NCBI GenBank assembly: GCA_947587085.1
Contig: CANPXX010000007.1
Span: 1-43,932, forward strand
From: an uncultured Clostridia bacterium
Lineage (GTDB): Bacteria > Bacillota > Clostridia > Christensenellales > Borkfalkiaceae
Direction of reading: 5' to 3'
DNA: 43,932 nt
Positions 1 through 43,932 of this stretch are shown here, piece by piece; the stretch's first letter is position 1, and each line of letters opens with the position of its first letter. The notes under the pieces were generated by a model. The model ran no database searches and had not been told where the DNA came from. It worked only from the letters and a program-made list of their open reading frames with translations. Made by a program: the position numbers and the translations under genes.

Positions 1-105
1 TTTCCGTATCGCATGCCTTCCGGCATGCTTCAAGAATTTTGATTGCCTTACGTACTTTCGTTTCGCGATCGTCTGCCTCAGGCTCTCGCCCACAGCTTCC
101 TCTCG

Positions 106-186
106 CTACTCCGCGTTTGCTATACAGTTGTCAATCTCCGGCTTCCCCTTCTTCAGAAGGGGCTTACTCGCGGCAAACAAAGCCAT
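106..186 (-). CDS. Possible 26-codon leader ORF or start of an interrupted gene
   Basis: An ATG lies only about 13 bases downstream of the predicted start of transcription and opens 26 codons (beginning MALFAASKPLLKK) before an amber TAG. The same frame then stays open to the window edge with a basic sequence, and a second frame is also open to the edge. No convincing Shine-Dalgarno is present. The transcript contains two perfect hairpins, CCCCTTCT/AGAAGGGG near 145-162 and GCATGCC/GGCATGC near 12-29. It may be a leader peptide, a broken gene, or part of an untranslated RNA. I do not recognise the protein. Confidence 0.25.
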   Translation of the reverse strand: MALFAASKPLLKKGKPEIDNCIANAE

Positions 187-380
187 CCCGCGAGACAGCT
201 TACATATCATAGCACTTGTCTTGTGTTTCGTCAAGCGATTTTGAAAGCTATTTCGGACTTTTTTTCGGGAAAATGGGGAAAATTTGCTCCCCACTCTCCC
301 CCATCGCATATCTATGGACGGGAGAAAAAAGAGGCACAAGATATGGACAGCCCCGCTCCCGCCGCGCGGACGCCCGACGC
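187..380. other. Intergenic stretch 3' of fmdB
   Basis: Between the end of fmdB and the left-edge promoter I see no gene. No clear U-tract terminator follows fmdB; only GC-rich partial inverted repeats are visible just after its stop codon. The promoter boxes at 206-234 lie inside this stretch. Confidence 0.5.
206..234 (-). promoter_or_regulatory. Sigma-A promoter reading off the left edge
   Basis: On the minus strand TTGACG (229-234) and TATGAT (206-211) are separated by exactly 17 bp, with a TG one base upstream of the -10 box. The transcript would start near 199 and run left out of the window. The gene it serves is mostly or wholly outside the window. Confidence 0.75.
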
Positions 381-578
381 TCAATGGCAGCCCGAGCACT
401 CCGAACATTTTCCCGAGCACTGTTTGGGAGGCTTGCCCGTGGCGGAATACACGCATCCGTTCCACACGCGTTCCGCCGCCCCGCCGCATGCGGGACAGCG
501 CACGGGCTCGTCGAATCTGCGCACGAGCTCCTCGAACGTCTTTCCGCACTGTTCGCATCTGTATCCGAGAACGGGCAT
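381..578 (-). CDS. FmdB-type zinc-ribbon protein
   Basis: A 65-residue protein that matches the FmdB/CxxC zinc-ribbon family. It begins MPVLGYRCEQCGKTFE and carries a second pair in VRCPACGG, giving the four zinc ligands, followed by a Cys-rich tail (CSGKCSECSGC). The family is small and cytoplasmic; the original FmdB was proposed as a regulator, but the role of most members is unknown. The start is well supported: GGAGGAG lies 5 bases upstream of ATG inside the 3' end of corA. Only one base separates it from the corA stop (TGA-G-ATG), so it is probably translationally coupled to corA. Confidence 0.85.
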   Translation of the reverse strand: MPVLGYRCEQCGKTFEELVRRFDEPVRCPACGGAAERVWNGCVYSATGKPPKQCSGKCSECSGCH

Positions 579-579
579 C

Positions 580-1572
580 TCACTCCTCCGGGCGGCGCCT
601 GCGTTTTCGCCGAAGCTGGCGGGGCGCCTTCACTTTGATGGAATTGGAATAGCGCACGAGGAACACCGCCGAGACGACGGAGACGACGAGCGCGAGCGAT
701 ACGATCACCCAGAATCCCCACGGTCCCATCCCCTCGAAGGGGACCTGCACGTTCATGCCCCAAAAACTTGCGATGAGGGTGGGGATGGAGATGACGAAGG
801 TGATGACGGCGAGCAGCTTCATCACGATATTGAGGTTGTTGGAAATGACGGAGGCGAAGGCGTCCATCGTGCCCGAGAGGATGTCGCGGTAGATGTTGCA
901 CATCTCCATCGCCTGTCCCAATTCGATGGTCACGTCGTCGAAATAATCGCGGTAGTCCTCGTTCTCGGCGACCTCGCGGAGCCGCCCCACCTTGTTGTAC
1001 ACGCTGATGTTCGCGCTGAGCGACGTGGAGAAATAGACGAGGGAATTCTCCAATTCGAGGAGCTGGATGAGCTCCTTGTTCTTCATGGAGCGGTGGAGCT
1101 CCGCCTGCACGCGGTGCGACTTCTTGTCGATCTGGCGGAGGTTGGAGAGAAAGCGTTTGGCGTTCCCCATCATGAATGACAGGAGGAACTGCACGGGGTC
1201 GGACGTGGAGACCGCCATGCGGTCGGAGATGAAATCTCCGAGCACGGAGTTGCCGCGCAGGGACACCGTGACGACGCACCTGCCGTTAAAGAGCACCCCC
1301 ATAGGGATGGTCTCATAGGAGTCCCCCTCGTCGGTATCGGTGATGATGGGCGTATCCATGATGCAGAGGAGCGTCCCTTCGTCGCGCTCCACACGGCTGG
1401 TCTCCTCTTCATCGAGCGCCGCTTTGAGCATCTCTTCGGGGATGCCCGTGAGCGCGCTGGCGTCCTCCACCTCATCGTCGGTGGGATTGACGAGATCGAC
1501 CCAGCACCCCTCTTCGAAGGCGGGGAGCCGTTCGGTATCCCGGTCGAGTTCGGATTTGAAAAATTTGATCAT
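580..1572 (-). CDS. corA: CorA-family magnesium/divalent cation channel
   Basis: A 330-residue CorA-family membrane channel for Mg2+ and related divalent ions. The N-terminal two thirds form the soluble funnel domain. The C-terminus has two membrane helices, with the signature GMN motif (SFWGMNVQVPF) between them and a basic Arg/Lys-rich tail. The ORF track starts 10 codons earlier, but ATG at 1572 is preferred because AAGGG lies just upstream and family members start near MIKFFKSE. It is expressed from a promoter at 1766-1794 through a leader of about 190 bases holding a small ORF and a terminator-like hairpin, so transcription may be attenuated. fmdB follows one base after the stop. Confidence 0.93.
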   Translation of the reverse strand: MIKFFKSELDRDTERLPAFEEGCWVDLVNPTDDEVEDASALTGIPEEMLKAALDEEETSRVERDEGTLLCIMDTPIITDTDEGDSYETIPMGVLFNGRCVVTVSLRGNSVLGDFISDRMAVSTSDPVQFLLSFMMGNAKRFLSNLRQIDKKSHRVQAELHRSMKNKELIQLLELENSLVYFSTSLSANISVYNKVGRLREVAENEDYRDYFDDVTIELGQAMEMCNIYRDILSGTMDAFASVISNNLNIVMKLLAVITFVISIPTLIASFWGMNVQVPFEGMGPWGFWVIVSLALVVSVVSAVFLVRYSNSIKVKAPRQLRRKRRRRPEE

Positions 1573-1599
1573 AGGCGTTTCCCTTCTTCGGTTTTTTTG

Positions 1600-1634
1600 C
1601 AAAACAAAAGCGCACGGAAATGCTCTCCGTGCGC
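1600..1634 (-). terminator. Terminator-like hairpin in the corA leader
   Basis: On the minus strand GCGCACGGA (1626-1634) pairs perfectly with TCCGTGCGC (1610-1618) across a 7-base loop and is followed by TTTTGTTTTG. It lies after the small leader ORF and before the corA ribosome site, which is the position expected of a transcription attenuator. An upstream TGCGC in the leader could pair with part of the stem as an antiterminator. Confidence 0.7.
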
Positions 1635-1653
1635 CGGGAATCGCTCCGCTTCG

Positions 1654-1737
1654 CTATGCGCAGGCGCGCCCCAACCGAGATCCGCACGAGAGATCTTCCG
1701 TTATTTCATTACTTCGGTTGTTTGGCGCAGCGTCCAT
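1654..1737 (-). CDS. 27-residue corA leader peptide ORF
   Basis: Between the corA promoter and the terminator-like hairpin, ATG at 1737 is preceded by GAGGGAGAAG at Shine-Dalgarno distance. It opens 27 codons beginning MDAAPNN, with an acidic stretch (NEITED), and ends in TAG 20 bases before the hairpin. It is visible only as the tail of a longer ORF in the track. Leader peptides controlling Mg2+ transport genes are known in enterobacteria (mgtL for mgtA, corL for corA), where acidic or proline codons make translation sensitive to Mg2+. No homology to those peptides is claimed; the similarity is in layout. Confidence 0.5.
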   Translation of the reverse strand: MDAAPNNRSNEITEDLSCGSRLGRACA

Positions 1738-1765
1738 TTTCTTCTCCCTCTGAAAAAGTACCTCT

Positions 1766-1794
1766 ATTATACCCGCTTCCCCGCGGTTTGGCAA
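1766..1794 (-). promoter_or_regulatory. corA promoter
   Basis: TTGCCA (1789-1794) and a perfect TATAAT (1766-1771) with a 17-bp spacer on the minus strand, in the gap after the M1 peptidase gene. The start of transcription is near 1759. Confidence 0.8.
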
Positions 1795-1813
1795 CTGTTT
1801 TTCATAAGAATTT

Positions 1814-3259
1814 TCAAATGACGCACAATCCGTCCGTGAACGACGTGAACAACCCCGCGACGTTCGCGCCCGCGCGGCGGAAGCAATCGATGAGATCGTC
1901 GGGCGAGGCGAGCTTGCCCTCGTACGTCTCCTTGTACCGTTTGAGCGCCGCATAGAACCGCTTCTCCCCCGCCACCTCCTTCACGCGGTCGAAGAGGATG
2001 ACCCCCTTGTCGTAGGCGATGTTGCGGTATTCGTACTCCCCCGAGAAGGCGGTGAGCGGACGGTCCATGGTGGTATCCGCGCCGCCGTTCACCTGAGAAT
2101 ACACCGAGAAGAAGGCGCGGTAGGAGCTCTCCGAAGCCGCGACCGCCTCGGCGTACGTCGTTCCGTAGTCGGGATGGGCTCCCAAAAAGAGGGCGGCAGA
2201 GAACTCCGCGAGCCCCTCGTCCTGCCACGCGTGCTCGAATTGGTTGCTCCCCACCATGGCGTACCACCATTGGTGCGCCGTCTCGTGGGCTATGACCGCC
2301 GCCTTCTCCGACGGACGCGTGCCCGTCGCGATCCACGAGAGCGCGGGATACTCCATGCCGCCGTAGGCGAAGTCGGTCTCCGCCACCACATAGCGCGGAT
2401 AGGCGTACGCGCCGAACGTTTCGCCGAAATAGGAGAGCGACTGCGCCGCGACGGCGAGGGCGGTCTCGGGCGAAGGGTCCTTATAATAATAATATGCGAC
2501 CTCCACGCCGTTTGCATCCGACGTGATGCAGTTGTACTGCGTGCCGAGCACAAAGGCGATGTCGCGCACGTTCTCGGCGACGACGTGGCATTGCTTCTTC
2601 CCGTCCGCCGCCGTCTCCTCGGCGGGGAAGCCCGAGATGACGGTGTAATTCTCGGGCACGGTGAGCGTCACGTCGTAATCGGCGCAGGCGCTCACGAAGG
2701 GATCGCCGTTGTAGGAATAGACGTATTCCTCGAACCCCTCCTCGCCGAGCGCGCACAGGACGGGATAGAAGTTGGCGAGGTTCACAGACCCCCGCGTGAC
2801 GCCGAGCCGATGGTTCACTTCGGCGAGCTCCACCTCGAAGGAGAGGGAGACGGTCGCCGTCTCGCCCTTGCCGAGCGGCTCGTTGAGGGCGACGGAGAGG
2901 ATGTTCGCGTCCTCGCCGCCCCCCGAGAAGCTCTTCGCGCCCGAGAGCCCCGTGATGTCGATCTCGCCGTAGCTCATGCCGCGGTAGTACGCCGAGAGAT
3001 AGAGCGAGGAGACGGGCGCGTACTTCGCCCCCTCGCGGAAGGCGTTGGGCCAGAGCTGGAATTTGAGTTCGTCGAACACGAGCTCGGTCTCGTTGGAAAA
3101 CCGCACCGTCATATCGCCCGTGAGTTTGTGTTCGGACGGGAAGTACTCCGCGGCGATGGTATAGCCGCTCGGCGGGGCGGGCTCGGGCGAACAGGAGGGA
3201 AATACGGCGGCGGACAGGAGCACCGCCGCGCACATCGCACAGCTCAAAATTTTGCGCAT
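1814..3259 (-). CDS. M1-family metallopeptidase lipoprotein
   Basis: A 481-residue exported protein with the M1 (gluzincin) peptidase core. Zinc ligands are in HETAHQWW, with the third ligand Glu 18 residues further on in WQDEGLAEF (HEXXH-X18-E). The substrate-binding loop typical of M1 enzymes appears as YGGMEYP. The N-terminus is a lipoprotein signal with Cys23 after a hydrophobic stretch, so it is probably anchored outside the membrane, where it would trim amino acids from peptides. It is shorter than classical M1 aminopeptidases and lacks their large C-terminal domain. Its ribosome site GGGAGG is embedded in the stem of a terminator-like hairpin (3264-3300). It lies downstream of a membrane-protein gene in the same orientation. 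Confidence 0.9.
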   Translation of the reverse strand: MRKILSCAMCAAVLLSAAVFPSCSPEPAPPSGYTIAAEYFPSEHKLTGDMTVRFSNETELVFDELKFQLWPNAFREGAKYAPVSSLYLSAYYRGMSYGEIDITGLSGAKSFSGGGEDANILSVALNEPLGKGETATVSLSFEVELAEVNHRLGVTRGSVNLANFYPVLCALGEEGFEEYVYSYNGDPFVSACADYDVTLTVPENYTVISGFPAEETAADGKKQCHVVAENVRDIAFVLGTQYNCITSDANGVEVAYYYYKDPSPETALAVAAQSLSYFGETFGAYAYPRYVVAETDFAYGGMEYPALSWIATGTRPSEKAAVIAHETAHQWWYAMVGSNQFEHAWQDEGLAEFSAALFLGAHPDYGTTYAEAVAASESSYRAFFSVYSQVNGGADTTMDRPLTAFSGEYEYRNIAYDKGVILFDRVKEVAGEKRFYAALKRYKETYEGKLASPDDLIDCFRRAGANVAGLFTSFTDGLCVI

Positions 3260-3263
3260 AAAA

Positions 3264-3300
3264 AATAACCTCCCAACGGCTTGACCGTTGACAGGTTATT
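3264..3300 (-). promoter_or_regulatory. Terminator-like hairpin containing the M1 peptidase RBS
   Basis: On the minus strand AATAACCT/AGGTTATT (8 bp) and CAACGG/CCGTTG (6 bp) form one stem separated by a small 2x2 internal loop, with loop TCAAG. The run of T that follows leads directly into the ATG of the peptidase gene. The Shine-Dalgarno GGGAGG sits in the 3' arm. The same RNA element can thus act as an intrinsic terminator or, if read through, hide the ribosome site. Confidence 0.75.
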
Positions 3301-3321
3301 CATATGAAAGGTATCGTCCGA

Positions 3322-4059
3322 TTATTCGCCCTTCTCTTCGGCGGGCGCCGCGGGCTCGGATGCTTCCGCCGCGGGCTCCCCGACGACAGGCTCCTCTGCG
3401 GGCGCTTCGGCGGGTGCTTCAACGGACACGGGCGCCTCGGCGGGCGCTTCCACAGGCGCTTCGGCGACCGCCTCTGCGGGCGCTTCGACGGGCGCGGGCG
3501 CTTCGGAGGCGGGAAGGCGCACGGGGGGAACGGGCACGGGCTTGCCCTGTGCCGCGAGCTTTTGGCGGAGCAGGTAGTTCTTCATCAGCTTGCGCACGTT
3601 ATGGATGGAGCCGCGGTAGAAGTTCCCCGCGAAATCCACGACATAGAGGCGCAACACGCCGAGATGCTTGCCGCGGGGCGTATCCACGAGCACGAGGGAG
3701 AGCTCCTCCTCGCTGAGGCGGAAGGTGACGGAGCTCCTCTGCTCGATGACGATGCGGGAGCTGTCCGTGAACGCCTTCTTGCGGCGGAAGAGGGGGGTGA
3801 GGTCGAAGTTCACCTTGCCGTTGCGGATGCCGATCTCGGCGATCCCGATGTCGTTGATGGACTTGTTCCCCACCGTGAGTTCGGCGTAATTTTCACGCGT
3901 GATCGGGTCGGTGGAATAGAACCCCAACATTTTGAGACGCTGTACCGCGATGCGGTTGCGCAGGCTCAGCACAAGGACGAGCACGACGACGAGGATGGCG
4001 ACGGTCAGCACGCCCGAAACGAGAGCAATGAGTCCCGCGCTTTCGTTCAACCATTCCAT
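3322..4059 (-). CDS. Membrane protein with Ala/Pro/Glu-rich tail, function unknown
   Basis: A 245-residue protein not recognised by family. After a short N-terminus (MEWLNESAG) there is one strong membrane helix rich in Val and Leu, roughly residues 10-33, then a basic segment (SLRNRIAVQRLK) that suggests the rest is cytoplasmic. The middle, about residues 50-170, is a compact soluble domain. The last 75 residues are a low-complexity tail of PAEAP/VEAP units. ATG at 4059 is chosen over the longer track ORF because GGAGGG lies just upstream and a promoter sits at 4088-4116. The tail could be a flexible linker or a partner-binding region. Confidence 0.7.
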   Translation of the reverse strand: MEWLNESAGLIALVSGVLTVAILVVVLVLVLSLRNRIAVQRLKMLGFYSTDPITRENYAELTVGNKSINDIGIAEIGIRNGKVNFDLTPLFRRKKAFTDSSRIVIEQRSSVTFRLSEEELSLVLVDTPRGKHLGVLRLYVVDFAGNFYRGSIHNVRKLMKNYLLRQKLAAQGKPVPVPPVRLPASEAPAPVEAPAEAVAEAPVEAPAEAPVSVEAPAEAPAEEPVVGEPAAEASEPAAPAEEKGE

Positions 4060-4087
4060 GATATTCCCTCCGAAGGATGATGAAAAT

Positions 4088-4116
4088 ATTATACGCCGCC
4101 CCCGCGGGAAATGCAA
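4088..4116 (-). promoter_or_regulatory. Promoter of the 245-aa membrane protein gene
   Basis: TTGCAT (4111-4116) and TATAAT (4088-4093) on the minus strand with a 17-bp, very GC-rich spacer. The start codon is 28 bases beyond the -10 box and has a good Shine-Dalgarno. Confidence 0.8.
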
Positions 4117-4178
4117 GAATTTTCGCGGAGTTTTCCGAAAAAATCTTTTGAGTGCAAATGAGTGCAAAAAAGAAGGGC

Positions 4179-4209
4179 AAGCAAAAGGAGACGGGCTGTC
4201 CGTCTCCTT
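4179..4209 (-). terminator. Terminator of the M23 gene
   Basis: AAGGAGACGG (4185-4194 on +) is the inverse complement of CCGTCTCCTT (4200-4209), a 10-bp stem with a 5-base loop. On the minus strand it is followed by a T-rich stretch (TTTTGCTTG) just after the M23 stop codon. Confidence 0.8.
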
Positions 4210-4213
4210 CTCG

Positions 4214-4921
4214 TTACTTTTCGCTCAGCGTCCCTTCAAGATATGCCGCGGGATCGACGTTCTTCTCTCCCATCTTCATCTCGAGGTGGAGATGGGGTCC
4301 CGAGAACGCCTCCGAGCCGTACGCCTCGGCGACCGTTCCGATCTTCTGCCCCGCGGACACCGTATCTCCCACGAGGAGGGATTGGTCGGGCTCCACGAAG
4401 CGGTACAGGGAACGGAGCCCGTCGGCGTGCCGCACCACGATGAGATTGCCCGTCTCCTCGCTGTAACTGATGTTCTCGACGACGCCCTGTGCGACCGCGC
4501 GCACCTCGGTGCCCGCCTCCGCCGCATAGTCGATGCCCTCGTGATGATACCACCACCCGACCGTCTCGTTGTTGTAGATGTCGTCGTACTCCGCGAGGTA
4601 TTGGGTGGAAGTGACGGGCGCGACAAAGGTCACCTCATCGCCGCTCGAGGGCGTATCGGGTTCGACGGGATCCTTCTGGGGATCGTCGTTCCCGCCGCTC
4701 GAGGGCGTATCGGGTTCGACGGGATCCTTCTGCGGAGCGTCGCCCTGATCGCCCGGCGTCGTCCCCGCGGGCGTGTCGTCGGGCGGGATGTCGAGCGTCT
4801 GGCGGCTGTTCGTCACGAAATACACCGTGAGCACCGTTGCCGCGGCGAGCAGCAACACGCAGATTCCCATGATCAGATAGTAAATAATTCTCTTTTTGCT
4901 CTTCGTCTTTTCTTCTTTCAT
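4214..4921 (-). CDS. M23 (LytM) peptidase-domain membrane protein
   Basis: A 235-residue protein with a cytoplasmic basic N-terminus (MKEEKTKSKKR), one membrane helix, a Pro/Asp-rich linker and a C-terminal M23/LytM domain. The zinc-binding residues are visible as HEGIDYA (His, Asp) and HLHLEM, so it may be an active cell-wall endopeptidase. The layout resembles the sporulation protein SpoIIQ, but no sporulation gene is in view, so that name is not given. The linker holds a tandem duplication of an 18-residue unit (DPQKDPVEPDTPSSG). ATG at 4921 is chosen because GGAGGAGAT lies 4 bases upstream. Confidence 0.85.
   Translation of the reverse strand: MKEEKTKSKKRIIYYLIMGICVLLLAAATVLTVYFVTNSRQTLDIPPDDTPAGTTPGDQGDAPQKDPVEPDTPSSGGNDDPQKDPVEPDTPSSGDEVTFVAPVTSTQYLAEYDDIYNNETVGWWYHHEGIDYAAEAGTEVRAVAQGVVENISYSEETGNLIVVRHADGLRSLYRFVEPDQSLLVGDTVSAGQKIGTVAEAYGSEAFSGPHLHLEMKMGEKNVDPAAYLEGTLSEK
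4641..4732 (-). repeat. Tandem duplication in the M23 linker
   Basis: A 38-base unit occurs identically at 4641-4678 and 4695-4732 (period 54 bp, 18 codons). It encodes the repeated DPVEPDTPSSG linker between the membrane helix and the LytM domain. It looks like recent slippage or unequal crossing-over, and copy number may vary between strains. Confidence 0.85.
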
Positions 4922-4985
4922 GATCTCCTCCGAAAAAATGGTATGTAGATGATTGACGGCATGTCCCCGTTTTATACGGAGATTT

Positions 4986-5399
4986 TCAAAAACCTCCGAA
5001 GATGAGAGGGGTCCCCGCCGCCGTCTGCCCATCCCGCACGGCGATGTGCAGATTGATGCGCTCCCCCGCGACCCGCACGCCCTGCCCGAGGAAGGGGGAG
5101 AATAGGTAATAGCTCGTCACGCCCGCCGCCTCCTCGCAAAACACGAGCTCGGCGCAAAAGCGCGCGCGGAGCGCCTCGTAGCAGTCCCCCTCGTAGACGG
5201 CGCTCTCCCCCGCCGCGGCGAGGAGAAGGGGCTCCTCGGAACAGACGATCTCCCCGTTTGAAGAGGGCGCGCCGTAATATTCGTACCGCACCGCTCCCCC
5301 GAACGCGGGCGAGAGATGCAGGAGAAAGACGGCGCCCGCGAGGACCGCCGCGGAGGCGGCCTGCACCGCCGCCTTCAACCATATCCGCAATCTGCGCAT
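4986..5399 (-). CDS. Small exported or membrane-anchored protein, unknown
   Basis: A 137-residue protein with an N-terminal hydrophobic helix, about residues 8-27, after a basic start (MRRLRIWLK). A small alpha/beta domain follows, ending in NLHIAVRDGQTAAGTPLIFGG. That ending and its place beside a LytM membrane protein vaguely recall the YwmB-like proteins found near spoIID/spoIIQ, but I cannot confirm this. The track counts a TTG at 5402 as start; ATG at 5399 is better placed, 8 bases after GGGAGGA. That ribosome site is inside a terminator-like hairpin (5401-5430). The M23 gene follows 64 bases downstream. Confidence 0.65.
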   Translation of the reverse strand: MRRLRIWLKAAVQAASAAVLAGAVFLLHLSPAFGGAVRYEYYGAPSSNGEIVCSEEPLLLAAAGESAVYEGDCYEALRARFCAELVFCEEAAGVTSYYLFSPFLGQGVRVAGERINLHIAVRDGQTAAGTPLIFGGF

Positions 5400-5400
5400 C

Positions 5401-5430
5401 AAAAAAATCCTCCCGAATCTTCGGAAGGAT
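5401..5430 (-). promoter_or_regulatory. Terminator-like hairpin containing the RBS of the 137-aa gene
   Basis: On the minus strand ATCCTTCCGAA pairs with TTCGGGAGGAT (11 bp, one G-T) around a tiny loop and is followed by six T, one G and then the ATG. GGGAGGA in the 3' arm is the only good Shine-Dalgarno for the gene. It has the same design as the element before the M1 peptidase gene. Confidence 0.75.
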
Positions 5431-5456
5431 TATGGTCGGCGCCCTCTCTTTTTATA

Positions 5457-5478
5457 CCCCGCGGCGGACGCCGCGGGG
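5457..5478. terminator. GC-rich hairpin downstream of the HIT gene
   Basis: CCCCGCGGC and GCCGCGGGG form a perfect 9-bp stem with a 4-base loop, 15 bases after the HIT stop codon. There is no U-tract directly after it on the minus strand, so it may be a weak terminator or an RNA end-protecting stem. Confidence 0.5.
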
Positions 5479-5492
5479 AGATCTTTTTTCGC

Positions 5493-5825
5493 TCAATCCC
5501 AGCCGAGGCGCTCCCCGCCGAGAATGTGGATGTGCAGGTGGGGCACCGTCTGCCCCGCGCTCTCGCCCTGGTTGACGACGAGGCGGTAGCCCTCCCCGAG
5601 CCCCAGCGCGGGCGCGAGCGAGGCGATTTTCAGGAGCGCCCGCCCGAGCATCTCCCCCTGCCCTGCGTCCGCCTCCGCAAGGTGCGCGAAGTGTTCCCGC
5701 GGCACGCACAGAAGGTGGATCTTCGCCTTGGGGGCGATGTCCTTGAAGATGACGATCTCGTCGTCCTCGTACACCCTTGCGGACGGAATCTCGCCCGCTA
5801 CGATCTTGCAAAAGATACAATCCAT
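5493..5825 (-). CDS. HIT-family (HinT-like) nucleotide hydrolase
   Basis: A 110-residue histidine-triad protein. The N-terminus MDCIFCKIVAGEIPS and the active-site triad in VPHLHIHILGG are typical of HinT-type enzymes, which hydrolyse purine nucleoside phosphoramidates and AMP-linked compounds in the cytoplasm. The length is normal for the family. GGAGGAGGATG precedes the ATG at good distance. It is the last gene of the prmA-rsmE-mtaB run, 19 bases after mtaB, and is followed by two hairpins. Confidence 0.92.
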   Translation of the reverse strand: MDCIFCKIVAGEIPSARVYEDDEIVIFKDIAPKAKIHLLCVPREHFAHLAEADAGQGEMLGRALLKIASLAPALGLGEGYRLVVNQGESAGQTVPHLHIHILGGERLGWD

Positions 5826-5844
5826 ATTTCATCCTCCTCCGGTC

Positions 5845-7068
5845 CTACCGGTATTCTTCCAAAATGACCGCGCCGAAGCCCCCCTCTCTTCTCTCTGTGA
5901 GGCGCACGCGCGCGAGCATGCCCTCCCGCGCGCCCTCCGCCTCGACGCGGATGTACTGTTCGGTGTAGCCGCCCTCCGATTCGAAGAGGGCGACCGCCTC
6001 CTCCCCCTCGAAGGCGGTGAGAAAGCGCGCTTCCTGTTCGGCGCACGCCGCCGCCATGCGCGCCATGCGCTCGCGCTTGACTTCGGCGGGAAGGTCTCGA
6101 AGTTTCGCCGCCGCCGTCCCCGCCCGCGGCGAGAAGGGGAAGGCGTGCACGCGCAAAAAGTTTGCCTCCTTCACGATGGAGAGCGATTGCAGGAAGTCCT
6201 CCTCCGTCTCGGTTGGATAGCCCACGATGATGTCGGTTGTGACCGCGCCGCGCGGGAAACGGCCGTAGATCTTGCGGACGGCGCCGAGGTACTCCTCCCG
6301 CGAATAGCGGCGGTTCATGGCGCGGAGCACCCGCGTGGAACCGCTCTGCAGCGACAGGTGGAAATGGGGCGCCACGTTCCCCCCCTCGACCGCGTCGAGG
6401 AGGCGGTCGGTGACGGCGCCCGCCTCCAACGAGCCGAGACGGATACGCGCGGGGAGCTGTCCGAGCCGCACGAGGAGCGCCGCGAGGTCGGTCTCGCCGT
6501 CCCGATACGAACTCAGGTCCACCCCCGTGAGGACGATCTCCTTCGCGTCCGAGGCGCGCGCCTCCTCCACGATGCTCTCCCATCCGCGCGAGCGCGACCG
6601 CCCTCTCAGATAGGGGATGATGCAGTACGAACAGAAGCGGTCGCACCCGTCCTGTACGCGGAGCAGGGCGCGCGTGCGCGTGCGCTTGGGGGCGGGGAGC
6701 TCGCAGAAGGCGCGCTCCTCCTCCCGCTCCGTCCCGTGCGCGCCGATGAGGTCGGGGAGTCTGTCCTTCCGCATGGCGCCCGCCACGAAGGTGACCCCCT
6801 CGCGGGCGGAGAATGCAGACGGGTCGCGCTGGGAGGCGCATCCGAACACGATGACGGGCGCCGCGGGATTGAATTTCCTCAGCCGCGCCACCGCCTGTCT
6901 GCTCTTCCGCTCCGCCTCCGCCGTGACGGCGCAGGTGTTGAGGAAGTAGACGTCGGCATACCCCGGCTCCTCCGTCGTCTCATAGCCGCGCCCTTCGAGC
7001 GCACGCATGAGGGAGGCGCTCTCCGCTTCGTTCATCTTGCACCCGAGGGTGAACACGCACGCCTTCAT
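5845..7068 (-). CDS. mtaB: tRNA ms2t6A37 methylthiotransferase MtaB
   Basis: A 407-residue radical-SAM enzyme that adds the 2-methylthio group to t6A at position 37 of tRNAs decoding ANN codons. The N-terminal UPF0004 domain has the three cluster cysteines in TLGCKMN, LNTCAVT and FGCASQ. The radical-SAM site is CDRFCSYCIIPY (CxxxCxxC), followed by a C-terminal TRAM-like region. The track ORF begins far upstream in another gene; the real start is ATG at 7068, which overlaps the rsmE stop by 4 bases (ATGA). It is cotranscribed with prmA and rsmE and probably translationally coupled. Confidence 0.95.
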   Translation of the reverse strand: MKACVFTLGCKMNEAESASLMRALEGRGYETTEEPGYADVYFLNTCAVTAEAERKSRQAVARLRKFNPAAPVIVFGCASQRDPSAFSAREGVTFVAGAMRKDRLPDLIGAHGTEREEERAFCELPAPKRTRTRALLRVQDGCDRFCSYCIIPYLRGRSRSRGWESIVEEARASDAKEIVLTGVDLSSYRDGETDLAALLVRLGQLPARIRLGSLEAGAVTDRLLDAVEGGNVAPHFHLSLQSGSTRVLRAMNRRYSREEYLGAVRKIYGRFPRGAVTTDIIVGYPTETEEDFLQSLSIVKEANFLRVHAFPFSPRAGTAAAKLRDLPAEVKRERMARMAAACAEQEARFLTAFEGEEAVALFESEGGYTEQYIRVEAEGAREGMLARVRLTERREGGFGAVILEEYR

Positions 7069-7781
7069 CCGAGTTCTCCCGCCTTCTTCATGACGACCGC
7101 CAAGAGGGCGATCGCCGCCGTCTCGGCGCGCAGGATGCGCTTGCCGAGGGAGACGCCGCGGTAGCCCTTCTTTCGAGCAAGTGCGAACTCCTCCTCCGAG
7201 AAGCCGCCCTCGCTCCCCACGACAAGGCAGTACGAGCCGCCCATGTCCGCGATTCCCCCCTCGCTCTCCCGCAAAAATTCGCAGGCGAACAGCTTGTCCG
7301 AGTACACCATGCCCGCATCGAGCGCCATGTCGAGGGTCTCGAAATACAAAATCGAGGGCACCCGTGCCCGCAGACACTGTTTTGCCGCCTCCCGCGCCAC
7401 GCGGCGCAGCCGCTCTAACTTGTTGTCGTTCATATAGGCGGAACAGTACCGCGACGAGAACACGCCGATCGCGTTCACGCCCAGCTCGGTCGCCTTCTGC
7501 ACGACGAGCTCCGTCTTGTCTCCTTTGAGCGCGCCGACGAGCAGACACACGTCCGCCCGCGGTTCGCGTTCGGAGGGCGCATGCCCGAGCACATGCAGGG
7601 TGAGCGCGCCGCGCGTTGCCGCCGCGACGATCGCCGAATACTCCTCGCCGCTGCCGTCGAGGAGGGTGACCTCGTCCCCCGCGCCGAGGCGCAAAACGTC
7701 CTTGGCGTGGCGGTATTCGTCGCCCGTGAGGACGACCTCCTCCGCGATCTTTTCCACGAAGAACCGATGCGGCGTCGCCAT
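7065..7781 (-). CDS. rsmE: 16S rRNA m3U1498 methyltransferase RsmE
   Basis: A 238-residue SPOUT-family methyltransferase that modifies U1498 of 16S rRNA. It has the N-terminal PUA-like domain and the C-terminal knot with GSEGGFSEEE and the LGKRILRAETA signature. The start is ATG at 7781 (MATPHRFF), which shares one base with the prmA stop codon (TGATG). The upstream residues in the track belong to the prmA region. The prmA-rsmE-mtaB order is common in Firmicutes. Confidence 0.95.
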   Translation of the reverse strand: MATPHRFFVEKIAEEVVLTGDEYRHAKDVLRLGAGDEVTLLDGSGEEYSAIVAAATRGALTLHVLGHAPSEREPRADVCLLVGALKGDKTELVVQKATELGVNAIGVFSSRYCSAYMNDNKLERLRRVAREAAKQCLRARVPSILYFETLDMALDAGMVYSDKLFACEFLRESEGGIADMGGSYCLVVGSEGGFSEEEFALARKKGYRGVSLGKRILRAETAAIALLAVVMKKAGELG

Positions 7782-8719
7782 CACGCTCTCTCCTTCAACA
7801 CGAGCGCGCACCACTCGCCGCGCCGCTCTTCACGGACGGGGAAGAGCCCCGCCGCCCCGAATGCCGCCTTCACCTTCTCCATCCTGTCGGGCAGGATGCC
7901 CGAGAGAATGACCGTTCCGCCCTCTTTCAGACGGGCGGGCAGGGCGGGCGCGAGCCGCACCAAGATCTCCGCCGTGATGTTGGCGAGGACGAGGTCCGCG
8001 CGCACCTCCGCCCCGTCCGCAAGATCGCCCTGTTCGATGACCGTCTTGTCCCCCACGCCGTTCCTTTCGGCGTTGTGCGCGGCGCTCTCGACGGCGATGG
8101 GGTCGATGTCGGTGAGATAGCATCGCTTTGCCCCCAGCTTTGCCGCCGCGATTCCGAGGATGCCGCTCCCGCACCCGACGTCGAGCACCACGTCGCCCCC
8201 GCGAAGATAGTCCTGCATGAGCTCCGCGCACATCGCCGTCGTCTCGTGCTCGCCCGTGCCGAACGCCATGTTCGAATCGAGGAGAACGACCCTCTCGTCA
8301 GGCGCCGCGTCGTATCCGATCCACTCGGGCACGGCGACGACCTTCCCCAAATGGATGGGACGGAAGTGCTTCTTCCAGATGTCGATCCAATCGTCGCCGT
8401 CGATCTCGCGCACGCTCTCCTCGAGGGTGCCGAATCGGATGGCGCCCGCCGCCCTGTCGCGGCAGGCGTAAATCTCTCGCATGATCTCGGGGACCGCCGC
8501 CTCCTCTTTCAGAAACGCCTTGACGAGCACGTCCTCCCCGCGGGCGCGCACGCTCTCGTCGAGATAGTCCCAAAAGACGCCGCTCTTCCCGCTCTGCAGG
8601 GCGATGACGTCGGCGAGGTCGGAGACGGCGACCCCGCCCTCCGAGTAGTTCCAAAGGACGTCGCAGACGAGCTCGCTCGCCTCGCTCGTCGTATGTACGG
8701 TGAGTTCGATGTATTTCAT
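7781..8719 (-). CDS. prmA: Ribosomal protein L11 methyltransferase PrmA
   Basis: A 312-residue SAM-dependent methyltransferase that trimethylates ribosomal protein L11. Motif I is DVGCGSGILGIAAAKLG and the substrate motif is ANITAEIL, with the family's N-terminal domain beginning MKYIELTVHTTSEA. The track start 15 codons earlier has no support. ATG at 8719 lies exactly 7 bases after a perfect TATAAT box and has no Shine-Dalgarno, so the mRNA is probably leaderless. It heads the rsmE-mtaB-HIT operon. Confidence 0.95.
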   Translation of the reverse strand: MKYIELTVHTTSEASELVCDVLWNYSEGGVAVSDLADVIALQSGKSGVFWDYLDESVRARGEDVLVKAFLKEEAAVPEIMREIYACRDRAAGAIRFGTLEESVREIDGDDWIDIWKKHFRPIHLGKVVAVPEWIGYDAAPDERVVLLDSNMAFGTGEHETTAMCAELMQDYLRGGDVVLDVGCGSGILGIAAAKLGAKRCYLTDIDPIAVESAAHNAERNGVGDKTVIEQGDLADGAEVRADLVLANITAEILVRLAPALPARLKEGGTVILSGILPDRMEKVKAAFGAAGLFPVREERRGEWCALVLKERA

Positions 8720-8726
8720 ATGCGCT

Positions 8727-8755
8727 ATTATAAGCGCAAGAAGGGAAAATGTCAA
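8727..8755 (-). promoter_or_regulatory. Leaderless promoter of prmA-rsmE-mtaB-HIT
   Basis: Consensus TTGACA (8750-8755), a 17-bp spacer and consensus TATAAT (8727-8732) on the minus strand. Only seven bases separate the -10 box from the ATG, so transcription should start at or beside the start codon. Confidence 0.9.
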
Positions 8756-8761
8756 TCGAAT

Positions 8762-8788
8762 CAAAAGACCGCCTGCAAAGAGGCGGTC
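8762..8788 (-). terminator. Terminator of the 250-aa lipoprotein gene
   Basis: GACCGCCT/AGGCGGTC forms a perfect 8-bp stem with a 6-base loop, followed on the minus strand by TTTT. It lies just after the lipoprotein stop and just before the prmA -35 box. Confidence 0.85.
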
Positions 8789-8803
8789 CTTCCAGAGCTT
8801 GCT

Positions 8804-9556
8804 TTATTCGGACACGGTGGGAAGCGTGAGCTCCGTCGCCGCGTACGAGATCCCGAACGAGTAGGTGTAGGACATCTTGATGCCCTCCTCTTCCCCTTCG
8901 GAGATGAGCACGAAGGCGACGAGCTTTCCGTCCGCATTAAACTTGTAGTTGAGCGATATGCCCTCGATCGCCTCTTTGAGGATGTAGCCCTTCTCCTCCT
9001 CGCTGTACACGCAGCTGTCGAACTCCCACTCCGTGACGGCGCTCATGAGTCCCCTCGAAAAGTCGAGAGAACCGGACGCCGTTTTCGTCCATTTCCCGTC
9101 CTCTTTCCGATAGACGGAAATGCCCTGCGCCGTCTTTTCATAGTACTGCTCTTCGGTCTCTCCGAATTCCCCGCCGGGCATCCCTATCGCCGACGCGACC
9201 GCTTCGAGCGCCTTGTCTCCCTCCGTCTTTGAGTTGCTCTTCAAGTATTCCTTGGCGCCGTCCTTCACCCCGCGCTGTTCTTGGATCACCGAGAACTTCC
9301 CGCTAACCGTCTGCCCCTCATGCTCGGGATCGGGGAAGGAGCTGAATTCATACGACACCGTAAGCGAGGCATCGACCGTGTATTGCGCGTCGTCCTTTTG
9401 GAAGTACTCCATCGCCGACGTCCACTGCGCCGCGGTGACCTCGCTCCCCTCTACCTTCTCGGGGGAGGGAGTCTTCGCCTCGCCGCACGCCGCAAAGCCG
9501 ATGCACATCGCGCCCGCGAGCGCCACCGCCATCATCGTTGCAAATTTCTTGTTCAT
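8804..9556 (-). CDS. Lipoprotein of unknown function
   Basis: A 250-residue lipoprotein. The signal peptide begins MNKKFATMMAVALAGAM and ends in the lipobox GFAAC (Cys24). The mature part is rich in Glu, Ser, Thr and beta-strand-like segments, and resembles the LppX/LolA-like folds seen in many clostridial lipoproteins, but no family is recognised. ATG at 9556 is preferred over the track start 7 codons upstream because it has GGAG 9 bases before it. Its promoter has an unusual G9 run between the -35 and -10 boxes. A terminator follows directly. Confidence 0.75.
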   Translation of the reverse strand: MNKKFATMMAVALAGAMCIGFAACGEAKTPSPEKVEGSEVTAAQWTSAMEYFQKDDAQYTVDASLTVSYEFSSFPDPEHEGQTVSGKFSVIQEQRGVKDGAKEYLKSNSKTEGDKALEAVASAIGMPGGEFGETEEQYYEKTAQGISVYRKEDGKWTKTASGSLDFSRGLMSAVTEWEFDSCVYSEEEKGYILKEAIEGISLNYKFNADGKLVAFVLISEGEEEGIKMSYTYSFGISYAATELTLPTVSE

Positions 9557-9588
9557 GGTTGTTTCTCCTTTTTTCATTGGTTACATTT

Positions 9589-9615
9589 ATTATACCCCCC
9601 CCCGGGATTTGTCAA
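9589..9615 (-). promoter_or_regulatory. Lipoprotein promoter with a G9 tract in its spacer
   Basis: Consensus TTGACA (9610-9615) and TATAAT (9589-9594) on the minus strand are only 15 bp apart. The spacer is aatccc followed by nine G. Both boxes are perfect, but the spacing is two short of optimal, and a homopolymer run of this kind can change length during replication. Confidence 0.8.
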
Positions 9616-9820
9616 CTCTTTTAACGCATTTGTGAGAAAATTTCATAAAAAATTTTTTGGAGATGCGTTGACGCGGAATAAAGCACACCCCCGCCTTTGC
9701 CCCGCCGCGCCGCACCGATTGCACACAAGGCGCGGAATGCGCCGCCCGACGCGAGACGCCTATTGTAGAACACGCGCAAAGCTTTCTATAATGTCATGCC
9801 GCCCCGCGCATACGCTCTTT
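9616..9820. other. Intergenic DNA with F3-type repeat fragment
   Basis: No gene seen. The segment 9787-9810 (CTATAATGTCATGCCGCCCC...) is the inverse complement of a stretch at about 43350-43372 in the island after the BspA gene, and a looser version is near 14796-14815. It marks the far end of the composite repeat island behind dnaJ. Confidence 0.55.
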
Positions 9821-9909
9821 TGTCATTTTGAGCGGAGGCGAAGCCGAAGTCGAAAAATCTCTACCTTGTTATAATGTGGTAGAGATGCCTCGACAGGCTC
9901 GGCATGACA
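9821..9909 (+). repeat. F1 palindromic intergenic repeat, copy A
   Basis: An 89-bp element bounded by TGTCAT and ATGACA with inner arms TCTCTACC and GGTAGAGA around a TTATAAT core. It is a short non-coding, MITE-like imperfect palindrome. Copy A lacks the extra GC hairpin found in copies B, C and D. Confidence 0.85.
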
Positions 9910-9949
9910 TTAGAGGACAAGGGCACGGTTTACCCATTCTATTAAATTG

Positions 9950-10182
9950 ACTCGCGCGGAGCAAAATCGCATTTTGCGGAGCGCGCCTCAATTTGCGCGG
10001 CTCGTCCGCGCTTGTTGTCAGAGCAAGCGACAGAGAGCCCCAAACTTGTTTCCCATCCCCGCCAATTTCCGTCGCGAAATTCTTTGCCCTTATTATAAGA
10101 ACACGCGCGATGAAATCGCGCGTGTCTATTCGATGAAGAATTTCGCGAAATGTTTCTATGAAGAATTTCGCGAAAAACTCGC
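9950..10182 (-). repeat. F2 structured repeat, copy 1 (3' of dnaJ)
   Basis: About 230 bp, largely shared with 15052-15268. It begins directly at the dnaJ stop codon. On the minus strand an outer stem TCGCGAAATTCTT/AAGAATTTCGCGA (13 bp; 10136-10148 with 10072-10084) encloses a perfect 11-bp hairpin ACACGCGCGAT/ATCGCGCGTGT (10101-10125) followed by TCTTATAAT. A GC-rich region with a GCAAAATCGCATTTTGC hairpin follows. It could be a 3' UTR stability or termination element. The 79-aa ORF across it is not credible as a gene. Confidence 0.8.
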
Positions 10183-11325
10183 TTAGGTTTTTTTATACGC
10201 GTCCTTGCCGTAGAGGGCGGAGAGGTCGTCGGCGTACCGTTTGGACCGCTCGAATTGTTTCAGTTCGTACCCGTCTGTCGCCTCGAGGAGGGCGCGCTTT
10301 TGCTCCTTGGAGAGCTTGGTGGGGACCTCCACGAACACCCTCAGATACAGGTTGCCCGTACCCGCGCGCGACTTGATGCCCTTGCCGCGGACGGTGAACG
10401 TGGTGTCCGACTGCGTCCCCTCGGGGATGTTGTAGTCGAAGGCGTCGTCGAGGTCGGGAACGCGCACCGTCCCGCCCAATGCCGCCGTGCGGAAGGGGAT
10501 GGGAAGATCGACGTACAGGTCCATATTCTTGCGGCGGAAGAGCTTATGCGGCTCCACGCGGAACACCACGATGAGGTCGCCCGCGGCGCCCCCCTCCGTG
10601 CTTGCCTGCCCATACCCGCGCTTGCGGATGTACGAATCAGTATCCGCGCCCGCGGGGATGTCGAGCGTGAGCTTGGTCTCCCTGCGGAGCGCCCCCTTGC
10701 CCTTGCATTCGGGGCACTTCTCGGTGATGATCTTGCCGCGCCCGCCGCAATCCGGGCATGCGCCCACGCGGACGGTGGTGCCGAACATGGTCTCCTGTTT
10801 GAAGCGGACCTGCCCCCTGCCCTGACACTTGGGGCACGTCTTATACGCCGAGCCGTCCTTGGCGCCCGTCCCCCTGCACGCGGGGCAGGGCTCGTTGCGG
10901 AAGTAGTTGACCTCCTTCCTGCACCCCTTCGCCGCGTCCATGAAGGAGAGCGTCATGCGGAGCTGGATGTCCTCGCCCGTGGTATCCCGTTGGACGGACG
11001 CCCCTCCGCCGAAGCCCTGAAAAATGGAGCCGAAGATGTCCTCGAAGCCGCCGAATCCGCCGAAGCCGCCCCCGCCGAAGCCGCCGCCCATGCCGCCCAT
11101 GCCGGGGTGCTCCCGCTCATAGTCGTATGCGGCGCGCTTCTGCTTGTCGGAGAGCACTTCGTTCGCCTCGTTGATCTCCTTGAACTTCTCGGCGGCGAGC
11201 TTATCGCCCGGATGCAGATCGGGGTGATATTGCTTGACGAGCTTTTTATACGCCGCCTTGATCTCCTCCTCCGAGGCGTCCTTCTTCACGCCGAGAACTT
11301 CGTAATAATCTTTCTTGTCAGCCAT
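10183..11325 (-). CDS. dnaJ: Co-chaperone DnaJ
   Basis: A 380-residue type I Hsp40. The J domain carries the HPD motif ([10 protein letters not shown]), followed by a Gly/Phe-rich linker and the zinc centre of four CxxCxGxG motifs ([32 protein letters not shown]), then the substrate-binding C-terminal domains. It delivers unfolded proteins to DnaK and stimulates its ATPase. It is the third gene of grpE-dnaK-dnaJ, 144 bases after dnaK. No strong Shine-Dalgarno precedes the ATG; only GCGGGAAAA is seen. A repeat of the F2 family starts at its stop codon. Confidence 0.98.
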
Positions 11326-11469
11326 ACTGTTTTCCCGCGAAGGGGAAGCCGACCGAGCGGCTCCCCCATCTCATAGCGTTCGCTTCGCCGCATGTCTGCG
11401 GCTTCTGCGGTCATTCCTTGTCAAAACCGACGACCGTTTGCGTCCCTGCCGCCGAAACGGCGGCGGGCT
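11326..11469 (-). other. dnaK-dnaJ spacer
   Basis: Contains GCCGCCG/CGGCGGC just after the dnaK stop and an imperfect GGGGAGCCG/CGGCTTCCCC hairpin just before dnaJ. A TTGACA is present but no matching -10 box was found, so no internal promoter is called. These stems may set the dnaK/dnaJ ratio. Confidence 0.4.
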
Positions 11470-13266
11470 TCACTGGTGGAACTCTTCGTCGCCGCCGTTC
11501 GGCGCGCCGTCCGCGCCGCCCGCACCCGCCGCGCCGCTCTGGTACAGCTTTGCGATGACGGGCTGGATGCGCTTGGAGAGCTCCTCGAATGCCGCGTTGT
11601 ACTTCTCCTCGTCGTCGCTTTCGAGGTCCTTCTTCGCCTCGTCCACCGCCGACTGCAACGTCGCCTTGTCCTCCTCGGAGAGCTTGCCCTCGCTATCTTT
11701 GAGAGTCTGCTCCACCGAGAAGATGAGCCCGTCGAGCTTGTTCCTTGCCTCCACCTTCGCCTTGCGCTTCTTGTCCTCCTCGGCGTACTGCTCGGCGTCC
11801 TTGACCGCCTTGTTGATCTCGTCCTCGGAGAGGTTGGTGGAGGAAGTGATGGTGATGTCGGTAGACTTGCCCGTGCCGAGGTCCTTCGCCTCCACGTGCA
11901 CGATGCCGTTGGCGTCCACGTCGAAGGTGACTTCGATCTGCGGGATGCCGCGGGGCGCGGGCGCGATGCCCGTGAGCATGAACCTGCCCATCGTCTTGTT
12001 GTCGCGGCAGAACTCGCGCTCGCCCTGCAGGATGTGGATCTCCACGCTCGTCTGATTGTCCGCCGCGGTGGAGAACACCTGCGACTTCTTGACGGGGATG
12101 GTCGTGTTCCTGTCGATGAGGCGGGTGAACACGCCGCCCAGCGTCTCGATGCCGAGCGAAAGGGGCATGACGTCGAGCAGAAGGACGTCCTTCACCTCGC
12201 CCGTGAGCACGCCGCCCTGAATCGCCGCGCCGACCGCGACGCATTCGTCGGGATTGATGCCCTTGAAGGGTTCCTTCCCCGTGAGCTCCTTCACCTTGGC
12301 GACCACGCAGGGAACGCGCGTGGAGCCGCCCACGAGGATGACCTTATCGATGTCGTTATAGGAGAGCCCCGCGTCCTTCATGGCGAGGCGCATGGGCTCC
12401 GCCGTCTTTTCCACGAGGTCGGCGATGAGCGCCTCGAACTTGTTGCGCGTGATCTCGAGCTCGAGGTGCGCGGGACCTGCGTCCGTCATGGAGATGAAGG
12501 GAAGGGAGACGGAGGTCTGGTTCATGCCCGAGAGCTCGATCTTCGCCTTCTCGGCTGCCTCTTTGAGCCGTTGCATCGCCATCTTGTCCTTGGAGAGGTC
12601 CACGCCGTGGCTCTTCTTGAACTCCTCCACCATGTAGTCCATGAGGCGCTTATCGAAGTCGTCGCCGCCGAGCATGTTGTTGCCGTTGGTCGCGAGCACT
12701 TCGAATACGCCGTCCGAAATTTCGAGGATGGAGACGTCGAAGGTGCCGCCGCCGAGGTCGTAGATCATGACCTTGCTGTTCTCCTTCTCCTTGTCCAGCC
12801 CGTACGAGAGCGCCGCCGCCGTGGGCTCGTTGATGATGCGGAGCACGTTGAGCCCCGCGATCTTGCCCGCGTCCTTGGTCGCCTGCCGCTGGGCGTCGGT
12901 GAAGTAGGCGGGGCAGGTGATGACGGCGTCCGTCACCTTTCCGCCAAGATATGCCTCCGCGTCCGCTTTGAGCTTGGAGAGGATCATCGCCGAGATCTCC
13001 TGCGGCGAATAGCTCTTCTCGTCGATCTTCACCTTATAATCCGATCCCATCCTGCGCTTGATGGAGATCACCGTCTTGTCGGGATTGGCGACAGCCTGCC
13101 GCTTCGCCACCTGTCCGACGACGCGGGATCCGTCCTTCTGGAAGGCGACGACGGAAGGCGTCGTGCGGCTCCCCTCCGCGTTCGCGATGACGACGGGCTC
13201 GCCCCCCTCCATGACCGCTACGCACGAATTGGTCGTGCCTAAATCGATACCGATTACCTTTGACAT
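11470..13266 (-). CDS. dnaK: Chaperone DnaK (Hsp70)
   Basis: A 598-residue Hsp70. The ATPase domain begins [18 protein letters not shown] and has the phosphate loops [12 protein letters not shown] and [10 protein letters not shown]. The substrate-binding domain and a helical lid follow, with a short Gly/Ala-rich C-terminus. It folds and protects proteins with DnaJ and the exchange factor GrpE. The track ORF runs 82 codons too far upstream; ATG at 13266 has AGAGGTG 6 bases before it. The length is typical of Gram-positive DnaK. Confidence 0.98.
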
Positions 13267-13349
13267 TTTATTCACCTCTACTCGAATTTTTTCTTTGAAC
13301 GTCCCTCGCGGGACGGCGCGCCCGCCTCTGAGCGGGACGTATCCCGAAA

Positions 13350-13985
13350 TTATTTCGCCACGACGACCTGCGCGAAGCGCAACACCTTGCCGCCCTGTTC
13401 GTATCCTTTGAGATACACTTCGCGGACGGTGCCGCTCTCCTCCCCCTCCGCGGGGTCCACCGCCATGATCGCCTCGCACTTCTCGGCGTCGAAGGGCTCG
13501 CCGACGGGGCAAATGCAGGTGATGCCCTCCTCTTCGAGCACCTTCCCGAACGCGGTCAGCACCATTTCGATGCCGCGGCGCGTCCCGTCCTCCTTACAGC
13601 TTTTGAGGGCGCGCTCGAGATTGTCGCCCACGGGGAAGAGCTTGGAGACGACGTCCGCCCGCCCGTCCCGATAGCGTTGCGCGGAGAGCCCGTTGGTGCG
13701 GCGGCGATAGTTCTCGTACTCCGCCGTGACCGAATACCACTTGCGCTTGAAGTCCTCCGCCTGCGCCTTCGCCTCCTCGAGCTCGTTTTGGACATCAGAC
13801 GCGGTCTCTTCCGCCTCCGCGGGCTGCGAAGCGGACTCTTCGGTCACCGCCTCTGCGGCGCCGTCGGACCCTTTTGCCACCGCCTCTGCGGCGCCGTCGG
13901 GCTGTTCGCTCGCGGGCGCGGCTTCCTGCTTGTCTTTTTCCTTGTTTTTCACTTTCCTACCGCCGTTTTTATGCTCTTTGAACAT
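13350..13985 (-). CDS. grpE: Nucleotide exchange factor GrpE
   Basis: Up to 211 residues. A charged, Ala/Glu-rich N-terminus precedes the long GrpE coiled coil ([19 protein letters not shown]) and the C-terminal beta domain ending [11 protein letters not shown]. It releases ADP from DnaK. The start is uncertain: ATG at 13985 has no Shine-Dalgarno and lies 4 bases after a TATATT, while GTG at 13952 has a weak GGTAGG upstream. No hrcA and no CIRCE element (TTAGCACTC/GAGTGCTAA) are seen here. Nested palindromes built from TTTCGGGAA and TTCCCGAAA lie in the divergent region with the next gene and could be an operator. Confidence 0.95.
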
Positions 13986-14068
13986 TCTTAATATAATGTA
14001 AAAACCGCACGGCTAAACGGGTTTCGGGAAAATTTTCCGAAATTCCCGAAAAATTTTCTTCACCGCTC

Positions 14069-14097
14069 TTTACAAGCCGCCCAAGATGGTTTACAAT
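14069..14097 (+). promoter_or_regulatory. Promoter of the PRTase-like gene
   Basis: TTTACA (14069-14074) and TACAAT (14092-14097), 17-bp spacer, followed by GAGGAGG ahead of the ATG. It is divergent from grpE. Confidence 0.8.
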
Positions 14098-14115
14098 AGA
14101 ACGAGGAGGCAGAAT

Positions 14116-14748
14116 ATGGAAACCAAGGCTTTCGAATTGTTTGCACGCAGGAACAACCGCGTGAGCATTCGCGTCATTCCGGGGCACTTCGCCACCCAGC
14201 ATTCGCACGTCAATTACTGCATAGATATGACGCGGGTGAAGTCGGAGATGAACGCCGCGCGGAGCGCCGCGCAGCTGTTCGCCGAGAGCTTTAAGGGCGT
14301 GGAGATCGACACCATCATCACGTTGGAACGCACCAAGATGGTGGGCGCGTTCATCGCCGAGGAGCTCGCCCATTCGGCGGGAATCAATATGAATCAGGAG
14401 ATCGCCGTCATTTCGCCCGAGCTCACCGCCGATGAAAAGCTCCTTCTGCGCGACAACCTTCTCCCCTATGTGAGAAGCCGCCACGTGCTCATCCTCTGCG
14501 CCACCGCAACGACGGGCATGACCGCCATGGCGGCGGTGCGCGGCATCCGCTATTATGGCGGCGACCCCGTCGGCGTCGCGACGGTGTTCGGCGGAAAATT
14601 CGAGATTCCCGGCGTGCCCGTGGTGCGCCTCGTGGGCGTGGAGGACCTGCCCGACTACGCCTCCTACCGCCTCGGGGAATGCCCCCTCTGCCGCGACGGC
14701 GTGAAGGTGGAGGCGGTCATCAATTCCTACGGATACAGCAAGATCTGA
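14116..14748 (+). CDS. Orotate phosphoribosyltransferase-like protein
   Basis: A 210-residue protein of a PRTase-like family common in Clostridia and usually labelled orotate phosphoribosyltransferase. The N-terminus carries VIPGHFATQHSHVNYC, the PRPP-loop position reads LCATATTGMT, and the C-terminus has CPLCRDGVKVEAVINSYGYS. The usual acidic pair of the PRPP loop (as in VEDIIDSG of hpt in this window) is replaced by Ala-Thr. As I recall the family this replacement is normal for it, so the true substrate may differ from orotate. ATG at 14116 is chosen because GAGGAGG lies upstream. No pyr genes are nearby. Confidence 0.75.
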   Translation: METKAFELFARRNNRVSIRVIPGHFATQHSHVNYCIDMTRVKSEMNAARSAAQLFAESFKGVEIDTIITLERTKMVGAFIAEELAHSAGINMNQEIAVISPELTADEKLLLRDNLLPYVRSRHVLILCATATTGMTAMAAVRGIRYYGGDPVGVATVFGGKFEIPGVPVVRLVGVEDLPDYASYRLGECPLCRDGVKVEAVINSYGYSKI

Positions 14749-14754
14749 GCGGCT

Positions 14755-14770
14755 GTCCGCCGCGGCGGAC
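14755..14770 (+). terminator. Hairpin after the PRTase-like gene
   Basis: GTCCGCC/GGCGGAC perfect 7-bp stem directly after the stop codon, without a U-tract. It is a possible weak terminator. Confidence 0.4.
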
Positions 14771-14901
14771 GCACACCGCCGCACGTTTTCTATTGTCATG
14801 TTGCCCGCCCGCACATTCTATTTGCCGAATGGCGGCACGAGGCATATACAAAGTAGCCAAGCTACATCTATTTTCATTTCAACCGCGCTTACGCTTTCTT
14901 T
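14771..14901. other. Intergenic DNA with degenerate F3 unit
   Basis: No gene seen. A stretch near 14785-14815 resembles, loosely, the CGGCATGACATTATAGAA unit seen in inverse orientation at 9787-9810 and directly near 43350, and forms the distal part of the repeat island behind the aquaporin-like ORF. Confidence 0.4.
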
Positions 14902-15020
14902 TGTCATTTCGACCGAAGCGTAGCGAAGTGGAGAAATCTCTACCATATTTTTATAATGTAGAGATGTTTCGACTCGCGAGCCCACGTCCGCTGGACGTGG
15001 GCTCGCGGCTCAACATGACA
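14902..15020 (+). repeat. F1 palindromic intergenic repeat, copy B
   Basis: 119 bp from TGTCAT to ATGACA, with ATCTCTACC and GTAGAGAT around TTATAAT. The right arm holds an additional hairpin, CGAGCCCACGTCC/GGACGTGGGCTCG, with loop GCT. Copy C carries the same hairpin; copy D has a changed but still paired version. Confidence 0.85.
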
Positions 15021-15051
15021 TAAAAGAAGCGACTTCGCCTCCATTCTAACT

Positions 15052-15268
15052 ACTCGCGCGGAGCAAAATCGCATTTTGCGGAGCGCGCCTCAATTTGCGC
15101 GGCTCGTCCGCGCTTGTTGTTGGAGCAAGCGACGAAGAGACAAAACTAAGTTTCCCAAGCAAGTTCCTTTCCGTCGCGAAATTCTTTGCCCTTATTATAA
15201 GAACACGCGCGATGAAATCGCGCGTGTCTATTCCATGAAGAATTCCGCGAAACTTTTTTCGCGAAACT
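15052..15268 (-). repeat. F2 structured repeat, copy 2 (3' of aquaporin-like ORF)
   Basis: About 217 bp, near-identical over long blocks to 9950-10182. It begins directly at the stop codon of the 43-codon ORF. The inner hairpin ACACGCGCGAT/ATCGCGCGTGT is unchanged. In the outer stem one A-U pair of copy 1 has become a G-U pair, so pairing is kept. Confidence 0.8.
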
Positions 15269-15400
15269 TTACTCCTTTTCCTCCTTCTTTGGCTCTGCCG
15301 CGGGCGTACTGCAGCCGAGCACGACGGCGACGCCGCAGGCAACGAGGACGAGAACGCAGGTGCCGAGGAACTCGGCGACATACTTTTTCATGTTTTCCAT
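15269..15400 (-). CDS. 43-residue membrane peptide resembling aquaporin helix 1
   Basis: Too short for the ORF track. ATG at 15400 is preceded by AAAGGAGATAAAGG. The peptide contains KKYVAEFLGTCVLVLVACG, which closely matches the start and first membrane helix of MIP-family channels (aquaporin/glycerol facilitator). Instead of continuing it turns into a charged tail (STPAAEPKKEEKE) and stops. No further aquaporin sequence, including NPA motifs, exists downstream; repeat F2 begins at the stop. It is either a decayed gene whose 3' part was lost or a real small membrane protein. It lies 104 bases after mscS, another osmotic-stress gene, in the same orientation. Confidence 0.65.
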   Translation of the reverse strand: MENMKKYVAEFLGTCVLVLVACGVAVVLGCSTPAAEPKKEEKE

Positions 15401-15504
15401 TCCTTTATCTCCTTTCGATTTTTTCGCTTTTTCTATCTTTCCGACCGAACGGTGCGTATGCGGTCATCGCATGCCGCCGTGCGGCAATATCGGGAAGGTG
15501 CGAT
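15401..15504 (-). other. mscS to aquaporin-like ORF spacer
   Basis: Short GC-rich inverted repeats (TGCCG/CGGCA and others) follow the mscS stop, but no U-tract terminator and no clear promoter was found. Read-through from mscS into the small ORF is possible. Confidence 0.4.
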
Positions 15505-16530
15505 TCAGTCCGCCTTTTCTTCGATGTTCTTGGAGAGCTCCTTCTGCTCCTCCACGAACTCGCGCGCGCCGCGCTCCATCTTCTTGGTGATCTTGGCGTC
15601 CTCGAACACGGCGGGCTGGTTGAGCACGATCTGCGGGAAGGGAATGTTGATGCCGTTCGCGTCGAACATGAGTTTGAGCTCGCGGTTGAGGTCGCGCTGG
15701 ACCTGATAGATATCCTCCTCCTTGCACTTGGCGACGAAGAGGAGATCGACGCCCGAAGCGCCCAGCTCGTTCACCCCCTTATAGAAGGGGCCCTCGACGA
15801 TGGCGGGGATGCGCTCACGGATCTTGTCGAGATTGTCGCGGATGACGATCTCGACGCGGGGGATGGATTCGCCGTACTCGATGTCGATGTACGCCTTTGC
15901 CACGGAGAGCTCCTGCGTCTGGTTGACGATGGAGCGGATGTCGCTGTTGTTGACGATCTTGACGTTCCCGCCCGCGTCCACGATCTTGGTGGTGCGGATG
16001 CCGATCTCCTGCACGGTGCCGCGCCAATCGTCGATGACGACGATGTCCCCGACCTGATACTCTCCCTCGATGACGATGAACAGTCCCGCAATGATGTCGG
16101 CGATGAGGCTCTGCGCGCCGAGCCCTATGACGAGGGACAAAATTCCCGCGCTCGCGAGCAGGGTGCCCGTGTTCACCCCCCATGCGCCGAGGATGATGAG
16201 GACCGCCACGATGCCGATCGCCCAGCTCAAAAAGCTGCAAACGAGCTTGACGATGGTGATCCCCCGCTTGCTCTTGGTGAACAACTTGTTCAGCAAGAAT
16301 TTGACGGCGATGGAGAGCACCCACGCGATGGCGACGATCTGCACGCTCCGTATGAGCGCGGGAATCTTCGTATAGAGCGTCTGTACAAAGGAATTGTCCG
16401 AGACGTGGCGGTTGAACACCGAGCTCTCGCCGAAGATCTCGGAGGAGAGCGCGAAGGCGGCAATGGTCGCTCCGACGAGCAGCGCAAGCAGCACGATCTT
16501 CACGACGGGGATGCGTTTTTCGGTTGTCAT
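15505..16530 (-). CDS. MscS-family mechanosensitive channel
   Basis: A 341-residue small-conductance mechanosensitive channel. An N-terminal hydrophobic helix and two further helices precede the pore helix region GTLLASAGILSLVIGLGAQS, followed by the family hallmark beta domain (GEYQVGDIVVIDDWRGTVQEI). The alpha/beta C-terminal domain comes next, and then a charged helical tail (about residues 310-341). It would release solutes on hypo-osmotic shock. AGGAGG lies 7 bases before ATG. It is 10 bases after the 264-aa gene and so appears to be the third gene of the giant surface-protein operon, an unusual partner. Confidence 0.93.
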   Translation of the reverse strand: MTTEKRIPVVKIVLLALLVGATIAAFALSSEIFGESSVFNRHVSDNSFVQTLYTKIPALIRSVQIVAIAWVLSIAVKFLLNKLFTKSKRGITIVKLVCSFLSWAIGIVAVLIILGAWGVNTGTLLASAGILSLVIGLGAQSLIADIIAGLFIVIEGEYQVGDIVVIDDWRGTVQEIGIRTTKIVDAGGNVKIVNNSDIRSIVNQTQELSVAKAYIDIEYGESIPRVEIVIRDNLDKIRERIPAIVEGPFYKGVNELGASGVDLLFVAKCKEEDIYQVQRDLNRELKLMFDANGINIPFPQIVLNQPAVFEDAKITKKMERGAREFVEEQKELSKNIEEKAD

Positions 16531-16540
16531 GTGAATCCTC

Positions 16541-17335
16541 CTAAATTTTTACCGTGGCGCGGTACAGTTCCACGGTCTGTCCTTGCTCTGTGCACCAAAC
16601 GACGAATTCCGCCGTCTTGCCGAGAAGAGACGCGTACCTCGTGACGTCGATGGTCTGCTCCGCGTGCGCGTCCTCCGAGAAGTCGCACGCGGAGACCGTC
16701 CCGTATGCGTCGGTGAGGGTGGCGGAAAACGCCGTCCAAACGCCTCCCTCGTCCTCGAAATCCAACTTGAAGTGGAAACAGCCGTCGATGGCGCAGGTGC
16801 ATTCGCTCCATACGCCATAGAACCCGAGCGCGGGGGGCGCGGTCGGAAGGGCGTCGGTGCGGACCGCCCTCGCCGCGAGCTCCGTCTCGCCGAAGGCGCC
16901 CTCGCCCAGAACGGCGAGCGTGTACTGCATGGCGGGTTGAAGATCGGAGAACACGCCCTCGTTGCTCCCCGGAAGGAGGGGCGCTTCGCGGCGGGTGAAG
17001 TCGTTATACAGCACCACGCGCAAGTCCTCCCCCTCTGTCACCTCCACTAAGTAGCTGACCGTCGTATCGGTGACGGAGGCGGACCCGATCGCCGCCTCCC
17101 CCTTGGGCGCGTTGGCGGCGGAGGTCACCGCGACCGCCGCGACCGTGACGGCGAAAACCGCGGCGAGCCCCGTCGGGAGCCCCGTATGTTTCCTCTTCAC
17201 CGCGCGTCCCGCGCTCTCCTGCGCCTCGACGTATTCCCTTGCGGAGCGGTTGTCGCCGCCTCCGCTCATCTCCTCGGGGGCCCGTTCGCGGGGCGCCTCC
17301 GCGCTCTCCCGCGGCTCATTGTTGTATTCGATCAT
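16541..17335 (-). CDS. Single-pass membrane protein with extracellular beta domain
   Basis: A 264-residue protein. About 50 N-terminal residues are charged and cytoplasmic, then there is one membrane helix (GLPTGLAAVFAVTVAAVAVTS), then an outside part of about 190 residues. The outside part looks like two Ig or fibronectin-III-like modules (SYLVEVTEGEDLRVVLY; LQPAMQYTLAVLG). Several cysteines (ECTCAIDGC, WCTEQG) may form disulfides. The start overlaps the stop of the giant gene by 4 bases (ATGA) with GGAAGGAAAGAG upstream, so the two are translationally coupled and probably work together. No family is recognised. Confidence 0.75.
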   Translation of the reverse strand: MIEYNNEPRESAEAPRERAPEEMSGGGDNRSAREYVEAQESAGRAVKRKHTGLPTGLAAVFAVTVAAVAVTSAANAPKGEAAIGSASVTDTTVSYLVEVTEGEDLRVVLYNDFTRREAPLLPGSNEGVFSDLQPAMQYTLAVLGEGAFGETELAARAVRTDALPTAPPALGFYGVWSECTCAIDGCFHFKLDFEDEGGVWTAFSATLTDAYGTVSACDFSEDAHAEQTIDVTRYASLLGKTAEFVVWCTEQGQTVELYRATVKI

Positions 17336-20300
17336 CTCTTTCCTTCCATGGTGCCGTCCGACGGCGCGTCCTCAGCCTCTTTGCCCTTGCCGTCCGCTTC
17401 GGGCGTCTCGTCGTCCTCCTCATGCGATCTCTTGACCGCCACCACGATGTTCGCCACGATCAGGGCGGCGAGGATGACGGAGAGCAGGATGATGATCCAC
17501 CACCACCAATCGCTCTCCTCCTTCTCGCCGAGAATGACGAAGTCGGAGAAGTGCGTCGTGGTGAACACGAGGTATTTGCCGTCCTCCACGGTCGTCTCGT
17601 ACACCTCCACCGTGCCGTCGTCGCCGACGTACACGACCTGCAAGGTCTCCGCTCCCTCGCGGAGCGCGGCGGGTAGCAAGATCTTGACGACGTATTTCCC
17701 TTCGAATGCGTCGAAGCGGGCGTTGTTTTTGAGGAGGTAGATATCCAGCTCGCTCACCGCGCGCTTGCCCGAGACGAGCGCCTTCATCTCCTCGGGCGTG
17801 AAGGACGCGCCGTCCGCCGCTTTGAGATTGCCGCTCTTCGCCGCCGCCTCGATCGCCCGTTCGGATTCGCTGTCCGCCTTCTCGATGACGAGGCGGATGC
17901 CGCCCGGCATGCTCTCGTCGTTGGTGACGATGCCCCAGATCTCGTCGGCGCATTCGGGATAGTCGCCCGTGCCGCCCTCCTTTGAGGCGCTCTTGTCAGC
18001 GCGGATGTCACCCGCCGTGACGGCGACGACGGGCACCGTCTCATAGGCGTCGCGCGCGGCGCCGAGCACCTCCGAGAGGAGCTCTTCCGCCGTCTTGCCG
18101 CCCCTGCCGTCCTTGGGCACCTCGTTCGCCTGCTGTGCGTACTGCGCCGCGAGCGCGCCGAGCTGCGCCTGTTGCGCCTCGTTGTAATTGCCGCTCGCGG
18201 CGAGGTCGTTCGCCTCCTCCGTGAGGGTGTTGACGGCGCGCTGGACCGCCTGCGCGTGCTTCACGTCGCCCTGCGCGTCCGCGCCCGCATCCGCGAGCGC
18301 TTCGAGCGCCGCCTCGATATGGGCTTCGCGAAGGGAGTCGTCCTTGCACGCTTCATAGGTGACGCCGCCGATCTTTTCCTTCGCTTTCTCCAAGGCGCTC
18401 TTCACCTCTTCGCCGTCGCATTCCTTGGCGAGCGCCTCTGCCTGTGCCGCCGCCTCCTTCTTCTTGCCCTCGAACTGCGCCTTGGCGGTGCGGTCGGCTA
18501 TCTCGCCCGCGAAAGAGGAGTAGCCCTCCTCCTTTGCCGCCGCGTCGATCGCGGCTTTGCCCTCGGGCGAGAGCGCATCATAGGCGCCCTTCGCCGCGTC
18601 AAGCCCTTCGAGGTCGGCGTCCGTCACCGAGCCGAACGGCTTCTCCGCCGCCGCGAAGTTGGCGAAGAAGTGCTTGCGCACCGCCTCCGCATACGCCTCT
18701 TCGAGCGCCGAGCGGAGCGCCGCCTCCTTCTCTTCGTTGGTGCCCTCGCCCGTGAGCGTCTCGCGGAACTTTTCGCGCATCGTCTCGTTGAGCGACGCGA
18801 TCTCCTCCTCGGTGAGCCCGTCTGCCGCGGCGCGCTCCGCGTTCCCCCTCTGCGCCTCGAAGAGGGAGACGGCGATCTCGAGCGCGTCGGTAGCCCGTTT
18901 GACCGCCTCGTCGCGGGAGGTCTCGTCGTCGCTCTTTTCGATCTCCCCGACGCCGTGGTCCACGATGTCGAGAAGTTCCTGCTCCTCTGCCTCGGTCTTG
19001 GCTTTATCGCGGAGGGATTCGTACTTTTCGGAGAGCTTGGAGACGCCCTCGTCACGCGCGGCGCGCATCCGCGCCTCCACCGCCTCGAAGAGGGTGCCCG
19101 TCCCGCTCATCGTCCCGCCGAAGGCAACTTCGCCGAGCGCGGGAAGCCCCGCAAAGTCGAGCAAGCCGCCCGGGACCATCGGCTCCGCGCCCGTCCCGAC
19201 GGCATCTTTCGCCGCCGTGAAGAGCTCCTGCACGCTCCCGAACTTCGCCGCGCCCTTCTGCGCCGCGTCGAGGAGCGCCGAAACACCCGCTTTGAGCGCC
19301 TCGTTCACGCCCTCTGTATCCGTCTGCTCTTCGATGGCTCCGAACACTTCGTCGCCCTCGTCCGCCGCGGCGCCCAAGATCTCTTCGTGCGCTCTGCGGT
19401 AATTCTCCTTTGCGGCGTCTTTGGCGGCGAGAAGATCGAATTCGGCGCCCGCGACGATGCCGTCGAGCGCGTCCCCGAGGCCCTCTCCGCCGACGGCGGC
19501 AGACACCGCCTCCTTCGCCGCGGACAGCGCCTGCATGAGCTCCGCCTTTCCCTCGGCGGTCATCGCGCCGCCGTACCCTCCGAGCGCATCTTCGTACGCC
19601 CTCTGCAACGCCACCTCCGCCTTCGCGCGGAGATAGAGTTCATCCGCCTCGGCAAAGCCCGTGGCGTTCGCTCCCTCATCGGGGAGGACGATTCTCCCCG
19701 TGTATGTCTCGATGATGTCCTCGACCGCCTCGGAGGGCGCTTCGCCGCCGAGCAGGGCGAGGTCCTCCTTCACGCTCTCCAAATAGGCGGGAAGAAGGCT
19801 CTCATACGCCTCTTCGACGAGTGCTTTCGCGCCCGCGCCGAGCGCGCCGTACGCCTTCACGGCGTCTTTGGCGGCGCCTTTGAGCGCGGGGGTGAGCTCT
19901 GCCCCGCTCGCCGCCGCTTCGAGCACTTCCGCATAATCCGCCTTCCACTTCTCCGCCTGTGCGCGGTCGTACGAAGCAGAGAGCGCGGCGGATTTCTCCG
20001 CGATGGCGGGAAGGTTTTTCACGCCGTCGGAGAGCGCCCGATAGGCTTCGAGCACGTCCTCGTGCTCCTTAACGCTCGCGGGAGAGGCGGGAGCGGGGTC
20101 GGTGTACAACCTCTCGCGGATTCCCTCATATTGGCTTTCGAACGTCTGTTTCCGAGAGAAGTCCTCCTCGGAGAGGGAGAACGCCTCCGCCGCGGCGGTG
20201 TACGCGCCCGCGAGGACGCCGTCCTCTTTTTGGGCGGGAACGCGCACCGCGAGGGTGTATTTCTTCCCCTTCGGGAGCCCTTCGAACACGACCTTTCCGT

Positions 20301-23300
20301 CCGAAACCGACTTCCATTCCCCGACGACGGCTCCGTCCTCGTCCAACAAATTGTATTCGTATTCCCGATCGCCCGTCACCGTGAAGGTGAGGGTCTGCTC
20401 CTCCGACGTGCCGCCGATGTCGTTCAATACGGCGTCGGGCGCCTCCGCCGCCGCGGCGCGCACGCCGAGGTGCACCTGCGCTTCTGTGCAGTCTGCATAG
20501 CGGAATGCCGCGTTCCCGTCCTCGAGCGCGATGTCGTTGGGAAGGAGGTGCTCTCCTTCGGGGAGAGGCTTCCATTCTCCATCCGTCGAGTAGTACTCTG
20601 TGCCCGTCGGCGCCGTGAGCATGTCGTCCGCCAACAGCACGGCGTTGACCGACGCGCCCTCCATGTTGTAGCTCTCCCCGCTCTCGCCGTATTTCACTTG
20701 GATGGAGACGGCGGGCGTCGCGGAAGAGACCTCCGCCGTAAAGGAGAAGCTGCCGTTCCCGTCGATCGTAGCATCGCTCTTCGTGAACGTATGCGCTTCC
20801 CCGTCCACCGTGACGACGATGGAGGTGACGTTCCCGTCCACCGTTCCGCGGAAGGAGAGCTCGTTGGGCTCGGTCTGCTCGTATCCGATGTCATAGCTCC
20901 CGATGCCCTTCATGGTGTACGCCTGCCCACCGATCGTGGCAGTGTACTCCACGGCAAATCTGCTGCTCAGCCCCTTCGCCTCATCCGCAAAGAGCCCCCC
21001 GACTGTCTCGGGGAACGAACTGTCCGTCACGCCCGCCAGCGCGCCCGCGGGACGATCCTTTGAGAAGGCGAGGGTGACGCTTCCCGTGAGCCCCGTGACG
21101 TCCACGAACGCCTCGTAATGAACGTCATGCCCATACACGTCGCAGGGATCGTCGAGGTACACCTTGCCCGTGATGGAGGGATCTCCCGTGATAGAAAGTC
21201 TGCCCGCGTGGTTGCCCTCGATGTACGGCTTCGCGTCCGCCTGTGCGGCGGCATAGTCTGCCTCGCTGTAACGGTTGTAGAGATAGATCGCGTTCGCATT
21301 CCCATCTGCCGCAAAGATCCCGCCGTCCGACACGGTGAGGCTCGCGCCCTCCTCCACGGAGAGCACGCCCAGATCGTGGAGCGAGAAGTTATCCGAGAAC
21401 GTGCCGCCTTCGATGGACGTTTTCGCTTCGCCGTAGATGGTCTGCACCGCCGCGCCCTTCATCTGGGAGGCGTTGCCCGTGATGGCGCCGCCCTTGATGG
21501 TGACCTGCGGTCCGACGCCCTCTGCGGGCGCTTCGTAGCCGTCGCTTTCAGGCTTATTGATATTCAGAATCGCGCCGCCCTCACGCGCATAACAGCCCGT
21601 GACGGTGCCGCCCGACATGGTGAAATTGCCCTTGCCCTCGTTGCGGACGCCGCCGCCGTAGTTCTGCGAGCCGAAGCCCTCGCCGGGTGCGGCATAGTTG
21701 TTGTCGTTGTTCTGAATGGTCGCGCCCCCGTTCATCGTGAGCGTGCCTTGGTTGACGACGACGGGCGCGTGCGCCGTGACGCCCTTGTTATTGGTCTTGA
21801 CGGAACCCGCCTTCCCATTGTCGTCTTGAAGGGAGATCGTGCCGCCCTCCCACACTGCGCCGCCGTCGAGGATGACGTTTTCAAGCGTGAGCGAGCCGCC
21901 CTCCGCCACCGTGATCATCGCGCCCGTGTACGAACTATCGCGCTTCAAGGTGTTCGTTCCCTCTTCCGTGTAGGCGACATCCGTCCCCTCCGCACCGCTC
22001 ACCGTCCTCTTGACGCTCGTGAGGGTGAGGTTCATCCCGCTCGGCACGGTCGCGCCGCGGAGCAGTTCGGCGACGCCGCCGTTGGTGCCGTTCTCGACGA
22101 CGCCGATGGTCACTTCGCCCGTACCCGCCGCCTCGATCGCCGCCTGCAAGTCGTTATAGGTCGTGCTTTCCCATGTACCGTCCCTCTTTATCGCAAAGAG
22201 GACGTCGCTGCTCTTGATGAGGGCGAGCGCATTTCCCTCCTCGGCGGGGTTGAAGGTATAGCCCGCATTCTTCACCCGAAGATACTCTTTGAGCGTGTCG
22301 CCCGAATTGACGTCGCTCGTCACATAGGAATGCGTTTTGTTCTCAATTTGCGCCGCGGGGTCGGCGAAATCCACCGTCACGCGGTGGGAAAGAGCGCCCT
22401 CGATCGCAACGGAACCCGTGCCCGCGATGCCGATGCCGTCCTCCGCCCTCGCCTCGGCGCTGAGTTGGAGGGTGCTGTCCGTGCTCCCCGCGCCGTCCGT
22501 GCCGAGGTAGACGCCGTCGCCCACCTTCGCCGCGTTGTTGTAGACGGAGGCATTTGCCCCGAGGGCCGCCTCTGCGCCCTCGAGACAGACGGCTCCGCCG
22601 TTCACCGCCGCCCTGTTGGCGTGGAAGGCGGCGCCCGCTTCCGTGCCCGCCGCAAGCGAACCGCCCTTCAGATAGACGGCGCCGCCGTTCGCTAAGGCTC
22701 TGTTCTCGGTGAACGTGCCGCCCTCGACGGTGACCGTCGCCCCTTCCGCATAGATGGCGCCGCCGTTTTGCGCCTCGTTCCCCGAAAAGGTCGCGCCCGC
22801 CCGTACGGTGACCGACGTGCCGCTTCCCGCATGGACGGCGCCGCCGTTTTCCGCCTTGCAGTTTTGGAGCGTCGCGCCTCCCTCGGCGAGGAGGGAAGCC
22901 CCCTCTTCAAGGGTGATGAAGGACCCGCTCGCCGCGCTCTCCGCGGCGCCGTCGAGAGTGACGTCGCGCAGGGTGAGCCGAGCGCCTTTCACCGCAAACA
23001 CGGTGCCCGCGTCTGCCCCGCGGGAGAGCACGCTTTCCGCACCCTCGCCCGCAAGGGTGAAATTCTTCCCGACGGTGAGCGTCTCCCCCGCCGTCGCATG
23101 TCCCGCCACATAGACGGTGCCGCCCGCCTCGACCGCCTCATACGCCGCTTCGAGCGTTGGATAGGCGGTCTTGCCGTCGCTTCCCACAAGGTAGAAGCAG
23201 TCCTTCGCCTCCGTGACGACGGTGAAGGTCTCCTCATACGCCGCATACAGCCCCTCCGCGGGGTGGGAGACGGTCACGGTCGCCGTGCCGATCTTGCCCG

Positions 23301-24945
23301 TCGGGGTGAGGGTGATGGTCGTGCCGCTCACCGAAACGCCTATGATGCTGTCGTCGTCCGACCGAACTTCCCACCCCGTGGTCGGGAAGAGGTTGCTGTC
23401 CGTCCCCCTTTGGGTCAGCTCGATCGTCTGCCCGCCGCCAAGCGCGCTGTACGAATAGCTCTCTTCGAGCGGCTCCACGGCGATACTGCCCGGTTCGATG
23501 GTATAGGTCTTTTGCAGGTCTGCCTCTTCATAGAGGTCCGTCCCCGCGATGTGCGCCTTGACGGTGACGCTCCCCGCGCCCGTCGGCGTGAGAACGCCCG
23601 TTGCCCCGTCGATCGAGGCATTCCCCTCTGCCGACCATGTAATGGTCCCCTGCGCGCCCTCCACGGCGAGCTTCGGGGTCTCCCCATATGGAATGGTGTC
23701 CCCCGTTACGCCGCCGATCGTGAGCTCCGATTGGCTCCCCTTCTTGATTTCGATGTCCTTGGTGACGGTCGCCCCGAGATAGTTGGCGGACTCGGCGATG
23801 GTCGCCGTGACCTTGACGGTGCCGACGCCCGTCGGCGTGAGAACGCCCGTCTTTTCATCGATCGTGGCATCCCCCTCTGCCGACCATGTAATGGTCCCCT
23901 GCGCGTTCGCCACCGAGAGCGTCACGTCCTGTCCGTACGCCGCGCCGTCCCCGCCGCTGATGGCAGTTGCGGGCTGAGCCGCCTTGCCGAGCGTCCATGT
24001 GATGATCTTGGGATCTGTCGAGCCGTTGCTCCAAGTATATCCGCTGTTGGGTGTGACAAGTGCGGTGTGGCTCCCCGCATTGTTGCCGTCCCCGATGGGC
24101 ACCACCGTCCAATATGAATTGCTCGAGACGGGGCACCCGTCGCTTGTACCGTTATAGGTGCCGTTGGCGGAATAGTTCTGGTTTGCCCATTGTGTTACTT
24201 GACTCTCTATTTGAGAAGGAATCGGCGTGGTCTGCGAAATGATATCTTTGGAGTTCGCGTTCGTCGTGGCTCCGTTCTGCGTGAGATAATACGTTGTGCC
24301 GCCGTACTGAAAACAGGCTTTCCCGTTGACGATCTGAATGCAATTTCCATACGGGAGATAGACATTCGCATTGACCAACGAATTCCCCGAAACAATGCCC
24401 ATTTGAGACGCATTGACGGTAGCCGCACCGCTCGAACTCAGCTTTACCATCCCCGCCTGAATGGTCGAGGAGCCCGTCGTTTTCAAAAAATACGGCATAT
24501 ACGTCGAACCGTTAAACCACACGGTCTGCACGGTCGCATAGAATTTATAGGGTCCCCATATGTTCGCCTTGGGCTCATTTCTATAAAAGTCCCACTGCAA
24601 AGATCTGGTGCTGCCCTGAAAAGTCGGCTCGTCGTAGAACTCCATCGAAATCTGCGTAGTGGTGCTCTTCGCGGTCTTCTTGCCCGCGGCGTCCGTCGTC
24701 GTGTGGCTCACGCCCGGCGTCCAATCTCCCAAGAGATTGGTTTCGCCAAAAGTAAACACGTTCACCGCCGAGCCTTGGTTTTCGAAGGTCACCTGCTGCG
24801 TCGTCACCGTCCCGTTGCTCGCCGCGTCCGCGCTTCGGGGAACTCGCCCGTTGGACGCCAACCCCAACATGCCTGCGATCATCAGACACAGCGCAAGCAC
24901 GAGCATCAGCGCCTTCGTTTTCCCCGCGGAAAGAATTCTTTTCAT
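17332..24945 (-). CDS. Giant (2537-aa) cell-surface protein with Ig-like, beta-helix and helical regions
   Basis: Rough order of parts: signal peptide 1-42; a unique domain to about 270; Ig-like modules about 280-590, including two TITWSAEG/GVLTPTG copies; right-handed beta-helix segments of NGGAVY/GGAIYAEG type about 590-860; a second beta-helix about 950-1270; further Ig/fibronectin-like modules to about 1600; then some 700 residues of Ala/Glu-rich helical bundles resembling FIVAR-type repeats. A C-terminal domain ends in one membrane helix (WWWWIIILLSVILAALIV) and a charged cytoplasmic tail of about 35 residues. There is no LPXTG motif, so it is anchored by its own helix. It is probably an adhesin or matrix-type protein. 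AAGGAGACGAT precedes the ATG. It is followed by two coupled genes and preceded by tetR. Confidence 0.88.
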   Translation of the reverse strand: MKRILSAGKTKALMLVLALCLMIAGMLGLASNGRVPRSADAASNGTVTTQQVTFENQGSAVNVFTFGETNLLGDWTPGVSHTTTDAAGKKTAKSTTTQISMEFYDEPTFQGSTRSLQWDFYRNEPKANIWGPYKFYATVQTVWFNGSTYMPYFLKTTGSSTIQAGMVKLSSSGAATVNASQMGIVSGNSLVNANVYLPYGNCIQIVNGKACFQYGGTTYYLTQNGATTNANSKDIISQTTPIPSQIESQVTQWANQNYSANGTYNGTSDGCPVSSNSYWTVVPIGDGNNAGSHTALVTPNSGYTWSNGSTDPKIITWTLGKAAQPATAISGGDGAAYGQDVTLSVANAQGTITWSAEGDATIDEKTGVLTPTGVGTVKVTATIAESANYLGATVTKDIEIKKGSQSELTIGGVTGDTIPYGETPKLAVEGAQGTITWSAEGNASIDGATGVLTPTGAGSVTVKAHIAGTDLYEEADLQKTYTIEPGSIAVEPLEESYSYSALGGGQTIELTQRGTDSNLFPTTGWEVRSDDDSIIGVSVSGTTITLTPTGKIGTATVTVSHPAEGLYAAYEETFTVVTEAKDCFYLVGSDGKTAYPTLEAAYEAVEAGGTVYVAGHATAGETLTVGKNFTLAGEGAESVLSRGADAGTVFAVKGARLTLRDVTLDGAAESAASGSFITLEEGASLLAEGGATLQNCKAENGGAVHAGSGTSVTVRAGATFSGNEAQNGGAIYAEGATVTVEGGTFTENRALANGGAVYLKGGSLAAGTEAGAAFHANRAAVNGGAVCLEGAEAALGANASVYNNAAKVGDGVYLGTDGAGSTDSTLQLSAEARAEDGIGIAGTGSVAIEGALSHRVTVDFADPAAQIENKTHSYVTSDVNSGDTLKEYLRVKNAGYTFNPAEEGNALALIKSSDVLFAIKRDGTWESTTYNDLQAAIEAAGTGEVTIGVVENGTNGGVAELLRGATVPSGMNLTLTSVKRTVSGAEGTDVAYTEEGTNTLKRDSSYTGAMITVAEGGSLTLENVILDGGAVWEGGTISLQDDNGKAGSVKTNNKGVTAHAPVVVNQGTLTMNGGATIQNNDNNYAAPGEGFGSQNYGGGVRNEGKGNFTMSGGTVTGCYAREGGAILNINKPESDGYEAPAEGVGPQVTIKGGAITGNASQMKGAAVQTIYGEAKTSIEGGTFSDNFSLHDLGVLSVEEGASLTVSDGGIFAADGNANAIYLYNRYSEADYAAAQADAKPYIEGNHAGRLSITGDPSITGKVYLDDPCDVYGHDVHYEAFVDVTGLTGSVTLAFSKDRPAGALAGVTDSSFPETVGGLFADEAKGLSSRFAVEYTATIGGQAYTMKGIGSYDIGYEQTEPNELSFRGTVDGNVTSIVVTVDGEAHTFTKSDATIDGNGSFSFTAEVSSATPAVSIQVKYGESGESYNMEGASVNAVLLADDMLTAPTGTEYYSTDGEWKPLPEGEHLLPNDIALEDGNAAFRYADCTEAQVHLGVRAAAAEAPDAVLNDIGGTSEEQTLTFTVTGDREYEYNLLDEDGAVVGEWKSVSDGKVVFEGLPKGKKYTLAVRVPAQKEDGVLAGAYTAAAEAFSLSEEDFSRKQTFESQYEGIRERLYTDPAPASPASVKEHEDVLEAYRALSDGVKNLPAIAEKSAALSASYDRAQAEKWKADYAEVLEAAASGAELTPALKGAAKDAVKAYGALGAGAKALVEEAYESLLPAYLESVKEDLALLGGEAPSEAVEDIIETYTGRIVLPDEGANATGFAEADELYLRAKAEVALQRAYEDALGGYGGAMTAEGKAELMQALSAAKEAVSAAVGGEGLGDALDGIVAGAEFDLLAAKDAAKENYRRAHEEILGAAADEGDEVFGAIEEQTDTEGVNEALKAGVSALLDAAQKGAAKFGSVQELFTAAKDAVGTGAEPMVPGGLLDFAGLPALGEVAFGGTMSGTGTLFEAVEARMRAARDEGVSKLSEKYESLRDKAKTEAEEQELLDIVDHGVGEIEKSDDETSRDEAVKRATDALEIAVSLFEAQRGNAERAAADGLTEEEIASLNETMREKFRETLTGEGTNEEKEAALRSALEEAYAEAVRKHFFANFAAAEKPFGSVTDADLEGLDAAKGAYDALSPEGKAAIDAAAKEEGYSSFAGEIADRTAKAQFEGKKKEAAAQAEALAKECDGEEVKSALEKAKEKIGGVTYEACKDDSLREAHIEAALEALADAGADAQGDVKHAQAVQRAVNTLTEEANDLAASGNYNEAQQAQLGALAAQYAQQANEVPKDGRGGKTAEELLSEVLGAARDAYETVPVVAVTAGDIRADKSASKEGGTGDYPECADEIWGIVTNDESMPGGIRLVIEKADSESERAIEAAAKSGNLKAADGASFTPEEMKALVSGKRAVSELDIYLLKNNARFDAFEGKYVVKILLPAALREGAETLQVVYVGDDGTVEVYETTVEDGKYLVFTTTHFSDFVILGEKEESDWWWWIIILLSVILAALIVANIVVAVKRSHEEDDETPEADGKGKEAEDAPSDGTMEGKR

Positions 24946-24993
24946 ATCGTCTCCTTTTCAGCCTCTCGCTGTTTTTCCCATTTTTCCAAAAAT

Positions 24994-25011
24994 TGAGTGA
25001 ACCCTCACTCA
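24994..25011. promoter_or_regulatory. TetR-type operator 1
   Basis: TGAGTGA-ACCC-TCACTCA, 7-bp perfect arms with a 4-base spacer, 49 bases before the giant gene's start. A near-identical site lies 71 bp upstream. On the minus strand it is followed by ATTTTTGG, so it could also act as a terminator for tetR. Confidence 0.65.
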
Positions 25012-25064
25012 CCCAAACCGCATAGCCATCGCCCGTCTCTCGGCTTAGAACGCTCTTACGGAAT

Positions 25065-25082
25065 TGAGTGAGCCCTCACTCA
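25065..25082. promoter_or_regulatory. TetR-type operator 2
   Basis: TGAGTGA-GCCC-TCACTCA, differing from operator 1 only in one spacer base, 20 bases after the tetR stop. The form resembles TetR-family boxes such as the FadR box of Bacillus (TGAATGA...TCATTCA). No good sigma-A promoter could be placed between the two sites. Confidence 0.65.
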
Positions 25083-25101
25083 CCAAAGCCGCAAAAAAAC
25101 A

Positions 25102-25701
25102 TCACGCCAAAATGGCGCCGATTCCGCCGAAGATGAGCTTCCAGATCGCCTCGTAGCTCTCCTCCGTCGCGGGGAGCTCCCCGCGGATCACCCGCTTCGC
25201 GAAGATGCCCGAGGTATCGAGCACATACGTCCACAGATGGGCGCCGCCCACCTTCTCGGTGAACCGCACCCGCTCGTTGAGGGCGTGCATGATGAGCGCA
25301 AAGTCCTTGAAATAGGTCACCCGCGCCTCGTCGTCGTGCCGCTCCACGTCGCGGATATAGGGCGAATCGCGGTAATCGAAGTAATACACCGTCTGATAGT
25401 CGCCCTTCACGAGGAAGTCGAAATAGGTGAACCAGAGACGGCGCACGACGTCGTAAAATTCCCGCATGGAGCCGAGCACGGGAAGATCGAAATTGCGGAA
25501 GAGCGCGGCGATGCGCATGTGGACGCTCTCGAAACAGGCATAGAGAAGGCGCTCCTTCGTCTCGAAATACTTGTAGACGAGCGCCTCCGACACCCCCATC
25601 CTGCGGGTGACCTGCTTCATGGAAAAACCGCCCAAGCCCTTCTCGGCGACGAGCTTCATGGTGGTATGAAGAAATTCTTCCTTTCGCGCCTCTTTCCCCA
25701 T
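25102..25701 (-). CDS. TetR-family transcriptional regulator
   Basis: A 199-residue repressor-type protein. The N-terminal helix-turn-helix is clear (GFSMKQVTRRMGVSEALVYKYFETKERLL, about residues 25-53). The C-terminal ligand or dimer domain is rich in aromatic residues (RRLWFTYFDFL). The track joins it to an unrelated upstream frame; the true start is ATG at 25701, exactly 7 bases after a TATAAT box and without a Shine-Dalgarno, so the mRNA is probably leaderless. Two palindromes between it and the giant gene are likely its binding sites. The ligand is unknown. Confidence 0.9.
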   Translation of the reverse strand: MGKEARKEEFLHTTMKLVAEKGLGGFSMKQVTRRMGVSEALVYKYFETKERLLYACFESVHMRIAALFRNFDLPVLGSMREFYDVVRRLWFTYFDFLVKGDYQTVYYFDYRDSPYIRDVERHDDEARVTYFKDFALIMHALNERVRFTEKVGGAHLWTYVLDTSGIFAKRVIRGELPATEESYEAIWKLIFGGIGAILA

Positions 25702-25708
25702 ATTTTCT

Positions 25709-25737
25709 ATTATAATATAAATCATTATAAAAGTCAA
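25709..25737 (-). promoter_or_regulatory. Leaderless tetR promoter
   Basis: TTGACT (25732-25737), a 17-bp spacer and TATAAT (25709-25714) on the minus strand. Seven bases separate the -10 box from the tetR ATG. Confidence 0.85.
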
Positions 25738-25804
25738 ATCCTCTCCGCCCTTTTCCCCATTTTTCCCTCCGATTTTTTCGGCATCTTTTTTCCCTCGCTT
25801 CCCG

Positions 25805-25818
25805 CCTCGGCGCCGAGG
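25805..25818. promoter_or_regulatory. 14-bp perfect palindrome between divergent genes
   Basis: CCTCGGCGCCGAGG lies 13 bp upstream of the -35 box of the PTS-like gene, in the divergent region with tetR. It may be an operator; it does not resemble the TGAGTGA sites. Confidence 0.35.
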
Positions 25819-25830
25819 AAGAAAAATCAC

Positions 25831-25859
25831 TTGCATTTTTTTGAGTCCTGTGCTATGAT
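25831..25859 (+). promoter_or_regulatory. Near-leaderless promoter of the PTS EIIC-like gene
   Basis: TTGCAT (25831-25836), a 17-bp spacer and TATGAT (25854-25859) with an extended TG. The ATG is 10 bases after the -10 box, giving a leader of about 3-4 bases. Confidence 0.75.
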
Positions 25860-25869
25860 ACCCTTCGCT

Positions 25870-27027
25870 ATGGACGAAAGAGAGACCTTGGAAGAGAACG
25901 AAGCGCCGTCCCGCGGACAGCGCCTCGTTCGATGGATCAAAAAATTTGCGAACCGTTACCTCATCGTCGCGTTTGCGGGGATGGCGAACGGGCTGTTCTG
26001 CACCCTCATCGCGGGGACTATCGTCTGCCAGATCGCCCGCCTCTTCGGCGAGGGGGCGTCGGGCGTGCCCTTCCTCGACCTGTGCTATCGCTTTTTGAAC
26101 GGCATAGGAACGTTCGCGAAAGTGATGATGGGCGCGGGAATCGGCGTCGGCATCGCGTGCAGTCTCAAATGCCCGCGGATGGCGACGGCGTGCAGCGTCG
26201 CCGTGGGAATCTTTGCCGCCAACGCGCCCACCCTCATCGCCTATGTGACGGCGGGGGACACGAGCAAGCTCTCCGCCTCCGTCCTCATCGCGACGGGCAA
26301 TCCTATCACCTGCTATCTCGCTTCCGTCATCGCGTGCGAGCTCAGCTCCCTCGTCTCGGGCAAGACGCGGCTCGATATCCTCTTCGTCCCCCTCGTGAGT
26401 CTCCTCTCGGGCGGACTCGTCGCCGCCCTCCTCGGCACCCCCGTGGAGTGGCTGATGGGCAAGATCGGCGAGGGCGTCAACGCGGCGACCGAATTGCAAC
26501 CCTTCCTCATGGGGCTCGTCATCTCCGTCGTCATGGGGCTCCTTCTCACCCTCCCCACTTCGAGCGCCGCGATCGGCGTCTCCATCGGGTTGAAGGGCAT
26601 CGCGGCGGGCGCGGGCGTTGCGGGATGTTGCGCGCACATGATCGGCTTCGCGGTGGCGAGCTTCCGCGAGAACGGCGTCTCGGGGCTCGTCGCGCAGGGG
26701 CTCGGCACCTCCATGTTGCAGATTCCCAATCTCAAAAATCCGCGCATCCTGCTTCCCGCCGTCGTCAGCTCCGCGATCGCGGGACCCATGTCCTCCTGTC
26801 TCTTCCGTTTACAGGCGACCGCCGTCGGCGCGGGCATGGGTACCGCGGGACTTGTGGGCGTCATCGACATGGTGGGCGCCTCCGCGGGAATCCTCCCTGC
26901 ATGGCAGCTTGCGCTCGGCGTCGCCGTCGTCTGTTTCCTTCTGCCCGCCGCCGTCTCTCTCGCCGTGAGCGAACTGCTCCGCAAGATAGGCTGGATCAAA
27001 GCGGGCGATATGAAGATCGCGCTCTGA
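25870..27027 (+). CDS. PTS EIIC-like membrane transporter
   Basis: A 385-residue polytopic membrane protein, about 10 helices, of the PTS_EIIC_2-type family. Glycine-rich loops such as GAGIGVGIACSLKCPRMATACS and GATGN-like loops (LIATGNPITCYLAS) are typical. No EIIA or EIIB partner is nearby and these stand-alone proteins are poorly characterised, so a sugar substrate is only implied. The start is ATG at 25870; an earlier in-frame ATG (25855) overlaps the -10 box and is rejected. There is no Shine-Dalgarno. It ends 6 bp from the convergent hydrolase gene. Confidence 0.8.
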   Translation: MDERETLEENEAPSRGQRLVRWIKKFANRYLIVAFAGMANGLFCTLIAGTIVCQIARLFGEGASGVPFLDLCYRFLNGIGTFAKVMMGAGIGVGIACSLKCPRMATACSVAVGIFAANAPTLIAYVTAGDTSKLSASVLIATGNPITCYLASVIACELSSLVSGKTRLDILFVPLVSLLSGGLVAALLGTPVEWLMGKIGEGVNAATELQPFLMGLVISVVMGLLLTLPTSSAAIGVSIGLKGIAAGAGVAGCCAHMIGFAVASFRENGVSGLVAQGLGTSMLQIPNLKNPRILLPAVVSSAIAGPMSSCLFRLQATAVGAGMGTAGLVGVIDMVGASAGILPAWQLALGVAVVCFLLPAAVSLAVSELLRKIGWIKAGDMKIAL

Positions 27028-27033
27028 CGTTCC

Positions 27034-27930
27034 CTATTCGCACACGTAGGTGTGCGCTTCGAGGAAGGAGAGCACCGTCTCGACGGCGGTCGTAAGCGCG
27101 GTCCCGCCGAAGCCGTGTCCCGCGCCGGGGAGGACCGTAAGCTCGACTCGCTCCTCGCCGTACGTCTCCACGGCTCTGTCGATGTACTGCCTCTTCACGA
27201 GGGCGTCCTGATCTCCCCATACGATGCAGACGTCCTTTTCGTACGCCCCGATGACCTCATAGGGGTCGAGATCCTGCACCGAACGGATGAACTCCGCCCC
27301 GATGGAATAGCCCATAAGCGCCGTATCGCGCTCGGGCTTGCCTCTCCAATCGTCGGGGATGTTGAAGGCGGGGAAGTACAGGGCGACCGCCGCGATGTCC
27401 TTCCGCACCGTCTCGTCCGCGGCGGCGAGCGCCGTCACGAATCCCCCCTGACTGCCGCCGAAGAGGAACACCTGCGACGTATCCACGTTGCCGAGCGTCT
27501 TGATCTTCGCGACGGCGGCGAGCAGGTCCTCCTTCATCGTGAAGGGCGTATAGTCGGAAGCCGTTCTGCCCGTGCTCTGCCCGCCCGCCTGCGCGCCGCT
27601 AAAGTCGAAGGCATAGCACACATACCCGCGCGAAGCGAACCGCATACATTCGGTGGGGAAATCCCGCCAATGCCCGTTGAAGCCGTGGCTCAAAATCACC
27701 GCGGGATACTTCCCCTCCTGCGCGGGCTGCCAGATCTTGCCGTACAGCGAGATCTCCCGTCCCGACCCGTCCGTGTAGTCCACCGTGCAGACTTCTTCGT
27801 CCACCTCATAGGAAAAGCCTGTGGGCAAATGTCTCAGTTCTCTCTCTTTCATCTTTTCCTCCCCGCAACCCGCGAAGATCGCGACCGCCGCAACGACGAC
27901 CGCCGCCGCACACATCAGCCAACGTTTCAT
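27034..27930 (-). CDS. Alpha/beta-hydrolase lipoprotein
   Basis: A 298-residue secreted hydrolase. The lipoprotein signal ends at IFAGC (Cys22). The alpha/beta-hydrolase core shows the oxyanion region VILSHGFNGHWRD, the nucleophile elbow GGSQGG (Ser), the acid in WGDQDALV and the His in GAGHGF. It probably cleaves esters or peptides outside the cell. AAGGAGAGAG lies before the ATG. It follows marR by 15 bases in one operon, so its expression is probably MarR-controlled and ligand-responsive. Confidence 0.88.
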   Translation of the reverse strand: MKRWLMCAAAVVVAAVAIFAGCGEEKMKERELRHLPTGFSYEVDEEVCTVDYTDGSGREISLYGKIWQPAQEGKYPAVILSHGFNGHWRDFPTECMRFASRGYVCYAFDFSGAQAGGQSTGRTASDYTPFTMKEDLLAAVAKIKTLGNVDTSQVFLFGGSQGGFVTALAAADETVRKDIAAVALYFPAFNIPDDWRGKPERDTALMGYSIGAEFIRSVQDLDPYEVIGAYEKDVCIVWGDQDALVKRQYIDRAVETYGEERVELTVLPGAGHGFGGTALTTAVETVLSFLEAHTYVCE

Positions 27931-27945
27931 ATTCTCTCTCCTTTT

Positions 27946-28389
27946 TCATTCCGCACCTCGGTGCGTTTGGTCCCGTAAATTTTGTGCCGCGCGCCAAAGG
28001 AGACGCATCAGTTCCCCGCGTTCCGCTTCCGTCATCCCGCCGAGCCCGCGCGCTTCGAGCGCCTCTACCCCCTCTTCGAGGCGGTCCGCCTTCTCCCTGC
28101 CCGCCTCGGTCAAAGAGACGAAGTACGCCGCTCTGCCCGTCTTGGCGACGCGCCGCTCCCTTCGGATGAGCCCCTTTTTCTCGATCTTCGAAAGGAGCAC
28201 GGTGAGCGTGGATTCGCGGACGCCGCACAGCTCGGCGAGCCGCTTCTGCACGAGCCCGTCGCCGCGGCGGAGGATATAGAGCACCTTCGGCTGCCCCTTG
28301 GTGAGCGACAGCTCGGCGAACAGCTTCTTGCTCGCCGCGGCATGTGCCGCCGAACAGTCCAAAAGCGCCAAAAACAGCTTGTCGTACAT
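27946..28389 (-). CDS. MarR-family transcriptional regulator
   Basis: A 147-residue winged-helix regulator. The recognition region is QKRLAELCGVRESTLTVLLSKIEKKGLIRRE with the wing ERRVAKTGRAAYFVSLTEAG, typical of MarR. The start has GGGAGGGAAG upstream. A perfect 18-bp palindrome sits between the promoter and the gene, which fits autorepression. It is the first gene of an operon with the alpha/beta hydrolase. The ligand is unknown. Confidence 0.92.
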   Translation of the reverse strand: MYDKLFLALLDCSAAHAAASKKLFAELSLTKGQPKVLYILRRGDGLVQKRLAELCGVRESTLTVLLSKIEKKGLIRRERRVAKTGRAAYFVSLTEAGREKADRLEEGVEALEARGLGGMTEAERGELMRLLWRAAQNLRDQTHRGAE

Positions 28390-28403
28390 CTTCCCTCCCG
28401 AAT

Positions 28404-28421
28404 AAATTCGTATACGAATTT
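28404..28421. promoter_or_regulatory. MarR operator, perfect palindrome
   Basis: AAATTCGTATACGAATTT, an 18-bp perfect palindrome beginning 6 bp downstream of the marR -10 box, across the transcription start. A bound dimer there would block the promoter. Confidence 0.8.
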
Positions 28422-28427
28422 AATCAG

Positions 28428-28457
28428 AGTATAGCACGCCTTCCCCCCCTCCGTCAA
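28428..28457 (-). promoter_or_regulatory. marR-hydrolase promoter
   Basis: TTGACG (28452-28457) and TATACT (28428-28433) on the minus strand with an 18-bp spacer that contains seven consecutive G. Confidence 0.75.
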
Positions 28458-28481
28458 GGGGAAAGCTGATTTTTTTCTCTG

Positions 28482-28521
28482 AAAAAACGCCGTCCGCCGA
28501 CAGAGCTGTCGGCGGACGGCG
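28482..28521 (-). terminator. Strong terminator of the addBA operon
   Basis: A perfect 16-bp stem (CGCCGTCCGCCGACAG and its complement, minimal loop) followed by TTTTTT on the minus strand, 12 bases after the stop of the 207-aa gene. Confidence 0.95.
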
Positions 28522-28533
28522 CGTTCGCGCGGG

Positions 28534-29157
28534 TCACAGTTTATATTTCGCCGTCATGCGGAGGACGGAGGCGAGGCAATCGTTGAGCCCGCGGAGCTCC
28601 TCCTCGGTGAGCGCCCTGCCGCGGTAGCCCTCCATCGTGTGGGTGAGCGCTTCCGCTTCGAGGCGGTCCGCGGCGGAGAGGGAAGCCTTTTTGAGCTTGC
28701 CGAGCATCTCCTCCGCATGCGAGAGGCGCATGCCGCACTCCTCGGGCGAGGCGACGGGCGTCCGCTCGAAACAGCACACCTTGGGCGGCGAGGCGGAGGC
28801 GGCGGGCGCGCAGTCGTTCCGCAGTCCCTCGCGGAACTTGCGGTACATCTTCTCCTCGCGGTCCGCCCTTTTCCGCTTCACGAAGCATACGCCGCACAGC
28901 GCGGCGAGGGCGAGCTCCATCCCCGCCACGGCGGCGGCTGCCCGTGCGCCCGAGACGCAGGCGGCAAGGGCGGCTCCCGCGCCGATCAGTCCCGCGGCGA
29001 AAACGGGATACGCGCGGCGCGCCTTCGTCAAGGCAAAGAGGGGAGCGGCTCCCGCGAGGAGGGCGGGAAGGAGGATGAGAAACACCCATTGGGGCGTGCG
29101 GGACAGAGAGTCCATCCAAAGTTCGATATCCATAGCGATGGTACAAGGATATCCCAT
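28534..29157 (-). CDS. Membrane protein downstream of addA, unknown
   Basis: Up to 207 residues. Three or so hydrophobic helices occupy about residues 22-90, followed by a basic cytoplasmic segment (CFVKRKRADREEKMYRKF) and an Ala/Glu-rich soluble C-terminus with paired cysteines (KVCCFERT). No family is recognised. The start is uncertain: ATG at 29157 has only a weak purine stretch (GGCGGCGG), and in-frame ATGs at 29133 and 29115 are possible. It lies 48 bases after addA, before the operon terminator, so it is cotranscribed with addBA; a role in recombination is not implied. Confidence 0.6.
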   Translation of the reverse strand: MGYPCTIAMDIELWMDSLSRTPQWVFLILLPALLAGAAPLFALTKARRAYPVFAAGLIGAGAALAACVSGARAAAAVAGMELALAALCGVCFVKRKRADREEKMYRKFREGLRNDCAPAASASPPKVCCFERTPVASPEECGMRLSHAEEMLGKLKKASLSAADRLEAEALTHTMEGYRGRALTEEELRGLNDCLASVLRMTAKYKL

Positions 29158-29205
29158 TTGCCGCCGCCCGTTTTGGCTGATTTCGCCGAAAAAGCGCGAA
29201 CGCCG

Positions 29206-32200
29206 TCACATGGGAATCTCCCGTCCCTCGGCGATGTTCACGATGACGGCGCGCACCCGCTCGGGCGGGACCTTCTCTATCTTGGCGACGGCGGCGCGGT
29301 ACAGCCTGAGCTGCACCGCATAGTGCGCCGCGGCGGAGGCGTCGTCCAGCGAGGTGAACTTGTAGTCCACGATGAGATACCCCCCGTCCTCCTCGGCGAG
29401 AAGGTCGATGGCGCCCTGATAGACGATCTCGTCCGCGCAGTCCGTCCCGTACGCTTCCCCGAAGAGGGAGGCGGGGAGGGAGACGAGGAAGGTCTGCTCC
29501 CGCCGCGTGGGCTTTCCTTTGAGCGAGGCGAGCACGGGGAGACGGAGGACGCGCTCCAAAAGCGCTCCGTCGATGAGATCGAGCTGCCGCGCGGTGAGGA
29601 CGCCGCTCTCCTTCAACCGTCCGAGTTCCGCCTGCACCGGCTCCCCGAAGCGGCAATGCTCCAAAAAGGCGTGGTAGGCGACGCCCTCCTCGGGCGTGTG
29701 TCCCGCGCCCGCATGCTCCTCGGGCGCAAGACCGCTCCTCAGACGGTCGAGGAGCCCCGTAGCGGAATCCTTGACGGGCAGCCGTTCGCTCCCCGCGTGC
29801 GGGTACCCCTCCCACAGCGCCTCGATGCTTTTCACCATGGCGGGATCGGCGCGGTAGACGAGCGGCTCTCCCTGCCGCGGGGGCGGGAGTTCTCCCCCCG
29901 TGCGGCGGCAGGAGGCGATAAGATCGCGCGGGAGGAAGTCGGCGAGACAGCGCGCCTGTCCCCTCTCCCGCTCCTCCGCGATGAGGTGGAGACGGCAGCG
30001 GGCGCGCGTCATGGCGACATAGAGCAGGTTGCGCTCCCCGTCCTCGTCCTCGCGGCGCAGAAGCGCCTTCGCCGCCTGCCGCACGATGGTCTCCCGCCGC
30101 ACCTTGCGCGCGGGCTCGAAGGCGTGCAGAGCCACCCCGAGTTCCTCCGTCCAGAGGAGCTCGTCATGATGGTCCTTGAAGAGTTCGTTGAGTTCGGCGA
30201 GGATGACGACGGGGTATTCGAGCCCCTTGGAGGAGTGCATGGTGACGATTCTCACCGCGTTCTCTCCGCCGCTCTCCGAAAAGCGCACGCGGAAGGCGGC
30301 GGCGCGGAGCTTCTTCAAGAAGGCATGCACGCTCCCGCACCCCTCGCTCTCCTGCACGAGACGGCTCACCCGCGCGAGGCGGTTCTTGCCGTCCCCCTTC
30401 GCCGCGATCTGCGCCTCCAACCCGTCGGCGAGGAGAACGGCGAGCGTCTCGGCGGCGGTATGGACGCGCGAGAGACGGCGGTAGCGCGCCGCCTCCTCCT
30501 TAAAGCGCTCCAGCTTGCGGGCGAGCGGGTCGGCGGGGAAGCGCGCACGGTAGAGCGCGCACGCCGCGCGGAAGTCGGAAGCCCCCGCGTCCTGCGTTTT
30601 CAGGCGCACGAGGGCGAGCTCGCGGTCGGTGAAGCCGCCGAGCACCGAGAGCATCGCCGTCGCCATGGGGATGTCCTGTTCGGGGTCGTCGAGGAAGGAG
30701 AGCCAATCGATGAGGAGCCTCCCCTCGAAGAAGTCGCACACGTTCACCTCGGCGGAGGAGGTGACGGGGATGCCCGCCTCGGAGAGCTTGCGCACGATGG
30801 AGCCCGCCTCCTTGGAGCGCTTGCGCACCAGAACAGCGATGTCGCCGTAGCGCACCTGTCTGTCGGCGGCGGGCACGGCGTCCACGTCCCGCCAGCTCCT
30901 GCCCGTCCCCTCCGTCTCGCCGCACTCTTCGAGCACGATGCGAAGCACCTCGTCGGCGACGGGGCTCTCCTTGGAGCGCGCCGCGGCGCGCTCCACCGAA
31001 TAGACGCCCCTCTCCTCCGATATGCGCTCCTCTCTGAGGGGGGTGCGGACGGTCACCTCGCCCGTGAAGTCGCCGTACCGCCTCCCGCCCCGCATGGGCA
31101 CATAGCCCTCCGTCTCCCCAAAGGCGCGGTTGACGAAATCCAGCACCGCCTGCGCCGAACGGAAGTTCTCGGTGAGGCGGAGATGTTCCGCCCCCTCCTC
31201 CCGCTCGAAGGCGCGCGCCGTATCGGTGAAGAAGCGCGAACGGCTGCCGCGGAAGCCGTAGATCGCCTGTCTGTCGTCCCCCACGAAGAAGATGTCCTCC
31301 CCCGCGAGCCGCTCCAAAATGGCGCTCTGCATGGGATTGACGTCCTGAAATTCATCCACAAAGACGTAGCGGTAGCGCGCGCGCACGGCTCTCCCCGCCT
31401 CCCCGTCCGAGAGGACGGCAAGCGCCTCATGTTCGAGATCGTTGTAGTCGAGCAGTCCCGCCTCCCGCTTCCAGCGCGAAAACGCCTCGTGATAGCGGAG
31501 GACGAGGCGGGCGAGCGCGGAGGCATAGCCGCGCGCCGAAGCGGCGCAGGCGCGCTCGGTCTCCCTGTCCGAGAGGGCAAGGAGCTCTTTGCACAGCTCT
31601 TTGAGCTCGGCGGCGAGTGCGCGGAGCGCGTCGATCGCGGCGACGTTGTCGGGGTCGGAGAGATCGCGGTTGGGGGCGCGAAGGGAAGGGAGCTCCGCCG
31701 CGCGGGCGCGGAGCGAATAGAGGTCCTTCGCCCCCGAGAGGCGCGCGTACGCGTCGGAGAGCGCGTCCCACAGCTTGACCGCCTTGGGCGCGTGGACGAG
31801 GACGGGCTCTCTCGCCCGTTCCAGCCGCGTCTGCCACCCGTCTATTCTGCGCAGGTCAGCTTCGAATACGATGCGCTCGGCGCGGAGAGTCTGCTCCTCC
31901 CCGTCCGCCCCGATCGCCTCGAGCGTCTCGCGGAAGGAGGCGAGCTCCCTCACCCGCCCGTACAGTTCGAGGACGGCTTTGCGGAGCGCCTCGTCCTTCT
32001 TCTTGCGGAAAAAGACGGAGAGGAGGGATGCAAAGCTCTCGTCCTTCTCCTCGAACGCCCGCTCGAACACCTCGTCCATCGCGCGCGCAGAGAGGGCGCG
32101 CATCTCGGCGTCGTCCTCCCCCGCGATGCGGAAGGCGGGGTCGGCGCCCGTCACGAAGAACCACGCGCGCACCAGCCTCCCGCAGAAGGCGTGCAGGGTG

Positions 32201-32487
32201 CACATGTCCGCCGCGGGCAGGGCGCGGAGCTGTGCGAGCAGCCGATCGCGCGCGTCCCCCTCCGCGTCCTCCAAACGGTCGAGAAGGGCGCGGCGGAGCC
32301 GTTCGCGCATCTGCGCCGCCGCCTTGTTGGTGAAGGTGACGGCGAGCGCCGAGCGCACGTCTGCCCCCTCGTCGGCGATGAGCGCGATGAGCCGCTCGAT
32401 CATCACGCGCGTCTTGCCGCTCCCCGCCGCGGCGGAGACGATCACCTTCCCCCGCGCCCGCACGGCGCGGCTCTGTTCCTCCGTCAT
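29206..32487 (-). CDS. addA: ATP-dependent helicase/nuclease subunit A
   Basis: A 1093-residue UvrD-type helicase with a C-terminal nuclease domain. Visible motifs are the ATP-binding loop AAAGSGKTRVMIERL, motif II in FVDEFQDVNPMQ, helicase motifs such as VTMHSSKGLEYPVV, and the nuclease signature LIVDYKFTS. With AddB it resects double-strand breaks and loads RecA. The start is ATG at 32487, two bases after the addB stop; the 38 extra codons in the track belong to the addB region. It is somewhat shorter than the roughly 1200 residues of Bacillus AddA but has all key motifs. Confidence 0.96.
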   Translation of the reverse strand: MTEEQSRAVRARGKVIVSAAAGSGKTRVMIERLIALIADEGADVRSALAVTFTNKAAAQMRERLRRALLDRLEDAEGDARDRLLAQLRALPAADMCTLHAFCGRLVRAWFFVTGADPAFRIAGEDDAEMRALSARAMDEVFERAFEEKDESFASLLSVFFRKKKDEALRKAVLELYGRVRELASFRETLEAIGADGEEQTLRAERIVFEADLRRIDGWQTRLERAREPVLVHAPKAVKLWDALSDAYARLSGAKDLYSLRARAAELPSLRAPNRDLSDPDNVAAIDALRALAAELKELCKELLALSDRETERACAASARGYASALARLVLRYHEAFSRWKREAGLLDYNDLEHEALAVLSDGEAGRAVRARYRYVFVDEFQDVNPMQSAILERLAGEDIFFVGDDRQAIYGFRGSRSRFFTDTARAFEREEGAEHLRLTENFRSAQAVLDFVNRAFGETEGYVPMRGGRRYGDFTGEVTVRTPLREERISEERGVYSVERAAARSKESPVADEVLRIVLEECGETEGTGRSWRDVDAVPAADRQVRYGDIAVLVRKRSKEAGSIVRKLSEAGIPVTSSAEVNVCDFFEGRLLIDWLSFLDDPEQDIPMATAMLSVLGGFTDRELALVRLKTQDAGASDFRAACALYRARFPADPLARKLERFKEEAARYRRLSRVHTAAETLAVLLADGLEAQIAAKGDGKNRLARVSRLVQESEGCGSVHAFLKKLRAAAFRVRFSESGGENAVRIVTMHSSKGLEYPVVILAELNELFKDHHDELLWTEELGVALHAFEPARKVRRETIVRQAAKALLRREDEDGERNLLYVAMTRARCRLHLIAEERERGQARCLADFLPRDLIASCRRTGGELPPPRQGEPLVYRADPAMVKSIEALWEGYPHAGSERLPVKDSATGLLDRLRSGLAPEEHAGAGHTPEEGVAYHAFLEHCRFGEPVQAELGRLKESGVLTARQLDLIDGALLERVLRLPVLASLKGKPTRREQTFLVSLPASLFGEAYGTDCADEIVYQGAIDLLAEEDGGYLIVDYKFTSLDDASAAAHYAVQLRLYRAAVAKIEKVPPERVRAVIVNIAEGREIPM

Positions 32488-32489
32488 AC

Positions 32490-35462
32490 TCACGGCTTTT
32501 CCTCCCTGTGCCGCCGCGCGATGGCGGCGATCTCCGCGCACTTCACGTCGCTCTCCCGCCGCGGGGCTCCCGTGAAGCCGCACATGCCGAGCAGTTTGCA
32601 ATATTCACAGCAATCCTCATAGGGGGAGGGCGTCACGTTGCCGCGCTCCATCTCCTCCTTGGCGCCCTCCGAGACGGCGACGGAGTAGTCAAGGAAGTCC
32701 TCGAATGCCTCGCGCGCCATGCCGCGGTCCGTCCTGCGCGCCCCGCTCCCCCCGCCGTCCGCGGCGGGAACGTCCTCCTCGCACCAAAATCCCCGCATGC
32801 GGAAGCGCTCCTCGCCCTCCCCCGCGAACTCGTCCGCCGCGGGGAAATAGAAGGCGCCCGCCGCCTTGCCCTCCCGCGCCGCCGCGCGGAGGTAGAGCTC
32901 GAGCTGTAACTTCCTGCCCGTGTAGTACGCCCCCGCGGTCTCGTCTATTTTGCCCGTCTTGTAGTCGATGACGCGCACCAGCTCGCCCGACTCGTCCACG
33001 CGGTCCGCCTTCCCTTTGAGCCCGAGCTCGGGAAGGACGATCTCCGCCTCGGCGGCGCGCACGCGGTAGGAGGAGCCTTTGAGCTGTCCGTAGGCGGCGA
33101 CGGTGACGGCGGCGGCTTCCCCTTTGAGCCGCTCCGCCGTATAGGAGCCCGCGGCGGTGTCCCTGAGCCGCGAAAAGCGGGAGGCAAGGAGGGCGTCCGC
33201 CTCTTCCTCTGCCCGCGCGCGGCAAGCCGCCTCGTCCGCGATGTCGTTGAATTCATGCGCCACCGTTTCGAGGACGGCGTGCACGAACACGCCCGCCTCC
33301 GCGCCGTCCAGAGCGCCCTCGTTGCGCTCTTTCAGCCTCAGCGCGCGCCGCGCGAATCCCCTGTACGGACAGGCGAAATATTCTTCGAGAAGGGTGGGAG
33401 AGACCTCCCGCGAAAAGTACAGGTCCGCCGCCTCGGGCACGGGCGGCTTGCCGTCCGCCGAGAGGAAGTCCTGCGGGTCGGCGCCCCTGCCTTCGAGCGC
33501 CTCGCGGATGGCGGCGCGCCGCCTGCTCCGCTCCGCTTCGCCCACACCGTGTCCGTCTCCCTCCTCCATGCGCAAAAACGTTAAAACGGCGGGCATGGGT
33601 GCCGCGCAGTCGTACGGGAAGAGCGAAGGGGCGGGCATGGACGTGAGCAAACGCTCGATCTCGAAGAGCGCTTCGCTCCGCCGCGCCTCTTCTCCGCGGA
33701 AGCGGGCGGGACAGCTCAGATATAGCGCCTCGTTGAACGCGCACAGGTTGAGCGCCATCGCCTCCCGCGCGCGCTCGTTGACAACGGCGATGGCGGGCTC
33801 GACGATGACGGAGAGCTCCCCGAGCCGCCCGATGTCGCGGTCGGAGAGGAGCGCCGCGTCCTCCGAGACGCGGGGCACCGCGTCGGTCAGCCCCACGCAG
33901 AAGAGCACGTCCGCGCGGCGCAGTCTGCTCTCGGTGATGTCCCCCACGAACACCGCGTCGGCGTATTGCGGGACCATCGAGATGTTGAGGGAGCGCAGTC
34001 CGCTCTCCAAGAGATCGGCAAACTCGCGCGCGGAGAATCTCTGTCCGCCCGCCACCTCCACGATCTCCGAGAGCACCCCCTCGAGGCGTTCGGCGCCGAG
34101 GAACGCCTTCTCCTCGCCCGTGAGTCCCTCCATGAGGGAGAGGGTGACGGCGTCGCCGTCCACATACCGATAGAGCGCGCGCACGCCCTCCGCATAGTCG
34201 CTCCCCGTGCCCTCCCGCCTGAAAAAGCCCACGACGGCGCGCATCCGCTCGCGGCAACGGGCGAGCTCCTCCCCGTCGTACTCCTTCACGGCGTCGCCCG
34301 TCTTGATGGGACGGAGCGCCCCGCCGCGGAAGGCGCCGAAGCGCAGAAGATAGTTCCTGTACCCGTCGGACGGTCCGAAGTAGACGGAGGACGCCACGTC
34401 GTCCGCCTCCTCGGGCAGAACGCCGTTGCCCGCCGCGCGGATCGCCGCGAGCGCAAAGGCGCAGAAGGGATGTTCGGAATAGGGGCGCTTCATGTCCATG
34501 AAACAGGGGATGCGGTAGGCGCCGAACGCCTTCGCCGCGGCGAGGAAGTAGCTCGCGTCGGGCACCAGAACGGCGAGATCGCGGTACCGCTTTCCCTCCT
34601 TTACATACTTGGAGATGAGCGCCGCCACGGCGTTCATCTCCTCCGCCTCGTCGTCGGCGCGGAGCGTAAAGACGTGCTCGGCGCGCCGCGGGAGGGCGCG
34701 TCTGCCCGCAAAGAGTCCCTTGCGCAACAGTTCCGCTTCCCCCCGCGCGGTGGAGGGGACGTCTCTGCGCTTCTCCCCCGTAAGGCGGGAAAAGGCGCGC
34801 GCCGCCTCGTTGGAGTACGCCCCGTCCTCCCCCGCGAGGAAGATTCCCGTGACCGACCGCGCCGAGGCGATCGCCGCCTCCACCCCCGAGAGCGCCTGCC
34901 GCGTGAAGGAGGGAAAGGCGAAGAAAAAGACGTTCCTGTCCCCGACGCCCTGCCCGATCGCCTCGGGGAGAAGGGCGAGATAGCCGCTCTCGTCGTATAG
35001 TCCCCTCTCGTGCAGGAACGCCTCGTACGCCTCAAAGAGGAGGGCGAGATCGCGCAGCTTCGCCCCGAGCACCCCCTCCGCCTCGGCGGCGCTCCGCAAG
35101 AGGTCCTCGGGCGTCACGCGGGATGCGGCGAGCTGGGCGATGGTCTCGTACACCGCTTCGGCGGCGCTCCTGCGGAAACAGGAGAGCTCCCGCTCGCGCC
35201 CGCTGAGAATGGCGGAGATCGCCGCCACGGAGCCCTGTTTGGAGAGCACGCGCTCCTCGCGGGACAAAAACCGCTTGAACGTGCTCACCTCGGTGAGGAA
35301 GCTCCCCCCGCGCGCCGCGAGCACGGCGCGCTCCGCGAGAAGGGTGAGCCGATCCTCGCAAAATACCAGATTTTTTTCTCCCGCCGCCTCGCGCGCGGCG
35401 ACTTCCCGTCCGAGGGCGGAAAGCGCGTCGTCGAGCGTGGGCGCCCCGATCAGTTTGACCAT
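32490..35462 (-). CDS. addB: ATP-dependent nuclease subunit B
   Basis: A 990-residue AddB. The N-terminal part is the degenerate helicase domain, and the C-terminal nuclease shows RVIDYKTGKIDE. The four iron-sulfur cysteines are present as FACPYRGF and CEYCKLLGMCGF, the arrangement that holds the 4Fe-4S cluster. It works with AddA in break repair and degradation of foreign DNA ends. The start is ATG at 35462 with GGAAAGGG upstream. The promoter has an extended -10 (TGCTATAAT) at 35491-35496. Confidence 0.94.
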   Translation of the reverse strand: MVKLIGAPTLDDALSALGREVAAREAAGEKNLVFCEDRLTLLAERAVLAARGGSFLTEVSTFKRFLSREERVLSKQGSVAAISAILSGRERELSCFRRSAAEAVYETIAQLAASRVTPEDLLRSAAEAEGVLGAKLRDLALLFEAYEAFLHERGLYDESGYLALLPEAIGQGVGDRNVFFFAFPSFTRQALSGVEAAIASARSVTGIFLAGEDGAYSNEAARAFSRLTGEKRRDVPSTARGEAELLRKGLFAGRRALPRRAEHVFTLRADDEAEEMNAVAALISKYVKEGKRYRDLAVLVPDASYFLAAAKAFGAYRIPCFMDMKRPYSEHPFCAFALAAIRAAGNGVLPEEADDVASSVYFGPSDGYRNYLLRFGAFRGGALRPIKTGDAVKEYDGEELARCRERMRAVVGFFRREGTGSDYAEGVRALYRYVDGDAVTLSLMEGLTGEEKAFLGAERLEGVLSEIVEVAGGQRFSAREFADLLESGLRSLNISMVPQYADAVFVGDITESRLRRADVLFCVGLTDAVPRVSEDAALLSDRDIGRLGELSVIVEPAIAVVNERAREAMALNLCAFNEALYLSCPARFRGEEARRSEALFEIERLLTSMPAPSLFPYDCAAPMPAVLTFLRMEEGDGHGVGEAERSRRRAAIREALEGRGADPQDFLSADGKPPVPEAADLYFSREVSPTLLEEYFACPYRGFARRALRLKERNEGALDGAEAGVFVHAVLETVAHEFNDIADEAACRARAEEEADALLASRFSRLRDTAAGSYTAERLKGEAAAVTVAAYGQLKGSSYRVRAAEAEIVLPELGLKGKADRVDESGELVRVIDYKTGKIDETAGAYYTGRKLQLELYLRAAAREGKAAGAFYFPAADEFAGEGEERFRMRGFWCEEDVPAADGGGSGARRTDRGMAREAFEDFLDYSVAVSEGAKEEMERGNVTPSPYEDCCEYCKLLGMCGFTGAPRRESDVKCAEIAAIARRHREEKP

Positions 35463-35490
35463 ATCCCTTTCCGAAAAAATATTTTTCATC

Positions 35491-35499
35491 ATTATAGCA
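35491..35499 (-). promoter_or_regulatory. Extended -10 promoter of addBA
   Basis: TATAAT preceded by TGC on the minus strand, without a recognisable -35 box. A divergent promoter for the lipoprotein gene starts about 40 bp further on. Confidence 0.6.
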
Positions 35500-35537
35500 T
35501 AATTCGCAAAATTTTCCCCGCTTTTCACCGATTTATT

Positions 35538-35566
35538 TTTACAAACGGGAAAATTTGTGCTATAAT
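35538..35566 (+). promoter_or_regulatory. Promoter of the 333-aa lipoprotein gene
   Basis: TTTACA (35538-35543), a 17-bp spacer and TATAAT (35561-35566) with an extended TG. Confidence 0.85.
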
Positions 35567-35597
35567 GGCGTGGAATGCAACGCATGAGGAGCCTACT

Positions 35598-36599
35598 ATG
35601 AAACTTCGACGCATCGCGGGGCTCGCGGCGGCCGCGCCGCTCGTCCTGCTCGCCGCTTGCGGCGGCACCCCCGCAACCCCCCTCTCCGCCAATTGGTACC
35701 GCAACACGGAGATCTCCTCCAACCTATCGGGCACCGAGGAGTCCCTCGTCTATTCCGTCACCTTCCTCCCCGACAAGGAGGTCGATCCCACGATCTCCTC
35801 CGAGGGGCTCCGCATGTCGTACGATACGGGCGAATACACTGTCCGCCTCAACGACGAGAGCATCCCGTGGGAGAGCGGCACGCCGCAGGGCTACCATCTC
35901 CACAGCGAGCTCACCATGACGGGCCGCGTCGCGCTCGACGGCACCGCGGGCGAGGACTTCCACGACAGCGTCGTCTCCGACGTCTGGTTCCTCTCCGTCG
36001 CCGAACAGCTCCGCCCCGTCCGCAGTGAAAAGACGGTGGTGAGCACCCTCCCCATGATGGGCGAGAAGGACGTCGCGAGCTCGACGTATACCTACCGCTA
36101 CCGCTATATCGCGACGTATGAACAGGACCTCTCGAAGAGCTATGTCGTCTATGACGACCTCTCCCGCGAGGACGACGACCTCACCCCCAAGGAGATCAAG
36201 TTGGGCAAGAGCGGGCTCTTCTTCGACAACGAGCAGATTCTGTTCGTCATCCGCGGCATCGACCTGAATTCTTCCTTCTCCTTCCGCACGGTCAACCCCG
36301 TCAGCCGCAAGGAGGTGAAGCTCACCGCGGGCACCCCCACCGCCATGACGATCACGGGCGCCGCGTTCACGGTGAACGGCGCCGCCTTGCCCGAGGGAAC
36401 GGAAGTGAAGGCGAACACCTGCTCCATTTCCTATGATATCGCAAACCCCGGCTCCCCGCAAGAGCTCACCTACGCCGCCGTGACGAGCCCCACCGACAAC
36501 GCCTACCGCAGCGTTCTGCTCACGATGGAGACGGCGGTGTATAACTCGTACGGGACTCTGCAATACGCGCTCAAACAAGCCGTATTCAACGACAAATGA
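35598..36599 (+). CDS. Lipoprotein of unknown function
   Basis: A 333-residue lipoprotein. The signal MKLRRIAGLAAAAPLVLLAAC gives Cys21. The rest is rich in Thr, Ser and Tyr with alternating hydrophobic residues, suggesting an all-beta surface domain, and no family is recognised. The track begins far upstream in an unrelated frame; ATG at 35598 has GAGGAG upstream and sits behind a good promoter. A hairpin follows the stop, then the MFS gene. Confidence 0.75.
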   Translation: MKLRRIAGLAAAAPLVLLAACGGTPATPLSANWYRNTEISSNLSGTEESLVYSVTFLPDKEVDPTISSEGLRMSYDTGEYTVRLNDESIPWESGTPQGYHLHSELTMTGRVALDGTAGEDFHDSVVSDVWFLSVAEQLRPVRSEKTVVSTLPMMGEKDVASSTYTYRYRYIATYEQDLSKSYVVYDDLSREDDDLTPKEIKLGKSGLFFDNEQILFVIRGIDLNSSFSFRTVNPVSRKEVKLTAGTPTAMTITGAAFTVNGAALPEGTEVKANTCSISYDIANPGSPQELTYAAVTSPTDNAYRSVLLTMETAVYNSYGTLQYALKQAVFNDK

Positions 36600-36623
36600 C
36601 CGCGGCAAGCGCCGCATCCGTTC

Positions 36624-36651
36624 GGAAGGAGAGCAGTCCGCATGCTCTCCT
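36624..36651 (+). terminator. Hairpin between lipoprotein and MFS genes
   Basis: AAGGAGAGCA pairs with TGCTCTCCTT around a 7-base loop, followed by CTTATTTG. It is probably a partial terminator allowing some read-through into the MFS gene, for which no separate promoter was found. Confidence 0.65.
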
Positions 36652-36685
36652 TCTTATTTGAAGGTCGGAAAGGAGCGTCGGTCTC

Positions 36686-37849
36686 ATGTACGGACTCTTA
36701 CTTGCACTCATCTATCTCGCTTTTGTCAGTCTCGGACTGCCCGACTCCCTGCTCGGCGCGGGATGGCCCGCCATGCACCAAGAGTTCGGCGTGCCCGTCC
36801 CCTATATGGGAATCGTGTCCATGGTCATCTCGGGCGGGACCATCCTGTCCAGCCTGTTTTCGGACGCGCTCACGCGGCGGCTCGGCACCAAGTGGGTGAC
36901 GGTCATAAGCGTCTTTTTGACGGTCGCCGCCCTCTTCGGCTTCTCCTTTTCGACGAAGTTCTTCGCCCTCGTGCTGTGGGCGGTGCCGTACGGGCTGGGC
37001 GCGGGCGCGGTGGACGCCGCTCTTAACAACTATGTCGCCCTCCATTACAGGGCAAGGCACATGAGCTGGCTGCACTGCTTTTGGGGGGTGGGCGCCATCG
37101 TGAGCCCCTTCATCATGGGCTATGCGCTGACGGCGGGCGGCTGGGAGGAGGGCTACCGCATCGTCGGCTATCTCCAACTCGGCATTGCCGCCCTGCTCCT
37201 CGCGACCCTCCCCGTGTGGAACGCCTGCGCCTCCCCCAAAACGGAGCGGGAGAAAAAGCGCGTCGGTCCCGTCGGTGCGCTCAAAATCAAGGGCGTTCCC
37301 TTCCTGCTCCTCGGCTTCTTCGCCTACTGCGCCGCGGAGGCGACCGCGATGCAGTGGGCAAGCACCTATTTCGCCGAAGTCAAACACATCAGCGCGGAAC
37401 AGGCGGCGAACTTCGCCTCCCTCTTCTACATCGGCATCACCGCGGGGAGATTTTTGAGCGGCTTTCTCACCGAACGCTTAGGCGACAGACGGATGATCCT
37501 CATCGGCGCATGCGTCCTCTGCTGCGGCGTCCTCGTTCTGTTTTTGCCCTTCGAGGCGTACGGCGCGGCGGTCGCGGCGTTCCTCGTGATAGGGTTCGGA
37601 TGCGCGCCCGTCTATCCCTGCCTCATCCACTCCACGCCCGAAAACTTCGGCGCGGAGAACGCGGGGGCGATCATCGGCATCCAGATGGCGAGCGCCTATG
37701 TTGGCTCCACCTTCGCGCCCCCGCTCTTCGGGCTCCTCGGGAACGCGGCGGGCTATGCCGTTCTGCCCGCCTATCTCCTCGCGCTCGTCCTCTTCATGGT
37801 CGTCATGACCGAGCTCACCTTCCGCACCGCAAGGAGGGCGAACGCCTGA
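36686..37849 (+). CDS. MFS transporter
   Basis: A 387-residue major-facilitator protein with about 12 helices. The loop between helices 2 and 3 carries SDALTRRLGTKWV, and the second half has the matching LTERLGDRRM, both forms of the MFS motif. The N-terminus (LALIYLAFVSLGLPDSLLGAGWP) is like the FucP/glucose-permease group of sugar importers, so a sugar substrate is possible. AAAGGAG precedes the ATG. Confidence 0.88.
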   Translation: MYGLLLALIYLAFVSLGLPDSLLGAGWPAMHQEFGVPVPYMGIVSMVISGGTILSSLFSDALTRRLGTKWVTVISVFLTVAALFGFSFSTKFFALVLWAVPYGLGAGAVDAALNNYVALHYRARHMSWLHCFWGVGAIVSPFIMGYALTAGGWEEGYRIVGYLQLGIAALLLATLPVWNACASPKTEREKKRVGPVGALKIKGVPFLLLGFFAYCAAEATAMQWASTYFAEVKHISAEQAANFASLFYIGITAGRFLSGFLTERLGDRRMILIGACVLCCGVLVLFLPFEAYGAAVAAFLVIGFGCAPVYPCLIHSTPENFGAENAGAIIGIQMASAYVGSTFAPPLFGLLGNAAGYAVLPAYLLALVLFMVVMTELTFRTARRANA

Positions 37850-37883
37850 CGGACGAGAAGGACGGTTTAATCATGCAGACATG

Positions 37884-37919
37884 CGGAAGCGCCGCCCCTG
37901 TATGGGGGCGGCGCTTCCG
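37884..37919. terminator. Shared hairpin between convergent genes
   Basis: A 15-bp stem (CGGAAGCGCCGCCCC with its complement) with a 6-base loop lies between the ends of the MFS and hpt genes. U-tracts are poor on both sides, but the stability suggests a bidirectional terminator. Confidence 0.7.
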
Positions 37920-37929
37920 TTTGGACCGC

Positions 37930-38466
37930 TCAGCGGTAGATCTCCGGTCTTAAAACGCCGATATAGGGCAGATTGCGGTACCGTTCGTTGTAGTCCAGCC
38001 CGTACCCCACCACGAATTCGTTCTCGATCTCGAAGCCGACGAAATCGGGCGTGATGTCGTATTCCCGCCGTTCCTTCTTGTCGAGAAGGGTGACGATCGC
38101 CACCGAAGCCGCCCCCCGTTCGAGGAGGAGAGCGCGCAGATTCGCCAGCGTGAAGCCGCTGTCGATGATGTCCTCCACGACGATGACGTCCCGCCCGCGC
38201 ACGTCGCGGTCAAGGTCTTTGCGGATGGTCAGCTTCCCCGAGGAGACCGCGCCCGACCCGTACGACGACACCGCCATGAAATCCAGCTCGACGGGACAGG
38301 AGAGATGGCGGATGAAATCCGAATAGAAGATCACGCTTCCTTTGAGGATGCCCACCGCGAGCGGCGTCTTGCCGCGGTAGCGTTCGTCCGTCGCGAGAGC
38401 GATCTCCTTCACGCGCGAGCGCAACTGCTCCTCGGTGAGAAGGATCCTTTCACAGTCCTTGTGCAT
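37930..38466 (-). CDS. hpt: Hypoxanthine phosphoribosyltransferase
   Basis: A 178-residue purine-salvage enzyme that joins hypoxanthine or guanine to PRPP. The PRPP loop is VIVVEDIIDSGFTLANL, and the active-site flap and base-binding region (LDYNERYRNLPYIGVL) are intact. GGAGG precedes the ATG. It follows tilS by 37 bases, the conserved tilS-hpt order of Firmicutes. Confidence 0.96.
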   Translation of the reverse strand: MHKDCERILLTEEQLRSRVKEIALATDERYRGKTPLAVGILKGSVIFYSDFIRHLSCPVELDFMAVSSYGSGAVSSGKLTIRKDLDRDVRGRDVIVVEDIIDSGFTLANLRALLLERGAASVAIVTLLDKKERREYDITPDFVGFEIENEFVVGYGLDYNERYRNLPYIGVLRPEIYR

Positions 38467-38503
38467 ATTTGTCCTCCGTATGTCTCCGCCCTCCGGCGGT
38501 TTT

Positions 38504-39811
38504 TTATGAAATGATCGCCCGCCGCTTGGTCGTCTCGGTCACCTTCACGGCGTCCGAGATCTCCACGCCGACGACGGCATAGACCTCGCTCCCCTTTGCG
38601 ATGAGGGGGAGCTTGCGCGAGAGCCGCGCCGAGATCTTTCGGTCGGTCAAAAACTTTTTGAGCGACTTTTTGGGCGCATGGTAGGGAGTGATGAAGTCCC
38701 CCTCCCGCCGCGTCCGCACCACACAGCCCGCGGGGAAGGCGTCGAGGTCCACGAGAAGCGTCCGCGCGTCCCCCCCTAAATCGGCGGGCGCCGCGGCGGC
38801 CTCCCGCACCGTGAAGGGCACGGGCGAGAGATAGTCCCCCGCCGCGGTGAACGGGCATTCGGGGAAGGGCTCCTCTTCCCGCGCGAAGGCGATGTGCTCC
38901 CTCTCGCGGAAAGCGTACCGCGCCGCGCCCCCCTCCGACCCGTCGGGGACGGGCAGGGCGACCTTCGACCCCACTTGCAGGGCGCGGAGCTTTTCGATCT
39001 CTTCGATGTTCGCGCGCGTGTACCCGTCCTCCCGCGGGCACTGCCGCATACAGGCAAGGCACGCCCGCGCGAAGAGCACGTCGGGGAGATTCACGGGCAC
39101 CCACTCCTCCCCCGCGACGCGCACGATCGCCTCCTCCGCCTGCCGTTGCAGGAAGTCGTCCTCCGCCGCGGCGAGGGCGGCGAACTCCACGAGGTGCCTC
39201 GCCGCATTCCCGTGAATCTTTCCGAAGGCGGGCAGAACGGTATGGCGGATGTAGTTGCGGGTGTAATTCTCGTCCCCGTTCGTCCCGTCCTCCACATGGC
39301 ACAGCCCGTGCTCGGCGGCGTACGCCTCGATCTCGGCGCGGGTGCGGGAGAGGAGGGGGCGGACGATTCCCCCGTACTCCGCGATCGCCCGCATGCCCGA
39401 GATCCCCGTCCCGCGGGCGAGACGGAAGAGAACGGTCTCGGCGACGTCGTCCGCATGGTGCGCCGTCGCCACCAGATCGACCTCCTTCAAGAGGGTGCGG
39501 AACGCCTCGTAGCGCACCTCTCGGGCGACTTGCTCCACATTGCCGCCGTGCTCCTTCGCGAGCGCGGGCACGTCCACCCGCCGCACGGCGAGCGGGATTC
39601 CCCACGCCCTGCACAGCGCCTCGCAAAATTCCATGTCGCGCATGCTCTCCTCGCCGCGGATGCCGTGCTCGATGTGACAGGCGGAGAGGGCGATCCCGCA
39701 CCCCTTGGCTTGCTCTTTGAACGCGTGCAGGAGACAGACGGAGTCCACGCCGCCCGAGAGGGCGACGCACACCCGCTTGCCCTGATATCGTTTCGCGTCG
39801 AAAAGCGTCAT
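38504..39811 (-). CDS. tilS: tRNA(Ile)-lysidine synthetase
   Basis: A 435-residue N-type ATP pyrophosphatase that converts C34 of tRNA-Ile(CAU) to lysidine so that it reads AUA. The P-loop is VALSGGVDSVCLLHAF, followed by HIEHGIRGEES and the conserved TAHHADDVAETVL, then the C-terminal tRNA-binding domains. ATG at 39811 (MTLFDAKRYQG) is chosen; it is 10 bases after a TATACT box and has no Shine-Dalgarno, so it is probably translated from a nearly leaderless mRNA. hpt follows. Confidence 0.95.
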   Translation of the reverse strand: MTLFDAKRYQGKRVCVALSGGVDSVCLLHAFKEQAKGCGIALSACHIEHGIRGEESMRDMEFCEALCRAWGIPLAVRRVDVPALAKEHGGNVEQVAREVRYEAFRTLLKEVDLVATAHHADDVAETVLFRLARGTGISGMRAIAEYGGIVRPLLSRTRAEIEAYAAEHGLCHVEDGTNGDENYTRNYIRHTVLPAFGKIHGNAARHLVEFAALAAAEDDFLQRQAEEAIVRVAGEEWVPVNLPDVLFARACLACMRQCPREDGYTRANIEEIEKLRALQVGSKVALPVPDGSEGGAARYAFREREHIAFAREEEPFPECPFTAAGDYLSPVPFTVREAAAAPADLGGDARTLLVDLDAFPAGCVVRTRREGDFITPYHAPKKSLKKFLTDRKISARLSRKLPLIAKGSEVYAVVGVEISDAVKVTETTKRRAIIS

Positions 39812-39821
39812 CGGAGAAAAC

Positions 39822-39850
39822 AGTATAGCATATCCCGCCCGAAAAAGCAA
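39822..39850 (-). promoter_or_regulatory. Near-leaderless tilS-hpt promoter
   Basis: TTGCTT (39845-39850), a 17-bp spacer and TATACT (39822-39827) with an extended TG on the minus strand. The leader would be about 3-4 bases. Confidence 0.7.
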
Positions 39851-39905
39851 GAGGAAACGCGCACCGAAAACAGCTCCCTTGCCCAAAGAATTTTTTCTCA
39901 AAGAC

Positions 39906-39934
39906 TTGCAAATTTTTCTGCCCCGTGGTAGAAT
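39906..39934 (+). promoter_or_regulatory. Promoter of the BspA-type gene
   Basis: TTGCAA (39906-39911), a 17-bp spacer and TAGAAT (39929-39934). The transcript would begin near 39941, at the foot of a long stem. Confidence 0.75.
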
Positions 39935-39939
39935 AAAAT

Positions 39940-40028
39940 TGCGTCACAATTTCATATACTAACGTTCGCAAGATACAACGGCATCGGTGTATCCTTTTTC
40001 CACGTGAACGTTAGGAAATTGTGACGCA
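39940..40028 (+). ncRNA. Long structured 5' leader of the BspA-type gene
   Basis: Nested perfect stems: TGCGTCACAATTTC/GAAATTGTGACGCA (14 bp, 39940-39953 with 40015-40028), CTAACGTTC/GAACGTTAG (9 bp, 39959-39967 with 40006-40014) and GATACA/TGTATC (6 bp, 39972-39977 with 39988-39993). The first two stems abut on the 3' side with only a 5-base bulge on the 5' side. It starts at the predicted transcription start. It does not match the riboswitch consensus sequences I know. Confidence 0.75.
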
Positions 40029-40084
40029 GACAATACGGGATACTCAATGCGGGCGCCCGAGATTGTCGGGCGTCCTTATTTTTT
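40029..40084 (+). terminator. Terminator/antiterminator region before the BspA-type gene
   Basis: GGGCGCCCG (40051-40059) pairs with CGGGCGTCC (40067-40075) and is followed by TTATTTTTT, an intrinsic terminator 30 bases before the ATG. An alternative helix is possible: GACAAT (40029-40034) plus CGGG (40036-40039) can pair with ATTGTC (40062-40067) and CCCG (40056-40059), which would break the terminator. Confidence 0.7.
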
Positions 40085-40114
40085 ATCCCGCAAAACTCAA
40101 AAGGAGAAAGGAAC

Positions 40115-43063
40115 ATGAAACACAAACTTTTGACGGCGCTCCTGTGCCTCGCCTCGGCGCTCTGCCTCTGCCTCGGTATTACGGCGTGCGGCGGGGAGAG
40201 GCACACGCATGCGTTTACCAACTATGTCTACAACAACGACGCGACGTGCACGACGGACGGCACCGAGACGGCGACCTGTTCGTGCGGCGAAACGGACACG
40301 CGCACCAAGGCGTGGAGTAGGCTCGGGCACGATCTGCAACCCCAAGCGGAGAAGGCGCCCACCTGCACAGAGGCGGGGTGGGAAGCATATCAAGCGTGCT
40401 CCCGCTGTGATTATACCACCAAGCAAGAGATTCCCGCCACGGGACGACACACCTACCATGAGGGGAAATGTACCGTTTGCGGACATGAGCGTCCCGTCAG
40501 CGAAGGACTAACGTATCAACTGAATGCAGCGCAGGATGGATACATCGTAACGGGAATAGGTGATTGTAAGGATACCGATCTTTTCATTCCAGAGATTCAC
40601 GAAAATTTATCCGTGACTTCAATCGCAGATGCTGCGTTCGGATCTTGCACCTCTCTCACGAGCGTTGATATCCCCGACAGCGTGACCTCAATCGGGTGGT
40701 ATGCGTTCCAGGGTTGCACCTCTCTCACGAGCATCAAGATATCCGACAGCGTGACCTCGATTGGGGACTATGCGTTTCGGAATTGCGACTCTCTCACGAG
40801 TGTGACGATTGGGAACGGTGTGACCTCGATTGGAGAGGAGACGTTCTCCAATTGTCCGATCGAAGAAGCGACAATGCCGGCATCGGCAATTTCGTCTATC
40901 CCCCAAGAGTCCTTAAAGGCCGTCACGATCACAAGCGGCGCAGTCGGAAGCAGTGCGTTCTATAAGTGCACCTCTCTCACGAGCGTGACGATTGGAAACG
41001 GCGTGACCTCGATCGGGAATTATGCGTTCGAGTATTGCACCTCTCTCGCGAGCGTGACGATTGGAAACGGCGTGACCTCGATCGGGTTTTGGGCGTTCGA
41101 TGGTTGCACCTCTCTCACGAGCATTGAGATTCCCGACAGCGTGACCTCGATCGGAGAGGATGCGTTCAAGGGGACTGCCTATTATGGCGCGTCGCATTGG
41201 GACAAGAGCGGTGTGCTCTATATCGGCAATCATCTCATCGAAGCAAAAGAGACTATCTCAGGCGCATACACCGTTCGGGCAGGGACTAAGACAATCGCGA
41301 AGAGTGCGTTCTATATGTGCACCTCTCTCACGAGCATCAAGATTCCCGACGGCGTGACCTCGATCGGGAGCAGTGCGTTCTCTTGGTGCACCTCTCTCAC
41401 GAGCGTGACGATTGGAAACGGCGTGACCTCGATCGGGGAGGATGCGTTCTATTATTGCCGCTCCCTCACGAGTATTGGCATTCCCGACAGCGTGACCTTG
41501 ATCGGGGATTGGGCGTTCGAAAATTGCTACTCTATCACGAGCGTGACGATTGGAAACGGCGTGACCTCGATCGGGGAGAAGGCGTTCGAAGATTGCTACT
41601 CTCTCACGAGCATTGAGATACCCGACAGCGTGACCTCGATCGGGGAGGCGGCGTTCGGATATTGTTCCTCTCTCACGAGCATTGGCATTCCCGACAGCGT
41701 GACCTCGATCGAATATCGTGCATTCTATTATTGCACCTCCCTCACGAGCGTGACGATCGGAAATGGCGTGACCTCGATCGGGAATTATGCGTTCTCGGTT
41801 TGCACCTCTCTCACGAGCATTGAGATACCCGACAGCGTGACCTCGATCGGGGAGGAGGCGTTCTATGAGTGCTATAAACTGATCGAAGTGTGGAATCACT
41901 CCGACCTTCCCATCGAAAAAGGGACAGATTCCTACGGCGATGTTGCTTATTATGCGAAGAACGTCTATCAAGGGGACGAGCCGAGCAAACAGACGGTGAC
42001 GGACGACGGGTATATTTTCTATGAGGACGGCGGGGAGAGCTATCTCCTCGGGTATCTTGGCGAGGAGACAGAGCTCAATCTTCCACAAGTGAGTCCGAGT
42101 GGTAATCAATATGCGATCTATCACTATGCATTCTGTGGTTGCGACTCTCTCACGAGTGTGACGATCGGGAACGGCGTGACCTCGATTGGGTACCGTGCGT
42201 TCTGGGATTGCGACTCTCTCACGAGCATTGATATTTCCGACAGCGTGACCTCGATCGGAGATGGGGCGTTCGAGGATTGCCGCTCTCTCACGAGCATTGA
42301 AATTCCCGACAGCGTGACCTCGATTGGGTATGAGGCGTTCTATGGGTGCTCCTCTCTCACGAGCATTGAAATTCCCGACAGCGTGACCTCGATCGATAAT
42401 TATGCGTTCGAGTATTGCTATAAACTGATCGAAGTGTGGAATCATTCCGACCTTCCCATTGAAAAAGGGACTGATTCCTACGGCTATGTTGCCTATTACG
42501 CGAAGTACGTCTATCAAGGGGACGAGCCGAGCAAACAGACGGTGACGAACGACGGGTATATTTTCTATGAGGATAGCGAAGAGAGCTATCTTCTCGGGTA
42601 TCTTGGCGATGAGACAGCACTCACCCTCCCCCAAGCGAGCCCGAGCGGAAAGAAATATGCGATCTATCAATATGCGTTCTATGATTGCACCTCTCTCACG
42701 AGCGTGACGATCGGAAATGGCGTGACCTCGATCGGAGAGGATGCGTTCGATGGTTGCACCTCTCTCAAAAGTATCGAAATTCCCGACGGCGTGACCTCGA
42801 TTGGGAATTATGCATTCTATTATTGCCGCTCCCTCACGAGCGTGACGATCGGGAACGGCGTGACCTCGATTGGGTACCGTGCGTTCGTGGGTTGCACCTC
42901 TCTCACGAGCGTGACGTTTACCGAAACGGAGGGCTGGTTTGTTTCAGAAAATGAAAACGCGACGAGCGGAATTGTGCTTTCAAGTGCAAACTTGCATAAC
43001 CCCGCCACCGCCGCAAACTATTTGAAGAATACATACACAGATTACTATTGGAAGCGGAAGTAA
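40115..43063 (+). CDS. BspA-type leucine-rich-repeat surface lipoprotein
   Basis: A 982-residue lipoprotein. The signal ends at GITAC (Cys25). Three Cys/His-rich modules follow (ATCTTDGTETATCS, PTCTEAGWEAYQACS, KCTVCGHE), then about 21 LRR_5 units of 23 residues with the pattern LTSVTIGNGVTSIGxxAFxxC. Two copies of a larger insert (WNHSDLPIEKGTDSYG to QYAIY) split the repeat array. It ends without an anchor after the last repeat (YYWKRK), so the lipid is the only attachment. Such proteins mediate adhesion and protein binding in BspA and relatives. Repeats are nearly identical at DNA level. AAAGGAGAAAGG precedes the ATG, behind the structured leader. Confidence 0.92.
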   Translation: MKHKLLTALLCLASALCLCLGITACGGERHTHAFTNYVYNNDATCTTDGTETATCSCGETDTRTKAWSRLGHDLQPQAEKAPTCTEAGWEAYQACSRCDYTTKQEIPATGRHTYHEGKCTVCGHERPVSEGLTYQLNAAQDGYIVTGIGDCKDTDLFIPEIHENLSVTSIADAAFGSCTSLTSVDIPDSVTSIGWYAFQGCTSLTSIKISDSVTSIGDYAFRNCDSLTSVTIGNGVTSIGEETFSNCPIEEATMPASAISSIPQESLKAVTITSGAVGSSAFYKCTSLTSVTIGNGVTSIGNYAFEYCTSLASVTIGNGVTSIGFWAFDGCTSLTSIEIPDSVTSIGEDAFKGTAYYGASHWDKSGVLYIGNHLIEAKETISGAYTVRAGTKTIAKSAFYMCTSLTSIKIPDGVTSIGSSAFSWCTSLTSVTIGNGVTSIGEDAFYYCRSLTSIGIPDSVTLIGDWAFENCYSITSVTIGNGVTSIGEKAFEDCYSLTSIEIPDSVTSIGEAAFGYCSSLTSIGIPDSVTSIEYRAFYYCTSLTSVTIGNGVTSIGNYAFSVCTSLTSIEIPDSVTSIGEEAFYECYKLIEVWNHSDLPIEKGTDSYGDVAYYAKNVYQGDEPSKQTVTDDGYIFYEDGGESYLLGYLGEETELNLPQVSPSGNQYAIYHYAFCGCDSLTSVTIGNGVTSIGYRAFWDCDSLTSIDISDSVTSIGDGAFEDCRSLTSIEIPDSVTSIGYEAFYGCSSLTSIEIPDSVTSIDNYAFEYCYKLIEVWNHSDLPIEKGTDSYGYVAYYAKYVYQGDEPSKQTVTNDGYIFYEDSEESYLLGYLGDETALTLPQASPSGKKYAIYQYAFYDCTSLTSVTIGNGVTSIGEDAFDGCTSLKSIEIPDGVTSIGNYAFYYCRSLTSVTIGNGVTSIGYRAFVGCTSLTSVTFTETEGWFVSENENATSGIVLSSANLHNPATAANYLKNTYTDYYWKRK
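40639..42930 (+). repeat. LRR-encoding 69-bp repeat array
   Basis: About 21 in-frame 69-bp units carrying CTCTCACGAGCGTGACGAT and GGCGTGACCTCGATCGG with few silent changes, plus a duplicated block of roughly 290 bp (41870-42130 and 42418-42680). The DNA-level sameness points to recent expansion and gene conversion. It is the source of the long antisense ORF 41258-42670. Confidence 0.85.
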
Positions 43064-43072
43064 GAGGGGGGG

Positions 43073-43130
43073 CGAAAAGTTTCGCGAAATTGTTAGTTTC
43101 GCGAAATTCTTCATCGAACAGACACGCGCG
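43073..43130 (+). repeat. F2 structured repeat, copy 3, first half
   Basis: Starts 10 bases after the BspA stop. Two TTTCGCGAAA palindromes, then AATTCTTCATCGAACAGACACGCGCG, matching the stop-proximal part of copies 1 and 2 in the orientation of the upstream gene. It breaks off inside the hairpin arm. The rest of the hairpin reappears at 43377. Confidence 0.75.
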
Positions 43131-43183
43131 GTGCATTCCCTTTTTGTCATGACCCGCGCGGCGCATTCCCCTTTTTTGTCATG
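43117..43183 (+). repeat. Short tandem duplication
   Basis: CGCGCGGTGCATTCCC followed by TTTTTGTCATG, then again CGCGCGGCGCATTCCCC followed by TTTTTTGTCATG, about 36-38 bp apart. This is a slipped copy of the junction between F2 and F1. Confidence 0.65.
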
Positions 43184-43303
43184 TTGAGCCGCGAGCCAAC
43201 GTCCAGCGGACGTGGGCTCGCGAGTCGAAACATCTCTACCGCATTATAATAAGGTAGAGATTTTTCGACTTCGTTCGCTTCGCTCACTTCGCTCAAAATG
43301 ACA
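43177..43303 (-). repeat. F1 palindromic intergenic repeat, copy C
   Basis: 127 bp from TGTCAT to ATGACA. Read on the minus strand it matches copy B, including the GAGCCCACGTCC hairpin (one mismatch in one arm). Its orientation is thus opposite to copies A and B, mirroring the opposite direction of the adjacent gene. Confidence 0.85.
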
Positions 43304-43376
43304 TTAAAGAACGCTTTGCTTCGCGCTTTGTCTGCAATAGAAACCTCGCGCGGGGCGGCATGACATTATAGAATAG
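43304..43376 (+). repeat. F3 unit downstream of F1 copy C
   Basis: Contains GCGCGGGGCGGCATGACATTATAG, the inverse complement of 9787-9810. Its place after F1 is the same as in the dnaJ island when read from the gene outward. No gene. Confidence 0.6.
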
Positions 43377-43415
43377 CCACGCGCGGTGCATTCGCACCGC
43401 GCGTGGTCTTATAAT
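43377..43415 (+). repeat. F2 core hairpin, separated copy
   Basis: CCACGCGCGGTGC (43377-43389) pairs with GCACCGCGCGTGG (43394-43406), a perfect 13-bp stem with loop ATTC, followed by TCTTATAAT exactly as after the F2 hairpin in copies 1 and 2. Bases in the arms differ from ACACGCGCGAT/ATCGCGCGTGT on both sides together. Confidence 0.75.
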
Positions 43416-43443
43416 GCGGAGGGGTGCCTCATTGTTTCTTTTC

Positions 43444-43564
43444 TGTCATGTTGAGCGGAGGCGAAGCCGAAGTCGAAACATCTCTACCGCTTTATAATAA
43501 TGTAGAGATGTTTCGACTCGAGCGCCCGCGTCCATTGGACGCGGGCGCTCGGCTCAACATGACA
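43444..43564 (+). repeat. F1 palindromic intergenic repeat, copy D
   Basis: 121 bp from TGTCAT to ATGACA. The inserted hairpin is GAGCGCCCGCGTCC/GGACGCGGGCGCTC with loop ATT, different from copies B and C in both arms but still fully paired. Confidence 0.85.
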
Positions 43565-43722
43565 AAAAGCAGCGGCTTCGCCTTACGGCTACTTCGCGCT
43601 TCACGCTCGTACCGCCCTTCGACAAAGAGAACGTGCGGGCGGGGCGTGCCGCGCTTGGTCTACAATAGAAACCGCGCGGCGGCGGTCTTTTCAAAAAAAA
43701 TCATTTTCAAGCACAAAATCGA
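43565..43722. other. Intergenic DNA before the tRNA promoter
   Basis: No gene seen. A stretch at about 43630-43680 with CTACAATAGAAACCGCGCGG resembles other F3-type ends in the repeat islands. Confidence 0.4.
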
Positions 43723-43751
43723 TTGACAAACGCTTTCCGTTCCGCTACAAT
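43723..43751 (+). promoter_or_regulatory. tRNA operon promoter
   Basis: Consensus TTGACA (43723-43728), a 17-bp spacer and TACAAT (43746-43751). A small inverted repeat CCAATCAATGATTGG (43759-43773) lies at the expected transcript start. Confidence 0.85.
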
Positions 43752-43780
43752 AAATAAGCCAATCAATGATTGGTCTATAT

Positions 43781-43857
<77 letters not shown>

Positions 43858-43858
43858 T

Positions 43859-43932
43859 GGCGATGTAGCTTAGTTGGTTAGAGCGATCGGTTCATACCCG
43901 ATAGGTCAGCGGTTCGACTCCACTCATCGCTA
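43859..43932 (+). tRNA. Elongator tRNA-Met (CAU), cut at the window edge
   Basis: Starts one base after the previous tRNA. The acceptor GGCGATG/CATCGCT has the G-U first pair usual for this tRNA, and the anticodon loop is TTCATAC. The sequence resembles elongator tRNA-Met rather than tRNA-Ile(CAU). The window ends at the discriminator A, so the CCA end is not visible. Confidence 0.92.

Follow-up and report, generated by a model that had tools for sequence, protein, structure and literature searches.

The gene for the CorA transporter in the window, that is, the whole 43,932 bp stretch of contig CANPXX010000007.1 from a gut bacterium analyzed here, is preceded by a short leader open reading frame (ORF), and translation of this ORF probably controls production of the Mg2+ transporter. 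It is likely that a ribosome-mediated transcription attenuator couples corA to the ease of translating the first leader codons, most likely as an intracellular Mg2+ sensor similar to MgtL. Comparison with related loci supports the ORF, its reading frame, its conserved N-terminus, and the fixed position and covariation of three RNA segments (2, 3, and 4). The gene context, with leaders before two unrelated families of Mg2+ transporters and tandems with the M-box, suggests Mg2+ as the signal, and pausing or drop-off of the ribosome at the acidic/proline start is proposed by analogy to MgtL. An earlier note on this DNA had suggested that a Firmicute here senses Mg2+ through leader translation. 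The retained frame, the covarying antiterminator and terminator, the leaders before both corA and mgtE, and the M-box tandems support that proposal, with the response to Mg2+ as the presumed outcome.

Parts of the corA leader in the window

The earlier note gave no strand for the leader, which our analysis places on the minus strand; the promoter, Shine-Dalgarno sequence, 27-codon ORF, stop codon, terminator, and corA that it described were all found in their places. The M1-family peptidase gene upstream ends at 1814, and the promoter, TTGCCA-17-TATAAT (1794–1766), sits between it and the leader. This promoter is of the sigma-70 type with a consensus match of 11/12, and genus leaders repeatedly show the promoter sequence CAGTTGCCAAA...TATAATA. 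The Shine-Dalgarno sequence AGGGAG (GGGAG) of the leader ORF was located at 1744–1749, and relatives carry GGAG-type sites before the leader ATG. The ORF of 27 codons, MDAAPNNRSNEITEDLSCGSRLGRACA, runs from the ATG at 1737 to the TAG at 1654 (1737–1654), and its first nine codons are conserved in the genus. Its peptide begins MDAAPNNRS, in agreement with the MDAAP start read earlier. The acidic stretch noted at the same time is present in the window (NEITED) but is not conserved, the conserved element being MD..P-NNR[C/S]. Codon 9 (1711–1713) is the serine codon AGT, where genus leaders have TGT, TGC, or AGT; the equivalent serine across the order is mostly AGT.

Segment 1, CAACCGA (1714–1720, codons 6–8), is predicted in the window folds to pair with TCGGTTG (1672–1678), a pairing that would lock up segment 2 when the ribosome is absent. 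Segment 2, CTCTCGTGCG (1683–1692, ORF nt 46–55), has the core TCGTGCG (1689–1683) and is the predicted 5′ half of an antiterminator. Segment 3, CGCACGG (1627–1633), serves as both the 3′ half of the antiterminator and the 5′ arm of the terminator. The intrinsic terminator, GGCGCACGGAGAGCATTTCCGTGCGC followed by TTTTGTTTT (1600–1635), has a 12-pair stem and a T-rich tail at 1635–1609, and it is contained in the fold of the full window transcript. The corA gene (1572–580, ATG at 1572) then encodes a protein of 330 aa with a GMN motif, matching the Pfam family CorA (PF01544) with an E value of 1e-54.

Directly downstream of corA lies a gene for a small zinc-ribbon protein (Pfam Zn_ribbon_8, 381–578), and the far end of the window (43781–43932) carries two tRNA genes. 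Because 23S rRNA past corA ends two other corA contigs (L002, 3573–3795; L084, 3023–3288), the start of the window contig (1–240) may adjoin an rRNA operon.

Conservation of the leader ORF within and beyond the genus

The corA relatives comprised 39 loci from named genomes together with genus and order sets, and further upstream stretches were fetched. A strict motif was defined as a short ORF preceded by a Shine-Dalgarno sequence, with an acidic residue at position 2 and a proline at residues 3–6. Such an ORF was present in 34/34 distinct corA upstream regions of the same genus, whereas dinucleotide shuffles gave 1.25 on average and the reverse strand gave 1. Loss of the frame in close relatives, which the earlier note had named as the outcome that would refute its proposal, was not seen: an MDxxP/MDDP ORF is in frame in all 34 genus leaders. 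The N-terminus is kept throughout the genus, and the terminator sequence is present in 35/35 genus leaders. The starts read MDAAPNNRC, MDAGPNNRC, MDDPNNRC, MDVSPYRS, and similar, whereas the C-terminal part of the peptide diverges even between members of the genus. Over all leaders, the length varies from approximately 10 to 45 residues.

In the 27 tabulated genus leaders of the MDA[AGV]P form, codons 3, 6, and 9 vary synonymously (GCT/GCA, AAC/AAT, and TGT/TGC, respectively), and residue changes also occur at codons 4 and 9. Across the order, Asp is encoded by GAC (52) or GAT (13), Pro by CCT, CCA, CCG, or CCC, and the start codon is ATG, GTG, or TTG. This synonymous variation in the N-terminal codons, together with the varied Asp and Pro codons and the alternating start codons, argues for selection at the peptide level, i.e., the leader N-terminus itself appears to be under selection.

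Beyond the genus, the strict motif was detected in 74/119 corA upstream regions of the order (shuffle mean 3.8, reverse strand 2) and in 27/60 of the phylum (shuffle mean 4.55, reverse strand 1), and no leader was detected with it in the other 45/119 and 33/60, respectively. When the ATG ORF with the strongest Shine-Dalgarno sequence was taken whatever its sequence, an acidic residue 2 (D or E) occurred in 32/32 leaders of the genus, 44/57 of the order, and 19/30 of the phylum. Typical starts in the order and phylum are MDADP, MEADP, MDTDP, MDGDP, MDDP, and MEDP, followed by serine (typically M[DE]xDPxS). In the corA leaders across the order (L084–L190), the first serine after the acidic/proline start is encoded by AGT in 64/73 cases, and AGT makes up 7.5% of the serine codons at the same loci. 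This bias points to a further constraint at the codon or RNA level.

A genome-wide pattern search for a Shine-Dalgarno sequence followed by M[DE]xDP gave 30 loci for inspection. Six of these (L288, L289, and L298–L301) were short-ORF corA leaders by place or sequence type, five (L286, L287, L305, L307, and L308) were other short ORFs of unassigned context, and the rest were longer frames. Given these mixed contexts, the search does not prove the motif to be specific to Mg2+ transporters.

Related starts also occur before mgtE, in 26/60 upstream regions by a looser pattern than the shuffle-controlled strict motif; most are MDAGS- or MDAGP-like, and 20 have no early proline. The mgtE leaders of the genus (L321, L324, L326–L331, L333, and L334) share a conserved MKGRSS/MKGRST start, encoded by AAA GGA CGA AGT A.C, which is basic and not acidic and counts against the MgtL-like reading; the CGA AGT pair is shared with corA leaders. 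The two transporter genes never occur together in the 24 genomes of the genus that were compared (G001–G024), of which ten have only corA, twelve only mgtE, and two neither (Fisher p 7e-5).

Six corA leaders and two mgtE leaders carry an M-box upstream of the ORF, in some cases directly before it. Rfam covariance models gave no match to the M-box (RF00380) in the window or its own genome, and the region of the leader ORF matches no Rfam family; with permissive thresholds, the leader yielded only a chance hit. M-box riboswitches were also observed in two congeneric genomes that carry corA (L313 and L314), where a P-type-ATPase-like frame follows.

Predicted antiterminator and terminator

The pairing analysis took in 35 genus leaders. 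Segment 2 (CYGTGYG or close to it) begins at approximately nt 40–53 of the ORF in all 35, across all three reading frames, and in each of them 6–7 of its 7 bases can pair with segment 3 (CGCAC[AG]G), the 5′ arm of the terminator. The segments covary: an A in segment 3 is accompanied by a U in segment 2 and, with one exception, by a U in segment 4. The corA tree implies approximately five changes of this A/G state, of which at least two are on well-supported branches. When the transcript is folded up to, but not including, segment 4, the antiterminator is part of the MFE fold in 33/35 leaders, and the terminator is in the MFE of the full-length fold in only 27/35; all these pairings are energy predictions, and the related sequences are not independent.

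The window and its sister L003 are the two leaders without it; in these, segment 2 is sequestered by the 5′ half of the ORF. Masking nt 1–39, to mimic a ribosome occupying the first nine codons, brought the antiterminator back in the folds of both, and when segment 2 was masked, the terminator remained. The whole-leader fold of the window alone is not unusual compared with shuffles (z −0.9), so the evidence is comparative. Across the order, the best partner of the terminator arm in 35 terminator-bearing leaders falls at a median of nt 45–60, with a mean z of −1.68 against shuffles and p ≤ 0.1 in 57%. Taken together, segments 2, 3, and 4 look like the anatomy of a ribosome-controlled attenuator, with an antiterminator and terminator as the alternative pair.

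RNA polymerase would start near 1759, and a ribosome would begin the leader ORF. With ample Mg2+, the ribosome would quickly pass the MD..P start, reach codons 15–20, and cover or melt segment 2, leaving segment 3 to pair with segment 4 to form the terminator, and corA would be off. At low Mg2+, the ribosome would pause or fall off within the first nine codons, and the free segment 2 would pair with segment 3 to form the antiterminator, allowing corA to be transcribed. For the window and L003, the folds predict that segment 2 would become free only with a parked ribosome, not through mere drop-off. A point against the scheme is the position of the stop codon, which in ten members of the genus, the window among them, is approximately 28–35 nt beyond segment 2; a ribosome resting there would leave the segment unmasked, so masking must occur in passing.

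Outside the order, predicted folding downstream of the ORF is heterogeneous. Some phylum-wide loci (L239, L241, L244, L253, and L260) have three segments in a row, the last of them at the Shine-Dalgarno sequence of corA. A common model of translational control by sequestering this site was considered for the phylum, but the sign of predicted accessibility was inconsistent (5 for versus 7 against), and the model is therefore not claimed.

Nature of the signal and relation to known leaders

Sensing through the N-terminus is suggested by three enterobacterial systems. In the mgtA leader, efficient translation of MgtL turns the gene off and early abortion turns it on (PMC11282234, PMC11552253), and EPDP is the destabilizing motif of MgtL (PMC11282234), which starts with MEPDP in E. 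coli. For CorL of E. coli and Salmonella, there is an inverse relation between leader translation and the expression of corA (PMC11552253). The ORF of MgtQ, which precedes mgtB in Salmonella, has eight residues, including Asp2 and Glu5, and is accompanied by alternative stem-loops (PMC8092293).

The leader described here resembles MgtL (Salmonella and E. coli mgtA) in being a short ORF before a Mg2+ transporter gene, and the Met-acidic-x-acidic-Pro start of MgtL is comparable with many of the leaders across the order (MDADP, MEADP). It differs in phylum and in transporter, and it has an intrinsic terminator and an antiterminator in place of Rho. Moreover, the genus form MDAAPNNRC has a single acidic residue before proline and is a weak match to the destabilizing motifs tested in E. 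coli, where a clear EttA effect needed at least DPEE (PMC11282234). With CorL it has in common a short ORF before corA; CorL uses Rho-dependent termination and another RNA arrangement, whereas all 35 genus leaders have an intrinsic terminator in that place. With both types the leader shares a short ORF between the promoter and a Mg2+ transporter gene, its translation being suggested by the Shine-Dalgarno sequence and codon variation, early acidic and/or proline codons (MDAAP; 34/34 in the genus), and two alternative RNA structures that leader translation is predicted, with covariation, to set. Like MgtQ, it combines a short acidic ORF with alternative structures before a Mg2+ transporter gene, but MgtQ lies within an operon and controls translation rather than termination. 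The predicted intrinsic terminator and ribosome-controlled antiterminator recall trpL, except that there is no codon run for an amino acid of the operon and the gene is corA. The M-box is likewise a Mg2+-responsive leader of Firmicute Mg2+ transporter genes and stands in tandem with this ORF at several loci, but it is an RNA aptamer without an ORF and is absent from the window and its genome. The mycobacterial pe20 operon has a Mg2+ leader with an M-box and a conserved uORF (PMC12810186); in that operon the uORF is under M-box control, and its peptide has been described as mycobacteria-specific.

The same attenuator might instead respond to the decoding of particular codons (AGT for Ser, CGA for Arg, or Cys), with tRNA charging, tRNA modification, or a generally slow site as the cue in place of destabilization by the nascent chain that depends on Mg2+. 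The AGT bias (64/73 versus the 7.5% background), for which nascent-chain destabilization does not account, fits such a signal, as do the invariant CGA in the 27 tabulated genus leaders and the CGA AGT retained in the genus mgtE leaders without an acidic start. We nevertheless consider it unlikely, in that no one regulatory codon forms a run, the targets are Mg2+ transporter genes and not amino-acid genes, and nearly all of the corA leaders found have an acidic residue 2.

That the leader is a structured RNA acting in cis, a new Mg2+ or metal riboswitch with an incidental ORF, appears very improbable: despite strong nucleotide conservation in the genus and the terminator with its alternative pairing, the Shine-Dalgarno sequence, start codon, and frame are kept while codons vary synonymously, the start switches between ATG, GTG, and TTG, no Rfam family matches the ORF region, and the fold of the window leader is no better than those of its shuffles. 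We give still less credence to a trans-acting small protein, such as one that binds CorA; its N-terminal sequence is conserved over a wide range, but the length of approximately 10 to 45 residues, the C-terminal part unconserved even in the genus, and the coupling of the ORF to an antiterminator all speak against this.

The best reading is a Mg2+ sensor of the MgtL kind, coupled to translation and widespread in Firmicutes, in which an intrinsic terminator here stands in for Rho. The open-access literature searched yielded no earlier description of such a leader in Firmicutes and only enterobacterial descriptions of Mg2+ sensing by leader-peptide translation. For the broader proposal, the balance is even: the ribosome, through an M-acidic-x-acidic-Pro start, may be a general Mg2+ sensor across phyla, with a class of corA/mgtE leaders throughout Firmicutes that is convergent with or as old as MgtL and sometimes lies behind an M-box. 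If this is true, finding a similar start ahead of the genes of two unrelated Mg2+ transporter families would mean that sensing Mg2+ with the ribosome is a general strategy, and the many natural variants could be used to learn which nascent-chain or codon features render translation sensitive to Mg2+.
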